Assembly: GCA_907165065.1 (NCBI GenBank)
Contig: OU015523.1
Coordinates: 124,745,023 to 124,809,022, forward strand
Direction of reading: 5' to 3'
From: Caprimulgus europaeus
Lineage: Eukaryota; Chordata; Aves; Caprimulgiformes; Caprimulgidae
Length of the DNA stretch: 64,000 nucleotides
Made by a program: the position numbers and the translations under genes. Positions within the stretch are counted from its first letter, which is position 1. Each line of letters opens with the position of its first letter. Below, in pieces: positions 1-64,000 of the stretch. Below the pieces are notes generated by a model. The model was not told where the DNA came from. It saw only the letters and a program-made list of their open reading frames with translations, and did not search any database.

Positions 1-186
1 GGTTCTGAGGCATTGGAACAGGCTGCCCAGGGAGGTGGTGGAGTCCCCATCCCTGGAGGGATTTAAAGGACTTGTAGATGTGCTACTTGGGGACATGGTT
101 TAGTGGTGAACTTGGCAATGCTGGGTTTATGGTTGGACTAGATGATCCTGATGATCTTTTCCAACCAAAGTATTCTAATATTCTCT
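1..186 (+). mobile_element. CR1 LINE 3' fragment
   Basis: Plus-oriented CR1 tail: AGTCCCCATCCCTGGAGGG, then GGTTGGACTAGATGATC and a decayed TTCTAATATTCT end. The left side is cut by the window edge. Confidence 0.85.
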
Positions 187-224
187 GTAAGGCAGGAGGC
201 TGGATGAGGCTGTGCAGAAGCTTG

Positions 225-455
225 GAGAGCAAAATCAGGAAGAAATTGTTTGGTGTGAGGCTGGTGAGACCCTGGCCCAGGTTGGCCAGAGAAGCTGTGG
301 CTGCTCCTCCCTGGAAGTGTTCTCGGCCAGGTTGGCTGAGGCTTTGAGCAACCTGGTCTAGTGGAAGGTGTCCCTGCTGCTGGCAGGGGGGTTGGGACTG
401 GATGAGCTTTAAGGTCCTTTCCAACCCAAACCAGTCTGGGATTCTGTGATTCTAA
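225..455 (+). mobile_element. CR1 LINE 3' fragment
   Basis: Plus-oriented CR1 of a subfamily with GAGCAACCTGGTCTAGTGG and GGCAGGGGGGTTGG, ending TCTGTGATTCT. It directly follows the previous fragment. Confidence 0.88.
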
Positions 456-929
456 AATCCAGGTGAGTTTGGTTCCTTTCCCTTCCTTGGGCTCATCTGA
501 AGCCACCGAGCTCAGAACTCAGCGTTTACTTCTTGTGTCAGGGATGTGGGTTTGGTTCCCCTCCTCTGCCAGGGCTGGTACCCAGGTTAGGAGGGGTATG
601 GAGACATCTCCAGAAGGTGAAACAGATGCTAGGTGAGATGTTTGCTCTTCAGAGGGACCTGCTGATGGTGGCAGAGCCCCTAAATTAGGTATAAACCAGG
701 ATGAATGGGGGTTTGTCTGCTTTGAGGAGAAGCACTGGGGTCTGTTTGCAGGATTTATACTGGTGATAAAGGACTGGGGACTGTGGGACAGGATGGGAGC
801 ACAAAGGTCCAGGATCACACCTCAGCTCTGCACTGCTTTGGCTCTGCTGCCAGGTGCATCCCATGGTGTGAGGAACTTGGCTGGGGCTCCAGATGCCCCA
901 TGGTCAAAGGCAGGAGGATCTTGATGACC

Positions 930-1038
930 CTTCTGAGCAACCTGCTCTAGTGAAGATGTCCCTGCTCACTGCAGTGGGGTTGGACTAGATGACCTTTGAG
1001 GATCCCTTCCAACCCAATATATTCTATGATTCTATGGT
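930..1038 (+). mobile_element. CR1 LINE 3' end
   Basis: Short plus-oriented tail with GGTTGGACTAGATGACC and the characteristic ATTCTATGATTCTATGG terminus. Confidence 0.88.
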
Positions 1039-2393
1039 TGGTGACAAGATCCTCATGAAATCATGGACTTTACTCCATTGTCCACCTCTGCAGCTCGCTG
1101 CCTCACACTCTTCTTGGAGCTGAGTGCTCTGGGAGACTGAAGACAGGAATAAATTAGTTACGAGCAGGCTCATCAGCCAAGAGACCTACAGTGTCGTGGC
1201 TAAAAATAGGTGAGAAGCAGAGACGCTCAGGGCTTGAAGGCAAGTCAGGAAAGAAGAATTTGCCCGCAGAAACAGACTATTTTAGGGGATTTACACTCTC
1301 AGCTGAAAAAAAAGATGAGGGACACAGGTTCCTGCAGCCCCACCACTACGAGTAACTCAGTGGCAATAGTTGAACACAAAATGTTTTGGCTGGAGGCATC
1401 TCTGGAGAGTGTGGGGCAGTGGTTTTCTCCAGGAGCTTGGAAATTGCTGTTTCATTTCTTTTTAATGTGGTTCCTGAAGAAAAGGGGGTTTGTGGGATCC
1501 ATCTGTCCTCTGAGTTTGGATCTAGCGTGATGAGGAACTGAGTGGTTTAAGATGGGAAGGATCAGGATGGAAAGCAAATCCTACTGGTGGCCATGGTAAG
1601 GGAGAAGTGAGGGCTGCACACCCCATTTAAACATCTGAGGAACCCATTGAGAAGGAGCAGAGGGAAACTGAGCCCCATCTGCTGCTTGCAGAACCCATGG
1701 GGAAGCTCTAGGTGTGGGGTTTCACTTGTCTCCTCCACCCTGAAGAGTTCAGTGATGCTTTGTGAGGTTTCATTTACAGAACTACAAAGTTTTCCAAGCT
1801 CCTAAAATCCAGAGCAGAAATTCCCAGCCCAGAACTGACCAAGTTGAACACGTGCAAAGCGATCTGGACGTGAGTGGAGCTGTTAAGATGCCACATGTCA
1901 AAGGTCCTGATGTTTTCACCAGTCCCTTTGCAGCTCAGTTGCATTTTAAGCCTTTCATAAATCCAAGGCTGTCACGGGAGTGCCTGGACTTTCTGTACCA
2001 GACAAGGGCTTTTGCCACTTTATTTATGGCCTCTCTTAAAACTTGCAAACTGGTTTTGCATAAACACCCCCCCGCTCGCCCGGCGCGGCGCTGGCAGGTG
2101 CTTGACCTCCAAAAGAGCTGTCAGGGCTTGGAGCCTGACTCAGACGTGTCCTACTCAGGGGAGAGCTGTGGGGGGGACTGTCTGGAGATGTAGAGGTGGA
2201 GGAAAACTTCTTGGGCTGTGGGATGAAATGAAGGAGAAGCAGGGTGAGATCCATGGGATGTTTTGGGAGAGTCCTTGTTGGAGCCAGTTTGGTGCCTGGA
2301 GGGAAAGATTCTGCTAGGGAAACTGAGGCACAGGGCTGGTGGAGGATTGCTGTGGTGGGTGAGCAAATTGGGAGAGGTTGTTATCTTCATATT

Positions 2394-2800
2394 ACAGAAT
2401 CTCAGAATTGTCTTGATTGGAACAGACCTTTAAGATCATCGAGTCCAACCATGAGCCCAACACTGCCCAGTCCCCACTGACCCCTGTCCCTCAGCACTGT
2501 GTCTACACGACTCTTCAATCCCTCCAGGGATGGGGACTCCACCACTGCCCTGGGCAACCCCTTCCAGTGCCTCAGAACCCTTTCAGCAAAGAAATTCTTC
2601 CTCACATCCCATCTCAACTGCCCTGGCCACAACTGGAGCCCATTTCCTCTTGTCCTGTCCCTTGCTCCTTGGTTGAACAGACCCACCCCCACCTCTCTGC
2701 ACCCTCCTCCAAGGGACTTGGACAGAGCCACAAGGTCTCCCCTCAGCCTCCTTTTCTCCAGGCTCAGCACCCCCAGTTCCCTCAGCCACTTTGGGGTCTT
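2394..2800 (-). mobile_element. CR1 LINE fragment
   Basis: Minus-oriented copy, about 400 bp. It belongs to the same subfamily as 26441-27005, 47889-48625, 52932-53395 and 54770-55355 (AAGAATTTCTTTGCTGAAAG on its own strand). Confidence 0.9.
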
Positions 2801-3182
2801 GCAGGTGCATTAGCCCTCTCTAGCCAAGGTTCAACCTTTACCTGCATCAAGGACTCACCTGGGGACTCCTCAGTGTAAGGAAGCTCCAGTGTAAGTCAAG
2901 ATTGATGGATGATGATCCCATGCATGCAGAGACCTGGGTGTGCAGATGGGAACTGTTCCTCAGGTGGTGGAGCAGTGATGCAAAAGCAGCTTGAAACCAT
3001 TCAAGACCTTCTGCTCAGGTCTGGGAACCCCCAACATGGGAGTGGGGAATGTAGGGGCAGGGTCTTGCACGCTCCCGTGTGTATGTGGCTTCTCTTTGTT
3101 GAACATCAGTCCCTGTACCCAGAGGGAGGTGAAACGAGCACGGCTGAGCCTGAGCCAAAGGAGGATTTGGCAGCAGGACGTG

Positions 3183-3270
3183 GTAGTCTGGTAGCCACCA
3201 CGCTTGTAGTCTGGTAGCCATCATGCTTGCAGTCTGGTAGCCATCACGCTTGTAGTCTGGTAGCCATCAC
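3183..3270. repeat. 23-bp tandem repeat, about 4 copies
   Basis: The unit GTAGTCTGGTAGCCATCACG plus CTT is repeated at 3183, 3206, 3229 and 3252 (last copy partial) with a few substitutions. Confidence 0.93.
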
Positions 3271-5776
3271 TGTGTTTCCTGCTGCCATGTTCAGGGTTGG
3301 TACAGGAGAACATCTGACCTGTTTTGGCTCCTGGTTCAGCCATGGTCAAAGTGGTCCTCAGGTAGTGGGATGAGTCACACCACATTGGGAAACCCATGGG
3401 GATGTCTTTGTCCTCACAGCCCACTGCACGTGTGGAGGGATGCAAGGAACTGGCTCAAACAGGCTGTGTCAGTGGGTGGGAGAGCTTCAGGGACAGGTCT
3501 CATGGGCATGCTGGCTTTGTGAGGGACTTGTCTGCATCCAAGGACAGGAGATGTCTGGGGGAGGTCTGGTCAGTTTGATGGTTCAACAGGGAGGCTGTGA
3601 GGTCTCACCCATCTCCATCTCCTCTTGGTTCATGGTCTTAATGTAGGGCACATCATGAAGATGCAGGATGGCATAGTGGTTGGTGTATGAAGCTGTGGAG
3701 ACACATCCCAAAGAGGCATCAGGGCCATTCTCATGGTGTGAGGGAGATCTCAGAGGTCACCAAAAGCAGTGCAGGAGGTGTTTCTCCATGCCCTTCAGTT
3801 TGTCACCCTGGATTGATGTCTCCAGACCATCTCATGAAGATTCTGCTCCAAGGGCTTCATAGAGTGTCTCAGAGTCTCTGTGGTAGCCTCTTCTGGGTTT
3901 TAAATCTGCTGGTAGCTGGAAAGCTTCCCCCAATATCTGTCCTAAATCTTCCAGGCTTTGCCCCAAGCTGATTGCTTCTTCTTGTCTCTGCCATGGCCAA
4001 GAGATCACCATTTTCTTTGTAACAGCCCTCTCCTGCCTCATCCTCCACCTCCTACTTTCCATCTCATATTGCCATCCCAGATGCAATTAATGATAATTAA
4101 TGACAATTAATGATAATCAAAGTAAACCCAGGCCCTGGGCACAGCCCTGAGCATGGACCAGAGGTGTCCAGATTCTTGCTGCAGGTGCACTCCCCAGCAT
4201 GGTGTTGAGTGGTGCCAACTTGGGCAATGCTTTGGATGTAACCAGGTGGTCCTCACCCAAGAAAACATTGGAGCCACAGCAGAAGATGACAATTGGATGA
4301 GGAGGCAGGGAGAAACCTTCCTCCTCCATGATGTCCCAGCAGAGCCCTTCGAGGTGGGCAAGGCAGAGCAGCCCTTGCATGGAGGAGTCACTCTTCACAG
4401 CATCTCATGGCTCAAGGCCATGGGACTCGCTGGTGAGTGGTAGAGGAGGAATTTCCATGGCTTTCAGCTGTTTTTTTCTGGTTCATCCATCATGGGACTC
4501 TGAAGAGCAGAGTCTTGTATTGGGGTCTTCTTGTATGTGAGGAGAAACTGGTTAGATGGGACCTGCTCTTGGAGGTGTTTGCAACAGGAAGTGTTTGCCC
4601 CTTCCCACCTCTTCTCCTGCTTCCAGGTCCCATAGGGCCACCTCCAAGTGTGGAGCCTCTGGCCTAAATCAGCAAGCCCTGGTTGCATCTCCAAAGTGCC
4701 ATGGACCAGGTTGGCCTGCTGTCTTCTCCTACCCAGGCATTATGTGATCCTTGGGAAAGAAAACAAGGTGATGGCTTCATCTGGAATTTTTTTGGTACTA
4801 CAATCTTGAAAATGCTCCACAAGCCCTCTCTGGAAAAGGAGAAGTCAAACAATGTGACTTTTGTGAGCGTGCTGCTGCTGAAGACTCAATAAACGAGGAG
4901 CCTGGGCGGCACGGGAGCTGTTTGCTGCCACAAATGGCTTTTCACTCCGAGTGGCTTGGGAACACATCCAAAGTTTGACCTCTGAAAATGAAATTATTCA
5001 CCTGGCATGGGGAAAAAAAAAAAAAATGATCCAGAGCCTCCAACTTTTTCAACCTTCTCCTTCCTTCCATCCATCCCTCAGCTTGCCAAATGCATGGCAT
5101 AGTGCTACTGAGACGTGGACAAGTGTCTCCTGCTGCTGCCCGCTGCTGCCAGTCGGTTCTAATTTTACCAAGGGGGCCTTTTGGAGACATGAATCAAGCT
5201 GCTTTCGAGGGCTGGACCCAACCCAGAGCTCCACTTGTGAAAAGCAAGTGATTAAATGTTTGAAGGAAGCAGCCAACTGGCATGAGAACCTGCAAGCTGA
5301 GCGTCACGTGAAGGCAACTTGATTTCTTCACCCTCAACGTCATTCATGAAGATGCTGCAAGCAGGGGAAAAATGGGATCAGGTTCTCATCCTTTTGCAAA
5401 ATGATGGATTTTTTTTCTTCTTTTCTCCTGGGTTTCTGTGGTTTCCAGCCTCACACTCTCTGTTCTCCTGTGGTTTGCTGTAAACTCGTGTCCTGCATGG
5501 CCAGGAACATGAGTTTGCTGACTTGGTAGAAGTTTGGAGCAAGTTATGGGGATGGTGTAAAGACCTGAGGAGGCAAAAAACCCTCCTGCTTGTCCCTCTG
5601 ATGGCATCCATCCCCAAATCATTGCACATCTCCACCTTTGGAGATGCAACCATACTGCTGTGCTTGGACTAGGTGGTCTGGGCAGCTGGTGGCCACCTTC
5701 TTTGAAGGTACAACTTGGAGAATCATGTGCTTGAAGCCCTTAGCTCAATGAGGAGCTCAAGGCTGCTGGCAGACCT

Positions 5777-6035
5777 GTAGGGTTTGAGTTGGAAGGGACC
5801 TCTAAGGATCATCTTAGACCTGTGGGCCTGTCCTTCCTGATGGCCATGGGGAAAGGGTGACAGAGGACTGGAATAAGCTGCCCAGAGAGGGTGTGGAGTC
5901 TCCATCTCTGGAGATGCTCAAACCCACCTGGACACTTTCCTGTGCAAGCTGGTGTAGGGAACGTGCTCTGGCAGGGGGGTTGGACTGGATGATCTCCTGA
6001 GCTCCCTTCCAATGCCCACCAGTGTATTTGTATGA
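5777..6035 (+). mobile_element. Two abutting CR1 fragments in opposite orientation
   Basis: A short minus-oriented piece (5777-5820) is followed by a plus-oriented tail (about 5855-6035) with GGAGTCTCCATCTCTGGAGA and GGGGGGTTGGACTGGATGAT. Confidence 0.75.
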
Positions 6036-6067
6036 GTTTTGCCTGGTTGGTGGGAGAAATGCATTGA

Positions 6068-6124
6068 GCAGGTGGCATCTCCAGTAAGCAGGTGGCATCT
6101 CCAGTAAGCAGGTGGCATCTCCAG
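6068..6124. repeat. 20-bp tandem repeat, 3 copies
   Basis: The unit GCAGGTGGCATCTCCAGTAA starts at 6068, 6088 and 6108; the third copy is incomplete. Confidence 0.95.
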
Positions 6125-7260
6125 CTTTGGCAAAGCTGTTTCAACCACTGCTTTGCCCCAAGTGACAGAACAGGGTGTGGGATGGCTTTTAGCATCATTG
6201 GGGTGGTGAACACCACTGAGCTCATTTTGGGGACCCTCTGCTATTCATTGAGGTGTCCTTCCAGCAGTGTAGTGAGGTCAGCACCCATTAGCTTACCCAA
6301 CTTCACACAACAGGAGCTGGGCACCATGCCTTGGAAAACAACCCCAGGGCACCACAAGGTTTTAAAAGACCCATAAATGCTTCAAGGAGTGTAAATGTCT
6401 CCACTGCCTTTGAGCAACGTCATGGCCTGAACTACCTCACATCCCCTCCATGACAGAACCTTTTTCATCACCTTCACTTTTATTTGGGCTCTAAGCACCA
6501 AAACTTCTAATAACACTCGTGGACAGGTGTGTGCTTATTCACAGGAGAGCTTAAAGCCCTGTCATGTCCCTCTGCTTGGGTGGGGCTTGGGGACACACCA
6601 CAGGAGAGCAGGAGCAGCTGCCAGGCTGCAGTGGAAGTTATGGGGTCTAAGTTCCTGTAGGTCCAGCTAGGGTTGGAGCTTGGTCCTGCAGGATCAGGTG
6701 TTGCTTTTTGATGTGAACCTTAAGGTTGACTGAATTGGGCTTTCTGGCCAAAGTTCTGTGGTTGTTGGTGGTGATCAAGGCCATGGTTTGTCCCACAGGT
6801 CCTACTGCAGGTTGGCCTTGTCCTGCTAAAGTACTGGTGTGTAAACAAGGGCTTGGAGATGAAGGGGGTTGATAGGGACCTGGTAAAATCTGTGGATCTC
6901 CTCCACCAGTTGTGCTGGGCACCATCTCATCCCTCTCCCTGTGCCATGGCAAGGTGAAACTCATACCAGTGTAGGCAGGGCTGGGACATTTCTTGGACAG
7001 GCAGCTCCTGTTCAGGAGCATGACCAGAAACTGGCTCTTCTCAAGATGGTAGGATCAAGGAGGAAGAGAAAAATAAATAGGATTTATGCTTTTGGGGACA
7101 AAAAGTGGTTGAGGTAGGCTTGGTGTCCCCATGGACAGCTCCATAAATCAAGAGCATGGTTCAACCCACTCCAGCCAGACCAGTGTGATGTTGAGCCCAG
7201 TAAAGCCAAGGGGCTGAGGATGGTGGGACAGGACAAGTCAGTATGGTCCTGCTCTGTCCA

Positions 7261-7313
7261 TGGTCTGTCCATGTGCTGATAGTGCTTCTCCAGGGATCCT
7301 TGAGCAAATGAGC
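7261..7313 (+). repeat. Left arm of a perfect 53-bp inverted repeat
   Basis: It is the exact reverse complement of 9098-9150. The two arms lie in the sequence before CHRDL2 exon 2 and in intron 3, so they bracket exons 2 and 3. Similarity stops abruptly at both edges. Confidence 0.97.
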
Positions 7314-7852
7314 TGAAGCTCTTAGGAGGAGCAAAAAGTTTTCCTTCAGAATGTATTTCTACCTAAAATGTCTTTTTTTTTTCTTCTTCTTCTTATGGTT
7401 AACCATGAAAATGTCTCCTCAGTTCAGGCTCTCCCATCTCCTCCACGTCCCCCAGCCCTTCTGGGGAAAATTCAGCTCCATAACATCACCCTGTTTATCT
7501 TCAAACCAACGTTCCTACTGATGGATTTTAGAGAGACAACTCCAATTTATCCCCCAAAATCACCCATTTTGTTCCCTGCAAAGGGACTCTTGCTTGGAGG
7601 AGTTGCTGGTTGGGTCAGATGGGTCCCAGTGTGAAAACAATAAAGAATAAACCAAATAAATAATAATTAAAAAGAGGTTTAGGGAGTGTATTCCATCTGG
7701 GGTTTGGTGGTTGGGATGTGGCCATCAGCTACTCATGGCAAACAACATGAAGGCACTGAGATGTCCATGCTCTTCTCGTTGCAAAGGGAGGAGAGATCTC
7801 CCCAAAAATCGTTCCTTTTTATCTCATGTAGCTTCTCTTGGTTGACTTTCAG

Positions 7853-7965
7853 GGCCAGATATGTTCTGTGACTTCAATGGCAAGAAGTACAGCCCGGGTG
7901 AGAGCTGGCACCCCTACCTGGAGCCCCAGGGGTTGATGTACTGCATCCGCTGCAGCTGCTCCGAG
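7853..7965 (+). CDS. CHRDL2: CHRDL2 exon 2: first half of VWC domain 1
   Basis: The acceptor TTGACTTTCAG precedes 7853. The first two bases complete a split codon, and 37 codons follow, beginning PDMFC and ending CSCSE. The segment [14 protein letters not shown] is strongly conserved in chordin-like proteins. It supplies cysteines 1-4 of VWC1, the half that carries the BMP-contacting region in this family. The exon ends in GAG followed by GCACGT, so the donor appears to be a GC rather than a GT. The GC site is the one that preserves the frame into the next exon and gives the E-N-x-N junction expected between cysteines 4 and 5. Confidence 0.93.
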
Positions 7966-8367
7966 GCACGTCCTCCGTGCGACCGCGGGAGGTGGTGGAG
8001 GTGCTGCATTGGGACATTGCTCTGACAGCTTTTAAGCAGATCAGTTCTGGTGTCTAATTTGACCAGAAAAACCCTTTCCAGTCCCATTGGGATGTTGGAT
8101 TAATCTCTTTTTTATTCAAAAGCCACCCATCCCCACTGGAGGTGTTGGGTTGACCTTGTGAAGGTGCTGTCTCAGTAGCATTGTTGGGCTGTGGGTGGAG
8201 GTGGGACCACAAGTGGTCTTTGATGATGAGAGATGAAACCATGAGCTGGCTGGGTTTGAACCAGGGATGGAGACTGGGTGAGCTACACCAGCACAATCTG
8301 TCATGATAATGTGGCCATCATCCAACATCTTCCTGAATGAACCATCCTTCTCTCCATCTCTCCACAG
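7966..8367 (+). other. CHRDL2 intron 2, probable GC-AG intron
   Basis: A 402-bp phase 0 intron. It begins GCACGT, five of six bases matching the GCAAGT consensus of GC donors, and ends in a pyrimidine-rich tract plus CCACAG. Nothing else recognisable lies inside it. Confidence 0.8.
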
Positions 8368-8461
8368 AATGCCAACATCAGGTGCTACCGGATCCAGTGC
8401 CCGGCTCTGCAGTGTGCCAGCCCCATCACAGACCCCCAGCAGTGTTGCCCACGGTGTCTTG
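8368..8461 (+). CDS. CHRDL2: CHRDL2 exon 3: second half of VWC domain 1
   Basis: Acceptor CTCTCCACAG; 31 codons starting NANIRCYR plus one base, then donor GTAGGT. It contains cysteines 5-10 of VWC1, including the CC pair in DPQQCCPRC. Together with exon 2 it forms a phase 1 to phase 1 cassette holding one complete VWC domain, so skipping both exons would keep the reading frame. Confidence 0.95.
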
Positions 8462-9303
8462 GTAGGTGGCCATCCCATGGGGAGGAGGTGACAAAGTGGT
8501 TGTGGCCCTGCAGAGCATAACCTCAACTGTAGTCACTTGAACACTCATGGTAGTGCAGTGATGCTGGGTCTGGCCTTGCTCATGGCTGCTCTTGTTGCTT
8601 TTTCCCCCCCAAAAAAAAGTCATTTTGATGGAAAAGGGTTTTCTACCTCTCTACCAGACCACTTTCTCCAACTTCTCCCATCCCAAGAAACCTTGTAAGG
8701 ACAAAATGTCAGTTCACAGTTCAAGGACAAAGCAGAAGCTGGCCCATTATTCAGATCATTGGCCAACAGAATGTGTTGGACACAGGAAAACCAAGACAAA
8801 TTTCTGAAGATTCTTTAACAAAATTCTTGAATTTCTCCCTCCCCTGGATGTGGTGACCTCCAACATCCAGAGTCAGACCAAAAGGACTTCTCCCATGGCA
8901 ATTAGCTAATCTATTTTTATTTTATTTTATGAATTTCCTAGATTGTTGATGGTTTTTGACTAGCTTAGCCACCACGCTGGCACCATGGAGGACAAGACCC
9001 CAGGAGGTTGGACATCCAGTTTTACCTTTGTGCTGAGCTCAGTGTGGTCAGGACAGCACTGTTCTCCAAAAGCTTTCAGACATGTAGACTTCCATGGGCT
9101 CATTTGCTCAAGGATCCCTGGAGAAGCACTATCAGCACATGGACAGACCACACTTGGCCACTTCTTCATGATAACTGAAGTGTGGAAAGATCTCCTTTGT
9201 CCTTTTGGGTTGGGCTGGTGAGGAATCTGCTGAGCATCCATGTTAGATCAGGGCCAGGCAAGGGCTGACTCTCATCCTGTTGCTTTCTCCTCTTCTTTTC
9301 TAG
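8462..9303 (+). other. CHRDL2 intron 3
   Basis: An 842-bp phase 1 intron. It carries the right arm (9098-9150) of the 53-bp perfect inverted repeat whose left arm is at 7261-7313. No other repeat was recognised. Confidence 0.85.
9098..9150 (-). repeat. Right arm of a perfect 53-bp inverted repeat
   Basis: Partner of 7261-7313, inside CHRDL2 intron 3. No target-site duplication or transposase frame is associated with the arms. Confidence 0.97.
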
Positions 9304-9446
9304 AGCCACATTCCCCTTCTGGCCTTCGAGCACCCATCAAGTCCTGTCAATACAATGGGACAACCTACCAGCAAGGCGAGATGTTCACCACCAGTGAGCT
9401 CTTTCCCAGCCGCCAGCCGAACCAGTGTGTGCAGTGCAGCTGCTCC
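9304..9446 (+). CDS. CHRDL2: CHRDL2 exon 4: linker and first half of VWC domain 2
   Basis: The acceptor CTTTTCTAG precedes AG, which completes a Glu codon. The 47 codons include SPSGLRAP, the conserved inter-domain linker, and then cysteines 1-4 of VWC2 within KSCQYNG and NQCVQCSCS. The segment [11 protein letters not shown] is strongly typical of CHRDL2. The exon ends after TCC with the donor GTAAGC, phase 0. Confidence 0.95.
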
Positions 9447-12400
9447 GTAAGCTACCTGCGAGCCCACGGGAGGTGGGGAGGGCTTGGGGTGTGCTCCTGC
9501 ACCTCAGTGGTGTCCCACCAGGTCAAAACACTCATGAGGACCATTGGTTGGTACCAGCTCGTGGTGGGATGGTTTATCATCAGGATCAGGTTACTAATGC
9601 AGGAGACTGATCTTCCTCTGAGCTTCCTCTGGAATGGTGCTGGATCCTCCTTGCCCAGCAACTAAGGACCATCACAGAGCTGGGTGCTTCCCCCTCTACC
9701 TGAGTGGGTTATCTGGCCTTGACCCCAAGCAAGATGTGCTGCAAATGTCTGCTGGGCCCTGGGGTCAGGGCATAAAGCACCCACCTGCATCTCCTCCCTG
9801 GTGGGAACAACAGAAACAAGCTGCTCCAAGAGTGGGTCTCCTCAGACAGTTCTTGGTGGACCCCATTGGGGCTCCTTGGTGTGGCCAGGGGGACAACCCT
9901 GTCCCCACTGAGCATGCCAACAAGTGTATTTGCCTGCTGTGAGGACCAGTGCTGTCCCCACAGCAACCAGCTATCCCATCTGCCCCACTGAGGCATCATA
10001 CAACAGATGACCACCAGAGAGGATGACTGGAAGCCTTTCCCCATGAGTGCTTGCTGCAAAGCAGATGAGGTTCATAGCTGGAGGACCTGGGGGAACTCAG
10101 CAGGCCTACAAGGCACCAAGGAGGCCAACTCTTGGGCTTCAGAAGTTCCTGGTACGCTGAGCTCAGTGTTGAGCTGGTGGGACTGAGCTGAGTTCCAGAA
10201 ACTATTTGGTGGCTCCCAAATGCTGCTGAGTGCCTTGGTCTTCTGATGCATCCAGCAGCCAGCTTCTACCCTGCATGGCTGGAGCTCACACCCAACGCAG
10301 CTGGGAGACAATGGCAGAGAGATGGGGGCATTCACAGCAGAGCCTGGCTGCCAGGGATGGCAATGGGCAGATGCCTGGTCATCTTCATCCCTCTTGCTTG
10401 GATTTAAGTGGAAACTGAACCCAAGGCTGAGATGTACTCGAGCACCCAGGTGTCTGGGCTGCACCAGGAGCCAATTGCATCTGGAAACTCCTGCAAGGTG
10501 TTCACCAGCCCTCTGGGCCACCATGTGTGGAGCTGTACCCTGGAGATGTGCACGCGCTTTCCAGGCCTTCTACAAAAAGCATTTCCAGGAGGCATCTGCC
10601 TTTCACATTGAGTTGCAATGACCTTTGCAGGACCATTGCATGCCTATCTTCCTTGATGGACCTGATTGTCCTACCTGAGGGCTGCAACAGTGGCCAGGAA
10701 GCTGTGTGGTCCTAGGTGTGCATCTCTGTGATGGGTTGCCCATCCACCACCCATTGCCAGCACCAGAGGGATGTTCCTTCTCCATGAGCTTCCAGCAATG
10801 CCCTGAGACAAGGTTTGGTTCTGCTCTGCCCAACCCTCTCCCACAGGTTGAGATGCTGTGAAAACCCATCAAAAACCGAGTCCTGACACACTGCTGAGGT
10901 GTGAGGCAGCCTGGCCAGCAGTGATGGGGAAGGTGTGAGGAGCACAGGGCCATGCATGCCAGGAGCTGAGTGTTGGGAGATAAATGGCACAGCTCCTCCT
11001 CCTTGAGAGGGAGTGAGGACAGGGGATGGAAAGTGCCAGCTCTGGACTTGGATGCTGCAGGGAAGGGCTTGCAGCAGCTACAGGCTCTGCCATAAATAAG
11101 AAGAAGGTTGCAGACTTGGCCTTCACGGCCCATCATACAGAGCCCTTGGATCAGACCAAGCTCCACTGGTTTGTGCTTTGCTTGCAACAAATAATTTGAC
11201 CAAGCTTGGCTAGGAAAGAAAAAGAGGAGAGAAAGCCCAAACCACCTCTCTTCCTCATGCCAAGAGCACGCACACGGTGGTTACCATCAGCTGGTGCTTT
11301 GTAGTAAAGTATCTGTGGTACCAGGAGAGATGGTCTGAGCCTTTGGTGCTTGTGCACACCTTGGAGTTAGGTGGCAAGAAGAACAGCTTAGACATTAATT
11401 CTCCAGCTTTTGAGGCTGGTTCCTCTCTTACAGACCCCAACTGGATGTCAGCTCATTAGGTTGGGGACAAACACCAGGAAGGAGCCCTTGAACTCATCTG
11501 TAGGTGCCCACCTGGGAGTTAGGTGGCAAGAAGAACAGCTTAGACATTAATTATCCAGCTTTTGAGGCTGGTTCCTCTCTTACAGACCCCAACTGGATGT
11601 CAGCTCATTAGGTTGGGGACAAACACCAGGGAGGAACCCTTGAGCTCATCTGTACGTGCCCACCTGGTTCTGCTTTCCCACCCCACCCTCCGCTGTCCCC
11701 AGGAGCTCGTGGAGGTCCGTGTCCCTCTGGGAGGCTCTGGCTCTTGCTCAGGCTCTGTTTACTCAGCAGGATGATGCCTTGGATACCAAGGGGAAAATAA
11801 AAGGCTGGTTGTGGAGCCTCGCAGCGCCGGGCTCTCGCCGGGCTGTGTCTGATGCTGTCAGCTGCTGGAACAGCTGCGTGAGCAGCTGGTCTCCACCTCT
11901 TTGAAAACCACCCCGAGACCAGAGCCTCCAGGATAAAGCCTGCTTTTTTATGGACACTTGTTCTTTTCTGCCTGAGGCAGGTCTTCACCATGAGCTGCTG
12001 GTCAGAAGGAGAAAGGGGTTGTGTGGCCAAATCCTGCTCCTGCAGGTCTGGACCCTATGGAGGTCCTTGAAGCAGAGACTAGGGTTTAGTTTGCAGCAAC
12101 TTCCACCTCATCTTCTCTTCTACCAGACTTTCTTCCTCCTCTTCACATCCCCTGCACAGTGTCTTGGCTTCCTGATGGCAGAAGAAACTGCTGTGGTTTG
12201 GTTTTCTAAGGAAATCCTTGGTTAACCTCTTGAGTTTGGTTGACCTGAGAGGTTGAGGATACCCCAAAGAAAATTGCTACCTGGAGAAGAGGACCTTGCT
12301 GTTGAGGTTTGGCTGCTGCTGAGCTGCTGAACATCCTTTTTTTTACCCTTCTACAAAGCAGCAAAAATTTAGCCCTGCAGCAAAGAGGTCCAAATCCATT

Positions 12401-13118
12401 GCTTGAAGTTGGACTGGGATGCATTGAGGTCAAGACTGGCCATGGCCCATGGTTTTCTGCTTGATTAACTCCAGCAATGATGGTTTCCAAACTAAGCACC
12501 TAGCCAGTGGAACAAAGTCCACACCTGAATGTCCATCCACAACTCTCAACCCAGTGTCATTGTGTGCTTGGCTCTGGTGTTATTGAATAACCCAACACAG
12601 AAGGATGGCAGAGCTGTGGCATGGACCTGGGTCTTGGTTCAGCACCACGTGTCCCCTTTCCACCTTTCCTTCAGGTCCTTGTCCTGGGAGATGTCACAGA
12701 AAAGGTTCTTGTGCCACTTCAAAGTGGTGGGTGTTCTGCAGAGTTTCCAGGTGTGTGGTGGCTGTTTCAGATCCAGTTGTACTAATGATGCCTGAAACTA
12801 AGGTACTGTCTCCCTGTTTTTGGAGAAGACCACTCTACTCATGAGCATGTGGACTGGCAATTGGTAGACCCACCCTTTTAGGAGAGGACACCACCCACCA
12901 TGCCATACCCCACAGGATGGAGAGTGCAGTGGGGCAGATTTTCAGCTGTCATCACTTGCTGGATGGTTGGTGACATCTGAGGATGGACTGTTTTGGGGGC
13001 TTATGATTTATGCTAGATCTGCAATTGGAAGTGCTGCCACCTCAACATGGGTGACAGACACCCCTGACCAGACCTTGATAGTGGTGACAATGCTTTTTCT
13101 TTTGCTCCTGTCTCCTAG
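9447..13118 (+). other. CHRDL2 intron 4
   Basis: A 3.67-kb phase 0 intron that splits VWC2. Its one clear structure is a 152-bp tandem duplication at 11364-11667. The remainder looks like unique sequence, and no exon or known mobile element was recognised. Confidence 0.8.
11364..11667. repeat. 152-bp tandem duplication in CHRDL2 intron 4
   Basis: Copies start at 11364 and 11516. They share GAGTTAGGTGGCAAGAAGAA and nearly all following bases to about 11667, with few substitutions, so the duplication is recent. Confidence 0.95.
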
Positions 13119-13212
13119 GAAGGCCAGATTTACTGTGGCTTGGTGACCTGCCCAGAACTGTTGTGCTCTTCTCCCCTCACCGTGCCAGATTCCTGTTGCC
13201 AGGTCTGCAAAG
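13119..13212 (+). CDS. CHRDL2: CHRDL2 exon 5: second half of VWC domain 2
   Basis: Acceptor TGTCTCCTAG; 31 codons starting EGQIYCGL plus one base, donor GTAATG. Cysteines 5-10 of VWC2 are present, with the CC pair in PDSCCQVC. The length (94 bp) and phase are the same as in exon 3, as expected if the two VWC exon pairs arose by duplication. Confidence 0.95.
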
Positions 13213-14280
13213 GTAATGAAGGACCCAGGAGATGCTCCTGAGCAAGGGCTGAGGGACATAGACAATGCCACCAGCTGGCAGGAGCCATTTCAAACCACCT
13301 TAGCAGGATTTTGGAAGCCCATGTTGCAAGTCAAGCCACTTGCTATGTCTTGGTTGCACCAGGAAACAAAACTTGAAGGGCTCAGTTTTTATCTTGCTTG
13401 CTTTATCTCCCACACTTGGCTGTGTCCTGCCTCCCTGCAGCCCACATGCTGGCCAGAGCTGAGCTCTTTGGTGCATCATGCAAGAGATGTGACCCATATG
13501 GAAGGCAAAGTCCTCCAGACCACTCATCCATCAGGATGGAGATGGTTGTATGGACCATGTAGAGATCATGCATGCTGTTGCTCCAGGGAAGTTCCCAGGA
13601 CATTCAGGGAGAACTTCCCTTCCACCCCAGTACAATATGGCTGAGTTTCACTCCCAGAGCTCTCCATGGGTGAGAAACTCTGGAATTTGGTTCTGTTTCT
13701 TCTTCTCAAACCTGAGAGAACGAGGAGAGAAACAAACTCCATGTCTCCAGAGGAGACAGACTCAAGAGCAGGCTCACACCTTGCTGGCAATGAAGTCACA
13801 GCATAAAATAACTCTTTAATATGAGAAATATTTATGAAGCCAGAAGGTCATGGTGGTCTCCTGGCCATGAACCTCCTCTAGATGCCTCCTCCAAACTCTC
13901 TCCTATTTTTCCTTGGTGCAGCTGAGGTGTGACATTGACTCAGTGAAAAATGTCTTTGGATTTCTTTTTAATGCCACATCATTCCCATCACCTCCTACTC
14001 TCCCTCTGGGGTGTTTTCATGCCACCTAACTTCAGAAGCTACCAGGCCATGTCTTGCTTGGAGCCAAGCTCTTGTTAATAGTGGGGAGAAAAGTGGTTTT
14101 GGGGTATGGCTCCAATTTGCTTTGGGTAATGGGAATTTGCATATTCAAAGTTCTTCTCTCACCAGACCTCACAGGTGGGTCAATACCCTGAAGATAGGTG
14201 CTTTCAGCCAAAGAGAGAGCACATCTTCACCCAACCCTGCAGCAGTTCACAGGACAATGGGTTTTTTTTTCTCCTTGCAG
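13213..14280 (+). other. CHRDL2 intron 5
   Basis: A 1,068-bp phase 1 intron ending in a T-rich tract plus CTTGCAG. No repeat or additional exon was recognised. Confidence 0.8.
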
Positions 14281-14336
14281 ATGGCTCATTTGAGAAGTCC
14301 ACAGAAGAGGAGCCCCTGCAGTTAAACAGAGGTGTT
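14281..14336 (+). CDS. CHRDL2: CHRDL2 exon 6: acidic linker
   Basis: A small 56-bp exon. AT completes an Asp codon and 18 codons follow, including the acidic STEEE and ending LNRGV. The donor is GTACGT. An earlier GT at 14332 was rejected because only the 14337 donor joins in frame to RHSQDQC of exon 7, which matches the GVRHPQDPC-like junction of the family. The linker joins VWC2 to VWC3 and diverges faster than the cysteine-rich domains. Confidence 0.88.
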
Positions 14337-15490
14337 GTACGTGACCTTTGCATTTTCAAACTCAGTTCCTTGCTTCTAGCACAGCCCCATTCAACAGCTC
14401 AAAGAAAACCATCTGCCCTTGGCCAGAGTCTTCTACAAAGAAATGACCCACAGCAGCTCTAGGAGGGTAGTCAGCTCCTTGGACAGCAGAACCACATACA
14501 CCTAGTTAGCAGATGAGTTGTGGCTTGGAATTGACTCTAGGTGAGGGCTATCAGCATAGGCTGAGACCTCAAACCACCAGGGAAATACTCTTGTCCTCTT
14601 TCTCTGAAGTATCTCTGATACCTTTGGAAGAGCAAAAGACCTGTGGGAACTGGAAATCTTGGGCAATTTCTCTTCCTTGTTGGTTAAAACAGTTGAGGAA
14701 CACAGACAGAGCAGACTCAGAGGTGACCAACAGCCAGATGTGACCCTTACCCATAAAGCCACATGGCCCAATTCTCTCTTTGGGGACTTTTGCTTCAGGA
14801 GCTGGTGTCTCCTCTCCACCCAGAGCTCAAAGGTGTCCTGCCTGCCCATAGCTCCTAGAGAGCAGCCAGCACTGGAACTGGCCACCAGCGTGCTTTCCTC
14901 AGGCTGTTTGTGAGGAAAAAGTGACTCCTTGGCTGCCAAGGGTTGATTCACGATGACATTTTGGAGCTGGGCAGCCCATGCCATGTCTGTGGAATTAGGT
15001 CACTTCCAGTTCCTGGCTCTCCCCTTTTCCATACTGCTGGGTGAAACGTCAGCATGGCACCTCCACCACCTATAAAACCTCCAGAACAGACACAAGGGGA
15101 CCCTTTGTGCTACATCTCTTCTCCTGGCAGTTTGCTCTTGGAAGCCCAAGATGTTCCTGGGATGGGATTTCAGTCTGGCTGGTTGGCAACCCCACACCAA
15201 ACTTCTTGGTGCCCATCAGGTGAGAAGACAGGATATGGCCTGTCCTCACCTCTTGATCCTGTTTGGGTCACATGGAGGCCAGTCCTTGGTTTCCCATCAG
15301 GTATCTAGAAAAGACCAGCCCATTTTCCTGCCTGATGTAGGACCTCAGATGCTTCTCTGAGGGCATTGGGTTGAGTGTGGGAAAATGGAAGGTGTGCAGG
15401 ACACTGCATGGCTTTTTCCAGCAGGCTTTGGGATGAGGACAACCCAACTGCCTGGATCTGAGTCTCCTTCTTTTCTCTGGCTCCTCACAG
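14337..15490 (+). other. CHRDL2 intron 6
   Basis: A 1,154-bp phase 0 intron. Donor GTACGT and acceptor GGCTCCTCACAG. No repeats or extra coding potential were recognised. Confidence 0.8.
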
Positions 15491-15659
15491 AGGCACTCAC
15501 AGGACCAGTGCTTGGGGGAAGCGATGGGCAGGAAGCCACTCGGAGCCACGGCCTCCACTGTTCTCAGTTCTTCCTTAGAATTCATCCCCAGGAGCTTCAA
15601 ACCCAAAGGAGGAGGTGGAACCACCGTGAAGATCGTTCTGAAAGAGAAGCACAAGAAAG
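15491..15659 (+). CDS. CHRDL2: CHRDL2 exon 7: inter-domain linker
   Basis: 56 codons plus one base. The first half is a variable Ser/Ala/Gly-rich stretch with a single cysteine (DQC). The second half, FIPRSFKPKG followed by TTVKIVLKEKHKK, is the highly conserved basic segment before VWC3. Donor GTAAGG, phase 1. The run of lysines is basic enough to contribute to heparan sulfate binding, which is my inference. Confidence 0.93.
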
Positions 15660-16587
15660 GTAAGGGATGGAGGGGCCAGGCAGTCTGTGTGTGGCCTAAG
15701 GTGACTTCTCCAGGACTTTGAATTCTCCAGGAAATATCTTTCAGCAGCAGGTTTCCACCACCAAGTCTTACTTCCCACTTCTCCACAGCCAGCCTCACCC
15801 AGATATCTCAGCCCTGGTCACCAACAGCCTCTTGGCTTGATGAATCTACCATTTTCTGAAAAAGGTTGACAGAAGATTGGTCCTTGGGGTGTTTTGGAGA
15901 TCTGAGACCTGAGGAGGGAGGTGCTCAGGTTGAAGACCTCACATAGTCCTTCCAGGACAATGCTGCAGAAGGACAGGTTGCTCTTCCTTGCATCTACCCA
16001 CCATGTGCTGGGTTTGTCCCACTGCTGTGGTCTTTCTCCTGGAGGAGAGAGTAGGAAAGTAAGACGAGGAGGCAACCCCATGGAATCAAATGGGAAAAGA
16101 CAGGTCCCTTCTCCTCTTGGGAGCTCTCCCACCACTGTGTCTCTAGAAAGGCTCTTTCCAGTCCTTGGAGGTGAAGCCCTGGAGGAAATTTTGGGACTTC
16201 CACAACTTTTCATGGAGGAGTCAGCAGGTGGCACCCTTCACTGTGCTTAATGCCTGTGGTGGCCTCAGGGACACCCTGGGCTTGCACAGCCTTGCAGGCA
16301 GCTGAGCTCTTGCCCACACTTCACCACTCATCCCCACCAGGTTGGTTGACCCCAGCAGCCTCCATCTCATGCAGCCTGGTCCCCCTACCCCATGGCACCT
16401 CCTGGGTGGGGTGGTTGTAATATCCCAGTGTTTGGTGCTGTTGGAGGACTATGCGCTTCAAGACAGCAGGGCCACCGGTTTCTGAGGTGGTAAAATGTGT
16501 TGAGCTCCACCAAACACTGGGTGCACAAAGAGGAGGAAGATCTACTTCTACTGGCAACTCTTCTCCCTCTCTCTCTCTCCCCTCCAG
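15660..16587 (+). other. CHRDL2 intron 7
   Basis: A 928-bp phase 1 intron ending in a CT-rich polypyrimidine tract (16562-16585) and CAG. Nothing else was recognised. Confidence 0.8.
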
Positions 16588-16782
16588 CTTGTGTTTACAA
16601 TGGGAAGACCTACTCCCACGGAGAAGTGTGGCACCCTGTCTTCCGACTCTACGGCCTCCTCCCTTGCATCCTCTGCACTTGCAGGGATGGTGTCCAAGAT
16701 TGCCAGAAGATCACATGCCCCAAGGAGTATCCATGTGAATATCCAGAGAAAGTAGATGGGAAATGCTGTAAAATATGTCCAG
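16588..16782 (+). CDS. CHRDL2: CHRDL2 exon 8: complete VWC domain 3
   Basis: CT completes an Ala codon; 64 codons plus one base follow, then donor GTAGGT. It encodes a whole VWC domain: ten cysteines, HGEVWHP after the first, CILCTC in the middle and GKCCKIC at the end. Unlike VWC1 and VWC2 it is not interrupted by an intron. It is a symmetric phase 1-1 exon. Confidence 0.96.
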
Positions 16783-19511
16783 GTAGGTGAGATCCCACCT
16801 GCTCCTGCAGTTGCCTTCCAGTTCCTTCCTTTAACCTTGGGTTGAAGCTCCAGGCAGACAGAGGTGTAGGAGTTCACATCACTGGTGGCTTGAATTCACA
16901 CCAGGTGAGTTCAGCAGGGCAAGCACTGATGTGAGGGTTGACCTGTCTTGAAGGGCAGCAGGACTGACCCCAGGTGAGGAAGCTGCATTGATCCCAAAAG
17001 GTTGCATTTGTTGAGTGAGTGTAGTCAGGAGAAAGATACCCAAGGTGGGATGTGCTAAGAGTCTTGAGATACATCCTAAGAGTCTTCAGCCTGTTGTCCA
17101 GATCTCCAGCTGGAACAAGTCATAGGGTTAAGCTGTGGCAGCTGAGATGTAGGTCTGAAATCAGGAGGACACTTTCTGGGTGCAGGGTTATCTGTGGCAC
17201 TCGTGGGGTTGTTCTTTAATTTGAGCTGAGGTCCCCATCTCTGGAAGGAGAGGGGTAGGCACACAGCTGTTGGGGCAGGCTGGTGCTGAGGCTGGGACAT
17301 GGTGGGTTTTGGGTCTCTCAGCTGCTTCTTGGTCTTTGGAAAGCCATTTACCTTAAAGCACAGACCTGGCAAAGATGTGGCAGGGCATGAGATCTTCTCC
17401 TGTTCCCACCAGAGAATGTTTTCTAGGTTAGACCTCTCTGTGCTCTCATTCAGCAGTAGATGTTTACATGAGGGACCACCCACTGCTTCCTTAGAGGGAC
17501 TAAAGATACCTGAGTGTCTCTGAGCCTGCAGCAGTTTCTGGGTGATCTCTGATGTGCACCTTCAAGGTGGTTTCACTGAGGGGTCTCACCAGGGAGAAGA
17601 AGCAAAGCTACATTTAAGAATGGGGACAAACAGGCTGCAAAATAATTTCAGGCAGAGTTTTCAAGGTTTTCCAGCCTGTGAGCAGGGAGGTTCTGGGATG
17701 GCCTCCCCAGAGGAGCGAAGAGCAGAAGCTCAGCTTGTTTTAATAAGGTTTCTGAGATGTTTATGAGCAGGATTTATGATGTGGTGCCTGGTGGGAATGG
17801 GATGTGATGACTGAGCAGAACCCTTCCAGTCTTGCATTCCCATTATAGCAGGTCTTTCTGGTTTAGAGACTACAACTTTCTCTGCTGGGATCTCTTGTCT
17901 GCTCTTCAGTCTTCTTCATTTATTTCCAGTCAAACACTCTGACCCAGCCAAAATGATTTTCTTCTTGCTTTCCAGTACTCAGAGATAGCAATCACACCCG
18001 TGTTGCTCAGCCAAGTGACATGCTTGTCTTCTACTTCACTGCATGGAGGTTTTCTCACCCATCTTCTTTTTCCAGGCAGTTTCCATGACTCTCATCTTCC
18101 TTCTTTGTACCCAGTAGCTTGGAGAGCAACGCTGAGTGATTTCTGTTTGCAGAAGGGATCTCCATCCAAGGGGAATTGCAGCAATGTGTTGGTCAGATGA
18201 GGAGACCATCACAGCTGCTAGTGGCTGGGACCTTTGGGTCACCACTCCTCCTCCCCAATGCCATTGAGTAGCTCCAGCATGAAGTTCTGAGGTGGTTGTA
18301 CCTGTGAGAACACATGGTACAAGGTGGAGCTACCTCAATCCATGCAAAGAGCAGGTGGAGCTACCTCAATCCATGCAAAGAGCAGGTGGAGCTACCTCAA
18401 TCCATGCAAAGAGCATCCACCCTGGAGTGGGTGAAGTTTGATGGTCTGGGATGGACATTTCACTGAGGCAGGGGTGAGGATGGTGGGCTGTGGTCTTCTC
18501 CCTCTTCTCATCACACTGATTTTCCAGAGCTGAATGTTTTTCTTCCCATTGTTGAAAAAAAACCAACCCCAACCAACCCAACGTGCTTTGCATCCCTTGA
18601 AATTGAGGTTTCCATCCCCTCACGGAGATGAGTAGCTCAGGACCTCCCCAGAAAGCACGGAGGAGAGAGCAGAATCAGGCCTAAAATAACTGTCCTCCTA
18701 AAATAAACCCTCCTGTGGCTATTTATAGCCCAACTTTCTTTCGAGTAGTGTAGAAAAAAACCAACTTCAGCGGCCAAGATGACGAGGAGAACAAGGCTAA
18801 ATTCAGCAGAGCTGGGCTCCTCTCCCTTCCAAGGACCACAACCAAAGGCAATAAATCTCCTTCCAAAACCACCAGAGATCCTTAATTACTCCAGATATAT
18901 TAAAAAAAAATAATTAATAAAAATTTCACAGCTCTCCTTTCCCCCAAGGATGTTGAAAAAGTCACGTAGGGTCCCACCAGTGCCCCTGGGTGGGGGTCTC
19001 CCCAACGTTGCACCCCATGTGAGGAGGGGGTTTGGGTTGGGGCTGAGCCCACCCCTGGGGTTGAGCTGGGCACGCTGCCCAGGTGCTGGCTCTCATGCTG
19101 TGGGCTCATCCCTTTGCTTCTCCAGTGTTGCTCCTCTGGGATGGTGGTGGGAATGAGATGGGAAGTAGGGAATCCAGCTTGGGCTTTGAAGTGATGATGG
19201 CACCAAGGTTCCTGCAGCAGGTATGGGGAATCCAGGTGGAGAAAATCCCCCTTCTCCAGCCTCACTGGCACAGAGGCTGCCAAAATCAAGGGGACTGGAA
19301 AATATGGAGGTGGGGAGGTCTGCAGATCCTTGATCAACATCTCCCTTTGCTGCCCATCTTGGTGCCAGGGATCAAACCCTGGAAATCAAGGTTTGCCACA
19401 TGGCATCAAACCCAATGAGATGCCTTTCCCTCAACTTGGGTGCTGAGATGTCCTCCTCCAACCTCCCTCCTGTCCCTATTTAATGAATTCTATCCTTATT
19501 TTTTTGCCCAG
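16783..19511 (+). other. CHRDL2 intron 8
   Basis: A 2.73-kb phase 1 intron. It holds a three-copy 31-bp tandem repeat (18324-18415). An A/T-rich, repeat-free stretch at about 18680-18920 includes a perfect MEF2-type sequence, CTATTTATAG, at 18719-18728. Confidence 0.75.
18324..18415. repeat. 31-bp tandem repeat, 3 copies
   Basis: The unit begins GTGGAGCTACCTCAATCCAT at 18324, 18355 and 18386; the copies are identical over the full unit apart from the truncated end. Confidence 0.95.
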
Positions 19512-19694
19512 AAACCAGAGTCAAACCCACTGATGAAATAGTCACCACCCAATGTGGCAAGAACCCCAACCGTGTCCTGGTCTACATGTTTGTGCCACCC
19601 AGCTCAGAGACTTCCAAGGAGATCCTCAGGACCATTGCCATCGAGAAGGAACCTGCAGAAGAGGTGGAAATCTACAACTGGAAGCTGATTAAAG
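19512..19694 (+). CDS. CHRDL2: CHRDL2 exon 9: C-terminal domain, first part
   Basis: AA completes a Glu codon, then 60 codons plus one base; donor GTGAGT. It includes one cysteine (TTQCGKNP), a beta-rich VLVYMFVPP segment and EEVEIYNWKLIK, which match the C-terminal region specific to chordin-like proteins. No function for this region can be read from the sequence. Confidence 0.94.
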
Positions 19695-22316
19695 GTGAGT
19701 ACTGTAACGAAACCAACCAGCACCAGAGAAGGTGTGTGTGGAAACCTGGTGCTTTCCAAGCTTTGTTGGACTTTTCAGACTTTTCTACTGGTGCTCCAGA
19801 CCTTGTATGGTGACTCCAAGCAAGCTGGCTTTTCTAACTCCCCCTCTCAAGCTCTTTTGCTGCAGTTACATGCAGACCAGGGACTGGAAACTATTTTTGA
19901 CCTACCACCAGCTGCAACACCCTCCAGGGTCACAGCACATGAGCCACAGGGTTCTGCTTCTCCAGATCTGCCCATGCACATGGAAAACAAACCAAAAACA
20001 AATGTTCTGGTCACTCCATGTTTTTGCTTTTGTTCTTTTTTTGACCCTGGTCCACCCCCTGCTGGGAGCTGCTGCAAAGGTGCACATGGTGAGGATGAAT
20101 TGCCTCCAGCTCACCTTTTGGATGGGTGGATTTGGATGGTTCTGTTGCTGTGTCCTCCAGCAAAGACACCATCAAATGACACCAATCTCTTGCTCTGTCC
20201 CCATACCTTTTGTTTTGCAACACTCTTATGGACAAGAGGAACCTACTTCTACTAGAGACACTTGGTCCAGTAGATAGTTGTGTGGTGTTTCTCCTGGGCC
20301 TGGGAAAGTATCTCAGTGCCCCAACCCCAAGTCTTTGTTGGTCACACTCTACCCCTTGCAGAAACTTCTGCCTTGAGCTCTTGAGGTTGGTTGCACTCTA
20401 CCTATGGACAGAGCAACCCACAGCCCATGTAGCTGGGTGTCTTCTGGACATGTGTAGGTAGATATTCTGATCTCCTGGGTATGTTCACATCTCACCTCTC
20501 TCCTTAAGGAGATCTCAGCCCTGAGGGTGGATGGTGGCCGGAGAAATTAACTCCAGAGACAAAGCCATGGCTGTCACCATGTTTCCATCCTCCCCCTGCC
20601 ATCCTCCATCCTCCACGGTGCCCCCATCCTCCCCCACCTGGGCAAAGCCTCCTTCACAATGGCACCTTGTAGCTGGAGGACAGCTCTGAGCCTGCACTGT
20701 CTGGGCCCCACCGTTTCCTCTCTTGGCTCCTTGGCAGAGGTCGCCACCAAAACCTTCTCGTCACCTTCTGAGGCCAAAAGCTTCACGTCTGCATGGAGCT
20801 CTTGAGCCCTGCCAGCCAAGGACAGGGGAGGCCCTTGTCCCCGAGGCCAACACAGCTCTTTTGCTTGGCAGAGCAAAGTGTTACTATTGGGAAAGAGCAT
20901 GAGCTCAGTCACATATGGATTCCACCTCTCCATGGTCCATCACTCTACCAACAGAGCAGTGTGTGTGGAGCAAAGAGGCTTCAAGTCATGCCTGGAACTT
21001 GTCCACCTACCTTTGTATGGGCTTCTGATACCTATGTGGCCTCATCTATTTCTGTGCTGGGATGGTTTCCTCCACGAGGCAGGAGTTGGGAGGAGAAACT
21101 GGTGCCAACACTCAGCCAAAAGCTTTAACCAGCTTGCTGTAGATGCACGACCAGCTCCCAGATGAGTTGCAGTGAGGTCTTCCCCATGTTTTGAGGGATC
21201 TGAGCACCTCAGAAGATTTGAAATGTGACTTGGTGGTGTTTTAGAGCAGGAATAATCGTGAGAAGTGAGGACAACAAAGGAACAGGCAGGATCAAAGAGG
21301 GACCAGCACAGTTTGGATGCTCTGTAGTTGACTTCTTCCCTTCACTCTGCCTTGCTGGAGGTCTGGGCTGTACCTGGGGGTGTGGTCCCCCCATAGACCT
21401 TCTTCCCACATTAACCCTGCCAGGCTGTTGATTAGACATTGACCAAAATATTCCTTTCTATCCTGAAAACCTGCAGCTCTGGGACCTTCATGGTTCCCCA
21501 GTGTTTCATGATGCTGATATACCCTCACACCTGGGCAGGAGGAGACTTGCAGGAACTGGACTAGCCATCCTCATGCTCTTCTGGCATGTGCTTGAAGATC
21601 TCCTGCCATGGAGACTTGACAGCCCATGTAACCTCTTCCAAAGCCACAAACCCCTTCCTAGTGGAAGACTTTTCCCAATGTGCAGCCTCCCTGCAGCTCA
21701 AGCTCATGCCTTCCCACCCTCCCCACCACGTGTGTGAAGAGCAGACTCCTTTCTTCTGCAGATGCCATCAGCTCCTGCCACTGTCCTCTCTTACACAGTT
21801 TCAGCAGTTGAGTTTTTTCAGTCTTTCCTTAATGTTAGAAATTTCTGGCCCTTTGGTCCTTCCCACAGCTCTGCTCTGGACTCTGTGTCTCTCTTGAAGT
21901 ACAGAGCCCAAAAGGAGGTGCAGGACCCTAGTGAGAGGTTGTGTCCTCTTAGGATGGGTCTCATATACCCATGTACACCCATGCTCCTATCCCTGTCCAC
22001 TTGCTGAAGCTTTGTTCTCCAGATGATTTAGCAAGTTCTGAGACCAGATTCTTGCATGAGGCTCACTTCACTCCCCAGCATCATGTACCATGTTTAGAGA
22101 GTCATGTTGGTTCCTCATGTGGTCAGCAGAGAGCAGCAGTGAAGGTGTGTCCTGTCCATCCATTTCAGGATGGGCAGAAGAGCTTTGCTGAAGAGCTTAT
22201 CTCTCCAAATTAGGAAGGATTAATTGCTCCCTTGGAGATGGGGCCAGTCCTTAATTCATTCCTTGTGCTCTACTGGACTCTGCTTGTTTTTTGGTCCTGA
22301 GGCAGTGCCTGGAGAA

Positions 22317-22361
22317 TAGAATCATAGAATGGTTTGGGTTGGAAGGGACCTTTAAAGGTCG
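22317..22361 (-). mobile_element. CR1 LINE 3' terminal scrap
   Basis: Minus-oriented terminus: ATCATAGAATGGTTTGGGTT followed by GGAAGGGACCTTTAAAGGTC. Confidence 0.8.
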
Positions 22362-22395
22362 TAGGTATTTCTTAGCTGGGTTTCTCACTATTCCC

Positions 22396-22470
22396 CATCC
22401 ATCCATCCATCCTTATCCATCCATCCTTATCCATCCATCCTTATCCATCCATCCATCCTCCCCCATCCAT
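22396..22470. repeat. ATCC microsatellite with higher-order units
   Basis: Runs of CCATCCATCC interspersed with TTAT, in CHRDL2 intron 9. A similar CATCC-rich run lies at 30875-30935, before another CR1 tail. Confidence 0.9.
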
Positions 22471-22562
22471 CCTTCTCCAGACATAACCTTTTGGACTCTC
22501 TGGCTTTTCCTTCCCCACAGTAGCATGGAAGAGAGAAGACATCAGCTTCATCTTGGTTTACC

Positions 22563-22905
22563 TCGAATCATAGAACCCCAGACTGGTTTGGGTTGGGAGG
22601 GACCTCAAAGCTCCTCCAGTCCCAACCCCTCTGCCAGCAGCAGGGACACCTTCCACTAGACCAGGTTGCTCAAAGCCTCAGCCAACCTGGCCCAGAACAC
22701 TTCCAGGGAGGAGCAGCCACAGCTTCTCTGCCCAACCTGGGCCAGGGTCTCACCACCCTCATTGTGAAATATTTCTTCCTTCTATCCAGTCTGATCTCCT
22801 CTCTTTTAGTTTAAAACCATCACCCCTTGTCCTGTCACCACAGACCCTACTCAAAAGTCTGTCCCCATCTTTCTTATAAGCCCCCTTTAAAGTTCTAAAC
22901 ACCCA
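22563..22905 (-). mobile_element. CR1 LINE fragment
   Basis: Minus-oriented copy starting at AATCATAGAACCCCAGACTG and running about 340 bp through CCTTGTCCTGTCACCACAG. Confidence 0.9.
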
Positions 22906-23023
22906 ACAACCCCACCACCTCCCTCCATCTCATTCTAAACTTTGCAAAGAGCCATCCTGTCTGTTGGACAGGACCTGCTCACTGGAGAGTGACATCACCT
23001 TCTACCAGCTCCATCCTCTTCGG

Positions 23024-23250
23024 TGCATCCCCCACTGACCCATGTCCCTCAGCACTGTGTCTACACCACTCTTCAATCCCTCCAGGGATGGGGACTCCAC
23101 CACTGCCCTGGGCAACCCCTTCCAATGCCTCAGAACCCTTTCAGCAAAGAAATTCTTCCTCACATCCCATCTCAACTGCCCTGGCCACAACTGGAGCCCA
23201 TTTCCTCTTGTCCTGTCCCTTGCTCCTTGGTGGAACAGACCCTACATCGT
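23024..23250 (-). mobile_element. CR1 LINE fragment
   Basis: Minus-oriented internal piece lacking the 3' terminus, closely matching 2485-2690. Confidence 0.88.
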
Positions 23251-24623
23251 CTACATTCCTCCACTGCTCCCCAGCTCCTGGCACGTGTCAGAAAAGACCA
23301 TGCAAGGGGCCAAAGGTCTCAGCCAGCTCTCTGAGGGCTCTTGGGTGAACATTATCTGGGTTGGTTGATGGAAAGATGTTGAGCTCTTGTGGCTCTTGTT
23401 TAAAATCTCCTCTTGGTTACTCATGTGCTGGAAAGAGCTTCATCAGGCCCAGGGACTAAAGCACAACCCTCCTGCTCCTGTCTAAGTATAGCCCAGGAGG
23501 ATTTATGGACCACTTGTGCTTTTCTTACGTCATTAACAGCTTAATTATCTCCAGCCAGTATCTTCTTTTGTTACTGGTAGGAACTTCATTTCCAAACCTA
23601 CTTAAAGGACTTTATTAATAGTCCAAATAACCACAAATATCTTCTCACTTCCTCTCTTCATTTTCCACAGTCCAGAACATCTCGTTTCTATGGATTGCTC
23701 CTTGGTTCCCGTTCGTTACATTTTCTTTTTATGTGTAATTGCTGCTGGGAATCAAGGGAAAAAAAAATCTCATAACCAAATAAAGGAGGGGAGGGGGACC
23801 ATGTTGTCTCTGACATCTGCCAGCAAGGAGAAATTGGACTTGTGGAGAGCTTGGGTGAGAGGTGGAGAAGGATATGCCAGGCATACCTGCTTGCTTTGTC
23901 ACTCTTCATAGGCAAATATGAGTCTTGTAAGCCTTAATCCTGCAGAAAGGTCACTTCTTGTTGCTAAATGGAGGTCCTGGTTTGCTTGGGTCAAATGTCT
24001 GAGTCAGGCACCTCTGTTAACGGGATGGTGCTGGCACAGTTGGAAATATCAATCTCTGCTGAGGTCATTCGTGGGTTGTTTGGGTTTGGTTGAGGTTTTT
24101 TTTTTCTCTATCTTGGAGGAATTTCAGAGCTGGGGGTAGAAGGATGGAAAACTTTGGTCCATGGCTGCTTCCAGGAAAGGAAAACATCTGAGGATGGAGG
24201 AGCCTCTGTGGTTGGGAAGATAGGTGGTTGGGGGTGAGCAGAGAGGATGAGGATCCTGTTGGTCTCACCTTTCTTTCTCATGTGGTTTTGGGGGAGATCA
24301 GACCTCCTCCAGTGTGAGATGCTTTTCAGAGCCACAAACCCTTATTGCTTTCACCTGCTTCGTGGTGTGGCCCCTGCTGTGCTCTGATTTAACGAGCAGT
24401 TACTGTTTTCAAATGAGTTTTCTCCTGGTCCTTGGCCAGCTCTGGATTCACTCCCAAACCCCCACCAGGCTTTGGCAGCAAGGTCCCACACCAAACCAAG
24501 ACCCTGAGGCATCCAGTACAACCTGTATATCCCTTTTTACACCTCAAGAAGTGTAGATCCACACCAGGCTGAGCCTCAAATTGAGTATCTCAAGAGTTTG
24601 ATGCCTTGTGTTCCCCTTTGCAG

Positions 24624-24716
24624 GGATATTTCATCTGATACAGACCAAGAAGATCAGCAAACAGGAGTTCAAGCAAGAAGCACAGAACTTCAGGCTGATC
24701 ACCAGGACGAATGAAG
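24624..24716 (+). CDS. CHRDL2: CHRDL2 exon 10: C-terminal domain, middle part
   Basis: GG completes a Gly codon; 30 codons starting IFHLIQTKK plus one base, donor GTAGGG. The segment KQEFKQEAQNFRL is the recognisable family signature. Confidence 0.94.
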
Positions 24717-25047
24717 GTAGGGGGAGAAAAAATATTCCCATTTCCCTGCTCCTCCTGCAGATCCTGCCCCAAATAACCCCATATTTTGCTGTATAAATCC
24801 CAGCACGGTGTGAGGAACTGAACCCTAGGGAGAAGACTTGTGTAAATAGAGTGGAGTTGGGGTTGAGCTGTCTTCACACCCACACATGTGCAACACTCCT
24901 GGTGAGCAGTCACCTTCTCACTTGATGGTATCAGAAAGGGCAGCCAGCTTGCTAGAAGTGGATGCACACTTGTGAAATCCAAAGGCTTTGTCTCTCCAGA
25001 ACCCATAAAAATGGTTTCATTTTTATATTTAATCCATCTGGAGTTAC

Positions 25048-25118
25048 AATGGGGGGGAGAAAAAAAAAAAGGGGGAAAAAAAAAAAGGACGAAAAAAAAA
25101 GAAAAAAAAAGAAAAAGA
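25048..25118. repeat. A/G-rich low-complexity tract
   Basis: Purine-rich stretch of G runs and A runs, then GAAAAAAAA units, in CHRDL2 intron 10. Confidence 0.9.
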
Positions 25119-26440
25119 AGTGATGAGGGGGATTTGCAAAAAAATAAACTCTTGAAATATTTGTAAGAATCATTCTTGGATGTGTGTAAACGTTACAAGA
25201 AGCAAGAATGCCAGTGCACATGCCGAGAGTGCCTGTGTGGGGTGAAACTGCCACGCTGTTTCCCTCTGGCTGCCTCTTCTCCTGGCCTGGATTCGAATTG
25301 AATGGCTTAGGATCCAATTGGAGCCAGTTCCTTATTGTCCAGCACCCACAGGTCACCAGGTCAACTCAGAATGGCTCTGCTGCCCAGTGCATACCAGTAC
25401 ACCCAGTACCCCAGGGAGGGTGGGGATTTATTTTCACCTCCAATCCATTCAAGGTGACATCTCTTGACCAAATCCTGGGGGATTTTCCAATCCCTGCTCC
25501 CAGGTTGGGTTTCACATCCTGGGGGGATCTCTGGCACGTGCCTCCTTCTTCTTGCCTCAGTTTCCCCTGACAGATAACCCTGTTGTGAAACCATCCCTCT
25601 GCCATTGCTGCAAGGTCTAGGGAAGCATTGGCCAGGGATTTCTTCATCACAGGAGGTTAATCCAGCTAGAAAATATGTTCCCTCTGGGGATGACCATGTT
25701 AGGGCTGCATAATCCTTGCTGGGATTATGGGGGAAGTGACCACCTAGAGGGAAAGCACCTCCAGCCACCTCCTGCCAGAATGAGGATGTTGGTATTTTGA
25801 GGGAGCAAGGAGAAGGGTTGGGGTGCTTGGTGCTCATTTTTGGGGTGTTTCCCAGCTCTCTCCCATGTGCACATGCTTGGCAGGAAGTCTACAGGTCACC
25901 AGTGAGGCTGTGGTGGGATCTTGGGGGGGGTTTCTTCTCCTTCTGCAGCAGGACCTTCCCCAACCATAGGTGGTTGCAAAGCCTGGCCTGAAGAGCCAAG
26001 GCTGGGGCAGCAGCAGAAAAAATGAGTATAGATGTGGGGGTTTTGAGCAACCCACCCCAAAGAAATGGGGCTGACAGAAGGGAGGAGAGAACCATACCTG
26101 CCCCTGGCCCACAACATGGGAATTTGGGCTTTTTGATGATGAGTCAGAGGACAAGCAAAACGCTTCTTCCCCTTGAGAAGCAGGGAACCTGAACCCTAGA
26201 CACGCTGAGGAGGACCTGGTCCTAACAGCTCATGTTAAAGCATCCTTTGAGGAGGCAGAGAGGGGGTTTGTTCCTGGTTCAAACTGAGCTCCTTTTCTTT
26301 TGAGAGTGTGCAAGTGGTTTCCAGGTGTCCTGGTTTTGCTGGAACGTTGGAGATACCTGGGAAGTGTTGGAAATACCATGGTGCTGGTAACTGCATTGCA
26401 GGAGCTGCAGAGAGCCCCTCTTGATCCCAGATCCCAGTCT

Positions 26441-27005
26441 AGTTGCAAGATGGCAAAGTCCAAAGACTGGATCTGGTGAGGCCACAGCTCGAGTGCTGGG
26501 TTCAGTGTTGGGCCCCTGAGTCCAAGAAGGACCTGGAGGTGCTGGAGCGTGTCCAGAGAAGGGCAGCGGAGCTGGGGAAGGGTCTGGAGCACAAGTGTGC
26601 TGAGTTCAGGCTGAGGGAACTGGGGGTGCTGAGCCTGGAGAGAAGGAGGCTGAGGGGAGACCTTGTGGCTCTGTCCAAGTCCCTGCAAGGAGGGTGCAGA
26701 GAGGTGGGGGTGGGTCTGTTCAACCAAGGACCAAGGGACAGGACAAGAGGAAATGGGCTCCAGTTGTGGCCAGGGCAGCTGAGATGGGATGTGAGGAAGA
26801 ATTTCTGTGTTGAAAGGGTTCTGAGGCATTGGAAGGGGTTGCCCAGGGCAGTGGTGGAGTCCCCATCCCTGGAGGGATTGAAGAGTTGTGTAGACACAGT
26901 GCTGAGGGACAGGGGTCAGTGGGGACTGGGCAGTGTTGGGTTCATGGTTGGACTCCAGGAGCTTAAAGGTCTTTTCCAATCCAGGCAGTTCTGGGGTTCT
27001 GTGCT
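26441..27005 (+). mobile_element. CR1 LINE fragment, about 565 bp
   Basis: Plus-oriented copy from GGCCACAGCTCGAGTGCTGG through the tail near 27000. An open frame of about 200 codons on each strand is a by-product of the repeat; only the end of the CR1 ORF2/3' UTR is expected here. Confidence 0.92.
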
Positions 27006-27178
27006 TATGGGACCACTGCTGAGCTGCTCTGGCCATGGCCAGTGTTGTGGGTAGACCTCTCTCCCTGCCTCTCTCCCAGCATGGAGTCCTCCACTGTGGA
27101 GGGTGCTACACATGGCATAAATTATGTTTTCCTCCTCCAAGATTTGTTACTAACAAGTGTCCACCTCTTCTCATCCAG

Positions 27179-27258
27179 GTCACTGGAACATCTTCCGAGC
27201 CCAGACATCAGAGTTGAGGATGACAGAGAGCCCAGAGAAAGAAACAAAGAACTTGTAA
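27179..27258 (+). CDS. CHRDL2: CHRDL2 last coding exon and stop
   Basis: Acceptor TTCTCATCCAG. GT completes a Gly codon, then 25 codons starting HWNIFRAQT and a TAA stop at 27256-27258. The sequence G-H-W-N-[IV]-F is the conserved C-terminal signature of CHRDL2. The last dozen residues are hydrophilic and variable. Confidence 0.95.
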
Positions 27259-28175
27259 AGAAAACAACCAAACTGTAACCTAGCTCTTGATTTATCTACA
27301 CCCACCCACACATACACTCATACACCTATATATGAAAAAAATTTGCATTATTAAGTAGACTGGCACAGCAATAAGGATACACTAGTGTAACCTACAGAAA
27401 CCCCAGCAAACAAACCCAACTGAACCATGGTGAAGCCACATCCATGGAGGTGCCTCTCTCCAGTAGAGGAGAGCTCAAGAGGCCAACCATCACCTCCTGC
27501 TACTGAAGATGTTGAGAAGAAGGAGAGACAGCAGAGATGTGAGACCTGGTGCGACGTCAAGAGATGGGATACATCCCTGACACCTCAGCTTTTCTGAAGA
27601 ACATCAGGAGCTAGCAGCAGAGCAGAACATCACCATGTTTTTTACCAACTGCTGGCATCAAGGTGACCTGCAAGGAAAGAAAAATCATCTTTATTTCTGT
27701 TCTTGGAGCCCCAGTGATCTGCAAAAGGGTTTCTTTGGTTGAATTGCTTGAAAAATCTCATCTCTTTCTCCTCTGTTGCAGCTGGGAAGAATTCATTTCC
27801 CATCTTTGCAGGTCCCTTGAAGATGTATTTTTTGGGGGGTGACCCATCTGCTGATAGAATCTGAGACCCTGAACGCTGCACTAAGGTGGCTACTAAGCAT
27901 GTTATTATGCTCTATATTTATATTTATCCTACATAATATCTACTGGGCTGTATTCACAGGAGGGCCATGTCCCAGAGGGCAAACAGGACCATTTTTGCAG
28001 CGTGGGGAGGAGGGTGTGCAGCAGCTTCACCCTCCCCCTGTCTGGAAATACAGGTTGTTTTGGTACATGTATTTATCCCAGGATTCTTGTTTTGTTCTGT
28101 TTTGATAAATCTATTTATTTGGAGATCCAGATCTGTCTGAGAAACCTGATTAAAGCGTCTTCTTGATTCAGTCTC
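27259..28175 (+). other. CHRDL2: CHRDL2 3' UTR
   Basis: About 0.9 kb of non-repetitive, partly A/T-rich sequence between the stop codon and the first good polyadenylation signal. It includes A/T-rich runs near 27905-27945 and 28070-28125. The extent is inferred from the signal only. Confidence 0.7.
28149..28154 (+). terminator. Probable CHRDL2 polyadenylation signal (ATTAAA)
   Basis: ATTAAA, the commonest variant signal, lies 891 bp after the stop codon. T/G-rich sequence follows about 20-45 bp later. No canonical AATAAA was seen in this UTR, so cleavage near 28170-28180 is the best guess. Confidence 0.6.
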
Positions 28176-28345
28176 CTGTGATGACTCTTCTTTCCCTGTA
28201 GGGTCCGTGTTACAACTCAGGTTGGGGGGGTGTCTAGTTGGGATCTGCATCCTGGTGGGGTTTGATCCCCTTGGACTCACTCAGGCAACATCCTCAGGGT
28301 TGGGATGCAGAGAACATCCCAGGGATGCTTTGCTCATCATCTCCT

Positions 28346-28482
28346 CTAGAGATATCCAAGACCAGCCTGGATGCAGTGCTGTGCAGCTTGCTTTAGGTGG
28401 ACCTGCTGTGGCAGAGGGGTTGGATTAGATGTTCTCCAAGAGGTCCCTTCCAACCCTGACCATTCTGTGACTCTGTGATCAT
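28346..28482 (+). mobile_element. CR1 LINE 3' end
   Basis: Plus-oriented tail with GGGTTGGATTAGATG and the end CATTCTGTGACTCTGTGATC, about 170 bp after the CHRDL2 polyadenylation site. Confidence 0.87.
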
Positions 28483-29261
28483 CCCACTCCACTTGTTTAT
28501 GGTCCACAGATGGTTCAGGGCTGAAAATGAAGTGTAGGGCTGGCAACGGGCATGGAGGTCAAACAAAGGCTGGGGGCAAACCCAGGCCAGGAAATGGGAG
28601 GTCCTGGGGTGCTGGATGGGTGCCCAAGGAAGCTGCTAAGTGAGTGCAGGTGCTTTCTCTTGGACGGGCAGCAGCTCACGTGGGGCTATAAAAGGATCAA
28701 TACGAGCAGCTCCCAGCCCAGGGATGGTCGTGCCTTCCACTTCTCTCTTTATTATGCTCCCCAAAAACAACAGTTGCTGCCACGTGCTCGGGATGTGGAT
28801 GGAAACCACAGAGGACAGAGAAGCCAGAAGGCAAAGTGTCCACAGCTCCAGTGGACCTGAAGCAAGGAGAAGCTGGGGATAATGGGAGCAACCACTGACC
28901 CTGCATCGCTCACCGGCGCTGGGCGATGATCCAGGGGAAAGGGTCGATCTGGTTAAATTTATCCAGGAAAAATAAATATCCCAGTGATACTTTGGGCATT
29001 GGTGGTGTCCCCTGTGGTGTGAGACAAAGGCAGAGGGGTGAAGCCACCCTGTACATGACCGTGTCCATGACTGCAGCCATGTCCCAGCGGGGAGGATGCT
29101 GCCAGTCCCTGGGGGCAGAGCCTGACCCCTCACTCGTCAGCTTAATTAACTCGCTCTTGTGTGCTCTAATTGAAGCAGAACTGAGGCCCAATTTATGTTC
29201 ATTTACCAGAAGCTCAGGCACTGGAAATGAAGCTGCTCAGTGGGGTTCCTAGGGATGGTTT

Positions 29262-29930
29262 GGAGAAAAATAGGGTGCTGGGGGACCAGAAGCTCCCCAT
29301 GAGGCGGCACCGTGCGCTGGCAGCACAGAGCCAAGAACCGTGTCCTGGGCTGCACCCAGAGCAGCGTGGGCAGCAGGGCCAGGGAGGGGATTCTGCCCCT
29401 CTGCTCCGCTCTCCTGAGACCCCCCCTGCAGTGCTGCCTCCAGTGCTGGGGCCACCAACAGCACAAGGACATGGACACACTGGAGCCAGTGCAGAGGAGG
29501 CCACGAGGATGATGCCAGGGCTGGAGCAGCTCTGCTGTGAGGACAGGCTGAGAGAGTTGGGGCTGTTCAGCCTGGAGAGGAGAAGGCTCCAGGGAGACCT
29601 TCCAGTGGCCTCCCAGTACCTGAAGGGGCTCCAGGAAGGCTGGGGAGGGACTTTGGCCAAGGGCAGGGAGTGACAGAACAAGGGGTGATGGCTTGAAAGT
29701 GTCAGAGGGGAGCTGGAGCTGAGATGTGAGGAAGAAATTGTTTGGTGTGAGGGTGGTGAGACCCTGGCCCAGGTTGGCCAGAGAAGCTGTGGCTGCTCCT
29801 CCCTGGAAGTGTTCTGGGCCAGGCTGGATGAGACTTTGAGCAACCTGGTCTAGTGGAAGGTGTCCCTGCTGCTGGCAGGGGGGTTGGAACTGGAGCAGCT
29901 TCCAACTTGTAGCATTCCATTAATCTACGA
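29262..29930 (+). mobile_element. CR1 LINE fragment, about 670 bp
   Basis: Plus-oriented copy from GGGGGACCAGAAGCTCCCC to a truncated tail. By eye it is nearly identical to 46400-47060. Confidence 0.92.
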
Positions 29931-31018
29931 AAACCAGCACGAGCCCTGCGCTGCCTGCCCCAGATGAGGTTTCTTGCAGGTGTCTATAGGTTACTGAGCC
30001 CATATAGGTTTTAGTGAGCCCAGACAGAGGCAGGAGACATCTTGGGTGCAAATCAGCACATCCCATCCTGAATCCAAACCACAGCGCTTTTCTAGCTACT
30101 CAGAAGAAAATTATCTCTATCCCAATCAAAACCAGGACACAAACCCATCATGAAAGGAGGACCTGAAAGTCCCCTGAGATGCCATCTGCATGGTGTGGCT
30201 TCAGATGTGACTGTCCCATCCTCCCATAACTTTCTCCCAGACCCATTGCATCCCTTGGACCTGACTGCCTCCAGGCAGCATCTCATCTTCTCCAGTGTCA
30301 GCTTCTCCTCCACCATCAGGTGTTCCACCACCACCAGCTCTCTGTTGTCAAGCTTTCTGCTGCCTTTTAGTGATCCCTTTACTGCAGCCCTGCTCTGGGA
30401 CACTGCCATGAAAGCCACCCCATACATTTCATGTTTAACAGGAGAACATCTTCACCTTGGCTCCTGTTCCTCCTCACTCACTGAGGCAGCGTGGACCAGA
30501 GGGACAAAGTCCAGTGAGGCTGGAGCCAAGTGCTGGGTCTTGGCTTCCAGCTCCTGGCAGACAGAACTGGGACATCATTGATTTTTGCTGGTCTGGTTGG
30601 AAGTACAAGCCTGGAGGCCCCTCACCTTGTACCCTGGAGCAGCACTGGTGTCTGCTGTCTGAGGGACGCAGTCATGGGTGGCACAGGACAGGTTGCTTCC
30701 ACCTGAAGAGACCCAAGAGCTTCCCCTCTGCTTTCTGTGGTGAGGCAGGAAGGGCTTTTACCCACCTGAAGTGATCTCTGAGCCAAGAGGGATATGAAGG
30801 GTGGGTTCAACTCTCCCTTCAGATGACAGAACTGCAACCATGAGTTTATTAGCTGGGTTCCTCACTCTTCCTTCCCCATCCATCTGTCCATCCATCCTTC
30901 TCTATCCATCCTTCCTCATCCATCCTTCTCCAGACATAAGTTCTTGGGCCCTTGGGCTTTTTCTTCCCCACAGTAGCACGGAAAAGAGAAGACATCAGCT
31001 TCATCTTGGCTTACCCTG

Positions 31019-31548
31019 AATCATAGAATCACAGACTGGTTTGGGTTGAAGGGACCTTTCAAGGCCACCCAGTCCAACCCACTGCAGTGACAGGGACATC
31101 TTCAACCAGAGCAGGTTGCTCAGAGCCCCGTCCAGCCTGATCTTTAATGTTTCCAGGGATGGGGCTTCTACCACCTCTCTGGGCAACCTGGGCCAGTGTC
31201 TCACCATCCTCATCCTAAAAAATGTCTTCCTTATATCAAGTCTCAGCCTCCCCTCTTTTAGTTTAAAACCATCACCCCTTGTCCTGTCACTACAGGCCCT
31301 GTTAAAAAGTCTGTCCCCATCTTTCTTACAGACCCCTTCAAGTATTGAAAGGTGCAATAAGGTCTCCCTGGAGCCTTCTCTTCTCCAGGCTGAACAGCCC
31401 CAACTCTCTCAGCCTGTCCTCACAGCAGAGCTGCTCCACCTCTGATCATTCTTGTGGCCTCCTCTGGATCCACTCCAGCAGGTCCATGTCTTTCCTGTGC
31501 TGAGGACCCCAGAACTGGAGGGGCTGAATTCTGTCCAGTGTCAGAGAC
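31019..31548 (-). mobile_element. CR1 LINE fragment
   Basis: Minus-oriented copy beginning with GAATCATAGAATCACAGACT and extending about 530 bp into the CCCAGAACTGGA region. Confidence 0.9.
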
Positions 31549-32045
31549 CTTCCATTTCTCCCAGAACTGTAACAAACCACCCCAGAGAAGCTCTGAGGAC
31601 ATTCACAGAGGCCATAGAGGCTGGTGACCGACCTCCACACGTAGCACTGCCTGGTGACACACGGCAGATGAGGGGCAGAGGGACTTGCTATGGGGCTGGA
31701 TGGGGCTGTGAGTGGTGGGCAACCTCCTGCAATGGTGTCAGTGATCCACCAGGCCTGGCTGTCCCAGGAACCTGCCCTAATGACCATACCTCCCCACAGG
31801 GGACCTCTTAGAGGTTGCTTTCCCCTGTGGGGGCATCTCTGGGGATTAACCCTTTTAATTGGATCAGCAGGCACGGATCAGAAGCCAACGTTTCGCGGTG
31901 GGTGGCATCGCCTCCCTCGCCCCGCTCCTCCTCCCCGCGTCCCTTTGCCTCTGCAGGAATCACCCCGGTTCCACCCCGAGCCGTGAAGTCGGGGTTGATC
32001 TGGGGGCAGAGCTGGCCACAGCGCTGTGGGACTTTTCATCTCTTG

Positions 32046-32450
32046 CAACACAGAGTCCCAGACTGGTGGGGTTGGAAGGGACCTCAGGAGATCATCCAGT
32101 CCAACCCCCCTGCCAAAGCAGGTTCCCTACACCAGGTTGCACAGGAAAGTGTCCAGGTGGGTTTGAACATCTCCAGAGATGGAGACTCCACACCCTCTCT
32201 GGCCAGCCTGGCCCAGGGCTCCGGCACCCTCACAGTGAAGAAGTTTTTCCTTCAGTTTCTCTGGAACTTCTGGTGTCCCAGTTTGTGCCCATTGCCCCTT
32301 GTCCTGTCACTGGGCACCACCCAGAAGAGCCCGGCCCCATCCATTTGGCCCCCACCCTTCAGCTATTGACAGACATTGATCAGATCCCCTCTCAGGCTGC
32401 TCTTCTCCAGGCTGAACAGTCCCAGCTCTCTCAGCCTCTCCTCACACAGG
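32046..32450 (-). mobile_element. CR1 LINE fragment
   Basis: Minus-oriented copy of the subfamily with GGGACCTCAGGAGATCATCC, shared with 34649-35225 and 63448-63778. Confidence 0.9.
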
Positions 32451-33849
32451 AGGAGCTTCCCTCAAGGAAAAGCTCCTGGCTTGATCTACTTTTAGACAGT
32501 AGAAGACAACTCCTGGCTTGCACACCAGCTTACAGGGTGTCCATCATTCAGAACAGTGAGTTTGCAGGACAGGGCTGAGCTGTCTGCAGAGGGTTTAGAG
32601 GAGCTGCTACCAGGATCTGCAAGAGGATGTTCTCTGGGGACACCCCACATGTCTCACTGCCACCTCTACAGCAGCCCTGACCACACAGGCACCCATCCCA
32701 CCTTGGCTGGAGGACCAGCAGGGATGGGGTCCTTCTCATGGTGTGCAGACCTGAGGCCACCCTGCCCTGCCATGCGTAGAGCCAAGTGCCCATGATGCTT
32801 GTGCTTGCTCTCCTTGTCCTGAGGTAGCTCAGCACCATCATAGTGGTTCTTTACAGCTGGGTCACCTTCCTTACAGCTTCTTAAGAAGGTTTGCAGTCCT
32901 GTCATTGTCCACTTGTGCTGGTTGTGACTCATTTCTGATCTGTTCAAGGGTTGGGACCAAAGCACTGCAATCCTGACTGTGTTTGCAGATCTATGAGCAA
33001 GAAGAAACCTCAGCTTGTGGTTGCAGAGATGATGCTTGGTTTGAGAAAGATGGAGCTCTCCAAATCCTTCCTGCATAATCTGGTTGGTGTCCTCCTGCTC
33101 TGGATTGTCTTCCCCATGTTTCTCTTGAATTAGCTAGAGAACCTGAGAAGGAGTTCCAACCAGCTCAGACCCTTGCTGATGTCAATAAAACATTGTGAGA
33201 GGAAAGCCAGCACTGTTGGTGGCACCACCGAGCTGGAGGATCAGCTCAGCTCTTGATGCTGTCACATAGAGGTTGCCTGATGTCTTGAGAGCTAAAAAAA
33301 ACCCCTCAACAAACACCCAAACGTGGTTTATATTGTGCCAACAGCTTTGGAGCTCCAAATGTCCTGTTCAAGGGAGCCTGGCATGGACCTAGACACCAGC
33401 CCTGGTCTGAGCCAGGAGGAGAAGGGGCCATCAGTGCACCCAGCCCTGCAAGGAGAAGGTCTCTTGCATGGGGTTGAGGTGGCATCAGTGGTTTTTGCCT
33501 TGCTACCAATTCTGAGCACCAATGGGTACCTGCTCCACTGAACTCGCTGTGGTCTCCTCGGAGTATCTGCAGGTGCATCCACACCACTGGGCTATGGCAG
33601 CAGCTCTCCTGTTGGAAGAGATTTGTCTCCATGGGGCAACAGCAACACACAGGGGTGTTTAATGCAACATCCCTGGCTGGGGAGCTTGTCCCCTCACCAC
33701 AGTCCCTTCTCAACCCTCAGGGAGAAGATGTCATCATCTAGTTGCATGCTGCCTCTGCTTCTGCAGGACCTATATCTCCTGCCAGCCCTCCTGCAATGCC
33801 TCTCTCCTCTTGCTGTGATGTGTTTTGTGTACAAGTGCATCAGATATCT

Positions 33850-34080
33850 CATGGCTGGTACAACCTGTGTCGAGATGCCTTTGGTCTCTGGAGAGCACAT
33901 TTGGGTACTGGGTCCAGTTTGGGTCCCCAGTGCCAGGCAGGCAGTGACAGGCTGGATCCAGCCCAGCTGGAAGATAAGCTGAAATAGTTTCCTCCTTCCA
34001 GGGACCAAGGGAAGGGGGGGACATCTCCATCCTTGGAGAAACTCAACCTGGACACAACCCAGAGCAACCTGATGTAACAT
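33850..34080 (+). mobile_element. Degenerate CR1 LINE fragment
   Basis: Plus-oriented remnant: GTACTGGGTCCAGTTTGGG, then ATCTCCATCCTTGGAGA and a worn CAACCTGATGTAAC. It is older than its neighbours. Confidence 0.6.
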
Positions 34081-34648
34081 CAAAGTTACCCCTGTTTGGA
34101 GACAGAGGTTGGACCATGGACCTCCTGGGGTTCAATCCACCCTGAATTTACCCTGTGGTTATGAGCTCCAGGATGGATGGCAAGTCACCACCCGAAATCT
34201 TGGCTCTACCTCCAGGATCTCAGGGGGTTTCTGACGTCAGAGCCGTGCTGTTTCATTATCAGGTCAGTCAAAACACTTCTCCAAAGGGAACGTCCACAAC
34301 GTTGCCAGCTCCACTCAGCTTCCCTGGCTCCTGCTCTTTTCCATTGCATGGGATTTTCTGTCATGCAAAACATCTACTCTCACCTCAACCTGTGTGAAGT
34401 CCCCTTCTCCACAGGCAGCCCAGGAGCAAAGGGGAAGCCAACACCTCTCCTTTACGTTCACCAGAGCCTGGTTCCCCACTGGGCAAGATGGAAGAGGAAG
34501 GGTTGGTAACGTGCTCTGCTCAATTTGGGGTGTCAGCATCATGAGGACTCTGCCATGGGGAAATGAAGTTGGATAAAAGAAGGTTTTGTTGGGTTTGGTG
34601 ATGCCCTGAAAGTCCTACATGGAGCCTACAACTGTGGAGATGGTTTGA

Positions 34649-35225
34649 ATCACAGAGTCAGAGAGTGGTGGGGTTGGAAGGGACCTCAGGAGATCATCCA
34701 GTCCAACCCCCCTGCCAGAGCAGGTTCCCTGCACCAGCTTGCACAGGAAAGTGTCCAGGTGGGTTTGAACATCTCCAGAGATGGAGACTCCACACCCTCT
34801 CTGGGCAGCCTGGCCCAGGGCTCCGGCACCCACACAGGGAAGAAGTTTTTCCTTCAGTTTGTCTGGAACTTCTGGTGTCCCAGTTTGTGCCCATTGCCCC
34901 TTGTCCTGGCACTGGGCACCACCCAGAAGAGCCCGGCCCCATCCATTTGGCCCCCACCCTTCAGCTATTGACAGACATTGATCAGATCCCCTCTCAGGCT
35001 GCTCTGCTCCAGGCTGAACAGTCCCAGCTCTCTCAGCCTCTCCTCACACGGGAGATGCTCCAGGCCCCTCAGCATCTCTGTGGCCTCCCCTGGACTCTCT
35101 CCAGAAGATCCCTGTCCCTCTGGAACTGGGGAGCCCAGAACTGGACACAACACTCCAGATGTGGCCTCACCAGAGTAGGGGGGAGGAGAACCTCCCTTGA
35201 CCTGCTGGCCACGCTCTGTTTAATG
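34649..35225 (-). mobile_element. CR1 LINE fragment, about 575 bp
   Basis: Minus-oriented copy closely matching 32046-32450 and running further into the CR1 body (CCCAGAACTGGACACAACAC). A weaker CR1-like piece may continue at 35430-35560. Confidence 0.9.
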
Positions 35226-38204
35226 CATCTCCCAAAGAACCGAGTTGTGCATCCTCATAAGACCTTGTTCCACAGAAAGAGGAATTTCTCCCCAAAGGGA
35301 TGGTATTTCTCTAACAACATCTCCATAGAGATCCACCCACCACATTGGGCAAGGATGTCCCCTGCCTCCACTCTCCCCTGCACATCTCCTTCTTTTTCAG
35401 CAACAAGAAATGGAGAAACCAGAGGATCATCCTTGCTGCACGGCTCACAAGCTGTTCTCGTGCCACCACAGACCTGTCTCCTCTCCAGACTAAACAATCC
35501 TGATATCTCCTGTCTCTTCTCACACAGAAATGTGTCTGTCTCACTCTTTTCTCCTGTTTCTGCACCTTTTTAGATGCTGGAGAAGATCTGGATGTGCCTA
35601 ACCTGGCAGGTTGTCCAAGCTGCTGGGAAAATCAAGTTGTATTTCCCCACCTTCAGCTTTGTCAAAGCTTGACACCCCCAAAACTGGGACAAAAAAACAT
35701 CCCCACAGAGATTTGCCAGCAAGTCAGGACTATCCAGGCACTAAAACAAGACCTCAACTGCCTGGAAGAGGTGTGCTGAGCAAAGGGTGGTGAGAAAAAC
35801 AGGGAAATCCTTGAAGATCATGGTTGGAGGGGCTGGAGCTGAAGGATGGATGGGAGGTGGAGGCAACATGAGGCTCAGTGGGGTTCTTTCCTCTGTTGTG
35901 GTCCTTGGCCTCTCTGCCCTCTATGTGTTGGCCACCTCCAAATGAGGGTTTCCAAAGGGTAGACAAGACAGACTGATGGTACAAAGGAGCTGGTGGAGCA
36001 TCCCGTGGTGCTCATGGTTCTCCTGCCCCATAGGATGGAGCAGAACCACCCACATCAGCTATAGCTGCCTTCTCCAGCACATTGGAGTGGTTCTTCTTGC
36101 TCTTCTATGTTTTTTTGCCCATGGAGCACACAGCTCCTGGCATTGGTATGAGCTGGATGAATCCAGAGGAAGCTGCTTACGAGTCCTTCTCACCAGCACT
36201 GCCAAAAGATCATGATTCAGTGTTGGGTTGGGTTTTTTTTTATGGGGGGGTAGAAATTAATTAGTTCAGGCCCATCCCAATTATCCAACTCAATGAGCAC
36301 AACAATAAGCCACTGTTTAAAGGTTCTTCATGGCCATTTAGCACCATCTGGGTCGTCTGATCAGGAGCTTTGAAAACAGTTGGAAATGAAGTAAGAAGGA
36401 TTATTTGGCCAGGACACCTCCTTTTTTTTTTGCCTCCCAGCTGTACAGGCAATGAAAATAATCCTGGTGGACTCATTAGACACACAGGGAGAGGGACTGT
36501 GGAGCAAACATCACCCTGTATCTCACCATACTCCTCTGAGCTGCTGGTTGGTGTCCCCAAATGGGGTGGCCTTGGAAGGAGCAGAGGTGAAGAGCTTGGC
36601 TACATGTCCAAACAACAAGAAATCTGTCCTGGACATGTTCTTCTTCAAGCTTTAGGGGTTGAGTTTGAGTGGATGAGGCTTGAGGTATCTCCATGGAAAG
36701 GTTGGGGTTTGCAGAAGTCTCTGCTGCTGCTTAAAAGGACTTGGACCACTTTGGAGATGGAGCAGTTTCTTGTGTGTGCTAGAAAATGGCTTTGAGGGTT
36801 GGCCAAGTTGGGCTTCTCCCAAGTTAGGAAGGCAGCAGAGCACACTGTTGCTTTTTGAGGGTGAGCAGCTACTCACCATGTCCAAAGCTGCCCCAGGAGG
36901 GGCTCAGAACCTGCTGGAAATTCAGGACAGAGTCATGGATAGTCCATCTCCCAGTGGCCACCTGAGAAGTGAGGCTCCCCAGGTCCTATCAGTTGGGAGA
37001 TGTCACATCTGGTAGCCCATGTGCACCCTACATGGCCTTCCCAGAAACCAGGTCCCCTGGTTTCTCCAGTAACTGGCTTGGACATCCCAGTCCCACCAGT
37101 CCCAACTCTCAGCCCCACAATCTCTCCAATACCCATCCCAGACTGACAGATTCTCCAAAGCCCAGCTGTGACCTGTGGTCTGACTGTGCTGTTGGCACCC
37201 AGACCCACCCCAAACACCTCTGCACGTGCAGGAGAGAGCCCCTCAACCAGGAGAAGAGAAAAAGAGCCTAATGAGGAAATGGAGTCTAATTAATGAGACA
37301 CAAGGTCACAAGGACAGTGACCATCCACCTGCTTGGACAGAACCAGCCCATTTATCTCCTTCTCCCTCTATTTTCACACTCTTGTTCCTCCTCAAACCCC
37401 TTTCATCCCACCCTTTGCCCACCATTGGTCCATCCCCTCAATATTGTCTTCTACAGTCCCCAAATGTTCTTCCTTTGGGGTCCCAGGACCTTCCTCCATC
37501 CTCATGCCTGGACATGCAGCCTTGGGGCCCATTGACCTCTTTCTACATCATGGGAGAAGCAATGGTGGCACCATGGTCTTCTGCATCCCCATCACCACCA
37601 CCTTGTACCAGCCATGTGAGATGCACTGTCCCCTGTCTCTCCCAGGCTGGAGAGGTCTTGGGTAGGAACAACACGTGGATTTATGGCCCTGGTTTTGGTG
37701 CCATCACCTCTGTGCAACACGGTCACCATGCCCATGGGAGTTGGGTGTCCAACCATGGCTGGTGGAGGCTCTGCTAGGCATGGACACCACCATGTCTCCT
37801 GCAGAGAGGACATCCAGCTTTCTCCTCCCTGACACAGACACAGGAGCACTGAAGTGGGGCTTATCTTAGTCCATGGTGCACCGTGGTGGTCACCACAACT
37901 TGCACCAGGAGCTTTGCCAGCTGGATGCATCAACCTTCTCTCATCAACGGGGCAATTGCTGGTGTGACCAGGTGGCAGCATGACTCATGCTGAGATCTGA
38001 TCATACACCCCTCCATCTCCTCAGGACTGACTGGACATCCCTGAAATGTGGTTGTGTGACAGATGTTTTGGTCTGAAGGCCCAAAGGGGTGAATTTTGGG
38101 TGATCAGAGGAAGACAATCTCTTCTTTGACCCTGGGAAGGTGCAGATCCCAGCCAGGCTGGGGAGGTGAGGTTCAGCCCATGGGCTGGAATGAGAACCAT
38201 GGCT

Positions 38205-38541
38205 TCTGAGGGGGCTCCAGGAAGGCTGGGGAGGGACTTTGGCCAAGGGCAGGGAGGGACAGGACAAGGGGTGATGGCTTGAAAGTGTCAGAGGGGAGCT
38301 GGAGCTGAGATGTGAGGAAGAAATTGTTTGGTGTGAGGGTGGTGAGACCCTGGCCCAGGTTGCCCAGAGAAGCTGTGGCTGCTCCTCCCTGGAAGTGTTC
38401 TGGGCCAGGTTGGCTGAGGCTTTGAGTAACCTGGTCTAGTGGAAGGTGTCCCTGCTGCTGGCAGGGGGGTTGGGACTGGATGAGCTTTAAGGTCCCTCCC
38501 AACCCAAACCAGTCTGGGATTCTGTGATTCTATGAATCTAT
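38205..38541 (+). mobile_element. CR1 LINE 3' end
   Basis: Plus-oriented copy with an intact tail TTCTGTGATTCTATGAATCT. Confidence 0.92.
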
Positions 38542-39723
38542 CTAGATGGGAAATGTAGACAAGTGTCCCCCACCACCACCCACCATGTCAATGTCCATCC
38601 AAACAGACCAAATTTAGGGGTTTTTTATACATTTGTTTCCCTGCCTGTCTCTCTGACCGGTGTTTCCTTGGTTCCAGGTGCTCCAGGCTGCAGTTTGCAC
38701 GTGGAAACCTGGTGAAGCTGAGTTTTCCTCACCGGTGGGCTGCTCCAGACAGGGGTTTGCAAGCCAGGTTTGGCAGGGAGCTGCAGAGTGACCTGCTGAG
38801 GTTCCTCCAAACCCCATCAGGCTTCCTGCTCCTGTTCCATGGGAGGAGGATCAGCACTAAATAACCAACAGAATCATTGATCTCCTTCCAGGCTGCTTTC
38901 AGCACGTCCCAAGATGTGACGCAGACACTGGTGTAGGCTCCTGCTCCTCAGCAGAGCGAGGCAACCTGGAACCTGCTGAGGTAGAAACCTAGACGTGACA
39001 ATTACACATTGTCCTTCCCATGATGAGCTTCCTTGGAAGTCAAGAAGACCCAGATCCACGTGGGGTGAAGGCTTTGAAGAGGTGATGATGGCTGCATCCA
39101 TACGTGACGTGGTTTTTAGCGATTGCTACCCGGGGCCAAGAGATTTCCAGAGGAGAACTACAAATTCCTTTGCTGACTTCCCAAGATGAATTATTGGCAT
39201 TTGAAGCTCAGCCTGAATCACCAAACCCAAGAAGAAAGGTCAGTTAGAAGTGGATATAATTTGAGCCTTGATGGGTACCCATATGACCACCAGCCTGTGA
39301 TGGATACCCAAAGTATCTAGAAGAAACTCTCCAGACAACGTTGATCTGCTGATAAATAAGAGATCAGACGACTGGAGTTGGGTTTCTAGATCAGCCTCAC
39401 CAATCACTGGCCCAAGATGACCAGATGCCCAAAGGCATTTGGTTGCCTCTTACCCTTGAACCTACCCTGCAGGTCTGAGCAGCTCCTGTTAAAATCGGGG
39501 CACGCTGGAGTAATTTTGGCATTCATTTTGGCATGGTCAGGGTTAACCCCACACATCCAGTTGGATTTTGAAGGAGGTTTTGCCTTTGAAATGATAATTT
39601 AACCCTTTCCAGCTGGTCATTACCTTGGAGGAATCATCTTCCCATGACACAAAACTTGGGTTTTACCTCTTCCCTGGCTGAGCAGCGTGTGTGCTGGCTG
39701 GGATGGAGATGTCTGGGTTGAAT

Positions 39724-39950
39724 TAGGTTGGATGTGAGGAAGAATTTCTTTGCTGAAAGGGTTCTGAGGCATTGGAAGGGGTTGCCCAGGGCAGTGGTGG
39801 AGTCCCCATCCCTGGAGGGATTGAAGAGTCGTGTAGACACAGTGCTGAGGGACAGGGTCAGTGGGGACTGGTCAGTGTTGGGTTCATGGTTGGACTCGAT
39901 GAGCTCAAAGGGCTTTTCCCATCCAGGTGATTCTGGGATTCTGTGGCTGC
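39724..39950 (+). mobile_element. CR1 LINE 3' end
   Basis: Plus-oriented copy of the AAGAATTTCTTTGCTGAAAG subfamily ending GGGATTCTGTGG. Confidence 0.9.
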
Positions 39951-41621
39951 TGCCCAGTTTCCAAGGGACTTGGTGCTCCTTGGGATCATGTTGCAGGTCC
40001 CAGGAGAAGACAGATGATGGGCTGCACATGGAGAAGTGGTGGGAGCTGGGTCTTGCAGCCATAGCTCAGTTGTAACTCATTGCTCTTTCTTATGGCGAGA
40101 CCAGCAGCAGAATAACCCAATCTCTGTGTGCAGCTCCAAAACAAGCCCTGTGGGATGTTCTCACCAGCCCTGGGGTCTCCATTCCCAGTGGGGATGTTCC
40201 CTTCTCCCCAGCAAGGTTTTGTACCCCCAAAGGAACAGCCGTGCTCCCCACACCTGGGTCTGGGGAAGAGGGATAACGTCATCTGCAGCTCCTTGGCACG
40301 AGAAATGATTGCAAAATACCAGCCAGGAGGCCAGAGGAGAGGCCAGCTGGGGGGAAAACTTCTGGGTGAGCCCAGAGCCAAGTCTCCCAGCTGGGAATTG
40401 GTGGGGAGGGCTCAGGATCTGCTTCCCACAGAGCCTGGGGCTTTTATTCCCTTTCCACCAAGGTAACGGGGGAGGGAGGAGGAATCTCTTGCAACCAAAG
40501 AAACAACCCAACCCCTTGGGATTTGGTTCTTCAAACATCCTGGTTTAGGAGTGTGCAGTGGGGCACCTCAGCAAGAATGTTTTGGGAAATGACACCCTGG
40601 TGTCCCCATGGGATGGACTCAGCAGGTCCCTGGGTGCCTTGTGCATCTCTGCCTGTTCCTCTCCCATGTCCTCCTCTCCTCCCTCTCTAATCTGAGTGGT
40701 TTTTTATACATCCTAAAGCTTTCTTAGATGCCCAACAGAGTGTTGTGATGATTCCTGAAGCTCTCCAAGCTTTGATGTGGTCTCCAGCCCTTGCTTTGAT
40801 GCCAGGAGAGCAGAGCCTGCTCCCTTTTCCAGCCTGTGGCCCCTCTGGGAGAGGTGGGATCCTGGGGAGTAGATGTTGCTTCTTGGGTATTTTCTGGTTT
40901 TTGGTTATTTTGGGTTTTTTTTTCCCTGCAGTGAGTTTTGAAGCTGCCAGGCACTGGCTGTGACACTGCTCACCCCACTGGGACAACCCTGCCCATCAAG
41001 TTTGCCTTCCCAAACTGAGGAAAACCACCAGAAACAGAGTGTGAGATGACCCTTCCTGACAGGAGCTAGGTCAGGTCAGCTGGGTCAGCTTGGAGGTAGA
41101 TGTCACATCCAAAACCAACGTGCCCAACAGCCACCAGCAGCTCCTCATACTCATCTGGTCTCTATTTGAACCCAGCCATAATTTTGGCCTCCACAAGAAC
41201 TTCCAGAACATCTTAATTCACTGCTGCAAACCTGCAGAAACATCTTTGGCACTTCATTACTCCTGAGTTTCACCCAAGTGGGTGGACCCCAAAGTCTCCC
41301 CTGGGGTAGGAGCACTTGGGGATTTGTTTTTGTGGTGTTTTGGGGTTGGTTTTTTTTTACAGTGTTTCTGAAGATGGCTGAAGGTGATGTTGGGTTCTTT
41401 TATGACACATCTACTGGCTCAGCTCCGTCCTATCCCACTCAAATTTACTCCTAAAGTCCTTTCAGAAGCACAACTCCATGCTCAGCACCAGTGGATGTGG
41501 TGAGTACAGGTAAAGGGCTGGAGAGATGAGGTCCCCTGGGCTTGAGTGTGGCCATGTAGGATGGGAGGAACACCAGAAATCCATCATTATAAGAATAATC
41601 TTCTTATTTGGCTTCAAAAAT

Positions 41622-41883
41622 TAATGGCTTGAAAGTGTCAGAGGGGAGCTGGAGCTGAGATGTGAGGAAGAAATTGTTTGGTGTGAGGGTGGTGAGACCC
41701 TGGCCCTGGTTGTCCAGAGAAGCTGTGGCTGCTCCTCCCTGGAAGTGTTCTGGGCCAGGTTGGCTGAGGCTTTGAGCAACCTGGTCTAGTGGAAGGTGTC
41801 CCTGCTGCTGGCAGGGGGGTTGGGACTGGAGGAGCTTTGAGGTCCCTTCCAACCCAAACCAGTCTGGGACTCTGATTCTACGT
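41622..41883 (+). mobile_element. CR1 LINE 3' end
   Basis: Plus-oriented tail nearly identical to 38277-38530 and 46812-47060. Confidence 0.92.
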
Positions 41884-42550
41884 CAGCGAGTGTCCCTGGG
41901 GTCTGTGGTGGGTACAGCCCCCAAACCCATGGAAACAACTCCCCCAAAACCTGCCAACAGCCCCCTGGCACCCACAACACAGAGGAGAAGGGGAGAAGGT
42001 GTTCACTCCTGGGGGTTGGGATGCTGTGTCCTGATCCTCCCTGCTCCACCACATCCCAGCATCACTCGGTGGTTGTAGCATCGTGGTTTGGTCCCGTTCC
42101 TGGGGAGGGTGAAGCTGGGACCATGGGGTGGTTGTTTCACTGCTGGAGTGATGAAAACATCCCCATGAATGACCTTGGTATGGGGCAGGGACCACGTGGC
42201 ACCAAGCCAGACCTTCTTCTCTGTGTCCACAGCAAGGGATGAGGAGGGAGTTGTGCCAGAGCACCCTGTCTGGGGGTTGTGTCCTCTCCCTGGGGGTGGC
42301 CTGGGGATGGTGGAGAGACCATCAGGGACCATGGCTGGGATGCAGGGGGATGAGAGTGAGTGTAGGGCTGAGATGTTGGGTTTTGGTGTCCCTGATAACA
42401 CCTCTACCTGAGTCACTGCCCACACTGGGGTGTTGCAAGGACCAAAGACAAGTCTTGGGTTGGGGATGGAGCTCAGCCCCAGGGCCATGCCATGCACCAC
42501 AGAGGACTTAAGAGTAGGGATGTCCTTGAAGTCTCTGGGACCTTGCAGAT

Positions 42551-42722
42551 CATAAGATCATAGAATCTCCTGGTTGGAAAAGAGCTCTGAGATCATCAAG
42601 TCCAACCACACCTGTCCACTACTAAACCAGATCTCTGAGCACCTCATCTACCTGTCTCTTAAACACCTCCAGGGATGGGGACTCCACCACCTCCCTAGGC
42701 AGCCTGTTCCAGTGCCAGTAAG
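42551..42722 (-). mobile_element. CR1 LINE 3' fragment
   Basis: Minus-oriented; it begins AAGATCATAGAATCTCCTGG and reaches the GGGATGGGGACTCCACCACC block. Confidence 0.87.
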
Positions 42723-43392
42723 ATGGTCCTGGTGGAGCTGGACCTCCTCCTTGGAGCTACAGATGGTCAGCAGACACAGGTCTCCAAACTGGGGTCGGGG
42801 GGGGGACTGTTCTCCACAAGCATCCATGTCACTGGGGATGACATGATGGGTCCCATCAGCTGAACTTTGCCAATTCCCAGCCCTGAGCATCTTCTTCTGG
42901 GTGCCAGGTAGGGTGACACCCTTGTGTCAACCCCCCAAAACCACCACCCCTTGACCATGGGGCTGCTTGCTCTCCCCACACTGGGCTCCTCCCTGGCAGC
43001 CTGCACCCCCTCTCCCAGCAGGACCAGTAGCTGAGAACTTTCACCAGGACCAGAAGCTCGTTTCATACAGCTGGGGAACATAATCAAATGAAAGCTCATT
43101 AAGCACTTGGAGAAGGTTTTGCATTGAGGGGGTGCAGGTGGGGGGGTCCCCCTACATCTCAATACCGGGTTATTTAGAAGGGAGAAGTTAATACCAGAGG
43201 GGTTGGGGTTGGGTTGGGTTTTTATGGCCATGGATTGATTCCACCTGGGCTCAGAAACCCGTTCCACATCTGCTGAGGGGGTCACCAGACCCTCGTTAAA
43301 ACCTGAGGCCAAGAGAGGGCTCGGCTGGCAAACACAAAGCTGCTTTTAGAACTGCTGGGACTGGAGTCCAGGACTGGGGCCAGGAGGCTGTG

Positions 43393-43433
43393 GGGTGGTG
43401 GAGGTGGTGGTGGAGGTGGTGGTGGTGGTCACC
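43393..43433. repeat. GGTGGTGGA low-complexity tract
   Basis: Repeated GGTGGTGGAGGTGGTGGT, just before the minisatellite. Confidence 0.88.
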
Positions 43434-43512
43434 AGCAGGATGGGTATGGGGCTGGTGGGGAGGATTTTCAGCAGCTCGTGGTGGGGAAGGAAGGAGTGTG
43501 TGGCTCTGGGTG

Positions 43513-45180
43513 GGGTAGAGGTGGAGGGTGATGTCCATGTGTGTGTAGGGACCTTGGGTAAGGTGACATCTGTAGTGGTCCTGGGGACAAGGTGGTGTCC
43601 ATGTGCATGTGTAGTGACCATGGGGACAAAGTGACATCCATGTACATGTAGTGACCATGGGGACAAGGTGGTGTCCATGTGTGTGTAGTGACCATGGGGA
43701 CAAGGTGGTGTCCATGTGTGTGTAGTGACCATGGGGACAAAGTGACATCCATGTACATGTAGTGACCATGGGGACAAGGTGATGTCCATGTGTGTGTAGT
43801 GACCCTGGGGACAAAGTGACATCTACATGTATGCAGGGACCCTGGGACAAGGTGGTGTCCATGTGCATGTAGTGACCACAGGGGCCCATAGAGACAAGGT
43901 GACGCCCATGTGTGTGCAGGGACCCTGGAACATGGTGACACCTAGGGGCATGTAATGACCTTGAGGACAAGGTGATGTCCATGTAGTGACCATGGGGAAC
44001 AAAGTGACATCCATTTGTATGTGGTGTTCATTGGGACAAGGTGACATCCAAGTGTATGCAAAGACCTTTGGAGAAGGTGACACCCACATGGTCATTTAGT
44101 GACCTTGGGGACATGGTGACACCCATGTTTGTGCAAAGAACCTGGGACAAGGTGGCACTCATGGGCATGTAGTGACCTTGGGGACAAGGTGATGTCTTTG
44201 TGTATGTAGTGACCATGGGGACAAAGTGACATCCATGTGTACACCAGGACCCTGGAACAAGGTGATGTCCTTGTCCACTATGTGCACATAGTGATCCTGG
44301 GGACAAGGTGACACCCATGTGTGTGCAGGAACTCTGGGACAAGGTGACACTCGTGGGCATATAGTGACCATGGGGAGAAGGTGACATCCTTGTGTGTGCA
44401 GGGAACTTGGGACAAGGCAATGTCCATGTGTACACAGTGACCATGGGGACAAGGTGACACCAACACATACCTAGTGACTGTGGAGACAGGGTCACATCCA
44501 TGTGTCCTTAGTGACCATGGGATGGGATGATGTCCACACATGGCCATGGGGACAAGGTGGTGACATCCATGTGTACACAGTGACCATGGGGACAAGGTGA
44601 CACCAACACATACCTAGTGACTGTGGAGATGGGGTCACATCCATGTGTCCATAGTGACCATGGGATGGGATGATGTCCACACATGGCCATGGGGACAAGG
44701 TGGTGATGTCCATGTGTACAAAGTGACCATGAGGACAAGGTGACACCAACACATACCTAGTGACCATGGGATGATGTCCACACATGGCCATGGGGACAAG
44801 GTGGTGATGTCCATGTGTACACAGTGACCATGGGGACAAGGTGACACCAACACATACCTAGTGACTGTGGGATGGGATGATGCCCATGCATGGTCATGGG
44901 GACAAGGTGGTGATGTCCATGTGTACACAGTGACCATGGGGACAAGGTGACACCAACACATACCTAGTGACTGTGGGAATGGGGTCACATCCATGTGTCC
45001 TTAGTGACCATGGGATGGGATGATGTCCACACATGGCCATGGGGACAAGGTGGTGACACCCATGTGTATGCAGTGACCATGGGGACAAGGTGACACCAAC
45101 ACATACCTAGTGACCATGGGATGTCCACACATGGCCATGGGGACAAGGTGGTGACATCCATGTGTATGTTGTGACCAAGT
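43513..45180. repeat. Minisatellite with higher-order structure
   Basis: About 1.7 kb of a 36-41-bp unit built around GTGACCATGGGGACAAGGTG plus a TGTCCATGTGTGTGTA-type half. The left part (to about 44400) varies in unit sequence. The right part is a higher-order array: the marker CAACACATACCTAGTGA starts at 44461, 44604, 44747, 44848, 44954 and 45097, spacings 143, 143, 101, 106 and 143 bp. Long minus-strand open frames rich in His, Pro and Thr are products of the repeat period and are not genes. Confidence 0.95.
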
Positions 45181-45531
45181 AGGACTGTGCATGCAGAGAG
45201 ATGGTGACACCCAGACTTGAGCTGGACCATGGGATGCCTGATACCCATGCACAAGCAGTGCCACAGTGACAAGGTGACACCCATACCTCCATGGATGAGG
45301 TGACATGGGACATGCTGGAGCTGGAGCTGGAAGGCTGCCCTGTGTGTCCTGTCCTGGGACACTCACGTCGTGGTTTTACGAGCCCATGAAGTCAGGTCTG
45401 ATATTTCCCAACGGAGCAGGGGGTTGTGGTGGGGTTTCACAGCCGGTTCCTCCAGCCAGCGGCACCAGTTCTGCTGGAGAAATTAACGAGACCTTCCAAA
45501 TAAATTTGTACAGGAGTCATGAAATAATAAT

Positions 45532-45556
45532 AATAATAAATAATAATAATAATTAA
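45532..45556. repeat. AAT microsatellite
   Basis: AATAATAATAATAATAAATA and further AAT units; interrupted once. Confidence 0.93.
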
Positions 45557-45712
45557 AAAAACCCCAAACCCAAAGCGCTTCATGCCAAGGAAAATACACT
45601 CAGCTAGTAAAGTGTGAGTAATGAGCGGCACTTTGACGGGGTGAAGATAGAACTTCTCATGAACATACCAAATAAGGCTCCAGGAGAAAGGTGGACAGCC
45701 CTTCTAGTGATT

Positions 45713-45880
45713 TTCTTCTTCTTCTTCTTCTTCTTCTTCTTCTTCTTCTTCTTCTTCTTCTTCTTCTTCTTCTTCTTCTTCTTCTTCTTCTCCTTCTTCT
45801 CCTCCTTCTTTCTCCTTCTCCTCCTTCTTCTTCTCCTCCTTCTTCTCCTTCTTCTTCTTCTCTTTTTTCTTTCTTTCCAT
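45713..45880. repeat. (TTC)n / (GAA)n microsatellite
   Basis: About 26 pure TTC triplets, then an imperfect TTC/TCC mixture to about 45880. GAA repeats of this kind can form triplex DNA. The Glu- and Lys-rich open frames over it are artefacts. Confidence 0.96.
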
Positions 45881-46234
45881 TCCCATCTGTTTTCCCCAGG
45901 AGCCTGTTTACAGCTCTGGGTTCCCACCACCCTTTGGTCCAACCCAGCTCAGGTTCCTTCAGCGTAAGATGAAATGAGAAGGGAATGGAAAAACCAGGAG
46001 CTGCTCTTCTACCAGCCTTGCTATTTTTAAAAGGTTAAAAATATCCCTTTTCAGCCACCAGCCCCAGGAAGTGCTGGAGTGAAGAGACACGGCGGGACAG
46101 GAGGAGTAAACAAGCAGCGGGACGTGCTGAGCGGCGTGGAAGCTGCAGCTCTGAGGATGCTTGTGGGGACAGGGACATCATGGGCCACCATGAGTCAGGG
46201 AGGTGGCTACAAGGAGATGTGGGGTCATATAACA

Positions 46235-47064
46235 CCCACCCCTCTTGTTGGCAACCTTGAGAGGTGGGGCTGTGCCAACCTCATGGAGCTCAACAAGGCC
46301 CAGGGCAAGGTCCTGCACCTGGGTCAGGGCAACCCCAAGCACAAAGCCAGGCTGGGTGGAGAATGGCTGGAGAGCAGCCCTGAGGAGAAGGACTTGGGGT
46401 GCTGGGGGACCAGAAGCTCCCCATGAGGCGGCACCGTGCGCTGGCAGCACAGAGCCAAGAACCGTGTCCTGGGCTGCACCCAGAGCAGCGTGGGCAGCAG
46501 GGCCAGGGAGGGGATTCTGCCCCTCTGCTCCGCTCTCCTGAGACCCCCCCTGCAGTGCTGCCTCCAGTGCTGGGGCCACCAACAGCACAAGGACATGGAG
46601 CTGCTGGAGCCAGCCCAGAGGAGGCCACGAGGATGATGCCAGGGCTGGAGCAGCTCTGCTGTGAGGACAGGCTGAGAGAGTTGGGGCTGTTCAGCCTGGA
46701 GAAGAGAAGGCTCCGGGGAGACCTTCCAGTGGCCTCCCAGTGCCTGAAGGGGCTCCAGGAAGGCTGGGGAGGGACTTTGGCCAAGGGCAGGGAGTGAGAG
46801 AACAAGGGGTGATGGCTTGAAAGTGTCAGAGGGGAGCTGGAGCTGAGATGTGAGGAAGAAATTGTTTGGTGTGAGGGTGGTGAGACCCTGGCCCAGGTTG
46901 GGCAGAGAAGCTGTGGCTGCTCCTCCCTGGAAGTGTTCTGGGCCAGGTTGGCTGAGGCTTTGAGCAACCTGGTCTAGTGGAAGGTGTCCCTGCTGCTGGC
47001 AGGGGGGTTGGGACTGGAGGAGCTTTAAGGTCCCTTCACACCCAAACCAGTCCATCACTCTGTG
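46235..47064 (+). mobile_element. CR1 LINE, longest fragment in the window (about 830 bp)
   Basis: Plus-oriented; includes more 5' sequence than the others (AACCTCATGGAGCTCAACAA onward). No reverse transcriptase frame is retained as far as I can see. Confidence 0.92.
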
Positions 47065-47888
47065 ATAAAAGGGCTGCAGGGCTCAGCACCCACAGGGAGA
47101 TACTCAGCACCAAGGTGGGGTGATGCTCAGCCCTGAGGGCCCCAAGTTGCTCAGTACTGAGGTTGAGAGATGCTCAGCAGAGCCAGCTTTGACGTGAGAG
47201 CAGAGGCTCAGGGTTCCTGCAGGTGAGTTGCCCCTCTCTTCTCCTAGTTTCTAAACTAGGAAATTTTGGGATGCTCCAGGCAGCTTCCAGCTGCCAAACA
47301 TCCCCTTGGAGCCCTGAAGATGTGGCTTAAGATGTGAAACCTCTTTAAAAAATTCAAATAATGAATGAAGATGTGCAACTTGTGCACAGTTCCTGGTAGA
47401 ACATGGGCTGAAAACAGCAAAGAATGGCAGCAGCAACCCTGGGAGAAGTTCTGCTGAAACTCAGCATCTCTGGTGTCCTCCAGCCTGGGGACATGAACCC
47501 ATAACCTTCCGTAAAACAGTCCAAGACTGGGGATGGGTGATGAACTGGACATTGGCAGAGGTCAGCGTGGCCCATCTGGCTCTTCATGCCCTGGTGTGAC
47601 ACTTGGAGGTGAGACAAGGATTAAGAGAGTCTCCTATGGGGGAATTTCCAAAACACACTTGGACTTCAGCCCCACTGCTCTGCATTTCACCCCATCCTTC
47701 AACCCAGTTCCTGCCCCTTGTCCAAGTGGGATCAGCAGAACCATCTCCACTTTCTCAAGAGAAGCCACTGAGATATCTGTGACAGCATCTGTATGAGCAA
47801 ATTATAGCCCTGAATTTATCTCAGCTCCCTGCCTTGGTGGCACAGTTGTCACATCATGAATTGGCATCTCTTGGTGCTTGGAAGAATG

Positions 47889-48625
47889 TTGTCCTGGGCA
47901 ACCCCTTCCAATGCCTCAGAACCCTTTCAGCAAAGAAATTCTTCCTCACATCCCATCTCAACTGCCCTGGCCACAACTGGAGCCCATTTCCTCTGGTCCT
48001 GTCCCTTGCTCCTTGGTTGGACAGACCCACCCCCACCTCTCTGCACCCTCCTCCAAGGGACTTGGACAGAGCCACAAGGTCTCCCCTCAGCCTCCTTCTC
48101 TCCAGGCTCAGCACCCCCAGTTCCCTCAGCCTGAACTCAGCACACTTGTGCTCCAGACCCTTCCCCAGCTCCGTTCCCTTCTCTGGACACGCTCCAGCAC
48201 CTCCAGGTCCTTCTTGGAGTCAGGGGCCCAACAATGAACCCAGCACTCGAGCTGCGGCCTCACCAGTGCCCAGGGCAGGGGGAAGAGAACTTCCCTGCTC
48301 CTACTGGCCACACTGGTGCTGATCCAGGCCAGGATGCCCTTGGCCTTCTTGGCCACCTGGGCACTCTGCTGACTCCTGTTCAGCTGCTGTTGCCCAACAC
48401 CCCCAGGTCCCTCTGTGCCCAGCAGCTCTCCCCCCACTCCTCCCCAAGCCTGGAGCTGCCGGGGGTTGCTGTGACCCAAGGGCAGGACCCAGCACTTGGC
48501 TTTGTTGAACCTCACACAAGAGCCACCGTGACCTCCTGCCACCAACACAAAGCGTGTGCCCCAAATCCAGCCCAGGTGCACCCCAGGGTGCTGCAGCCCG
48601 CTCCCCCCAGCCAAGGAGAAGCCGG
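47889..48625 (-). mobile_element. CR1 LINE fragment lacking its 3' end
   Basis: Minus-oriented; it starts abruptly within the CR1 tail region (CCTGGGCAACCCCTTCCAAT) and extends about 740 bp toward the element's 5' side. Confidence 0.88.
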
Positions 48626-48818
48626 GTGCTGACGCAGGGTGCTGGCACACGCCCTGCTCTCTCCTCCACCACATTTTGCTTCCTTATAAGGCCCCGCTGC
48701 TGCTCTGCGCTCCCCTCTCCACGGCCGAGCTGGAGCTGGCATCGCCGCTTCCAGAGCAAAACAATTCCCCACCCGCCGCCGGGACACCCCCCTGCCCGGC
48801 CTGGGATCCTGCCTTAGC

Positions 48819-48898
48819 ACCCAGCAGTGCTTCCTCCCACCCAGCAGTGCTTCCCCCCACCCAGCAGTGCTTCCTCCCACCCAGCAGTGCTTCCTCCC
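48819..48898. repeat. 20-bp tandem repeat, 4 copies
   Basis: The unit ACCCAGCAGTGCTTCCTCCC occurs at 48819, 48839, 48859 and 48879 with one substitution in the second copy. Confidence 0.95.
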
Positions 48899-49071
48899 AC
48901 CCCTCCTCTGGTGGGTGGTGGGTTTTTTTAACTAGATAAGGTCCAGGTGGTCCTGGAGTGGGAAATGCAGATGGGTTTGGTTTTTTTTTTCCCCCCCAAG
49001 CAGGATTTACCCTACGGAAAGGAGGGTCCTAAATCAGCTCAGCTCTCCTGGAAATCAGGTTTGGAGCAATC

Positions 49072-49186
49072 TAGTGAGGCTTTGAGCAACCTGGTCTAGT
49101 GGAAGGTGTCCCTGCTGATGGCAGGGGGGTTGGAACTGGAGGAGCTTGAAGGTCTCTTCTAACCCAAACCATTCCATGATTCTCTC
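49072..49186 (+). mobile_element. CR1 LINE 3' end
   Basis: Short plus-oriented tail: GAGCAACCTGGTCTAGTGG, GGCAGGGGGGTTGG, CATTCCATGATTCTCT. Confidence 0.88.
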
Positions 49187-50279
49187 CTGACCAAGCAATG
49201 TGGATTTTTTTTATCCCTAGAAGAAGCATTTCTAGCCCCTGCCCAGGGCACAATTCAGAGGCACCTTGGTTGACAGGAGCCTGGTGCAGCAGTCTTCAGC
49301 CTTCAGCTTCTCTCCCCACCTAGGAAACAAGGATGAAGTTCCCTCCATCTGAAATAAAAATAAAGGCTAAAAGAAACCCTATAAAACACACTATTTAGCA
49401 GAATATTAATGAACACACTATTTATCAGAATATTAAATGAATAAACATCCTCTCCCAGCACCTCTCGAGGGTATAATCATGGTTGGAAGGGAGATGCAGC
49501 AGGGAGAGGAGACCTAAAAGATTTCTGTATCTCCAAGATGAGGTTTTAGACCCCAAATCTTGAGCCAAGTGTGAAGTAGGAGACACGCTCCTTGCTCTGA
49601 GAGCCAGCACCTGGCTCAGAGCTGCCACCACCTCCCAGATATTTCACCCCCCACCAAGTGCTGGGTGCCAAACAGTTGACATCTGCTCATGGCAAAAAAT
49701 AAGGAGCCACCTTCTCCCTTTACCAAACAACTCGGGGATCCAACCCCATTCCTCACTCCCACACAGCGCCTGGGGACAATCCAGTCACGCCAAGGGGACA
49801 TCTAAGGACCTGAGGCCCCCCTGGGGCTGGCAGCTCACGGAAAGCAGGAGGTGTGTGTGTGGGGGGGAGTATTAGATCATGATTTTTGGAAGTCTGAGGT
49901 TTGCCTATGTCCTGCTTCTTCAGACATTAAGTCATTTTCCTGAGGAAGTCGCCTATGACGTTGCTCTGGTTATAGAGGGAGTCGGGGTGGAGCAGCGAGC
50001 TCCAGCTTAAGACCACGGTTCGAGGTGAAATACAAGAAGACCAGGACACCACGTTCTGTCACCAAAGAACTCAAAAGGTCAATTCAATACAGATGCTGAT
50101 CGTTTTGAGATGTTCTCACCCACGTTTCAAATGTTCTAAAAATGCTCAGTTTAATGTTTCCAGGCCTGGTTTTGAGGGAAGAACTCTTTGCCCATTTCAC
50201 CAGCGGTGACGTGTCACAGCGACCATCGTAAATCGGGGTGAGGCACGGCAAGGACAAGAGAAAAAAGAAATAATCTGTA

Positions 50280-50285
50280 TTTAAT
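50280..50285 (-). terminator. Candidate POLD3 polyadenylation signal (ATTAAA)
   Basis: TTTAAT on the plus strand reads ATTAAA in the gene direction, about 2.0 kb after the stop. It is one of three such hexamers; no AATAAA was found in this direction between 50000 and 52278. Confidence 0.3.
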
Positions 50286-51122
50286 GAGTTTTGTTACTTG
50301 TCACTACTTTGCAAATTACACCCCCAACTCTACCAGGAAAAACAGAAACATTACAACTTTTTTTTGTTGTTTTCTTTCCTTTCTCTGAATGATTCCATTT
50401 TCTTCTTAAAAATCCCAGCAAGGTTGTTCATTCCTTCCCCATGGACCATGTCACCCAGACATATCCAGAGCATGAAACCTTTTCCAGCTTGTGCAGCAGG
50501 TTCTGGGTTTGGATGTCTGTGAGTAACATCCCAATTCTGCCTTCCCTCATCTTCCCATTATTTTTCCTTTAAGTCCAGAGTTTAAGGTCTTCACGCTTAC
50601 GAGGAGGGTGCTGAGCTATGAGGTGACCCTTGAACATCCCTGCTAGCAGTGATCCATGCCATGAGTAGCTCAACCCACCCAGCCAGGACACAAGCATGGG
50701 GACAAACCTAGAGATGTGGCTGGTTTTAAGTAGATCCTCTCACCTCTGCTGAGGGTACAAGAAGGATGTGACTTCAGTTGAGACAATGGTCAGGTGTGTG
50801 GTTTAATTTCTCTGATCTCCTGGTTGGAACGACTGTGTAAATCCACTCAGTTGGCCCTTTTACTGGCCACAGGGTGGAATATTTTCAGCTGGGTGCTAGA
50901 AGACATTTCTTCCTTGGTTCCATATTCTTCAGACTTTACTTTTCTGTCAACCATAAACACTTTAAAAATCAATAAATACATATATATCCATATGTATGTT
51001 GGCCTAACACCACTCAGAAACAACCACTGATGGCATCGGTTGTCCATTTGGGAGACCCTCACCAGGCCAAGCTTCAGAAATACTCAGCACCCATCCTCTG
51101 GAAAACCTGGCCTTTTATATAA

Positions 51123-51188
51123 ATCTATCAAATTTAGCACTTAGAGATCTATCAAATTTAGCACCTATAGATCTATCAAATTTAGCAC
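51123..51188. repeat. 24-bp tandem repeat, about 3 copies
   Basis: The unit beginning ATCTATCAAATTTAGCAC occurs at 51123, 51147 and 51171, in the probable POLD3 3' UTR. Confidence 0.93.
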
Positions 51189-52278
51189 CAGAAAAAACCC
51201 AGAAGGCATCCAAAACAACGCCTCAATTCCTGATTTCACCTCCAATAACTCGTTCCACGGGACCATTTGCTGGGACACACTTCCTTCAGCAGGCAGATGA
51301 CGAGATGTCCTAGAAAATAACTCTGATTTATGTTTATAAAATAAAATTCAAGCAACCTAAAACCTACAGAGCCAAAAAGCAGAGTGTAATTCATCATGGA
51401 CAACACCAGCAGGTATCTGACTGGGGTTATCAGAAGTGCCCTCTAATCACCCTTCCCTTTGACTCATTAATTTTTTAAGGTTAGAGTTGCTTTCCCAATA
51501 ACAGTGAAGCTTTTCCCCAATTCCACTGGAGCCAATTGTGTGGGAAGCCTCAAAGATGGTTTTTTTTTTGCAAAGACAGAGAATTAACAGTGTCCCAGGT
51601 CTATAATTAGGCATCTGAGCAGATTTACAGAGGATATGTTCAAGGAAGAAAAAAAAGAGTCAGAGAATTTTATATGCATTGCTTTGTCCAAAAAAAGATT
51701 ATGAAAGGCAGAGCAAAAACTATTTACCAGTCTTAGGGGGAAAATTAAGTTCATTTCATTCAGTTAAAGCTAAAGCAGATGTTTGGTATCTGTGTGTATG
51801 CCTGATGAGCTGCTACATCACAGCTTTGAACCAATGTGAATATTTAGATCAATTTGGAGAGTTGGAGGTGTAAAAAGAAGGGAAAAAAAACCAAAACCAA
51901 ACCAAAACACAACTTGACTCCTAATTTAAGCCCATCTACTACTCATGGAACAGGTTTTCAGCACTGAACAGGTGAAAAGCTGTATTAAAAAAATAAAATT
52001 TCATGTGAATAGATTAAGTCTTTCAAGAGTTCCTCTAGGTTTGGCTTCTAACTAAGGATTCCCACACTGCTTGGTGAAGAAGCTGGAAATTATTGCAGGA
52101 ACAAAACTTTTTCTCTGAGACACAATCTAGTCCAGAGGGCTTCCTTACACAGTAAGCAAGAAATCTTACTTAACTGGAGGTTGCATGTTCTCCTCCAACA
52201 CACCAGATTCAGAAAGTCACAACACAAAGAACAACGTTCTCCAGCTGCCAAGAAGAGACCGGGGAGAAAGACCCCAGG

Positions 52279-52487
52279 TCATTTCTTCTGAAAGAATCCC
52301 ATGATGGAAACCTGTTTGTTGGCTCTGTTGGCAGTGGTGGCCCCTTTCTTCAGGTTCTTCTTTTCTTCTTTGGGTTCTTTCTTCACAGGCAGTGCAGGTG
52401 GTTTGTTGTGTGGAGCAGGTGCTTTGGATTTGGTGAAGTCATCTTCGCTATCTGTACAGGATTCGCTCTCGTAAACCTTCTCGGTCA
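52279..52487 (-). CDS. POLD3: POLD3 last coding exon with PCNA-binding PIP box
   Basis: On the minus strand the acceptor TTCTTTCAACCAG precedes TG, which completes a Val codon. Sixty-eight codons and a TGA (52281-52279) follow. In order: TEKVYESESCTDSEDD, nearly invariant in POLD3; a Pro/Ala-rich stretch; VKKEPKEE, where V-K-K-E fits the SUMO consensus; a Lys-rich segment; and QVSIMGFFQKK at the end, a canonical PIP box (Q-x-x-I-x-x-F-F) that binds PCNA in this family. The conserved termini and open frame indicate an intact gene. Confidence 0.97.
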
Positions 52488-52510
52488 CTGGTTGAAAGAA
52501 AAGAAGAACA

Positions 52511-52535
52511 GATGATGATGATGATGATGATGATG
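52511..52535. repeat. (GAT)8 / (ATC)8 microsatellite near POLD3 acceptor
   Basis: Eight GAT triplets on the plus strand, starting 23 bp from the last POLD3 acceptor on the minus strand. Confidence 0.96.
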
Positions 52536-52931
52536 GTTAAGCTTGTGTATCAAAGAGCAGAGACCTCCCCACTGCAAACTTCTCACTGCATTGCTGGCAA
52601 TGAGCATTTTGGGTTCCAGGAGAACGTGTCAGAGACAGGAATTAAGTCCCTTGCTCAAGGTCATGCAGTAGATCATTGGATTCCTACACTGAGTCAAACT
52701 GCCTCCCCTCTTCCTCAAGTGTAAGATGGCAGATTAATGACTCAGGAGCTTTAAAGGTCATCCAGCTCTTTCCAAATGGCTTGGTGTCATCATACACATT
52801 CATTTATATACCTTGAACAGTAGTAGCCCAAGGTTCTCCATTGGGAAGGGTCCTTGAGAGGACACTGACCTCTCCAAACCTATCCAAGTGTTGACCAAGG
52901 GTCAACTGTGCTGAAGGCCTCCACAGCTAAA

Positions 52932-53395
52932 ACACAGAATTCCTGTGGTTGGAAAAGACCTTTAAGATCATCAAGGACAACTGTAAACTGCCAAGTCCAC
53001 CACTAAACCATGTCCCTCAGCACCACATCTACCTGTCTTTTAAATCCCTCTAGGGATGGGGACTCCACCACTGCCCTGGGCAACCCCTTCCAATGCCTCA
53101 GAACCCTTTCAGCAAAGAAATTCTTCCTCACATCCCATCTCAACTGCCCTGGCCACAACTGGAGCCCATTTCCTCTTGTCCTGTCCCTTGCTCCTTGGTT
53201 GAACAGACCCACCCCCACCTCTCTCCACCCTCCTTGCAGGGACTTGGACAGAGCCACAAGGTCTCCCCTCAGCCTCCTTTTCTCCAGGCTCAGCACCCCC
53301 AGTTCCCTCAGCCTGAACTCAGCACACTTGTGCTCCAGACCCTTCCCCAGCTCCGTTGTCCATCTCTGGACACGCTCCAGCACCTCAACACTTCT
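52932..53395 (-). mobile_element. CR1 LINE fragment in POLD3 intron
   Basis: Minus-oriented, so in the sense of POLD3 transcription. Starts near CAGAATTCCTGTGGTTGG and runs to GACACGCTCCAGCACCTC. Confidence 0.9.
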
Positions 53396-53804
53396 CCACC
53401 AGGGACCAGCCTGCAGCCATCAATTAGTCTTGCACAGGCTGTCAAGCAGCTATCAGCAAATGATGACTCTGAACAAGATCAGAACCTGTAGTTTAGCATT
53501 AGATGATGGAACATCGATTTTTATGGCTAAAATTCACAATTCTGACTAGCTCTGATTTCCACAGGGGCCAAAACAATCAGATTGTCCCAAAATCAAAACA
53601 ATCCAGAGATGGACTCAGCCTTCCCTCACCAGCACCACACACATCAGTCAGGGAAGAGTGAAGCAAAGGTAACACATCTCAGAGATGAGAGAAGGAGCAC
53701 CAAACCTTGGGGGCAGCTTCTTTCTGGACAAACAGGGCAAATACAAATACAAAAAATATTTCAAATACAAAAAAATCCCTTTAAAAAAAAAATAAAAGCA
53801 AACC

Positions 53805-53920
53805 CATGACTGAAACCAAGGACTCTGACTGAAATCAAGGACCCTGACTGAAATTATTAAGGCCTCTGACTGAAATTATTAAGGCCTCTGACTGAAATTA
53901 TTAAGGACCCTGACTGAATG
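53805..53920. repeat. Short tandem repeat of about 20-22 bp
   Basis: About five copies built on CTGACTGAAATTATTAAGG and shorter CTGACTGAAATCAAGG variants, in the last POLD3 intron. Confidence 0.92.
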
Positions 53921-54769
53921 GGATTGCCAGCTCACTGCTGTCAGCATCCAGTGATGGAAAGCTCAGGGATATAAACCAATGCTCATGGAAATTAAACTGG
54001 AGTCAGCTCCTCTGATGAAAGCCATGGTTAGAGACTAGTAAATGCTGTTATATCAGCTTTCCCAGCAGAGCTCTGGTCTTCTTCTAGTAAGCCATTTTTC
54101 TTCAGCAACTGTATTCTTTTAAACAGATGTGTAACTTCCTTTCTTCTGGGAAATTGGCTTTCACTTGTATTCATGCATCAAATGAAATAAGGTTTGCTAC
54201 GTAAGCAGAGACAGGGGAAGAGGAATGGTATGAAATCCTGCTCTGCAGCACTAGCAGATCCTCAAACAGGGATTGTAAACCCAAACTAACCTCCCTTTGG
54301 AGGCAACTGGCTTTGCAGTGAGCAGCTTTCACAGACCACCAGCCTCTCACTGAGCTTTGAAGTTATCACCTTGTCAGCCCTGTCAGTAATTGTTGGGAAC
54401 TCAAAGCGTGCACTTAATCCTCTCCAACTGCAAGATAACACAGTTAAAAACAACTTGATTTTATTGAGATCTCAGCTGAACTTAAAAAATTCTGTATTTG
54501 TGGCAGCTCTGGACACACAGATGAGATAGTTACTGATGCTCAGCTCACAGCCAGGCTCGCTGAATCACAGTAATTCAAATTAGATCAGCTCTAACTCAAA
54601 TTTGTAATACAAATTTACCTATAATATATATATTCCACATAGATATTCCAATATACAAAGTCCACACGTGTCCTTTCAAGCTTTGGAAAGTGCAAGTTAG
54701 AAATGCACTGGCTTAAACCTCAGTTAATTCCCCTCTGCTATAGACTGAGGGCAGGCACTCAAATCCCAG

Positions 54770-55355
54770 CATTGCCTGGATTGGAAAAGAGCTTTAAGAT
54801 CTTTGAGGCCAACCATGAACCCAACACTGCCCAGTCCCCACTGACCCATGTCCCTCAGCACTGTGTCTACACGACTCTTCAATCCCTCCAGGGATGGGGA
54901 CTCCACCACTGCCCTGGGCAACCCCTTCCAATGCCTCAGAACCCTTTCAGCAAAGAAATTCTTCCTCACATCCCATCTCAGCTGCCCTGGCCACAACTGG
55001 AGCCCAATTCCTCTTGTCCTGTCCCTTGCTCCTTGGTTGGACAGACCCACCCCCACCTCTCTCCATCCTCCTCCAAGGGACTTGGACAGAGCCACAAGGT
55101 CTCCCCTCAGCCTCCTTTTCTCCAGGCTCAGCACCCCCAGTTCCCTCAGCCGGGAACTCAGCACACTTGTGCTCCAGACCCTTCCCCAGCTCCGTTCCCT
55201 TCTCTGGACACGCTCCAGCACCTCCAGGTCCTTCTTGGACTCAGGGGCCCAACACTGAACCCAGCACTCGAGCTGTGGCCTCACCAGTGCCCAGGGCAGG
55301 GGGAAGAGAACTTCCCTGCTCCTACTGGCCACACTGGTGCTGATCCAGGCCAGGC
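54770..55355 (-). mobile_element. CR1 LINE fragment in POLD3 intron
   Basis: Minus-oriented copy, about 585 bp, of the same subfamily as 52932-53395 and 26441-27005. Confidence 0.92.
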
Positions 55356-56646
55356 AACGTGCTTGAGTCCCAGCTGATGCAGGGTAACATGCCCTGTGCT
55401 GAACTCCACAGATACTCTAATTGCTCAATTTCCCTCTGGGCTAATCCCTGAGTTAGTTTTGCTTTTTGACACCAATTCCTTGGTATTGCAGCTATTGTGA
55501 AAATGATCTCTTAAAATCATGGAGAAATATAAAGCACAGCCTAATCCTAATGCTAGGATTTAATGTTTCTATAATCTAGTCCTTGTTTAAAAATAAATAA
55601 ATAAATGAATAAAAAAGATAGGAGGGACAGGGAAAAAAACTCCTCTATTTCAAAGAATAACAACAATTTACCTTAGTCTGAGAGATCTGCAAGTTATTCA
55701 GCCTTTGAATGGTTAGGCCTGTATGTGGAAAGGGTGGCAAAGGGAGGAGAGGGGAGAAACTGGATAATGACTAGACAGTAAGTTTGTGCAGACTGGTAGA
55801 TTTTTAATACAGAAATCAGTATTTCCTCCCTCCCCAGTTTCTCAGTATCCCAGCTCCATCCTTCCCTCCTTCCTAAGAGGATCTCTCTCCCAAAGGCACA
55901 ACAGGGGCTTGCATTTCCCTTTTCATAAAGGGGTAGTGGATATGAACTGTAAAACCAAAGGTCAGGATTTCACAAGAGATTATTAAATCCCTTGGGGGTG
56001 GGGGAAAAGAGAAAGAAAGGCAAGAAATGCAATCTTCCCAGCCCTGGGATGTTTGGAAAGAGCTGAACAGAAGAAGAACACTCTTTGCTGGAAGCTGAAC
56101 CCAGAACAACCATTACTGTGAGCTCTGGACACAGACCTTGTTCAACTCAACTCCCCAGTTAATGCTTTCTTTTTTTGTTCTATTTTTCTTCCAAGTGTTT
56201 TAATGGTTCTATTTGGGATGGGAGAGCAAAACACCCCATAATACAACTAGCCAAAGGCAGTCAATAACTTTGTGCAAGTCCAATTCTTTGACCAAAAAAA
56301 AAACCCCCAGTCCTTGAGATTTGAGTTCCTAGTGCAGCCAGTTGCTGAGTGTGAGCTTTGTATTTATTTAAGGGAGACACATAAAATTAATAAAAAATAT
56401 AAGATATAACTATACAGGTGCAAACAGACACAAGCTGACTCACATCCAGGCAGCTTCAAAGCTGGGCCAAGCAAGTCTCTATCTATCTGGGCTTATGTGT
56501 GATGATGAAGCTGTGCAACAGCAACAGATCTTCTCCTAGAACTGGCTGAGCTCCCCTGACATCAACTCAGATCTGCAAGGCTGGAGAATGTGAAGCATCC
56601 CATAGAGTGGAGCTGAGAGCAGCACTACAGAAAGCACATTCTGTCC

Positions 56647-56995
56647 AGGGAGAGGGGGGAAAAAGGGGGGGAGGAAGGGGAAAAAAAAGAGGGGGAGGAA
56701 GGGGGGAAAAAAAAAAGAGGGGGAGGAAGGGGGGAAAAAAAAAAGAGGGGGAGGAAGGGGGGAAAAAAAAAGGAGGGGGAGGAAGGGGGAAAAAAAGGAG
56801 GGAGGAAGGGGGAAAAAAAAAGAGGGGGAGGAAGGGGGGAAAAAAAGAGGGGGAGGAAGGGGGAAAAGAAAGAGGGGGGGAGGAAGGGGGAAAAAAAAGG
56901 GGGGGGAGGAAGGGGGACAAAAAAGAGGGGGAGGAAGGGGGAAAAAAAAGGGGGGAGGAAGGGGGAAAAAAAAGGGGGGAGGAAGAGGGAAAAAG
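56647..56995. repeat. 349-bp polypurine tandem array
   Basis: Irregular units of about 20-23 bp (GGGGGAGGAAGGGGG plus a run of A). The only pyrimidine in the tract is a C at 56918. It lies in the last POLD3 intron, so the POLD3 transcript carries the pyrimidine version. Confidence 0.96.
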
Positions 56996-57720
56996 CTCCT
57001 GTAGCTTTACTTCAACATCAGGACACAGAGGAGGAAACAAAGCCCAGTGGTGTCACACAGCTTTCTCCAGGTCACAAGAAGCAGCAGTGTCCAGTCAGGC
57101 TGCAATTCAAAGTACTCTCAGTAGTTCTGTAGAGACTCTCTTCCCCCCTGAAAGCAGGGCCACCCTCACCAGAAACAGAAACCCACTCAAGGATTTAAGT
57201 CCCAACTTATTCCTTATTTATTTGGGATATTTAAAGTTTATATTAACATATAACCAAGCTCTGCTGCACAGCTCTGGATTTATCCCCAAAAGAAAACAAA
57301 ACCAAACTTATCTCAGCCAGAATTTATCCCAAAATCTAGACACCTGTCCTGGTTTTTGCTAGGATAGGGTTAATTTTCTTCTTAGTAGTCAGAAACTCAC
57401 AACACCTCACTGCACCATCTTTAAAAGCTTGGAGTTTTGGAGAGGAGAGCAAATGAAGGAGGTGCTCATGCTGTCACGAGGGGAAGGGAGAAGAACTGCA
57501 AGAAAAATCTGTGAATAATCAAAAAAAGAATAAGAATTCAGCTACAGCTTCAGGAGTCCCTCCCCAGGCCTTCACCAAAGGGCAGTTACCTCAGTGTGGG
57601 AGCATCAGGAATGACAAAGTGATTTTGTGAAACCCTTTCTAAGCCTGGGAGAGCCTGGCCTGGAAAAAAACTCTCCAACAAAGTGAGTTCCACCAAGGTG
57701 TAGGAGACAGCCAGCCTTAC

Positions 57721-57802
57721 CCATGCAGCCTTCTTCTTCATCAATAAACATCTTGGATTTCAGTACACGCTTCCGTTTCCTCTTCCTCCCTCCAAGTGAA
57801 AC
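57721..57802 (-). CDS. POLD3: POLD3 penultimate coding exon: basic NLS-like segment
   Basis: Minus-strand acceptor TGTCCTCCAG, 27 codons plus one base, donor GTAAGG. The peptide begins VSLGGRKRKRKRVLKSK and ends DEEEGCM; the split codon to the last exon restores the Val of GC-x-VTEKVYESES. The run of Lys/Arg followed by VLKSK is diagnostic for POLD3 and resembles a nuclear localisation signal. Confidence 0.95.
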
Positions 57803-58812
57803 CTGGAGGACATTGCAGTATTGTGAGAAATCAAGAGTCAAGGCCTTGTGCACGTGCACAGATCAAAAAAGCAGCAGCTCCAGGAGTGAAATCCAGTCTC
57901 TCCAATTAATCATAGAATCCCAGACTGGTTTGGGTTGGGAAGGACCTTAAAGCTCATCCAGTCCCAACCCCCCTGCCAGCAGCAGGGACACCTTCCACTA
58001 GACCAGGTTGCTCACAGCCTCATCCAACCTGGCCCAGAACACTTCCAGGGATGAAGTGTTCAAGCATGATTAAGCTCAGTATGATTTGATAACTAATTCT
58101 CTTTCCAGGATATCCTAATCTCATTTTTGCTAATGCCATAATTCCCCCCATCCTACCAGGATAAATTTTATAGAGACAAAATACAGCTTAAATGAGACAG
58201 CAAGTTTTCTTGCCTGCCAGCACAGGGGACACATTCCTCTTCTGTATGTGACATTTTAAAGTGTATTTAGTTATGTGGGAAGGTGACACTGGGGTTGTCC
58301 CATCATACTCCCCAAGAACAAGGAAATAATAATGTGTGTAAGATATCAGAACTCCTGTGGTGACAAAAAAACTGCATTTTCAGTAAAACCACATGTATTT
58401 TCTCAGCTCAGAGGTGAATTTCTCACCAATCACAGCTCACCTCCCTTACATAGCAGCTTCCCTGCGATACAAGGTTGTAATATCAAGAGTCTCTGGTTTC
58501 ATTTCTGGCCCTTCCCTGCCTCCTGAGGCCAAGATTTAGAGGGAAGAGTGTTCAAACACGAGCCACAATTCATAGAACCATCAGGAAAAAAAAAAGGAAA
58601 CAGAAAACTGAGCTATGTCAGCAGAAAAAACAGAGTTTAAATAATGGTCTAGAAAATGAATGAACTAGTGAACATGGTGGATTCTTCCAAGCAGGATGGT
58701 GTGATGGACTTGACAGGCAAACAGGACCTCCCTGCTAGCATCAGACAAGTGGTTGGGCAATCCCCATTGAGTTGGATAAAACCAGAAGTTCATCACCTTA
58801 ATATGTTCTTAC
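57803..58812 (-). other. POLD3 intron
   Basis: A 1,010-bp phase 0 intron with donor GTAAGA (58812-58807). It contains a minus-strand CR1 tail fragment at 57908-58052, about 105 bp from the acceptor. No other feature was recognised. Confidence 0.85.
57908..58052 (-). mobile_element. CR1 LINE 3' end in POLD3 intron
   Basis: Minus-oriented tail starting AATCATAGAATCCCAGACTG; it ends at the TTCCAGGGA block. Confidence 0.9.
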
Positions 58813-58910
58813 CTCTGTGGATGGAGGCTCCAGTTCAGTTTTCAGAGCAGGTGCAGGAGGTGGAGATGGAACTTTCTCTTCCTCAGGTGTGGGAGACAGG
58901 AGGACATCTG
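58813..58910 (-). CDS. POLD3: POLD3 coding exon: Pro/Glu-rich linker
   Basis: Minus-strand exon of 32 full codons, DVLLSPTPEEEKVPSPPPA and onward to ELEPPSTE, ending with donor GTAAGA. The Pro/Ser/Glu-rich composition and the K-T-E-[LP]-E-P-P motif before the KRKRKRV exon match the low-complexity linker of vertebrate POLD3. The acceptor reads TAGCAG, a NAGNAG tandem; using the second AG would start the exon at 58907 and change one codon. Both choices keep the frame. Confidence 0.9.
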
Positions 58911-60996
58911 CTAAGAAGAAGAACATCTTGATAACAGGCAGGTCTAGCCTTGCAACTACCCTTTTGCCTCAGATCATCTCATTTAACTGTGAGCAATTGC
59001 TTGTAACCTGTATTTAGATCAAGGTTTACAAGTTCCCACTCAGATTGGTTTAATTCAAGTCAGGACAAATCATTATAAGTAGCCTGCTCACCTGATGCTA
59101 GGGTGCTATGCACTGCAATTCCCAAAGGAAGGAGGGTGGGATAGGATGGGAGAAATGCATTTGGGATTTTTGGTAAGGTAAAATCAGTTTCACCAAATGA
59201 CATTTTAAAAATAGGCACAAAACTTGGCATATTGGAGCCATATATTTCATTTGCTCATTAAAAAGCAGGACTGAAATTTGTTTAGAAATTGAAAAGAGTC
59301 AGGGTTTAAGACTACATATTCCCAAAACACTGCATGACTTTAGTTTCTCTACTTGTTCCCCACTGGTAAAAAGTAATTGCTTCACAGGTGGTGCTCCACA
59401 TCCCAAACAATCAATGCCATTAGCTTGAAAGTACCTTAATCCAAGAATTAAGTGCAATATACTATTGCCCACCCTAAGAGATTAAGGGATACCCCAAACT
59501 TTCATTTGAAAAACAAGTAAAAAACCTGAACCACTCCAAAAAATTCAGCCTATTGTCTCATCTAGTCATCATCCATGTTCTCCTGTGGGTGCAAGGACAC
59601 AAAGTGAAATCCTCTCAATGCCAAAACTGACTGAAATGGTCAAGGCCACCTTCACAAATGTGTACAGAGTAAAACCAACTCTGGAGCCTTTACCAGCAAT
59701 GTCAAACAGAGCCTTAAGTGAGATGAGCAGGGCTTAGAGAAGAGTGAGAAAGGCAGGGTCACTCTTCTGTGGAGCTGGCAGAGGGACAGAGCTGTGACAG
59801 CAAAGGGAAAAAATCAGTGCAGGGCCAGAGGGGAAGGATCAGCACCTTGCACCACGCAGCAGGCACCGTGACTAATTTAAATGGCTTTAAAGGAATCCTT
59901 TCCAAGTCCCAAGTGAGAAACGTTGCCATGCAAGTCCTCAAAATGTGGGGGAGAGCTAAGAATGTGGGGGGGAAGAAACTCCTCATCTGACCTATTGCTT
60001 AATAATAACAATGATGGTGTGGGATGAGGGGACAGAGTGGCTGCTTGGCTTCTCCTGCCTGCTCCTCTGGCTGTAGCACCGCGTTCATCCCGTCGTCGTA
60101 AGGCTGGATCTGTAGCTGTCCCAACTGATTAGGTCAGTGTGAAGAGTTATGAGTGTGCCAGGCATGCAGCCAACTGACCTTCATAGGTTAAGAAGGGCTC
60201 AAGTGAAACAGTGGTTGGCTGCCAAAGTGAAATCATAAATTACATTCTTCAAACAAAGACTCGGCCTCCTAACTACTGCAGTAAGCGAAGCACAGAAATG
60301 CAAACACGAGTGGGAGAACATGACTCGGTATTTCACCTTGCTCCAAAAAAGAGTTGGGTCTGGCAGCTGTGGAAAGAAAAAAAAAACACCAAACAGATCT
60401 CCTCTGAGGTGCTAACTGCTGGGGTTGCAGCTGAGGAGCTGCAGGGAATTCAAAATTCTCAATATTTATCATAGTCTCACAGCAACTGGGGGCTGAAGGA
60501 GCTCATATACTGCACAGCACCAAACCTGCTTTGCAGACTACTCAGGCTGGTCACATCCATTTGGAAATGCTTTTTTAAGAGAGTTGAGGTGAAGAGGGCT
60601 GAAAAGGAGCCTGGTGAAAAACTGCCACCTCAAGCAGAGGCTGCTGAAGGTTTGGTTTTTACAGTGTGTCAACTCCACTGTGCTTCCTTGGGGGAAATCT
60701 GGGCTTTTCTTCAGCCTCCTTCAAATGAGTTTCCCCCAGTTTTTGGCAGGGAGAAGGCACCTTCTCCCCACGTCAGAGTGTTTCAGATTATCATCAAGCT
60801 GCATCTCTATTACTTTATTATCCTCTTCCCAGCCAACACAGCCCTCTGACATGTGATAACTCCTGAGTCAACCTCTAGCTGCTGCCCACAGTTTACTCAA
60901 CAGCAACAGCTGCATGAAATAGATACAAGTTGGGCAGTTGGATGGACCAAAGATGTAAATCCTGGCTTTGTTCAGTTTGCTCTGACCCTGCCTGGA

Positions 60997-61080
60997 AAAA
61001 CAAAAAAAAAAAAAAAAAAAACAAACAAAAAAACCCCCCAAAAAACAAAAAAACCCCACAACCCCCCCAGAAAAAACCCA
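60997..61080. repeat. A/C-rich low-complexity tract
   Basis: A run of about 20 A followed by CAAACAAAAAAACCCCCC-type mixtures, in a POLD3 intron. Confidence 0.9.
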
Positions 61081-62000
61081 AACTGTGAGAAGCTTTAATG
61101 CTTCTGCTGCGGTTGTCTGAAACCAATCGAGTTTGTAGGTTACAGTGCCACTGAAATCAGCCTCCAAAGTGGCTGTAAAACACTTGTCAACACTGCAAAA
61201 TGCTGCTTGTGTTGGTATAGCTGAAGCTGCCAAAACCTCCTGTCCTCTGTGGACACGCTTGTGTAGTTTATTCTGGCACTGGAAGCAAAACAACCTGCAG
61301 TGACTAAGGCACCCTCATACTAATATAACTTTTTAATGAAAAAAAATCATTTAAATGGAGAGGATTGTGCCTTATACCCTTTCTCTGTGTTTTCAACTTG
61401 GTACAATGTGCTGACACTTGTGTAAGAGGAGCTTATTTTGGGCTCATTTCAGTATATTAAGAGCAGACTAATATAGAACAACAGAAAAGACTCGCCTCGA
61501 CGTTACAGCGCCCGTAAAACGCTTCGCATAGGTCGTGGGGACCTCGTTTCAAACCCACAAAATGCTGTTAAGTCTGCTTGAAAAAGGGCAGTGGTTTTAC
61601 CAGCAGTCACACAGGTGGAGCCCTGTCTGAATGTCTTTCAATCACAGAAATGGCTGAGGACAAGCATCCCCTTGTATCTTGCAGCTGAACTCAGGAGGAA
61701 AGGTTAAGGACCCCAACTCGAGGCCGTGCCTCCTCGAGCTGCGTGGAGCAGCTGGGGTGAGCATCTCCTGGTTGGCTTGGAGCAGAGGTCAGCAGCAGCT
61801 ATAGACTGTTAGATATCTGCTCTGGTAATTCAGCTTCTCAGATTGTATTTTGCATATTGAAAACTTACCCCTCAATCATCTATGGGTGAGTTATGCAGGT
61901 GGTGGATGAACCATGCCCTGCCTGGCAGCGATTCCCAAATGCTGTGCAGCATGTGGTGCTTTCCTCCCTGCTCCCCCAGGGATGCAGCGTGGAACAATGT

Positions 62001-62042
62001 CACTCCAGGCTCTATTTTATTCACTCCAGGCTCTATTTTATT
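62001..62042. repeat. 21-bp tandem duplication
   Basis: CACTCCAGGCTCTATTTTAT plus T occurs twice without a gap. Confidence 0.94.
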
Positions 62043-62652
62043 CACTGATGCTGTAGATTAAAATTACCCCTGTTCTCTGGAAGTTTTCAACCTTTCCAAG
62101 CATAACTGCTCTCAAAGTCCAGCTGCTATACAATTTTTATTATTTATTTATTTATTTAATTCTTCATTTTAATCTAATTTACATTCCTGTACTTGAATAT
62201 TGAATATAAAATTACCAGTTTGGATTCAGTATGAATATTTCAAAGAATTCAAATCTATCTATCTTTGATCTGGTTGGATTTAGAAGGGCAAGCAGCAGAA
62301 CCAAAGTGCTGAGCACAGATCTCATCAGGGTGGTTTACATAGCTATTGGCTTGAAAAGGAAGAGAGAAACTCTCTCAATTCTCATCTTTCCCTTTTGAAA
62401 GAGGAAAAAAACACTCAGCTAATCTGAGTAATAGACAAATTTGTATATACAACCTATAATTTGCATAAATTTACAATTCTAATACCCAACACAAAGCTGA
62501 TTCTCAACAGAATGGGAAGAACAAAAGAGGACCAGGATGCAGAGACAAGAAAATTCTCCAAAGTCAAACTTTCTGCACACAACTCTACAAGGTTAAATAG
62601 GAATAAACCAAAACCCAACCCTCTCCACAGAAGAGTAGGTTGGTAGCCTTAC

Positions 62653-62749
62653 TCATATTAACCTTATTCTCAATAGCTTTAAACATTAAAAACAAAAAAC
62701 ATATATTTTTTTTTAATATTTAAAGCTATTGAGAATAAGGTTAATATGA
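62653..62749. repeat. Perfect hairpin with 31-bp arms
   Basis: 62653-62683 is the exact reverse complement of 62719-62749; the spacer is 35 bp of A- then T-rich sequence that can extend the stem with a few mismatches. Confidence 0.96.
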
Positions 62750-63171
62750 CAATTTAACCCCCAATCTGACCAGAGGACCAGACCCATGGTTACTAATTGC
62801 AAATCCAGTTAATTCACACTGAAGAACACAAATAAAACAAAGGAGAACAAGTAGAGGGACCTACTGCATGCACTGAGGGCAGGAATCTGGACCACACGTT
62901 GGAATAAATGAAAACACAAGGCACCAGATTCAAAGGCATTCATTATTCAGCACATGCTAATGTAAAAATAGGTATTCAACAAGAGATCAGAGCACTCCAA
63001 TATTCAAATCCAAAGTGGATATGCAGCAAGCAGGAGTTTGCAGTGTTCTCTACAGAAAGTGCTCCTCCATTTCTGACAGTTTTATGGCCCTACTCTTGGT
63101 TTCAGGACATGAAAAGAGTTCTAAAAAAACAGAAATAGGTAAGGAGAGCAGCAGGCTTCAGGCACCTCTCA

Positions 63172-63376
63172 GGGTTTCTTTGCTGAAAGGGTTCTGAGGC
63201 ATTGGAAGGGGTTGCCCAGGGCAGTGGTGGAGTCCCCATCCCTGGAGGGATTGAAGAGTCGTGTAGACACAGTGCTGAGGGACATGGGTCAGTGGGGACT
63301 GGGGAGTGTCGGGTTCATGTTGGACTCAATGAGCTCAAAGGGCTTTTCCAGTCCAGGCAATGCTGGGATTCAGCTT
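63172..63376 (+). mobile_element. CR1 LINE 3' fragment
   Basis: Plus-oriented, with TTTCTTTGCTGAAAGGGTTC and GGAGTCCCCATCCCTGGAGG. It is antisense to POLD3. Confidence 0.88.
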
Positions 63377-63447
63377 GCTGTGTGCTCAGAGAACTGTCAT
63401 GAACACCAAAGGCTGAGGGTCCTCGACTCATGGCAACACATAATTAC

Positions 63448-63778
63448 ATAATGGTGGGATTGGAAGGGAGCTCAGGAGATCATCCAGTCCAACCCCCCTG
63501 CCAAAGCAGGTTCCCTACATAGCTTGCACAGGAAAGTGTCCAGGTGGGTTTGAACATCTCCAGAGATGGAGACTCCACACCCTCTCTGGGCAGCCTGGCC
63601 CAGGGCTCCGGCACCCTCACAGTGAAGAAGTTTTTCCTTCAGTTTGTCTGGAACTTCTGGTGTCCCAGTTTGTGCCCATTGCCCCTTGTCCTGTCACTGG
63701 GCACCACCCAGAAGAGCCCGGCCCCACCCATTTGGCCCCCACCCTTCAGCTATTGACAGACATTGATCAGATCCACAG
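63448..63778 (-). mobile_element. CR1 LINE fragment
   Basis: Minus-oriented copy of the 32046-32450 subfamily, ending at GACAGACATTGATCAGATC. It lies about 70 bp from the tail of the preceding plus-strand copy. Confidence 0.9.
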
Positions 63779-64000
63779 CACAAGGAAGATTGAACCAACA
63801 AACCTTCAGGCTTCAAAGAGCAGCCTCTCCACACAGCCCTACCTCACACCTGAAGTACAGGGCTCATTTCTGCCTGTCCTTGCTAGTGGAGAACTGATGA
63901 GCTGAGAGATTCCAGCCCAGCAAGGAGCAACACTTGACACAGCTAAAGGGGCTGCTTTCAATCTTCCTCTTCAGGGCTAAACACAGTTTGTCAGTAGGCC

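What the first reader, a model, noticed from the sequence alone, without database searches (positions are those of the whole stretch)
7261..9150. Perfect 53-bp inverted repeat brackets exactly the VWC1 exon pair of CHRDL2
Seen: 7261-7313 and 9098-9150 are exact reverse complements with sharp edges. Between them lie only exons 2 and 3, which together encode VWC domain 1 and form a phase 1 to phase 1 cassette. Known: complementary sequences in flanking introns favour back-splicing into circular RNA and exon skipping. Inference: this locus may make a circular RNA of exons 2-3 (207 nt), or skip VWC1 in frame. Perfect identity of both arms points to a recent origin or gene conversion.
Basis: partly seen in the sequence, partly recalled or inferred. 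Interest (0 to 1): 0.72.

Follow-up and report, generated by a model that had tools for sequence, protein, structure and literature searches.

The report
Recent inverted duplication around CHRDL2 exons
In what appears to be a bird genome, a 53-letter stretch of DNA beside two exons of the gene CHRDL2 has a perfect backwards copy on their other side; it looks like a recent copying accident that could make the gene's RNA fold back on itself, but nothing here shows that it changes what the gene makes.

Summary
7261-7313 and 9098-9150 are exact reverse complements with sharp edges. In the 1.18-Gb own genome a 33-nt core with up to 3 mismatches was found only at these two places, and 801 nt and 604 nt around the arms matched only themselves and the opposite arm. 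So it is not a detectable dispersed repeat. The best exon 1 candidate lies about 1.5 kb upstream of the window; 7853-7965 and 8368-8461 are then exons 2 and 3, an in-frame 207-nt cassette encoding VWC1, and no other exon was found between the arms.

Best explanation: a recent local inverted templated duplication (template switch or break-repair patch), under about 15 My at a recalled rate. A simple inversion is ruled out because exons 2-3 keep the gene's orientation; a transposon is not supported.

Of 28 intron pairs, intron 1/intron 3 is the only closely spaced one with a strong complementary match, and the arms pair in predicted folds. Back-splicing or VWC1 skipping is plausible but untested: no RNA data were available. 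In-frame bracketing is expected for about 13% of random placements. I judge it a lineage-specific, probably near-neutral mutation of a known kind.

The parts
7261..7313 (+). Arm A of the 53-bp perfect inverted repeat, in intron 1 of CHRDL2
   Evidence: two places in the own genome
9098..9150 (-). Arm B, exact reverse complement of arm A, in intron 3 of CHRDL2
7253..7273 (+). 11-bp tandem repeat (1.9 copies) that straddles the outer edge of arm A; weak hint that arm A is the native copy
7853..7965 (+). CHRDL2 exon 2 (113 nt), first part of VWC1; followed by a GC donor
   Evidence: tblastn with recalled human CHRDL2, 86% over 37 aa
8368..8461 (+). CHRDL2 exon 3 (94 nt), rest of VWC1
   Evidence: tblastn hit 8365-8460, 50% over 32 aa; splice sites; Pfam VWC over exons 2-3
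9304..9446 (+). CHRDL2 exon 4, the exon that would follow exon 1 if VWC1 were skipped

Best explanation
A 53-bp piece of CHRDL2 intron sequence was copied once, in reverse-complement orientation, from one side of exons 2-3 to the other (about 1.8 kb away) by a replication template switch or by break repair that used nearby DNA as a patch. It happened recently enough that no base has changed in either copy. The two copies now form the strongest close-range complementary pair in the CHRDL2 pre-mRNA. They can pair and bring the ends of introns 1 and 3 together, which may give some back-splicing of exons 2-3 (a 207-nt circle) or some VWC1-less mRNA, but most likely with little effect on the gene. 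Shown here: the repeat, its being confined to two places in this genome, sharp edges, gene orientation of the exons, and predicted pairing. Inferred: the copying mechanism, which arm is the source, the age, and any effect on splicing.
For: 53 of 53 identity with sharp edges. Two copies only at up to 3 mismatches of a 33-nt core in 1.18 Gb, the backwards control pattern giving 0; flanks otherwise unmatched. No target-site duplication of 4 nt or more that I can see at either arm (edges printed). Exons 2-3 lie on the same strand as exons 4-8, against an inversion. A second single-copy local inverted duplication, a 31-bp perfect hairpin, lies in the same window, so the mutational class occurs here. 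Pairing: duplex -110.5 kcal/mol; 50, 52, 53 of 53 arm pairs in folds of three slices; replacing arm B by each of 6 shuffles costs 55.5 kcal/mol on average. Templated insertions that are inverted copies of nearby sequence, and perfect inverted repeats left by template switches, are described in PMC8421209 (passages) and PMC7954356 (passages).
Against: 1.8 kb is further than the tens to hundreds of nucleotides searched in PMC7954356 and the 100 bp in PMC8421209. I see no clear microhomology at the junctions, and the ancestral empty site is unknown because no related genome is held. No relative, read set or second haplotype could be examined, so the copy-number change itself is not shown. For the splicing part: there are no RNA data; the GC content here is about 0.5, while the mammalian study PMC8516420 links circRNA parent genes to low GC (passages); and longer-range complementary pairs of intron 1 with the region after exon 8 are much longer (394 nt at 95%) and could compete.
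Confidence: 0.75

Rival explanations
1. A functional, selected RNA-pairing element: the arms exist because they drive a circular RNA of exons 2-3 or regulated skipping of VWC1.
For: Exon 2 follows a 9332-nt intron 1; the cassette is in frame; the 207-nt circle would carry an endless frame encoding VWC1. Arms of 53 nt exceed the 30-40 nt reported as sufficient for circularisation in three human constructs (stated in review PMC11766002, passages). Matches in flanking introns promoted both back-splicing and skipping in C. elegans (PMC8330042, passages).
Against: No conservation or expression evidence. Perfect identity is explained by recency without selection. In-frame bracketing arises for about 13% of random placements. 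A search for CHRDL2 with 'circular RNA' listed 9 papers, none with a circular CHRDL2 RNA in its title (listing only).
Confidence: 0.08
2. Two insertions of a low-copy mobile element or other repeat, in opposite orientation, whose other copies are too diverged or too common for the search to show.
For: Both copies have the same edges, as two full-length copies of one short element would. The genome search warns that very common words are skipped and that no match does not prove rarity.
Against: A 33-nt core at up to 3 mismatches gives two places only; in the window only the two copies pass E 0.1, the next hit being 15 nt at 93%. No target-site duplication seen; no Rfam match in the window at gathering score.
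Confidence: 0.1
3. Assembly or sequencing artefact that wrote one arm twice.
For: No reads could be examined.
Against: The contig is 126,318,510 bases long in an assembly of 121 contigs, which suggests long reads; there are no Ns in the window. An isolated 53-bp inverted insertion between unrelated flanks is not a usual assembly error (general knowledge).
Confidence: 0.05
4. Inversion of the 1784-bp middle with staggered, filled-in breaks, which leaves inverted duplicates at both ends (mechanism recalled, no call).
For: It would explain identical inverted arms with sharp edges in one event.
Against: Exons 2 and 3 read on the + strand like exons 4-8 and the exon 1 candidate; one inversion would have turned them round.
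Confidence: 0.01

Closest known systems
Short template-switch mutations / MMBIR-type templated insertions (PMC7954356, PMC8421209; passages seen)
   Same: A short segment copied as its reverse complement from nearby DNA, leaving a perfect inverted repeat in the descendant sequence.
   Different: The template is about 1.8 kb away, beyond the 100 bp or tens-to-hundreds of nucleotides those studies searched; ancestral state and microhomology not established here.
Class 2 templated sequence insertion polymorphisms (PMC5110952; passages seen)
   Same: A short patch without target-site duplication or poly(A), attributed to break repair.
   Different: Those patches come from distant genomic regions and are thought to be copied from RNA; here the source is 1.8 kb away and inverted.
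Reverse complementary matches flanking circRNA exons (PMC8330042, and Liang and Wilusz 2014 as cited in PMC11766002; passages seen, the 2014 paper not read)
   Same: Complementary stretches in the two introns flanking an exon group, of a length reported as sufficient.
   Different: Not a transposon pair (no detectable family); no RNA product shown.

Membership tests
Local inverted templated duplication (template switch / MMBIR) | Reverse-complement copy of nearby sequence, near-perfect, sharp edges | tested here: met
Local inverted templated duplication (template switch / MMBIR) | Copy confined to donor and acceptor site, not a dispersed family | tested here: met
   within the stated limits of that search
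Local inverted templated duplication (template switch / MMBIR) | Absent from the acceptor site in the ancestor | not testable with these tools
   No related genome held (stated); one scan each of viral and prokaryotic collections with CHRDL2 protein found no relative
Local inverted templated duplication (template switch / MMBIR) | Microhomology at the junctions | tested here: inconclusive
   Edges: none beyond what may be hidden inside the 53-bp match; an 11-bp tandem repeat overlaps arm A's outer edge
DNA transposon or MITE with terminal inverted repeats | Target-site duplication outside the inverted repeats, or copies elsewhere | tested here: not met
   No duplication visible; no further copies found; the interior is native gene with two exons in place
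Dispersed interspersed repeat | Many copies in the genome | tested here: not met
   2 places
circRNA-forming complementary intron pair | Complementary stretches of at least 30-40 nt in both flanking introns | tested here: met
   53 bp; the only match above 26 bits between introns 1 and 3
circRNA-forming complementary intron pair | Back-splice junction reads | not testable with these tools
   No RNA data held

The most novel reading that the evidence does not exclude
A single recent copying error created, in one step and without any transposon, a complementary intron pair that makes this lineage produce a new circular RNA of CHRDL2 exons 2-3 (207 nt, with an endless frame that could encode repeated VWC1 units) and, in step, a CHRDL2 mRNA without its first BMP-binding-type domain.
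Probability: 0.2. Interest if true: 0.6.

Novelty: new member of a known kind. Interest (0 to 1): 0.3.

Why it matters
Most known circRNA-promoting intron pairs in vertebrates are attributed to transposon copies. A pair made by one mutation, unique in the genome and perhaps absent in sister species, would be a clean natural experiment: compare splicing with and without the arm in closely related birds or in heterozygotes. Without RNA evidence it remains an ordinary recent mutation.

Tried and rejected
Rejected: chance; dispersed repeat; transposon with the arms as terminal repeats (no target-site duplication, no other copies, native exons inside); single inversion (exon orientation); known structured RNA (0 Rfam matches in the window at gathering score).

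Led nowhere: looking for CHRDL2 of other birds as contamination in viral contigs (2 pattern matches, none confirmed) and in prokaryote genomes (6 pattern matches, none confirmed); a 27-nt piece of the arm in viral contigs (0). The two longer genome queries, run partly to see whether one arm sits in an older repeat and so is the native copy, matched only themselves and the opposite arm, so the direction of copying stays open. Hint for arm A as source: its outer edge lies in an 11-bp tandem repeat, which is natural if A is native. Counter-hint: if A were the insert, its two flanks joined would repeat 10 nt of the arm's interior, which could be a trace of microhomology. Unresolved. A first scan for exon 1 with a strict donor cut-off found nothing in the window; a looser one gave five weak rows, none accepted.

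Background: among 26 stretches (254,000 bases: 19 control stretches of 10 kb from the same contig plus the window in 7 pieces), 8 low-copy pairs of at least 25 nt and 90% were listed. In the 190 kb of controls there were 3: one 26-nt near-palindrome and two direct pairs (one a simple repeat); no separated inverted pair. In the window there were 5: this pair, the 62653-62749 hairpin and three direct pairs. The sample is small, and pairs across piece borders were not seen; the control stretches come from one contig only. L005, also fetched, was used for exon 1 and not counted.

Full report
Observation. The two arms 7261-7313 and 9098-9150 are exact reverse complements over 53 nt, 1784 nt apart, and the similarity stops at once on both sides. 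A repeat search of 5-11 kb lists the pair first, the next inverted pair there being 33 nt at 76%. The 53-mer occurs twice in the window at up to 3 mismatches, with no match in 100 shuffles. In a self-comparison of the window, 7 pairs had arms with no other partner; this is the only one of them that is inverted, separated and perfect. The others are a hairpin, an 82% inverted pair and four direct pairs.

Genome. The window lies at 124,745,023-124,809,022 of a 126,318,510-base contig in a 1.18-Gb assembly of 121 contigs. A 173-nt query round arm A gives two places, the two arms. A 33-nt core at up to 3 mismatches gives the same two, and the backwards control pattern none. Queries of 801 nt round arm A and 604 nt round arm B match only themselves and the opposite arm. 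The tool warns that it skips very common words and scores only the best candidates, so this is strong but not absolute evidence against a dispersed repeat.

Gene. Exons 2-3 carry a VWC domain (PF00093, E 9.1e-13); the nearest solved structure by sequence is chordin, 9rd6. Exon 1 was sought as ATG plus hydrophobic stretch plus phase-1 donor. Nothing convincing lies in the window. In 10 kb upstream plus the window's start, five rows passed. I chose the third by donor score, at window coordinate -1561 to -1480, because it encodes MLPGAGPLAFLLRCLLLLFASESRARA followed by R-PDMF, close to the recalled human ...ARARPDMF, and lies in the CpG-rich stretch (34, 54 and 17 CpG in successive 500-base steps; other steps of L005 hold 0-9). 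The two candidates with better donors were set aside on content; had one of them, or any other row of that scan, been right, it would still lie upstream of arm A. Intron 1 is then 9332 nt, intron 2 402 nt (GC-AG) and intron 3 842 nt. Joined exons 1-4 read as one open frame, exon 1 to exon 4 is in frame, and the 207-nt circle has no stop in the VWC1 frame.

How unusual is the bracketing? Sliding a pair of 53-nt arms 1784 nt apart through the gene, with arms kept in introns, gives 24,027 placements; 7,993 (33%) bracket at least one exon, 3,223 (13.4%) an in-frame set and 790 (3.3%) exactly exons 2 and 3. Exon ends for exons 5-8 were approximate, and exons between 19.7 and 27.2 kb may be missing. 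The phase-1 cassette is thus a mild coincidence, not evidence of design.

Origin. Perfect identity puts the event late: with 53 sites in two copies, no change is expected to survive at the 5% level beyond 14.9 My at a recalled bird rate of 1.9e-9 per site and year (23.6 at 1.2e-9, 9.4 at 3e-9), unless gene conversion reset it. An inversion with staggered breaks would leave such arms, but exons 2-3 are in gene orientation. A transposon would leave a target-site duplication or relatives; neither was seen. What remains is a copy made in reverse orientation from nearby DNA, as described for template switching and MMBIR (PMC7954356 passages; PMC8421209 passages), although over a longer distance than those studies searched, or a break-repair patch (PMC5110952 passages). 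Microhomology-mediated repair is also invoked for small inversions flanked by inverted repeats (PMC8755829 passages). A second single-copy inverted duplication in the window, a 31-bp perfect hairpin with a 35-nt loop at 62653-62749 (arms read; fold z -14.0; one place in the genome), fits the short-range form of the same process. In 19 control stretches (190 kb) no separated inverted pair of at least 25 nt and 90% identity with low copy number was found, so such pairs are not common, but the sample is too small for a rate.

Effect on RNA. The arms form a duplex of -110.5 kcal/mol and pair at 50, 52 and 53 of 53 positions in minimum-energy folds of 7201-9300, 6800-9600 and 6001-10000. Replacing arm B by each of 6 shuffles raises the energy of the first slice by 55.5 kcal/mol on average. 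Global folds of kilobases are only a rough guide. Of 28 pairs of introns, only intron 1/intron 3 (96.9 bits) and intron 1 with the stretch after exon 8 (621 and 314 bits, dispersed repeats 20 kb apart) rise above 32 bits. Literature: 30-40-nt repeats sufficed for circles in three human cases (review PMC11766002, passages; original not read); matches in flanking introns promote both circles and skipping in C. elegans, even a 13-nt match in one gene (PMC8330042, passages). Against: circRNA parent genes in five mammals tend to low GC (PMC8516420, passages), while this gene region is about 50% GC. VWC domains of Chordin-like 2 are stated to bind BMPs (PMC6270503, passages), so loss of VWC1 could matter, but no such product is shown. 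Paper searches for CHRDL2 with 'circular RNA' (9 papers, listing seen) and for template switching with inverted duplication and circular RNA (55 papers with at least four of five terms, 8 listed) showed no title on this combination; that is a weak absence.

Verdict. A real, recent, local inverted duplication; ordinary in kind. The circRNA or skipping idea is testable, plausible and unproven.

Noticed in passing
62653-62749: 31-bp perfect hairpin (arms 62653-62683 and 62719-62749, 35-nt loop), RNA fold z -14.0, one place in the own genome: a second local inverted duplication, or possibly a small-RNA-like hairpin.
   Followed up: partly
7965-8367: Intron 2 of CHRDL2 begins GC (GAG|GCACGT) and ends AG: a GC-AG intron inside the VWC1 cassette.
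   Followed up: no
11352-11667: 152-bp unit in tandem, 2.1 copies, about 95% alike, in intron 4 of CHRDL2.
   Followed up: no
43571-45121: Overlapping minisatellite arrays (periods 37 to 192) built on a GTGACCATGGGGACAAGG-like unit.
   Followed up: no
45713-45861: TTC array, about 49 copies.
   Followed up: no
56660-56994: Polypurine array with a 24-25-base unit, 13 copies.
   Followed up: no
6067-6124: 20-bp unit repeated 2.9 times without mismatch in intron 1.
   Followed up: no
2394-2787 and 26609-27002: 394-nt inverted pair at 95%, copies of a dispersed repeat found several times in the window; it brackets most CHRDL2 exons.
   Followed up: no
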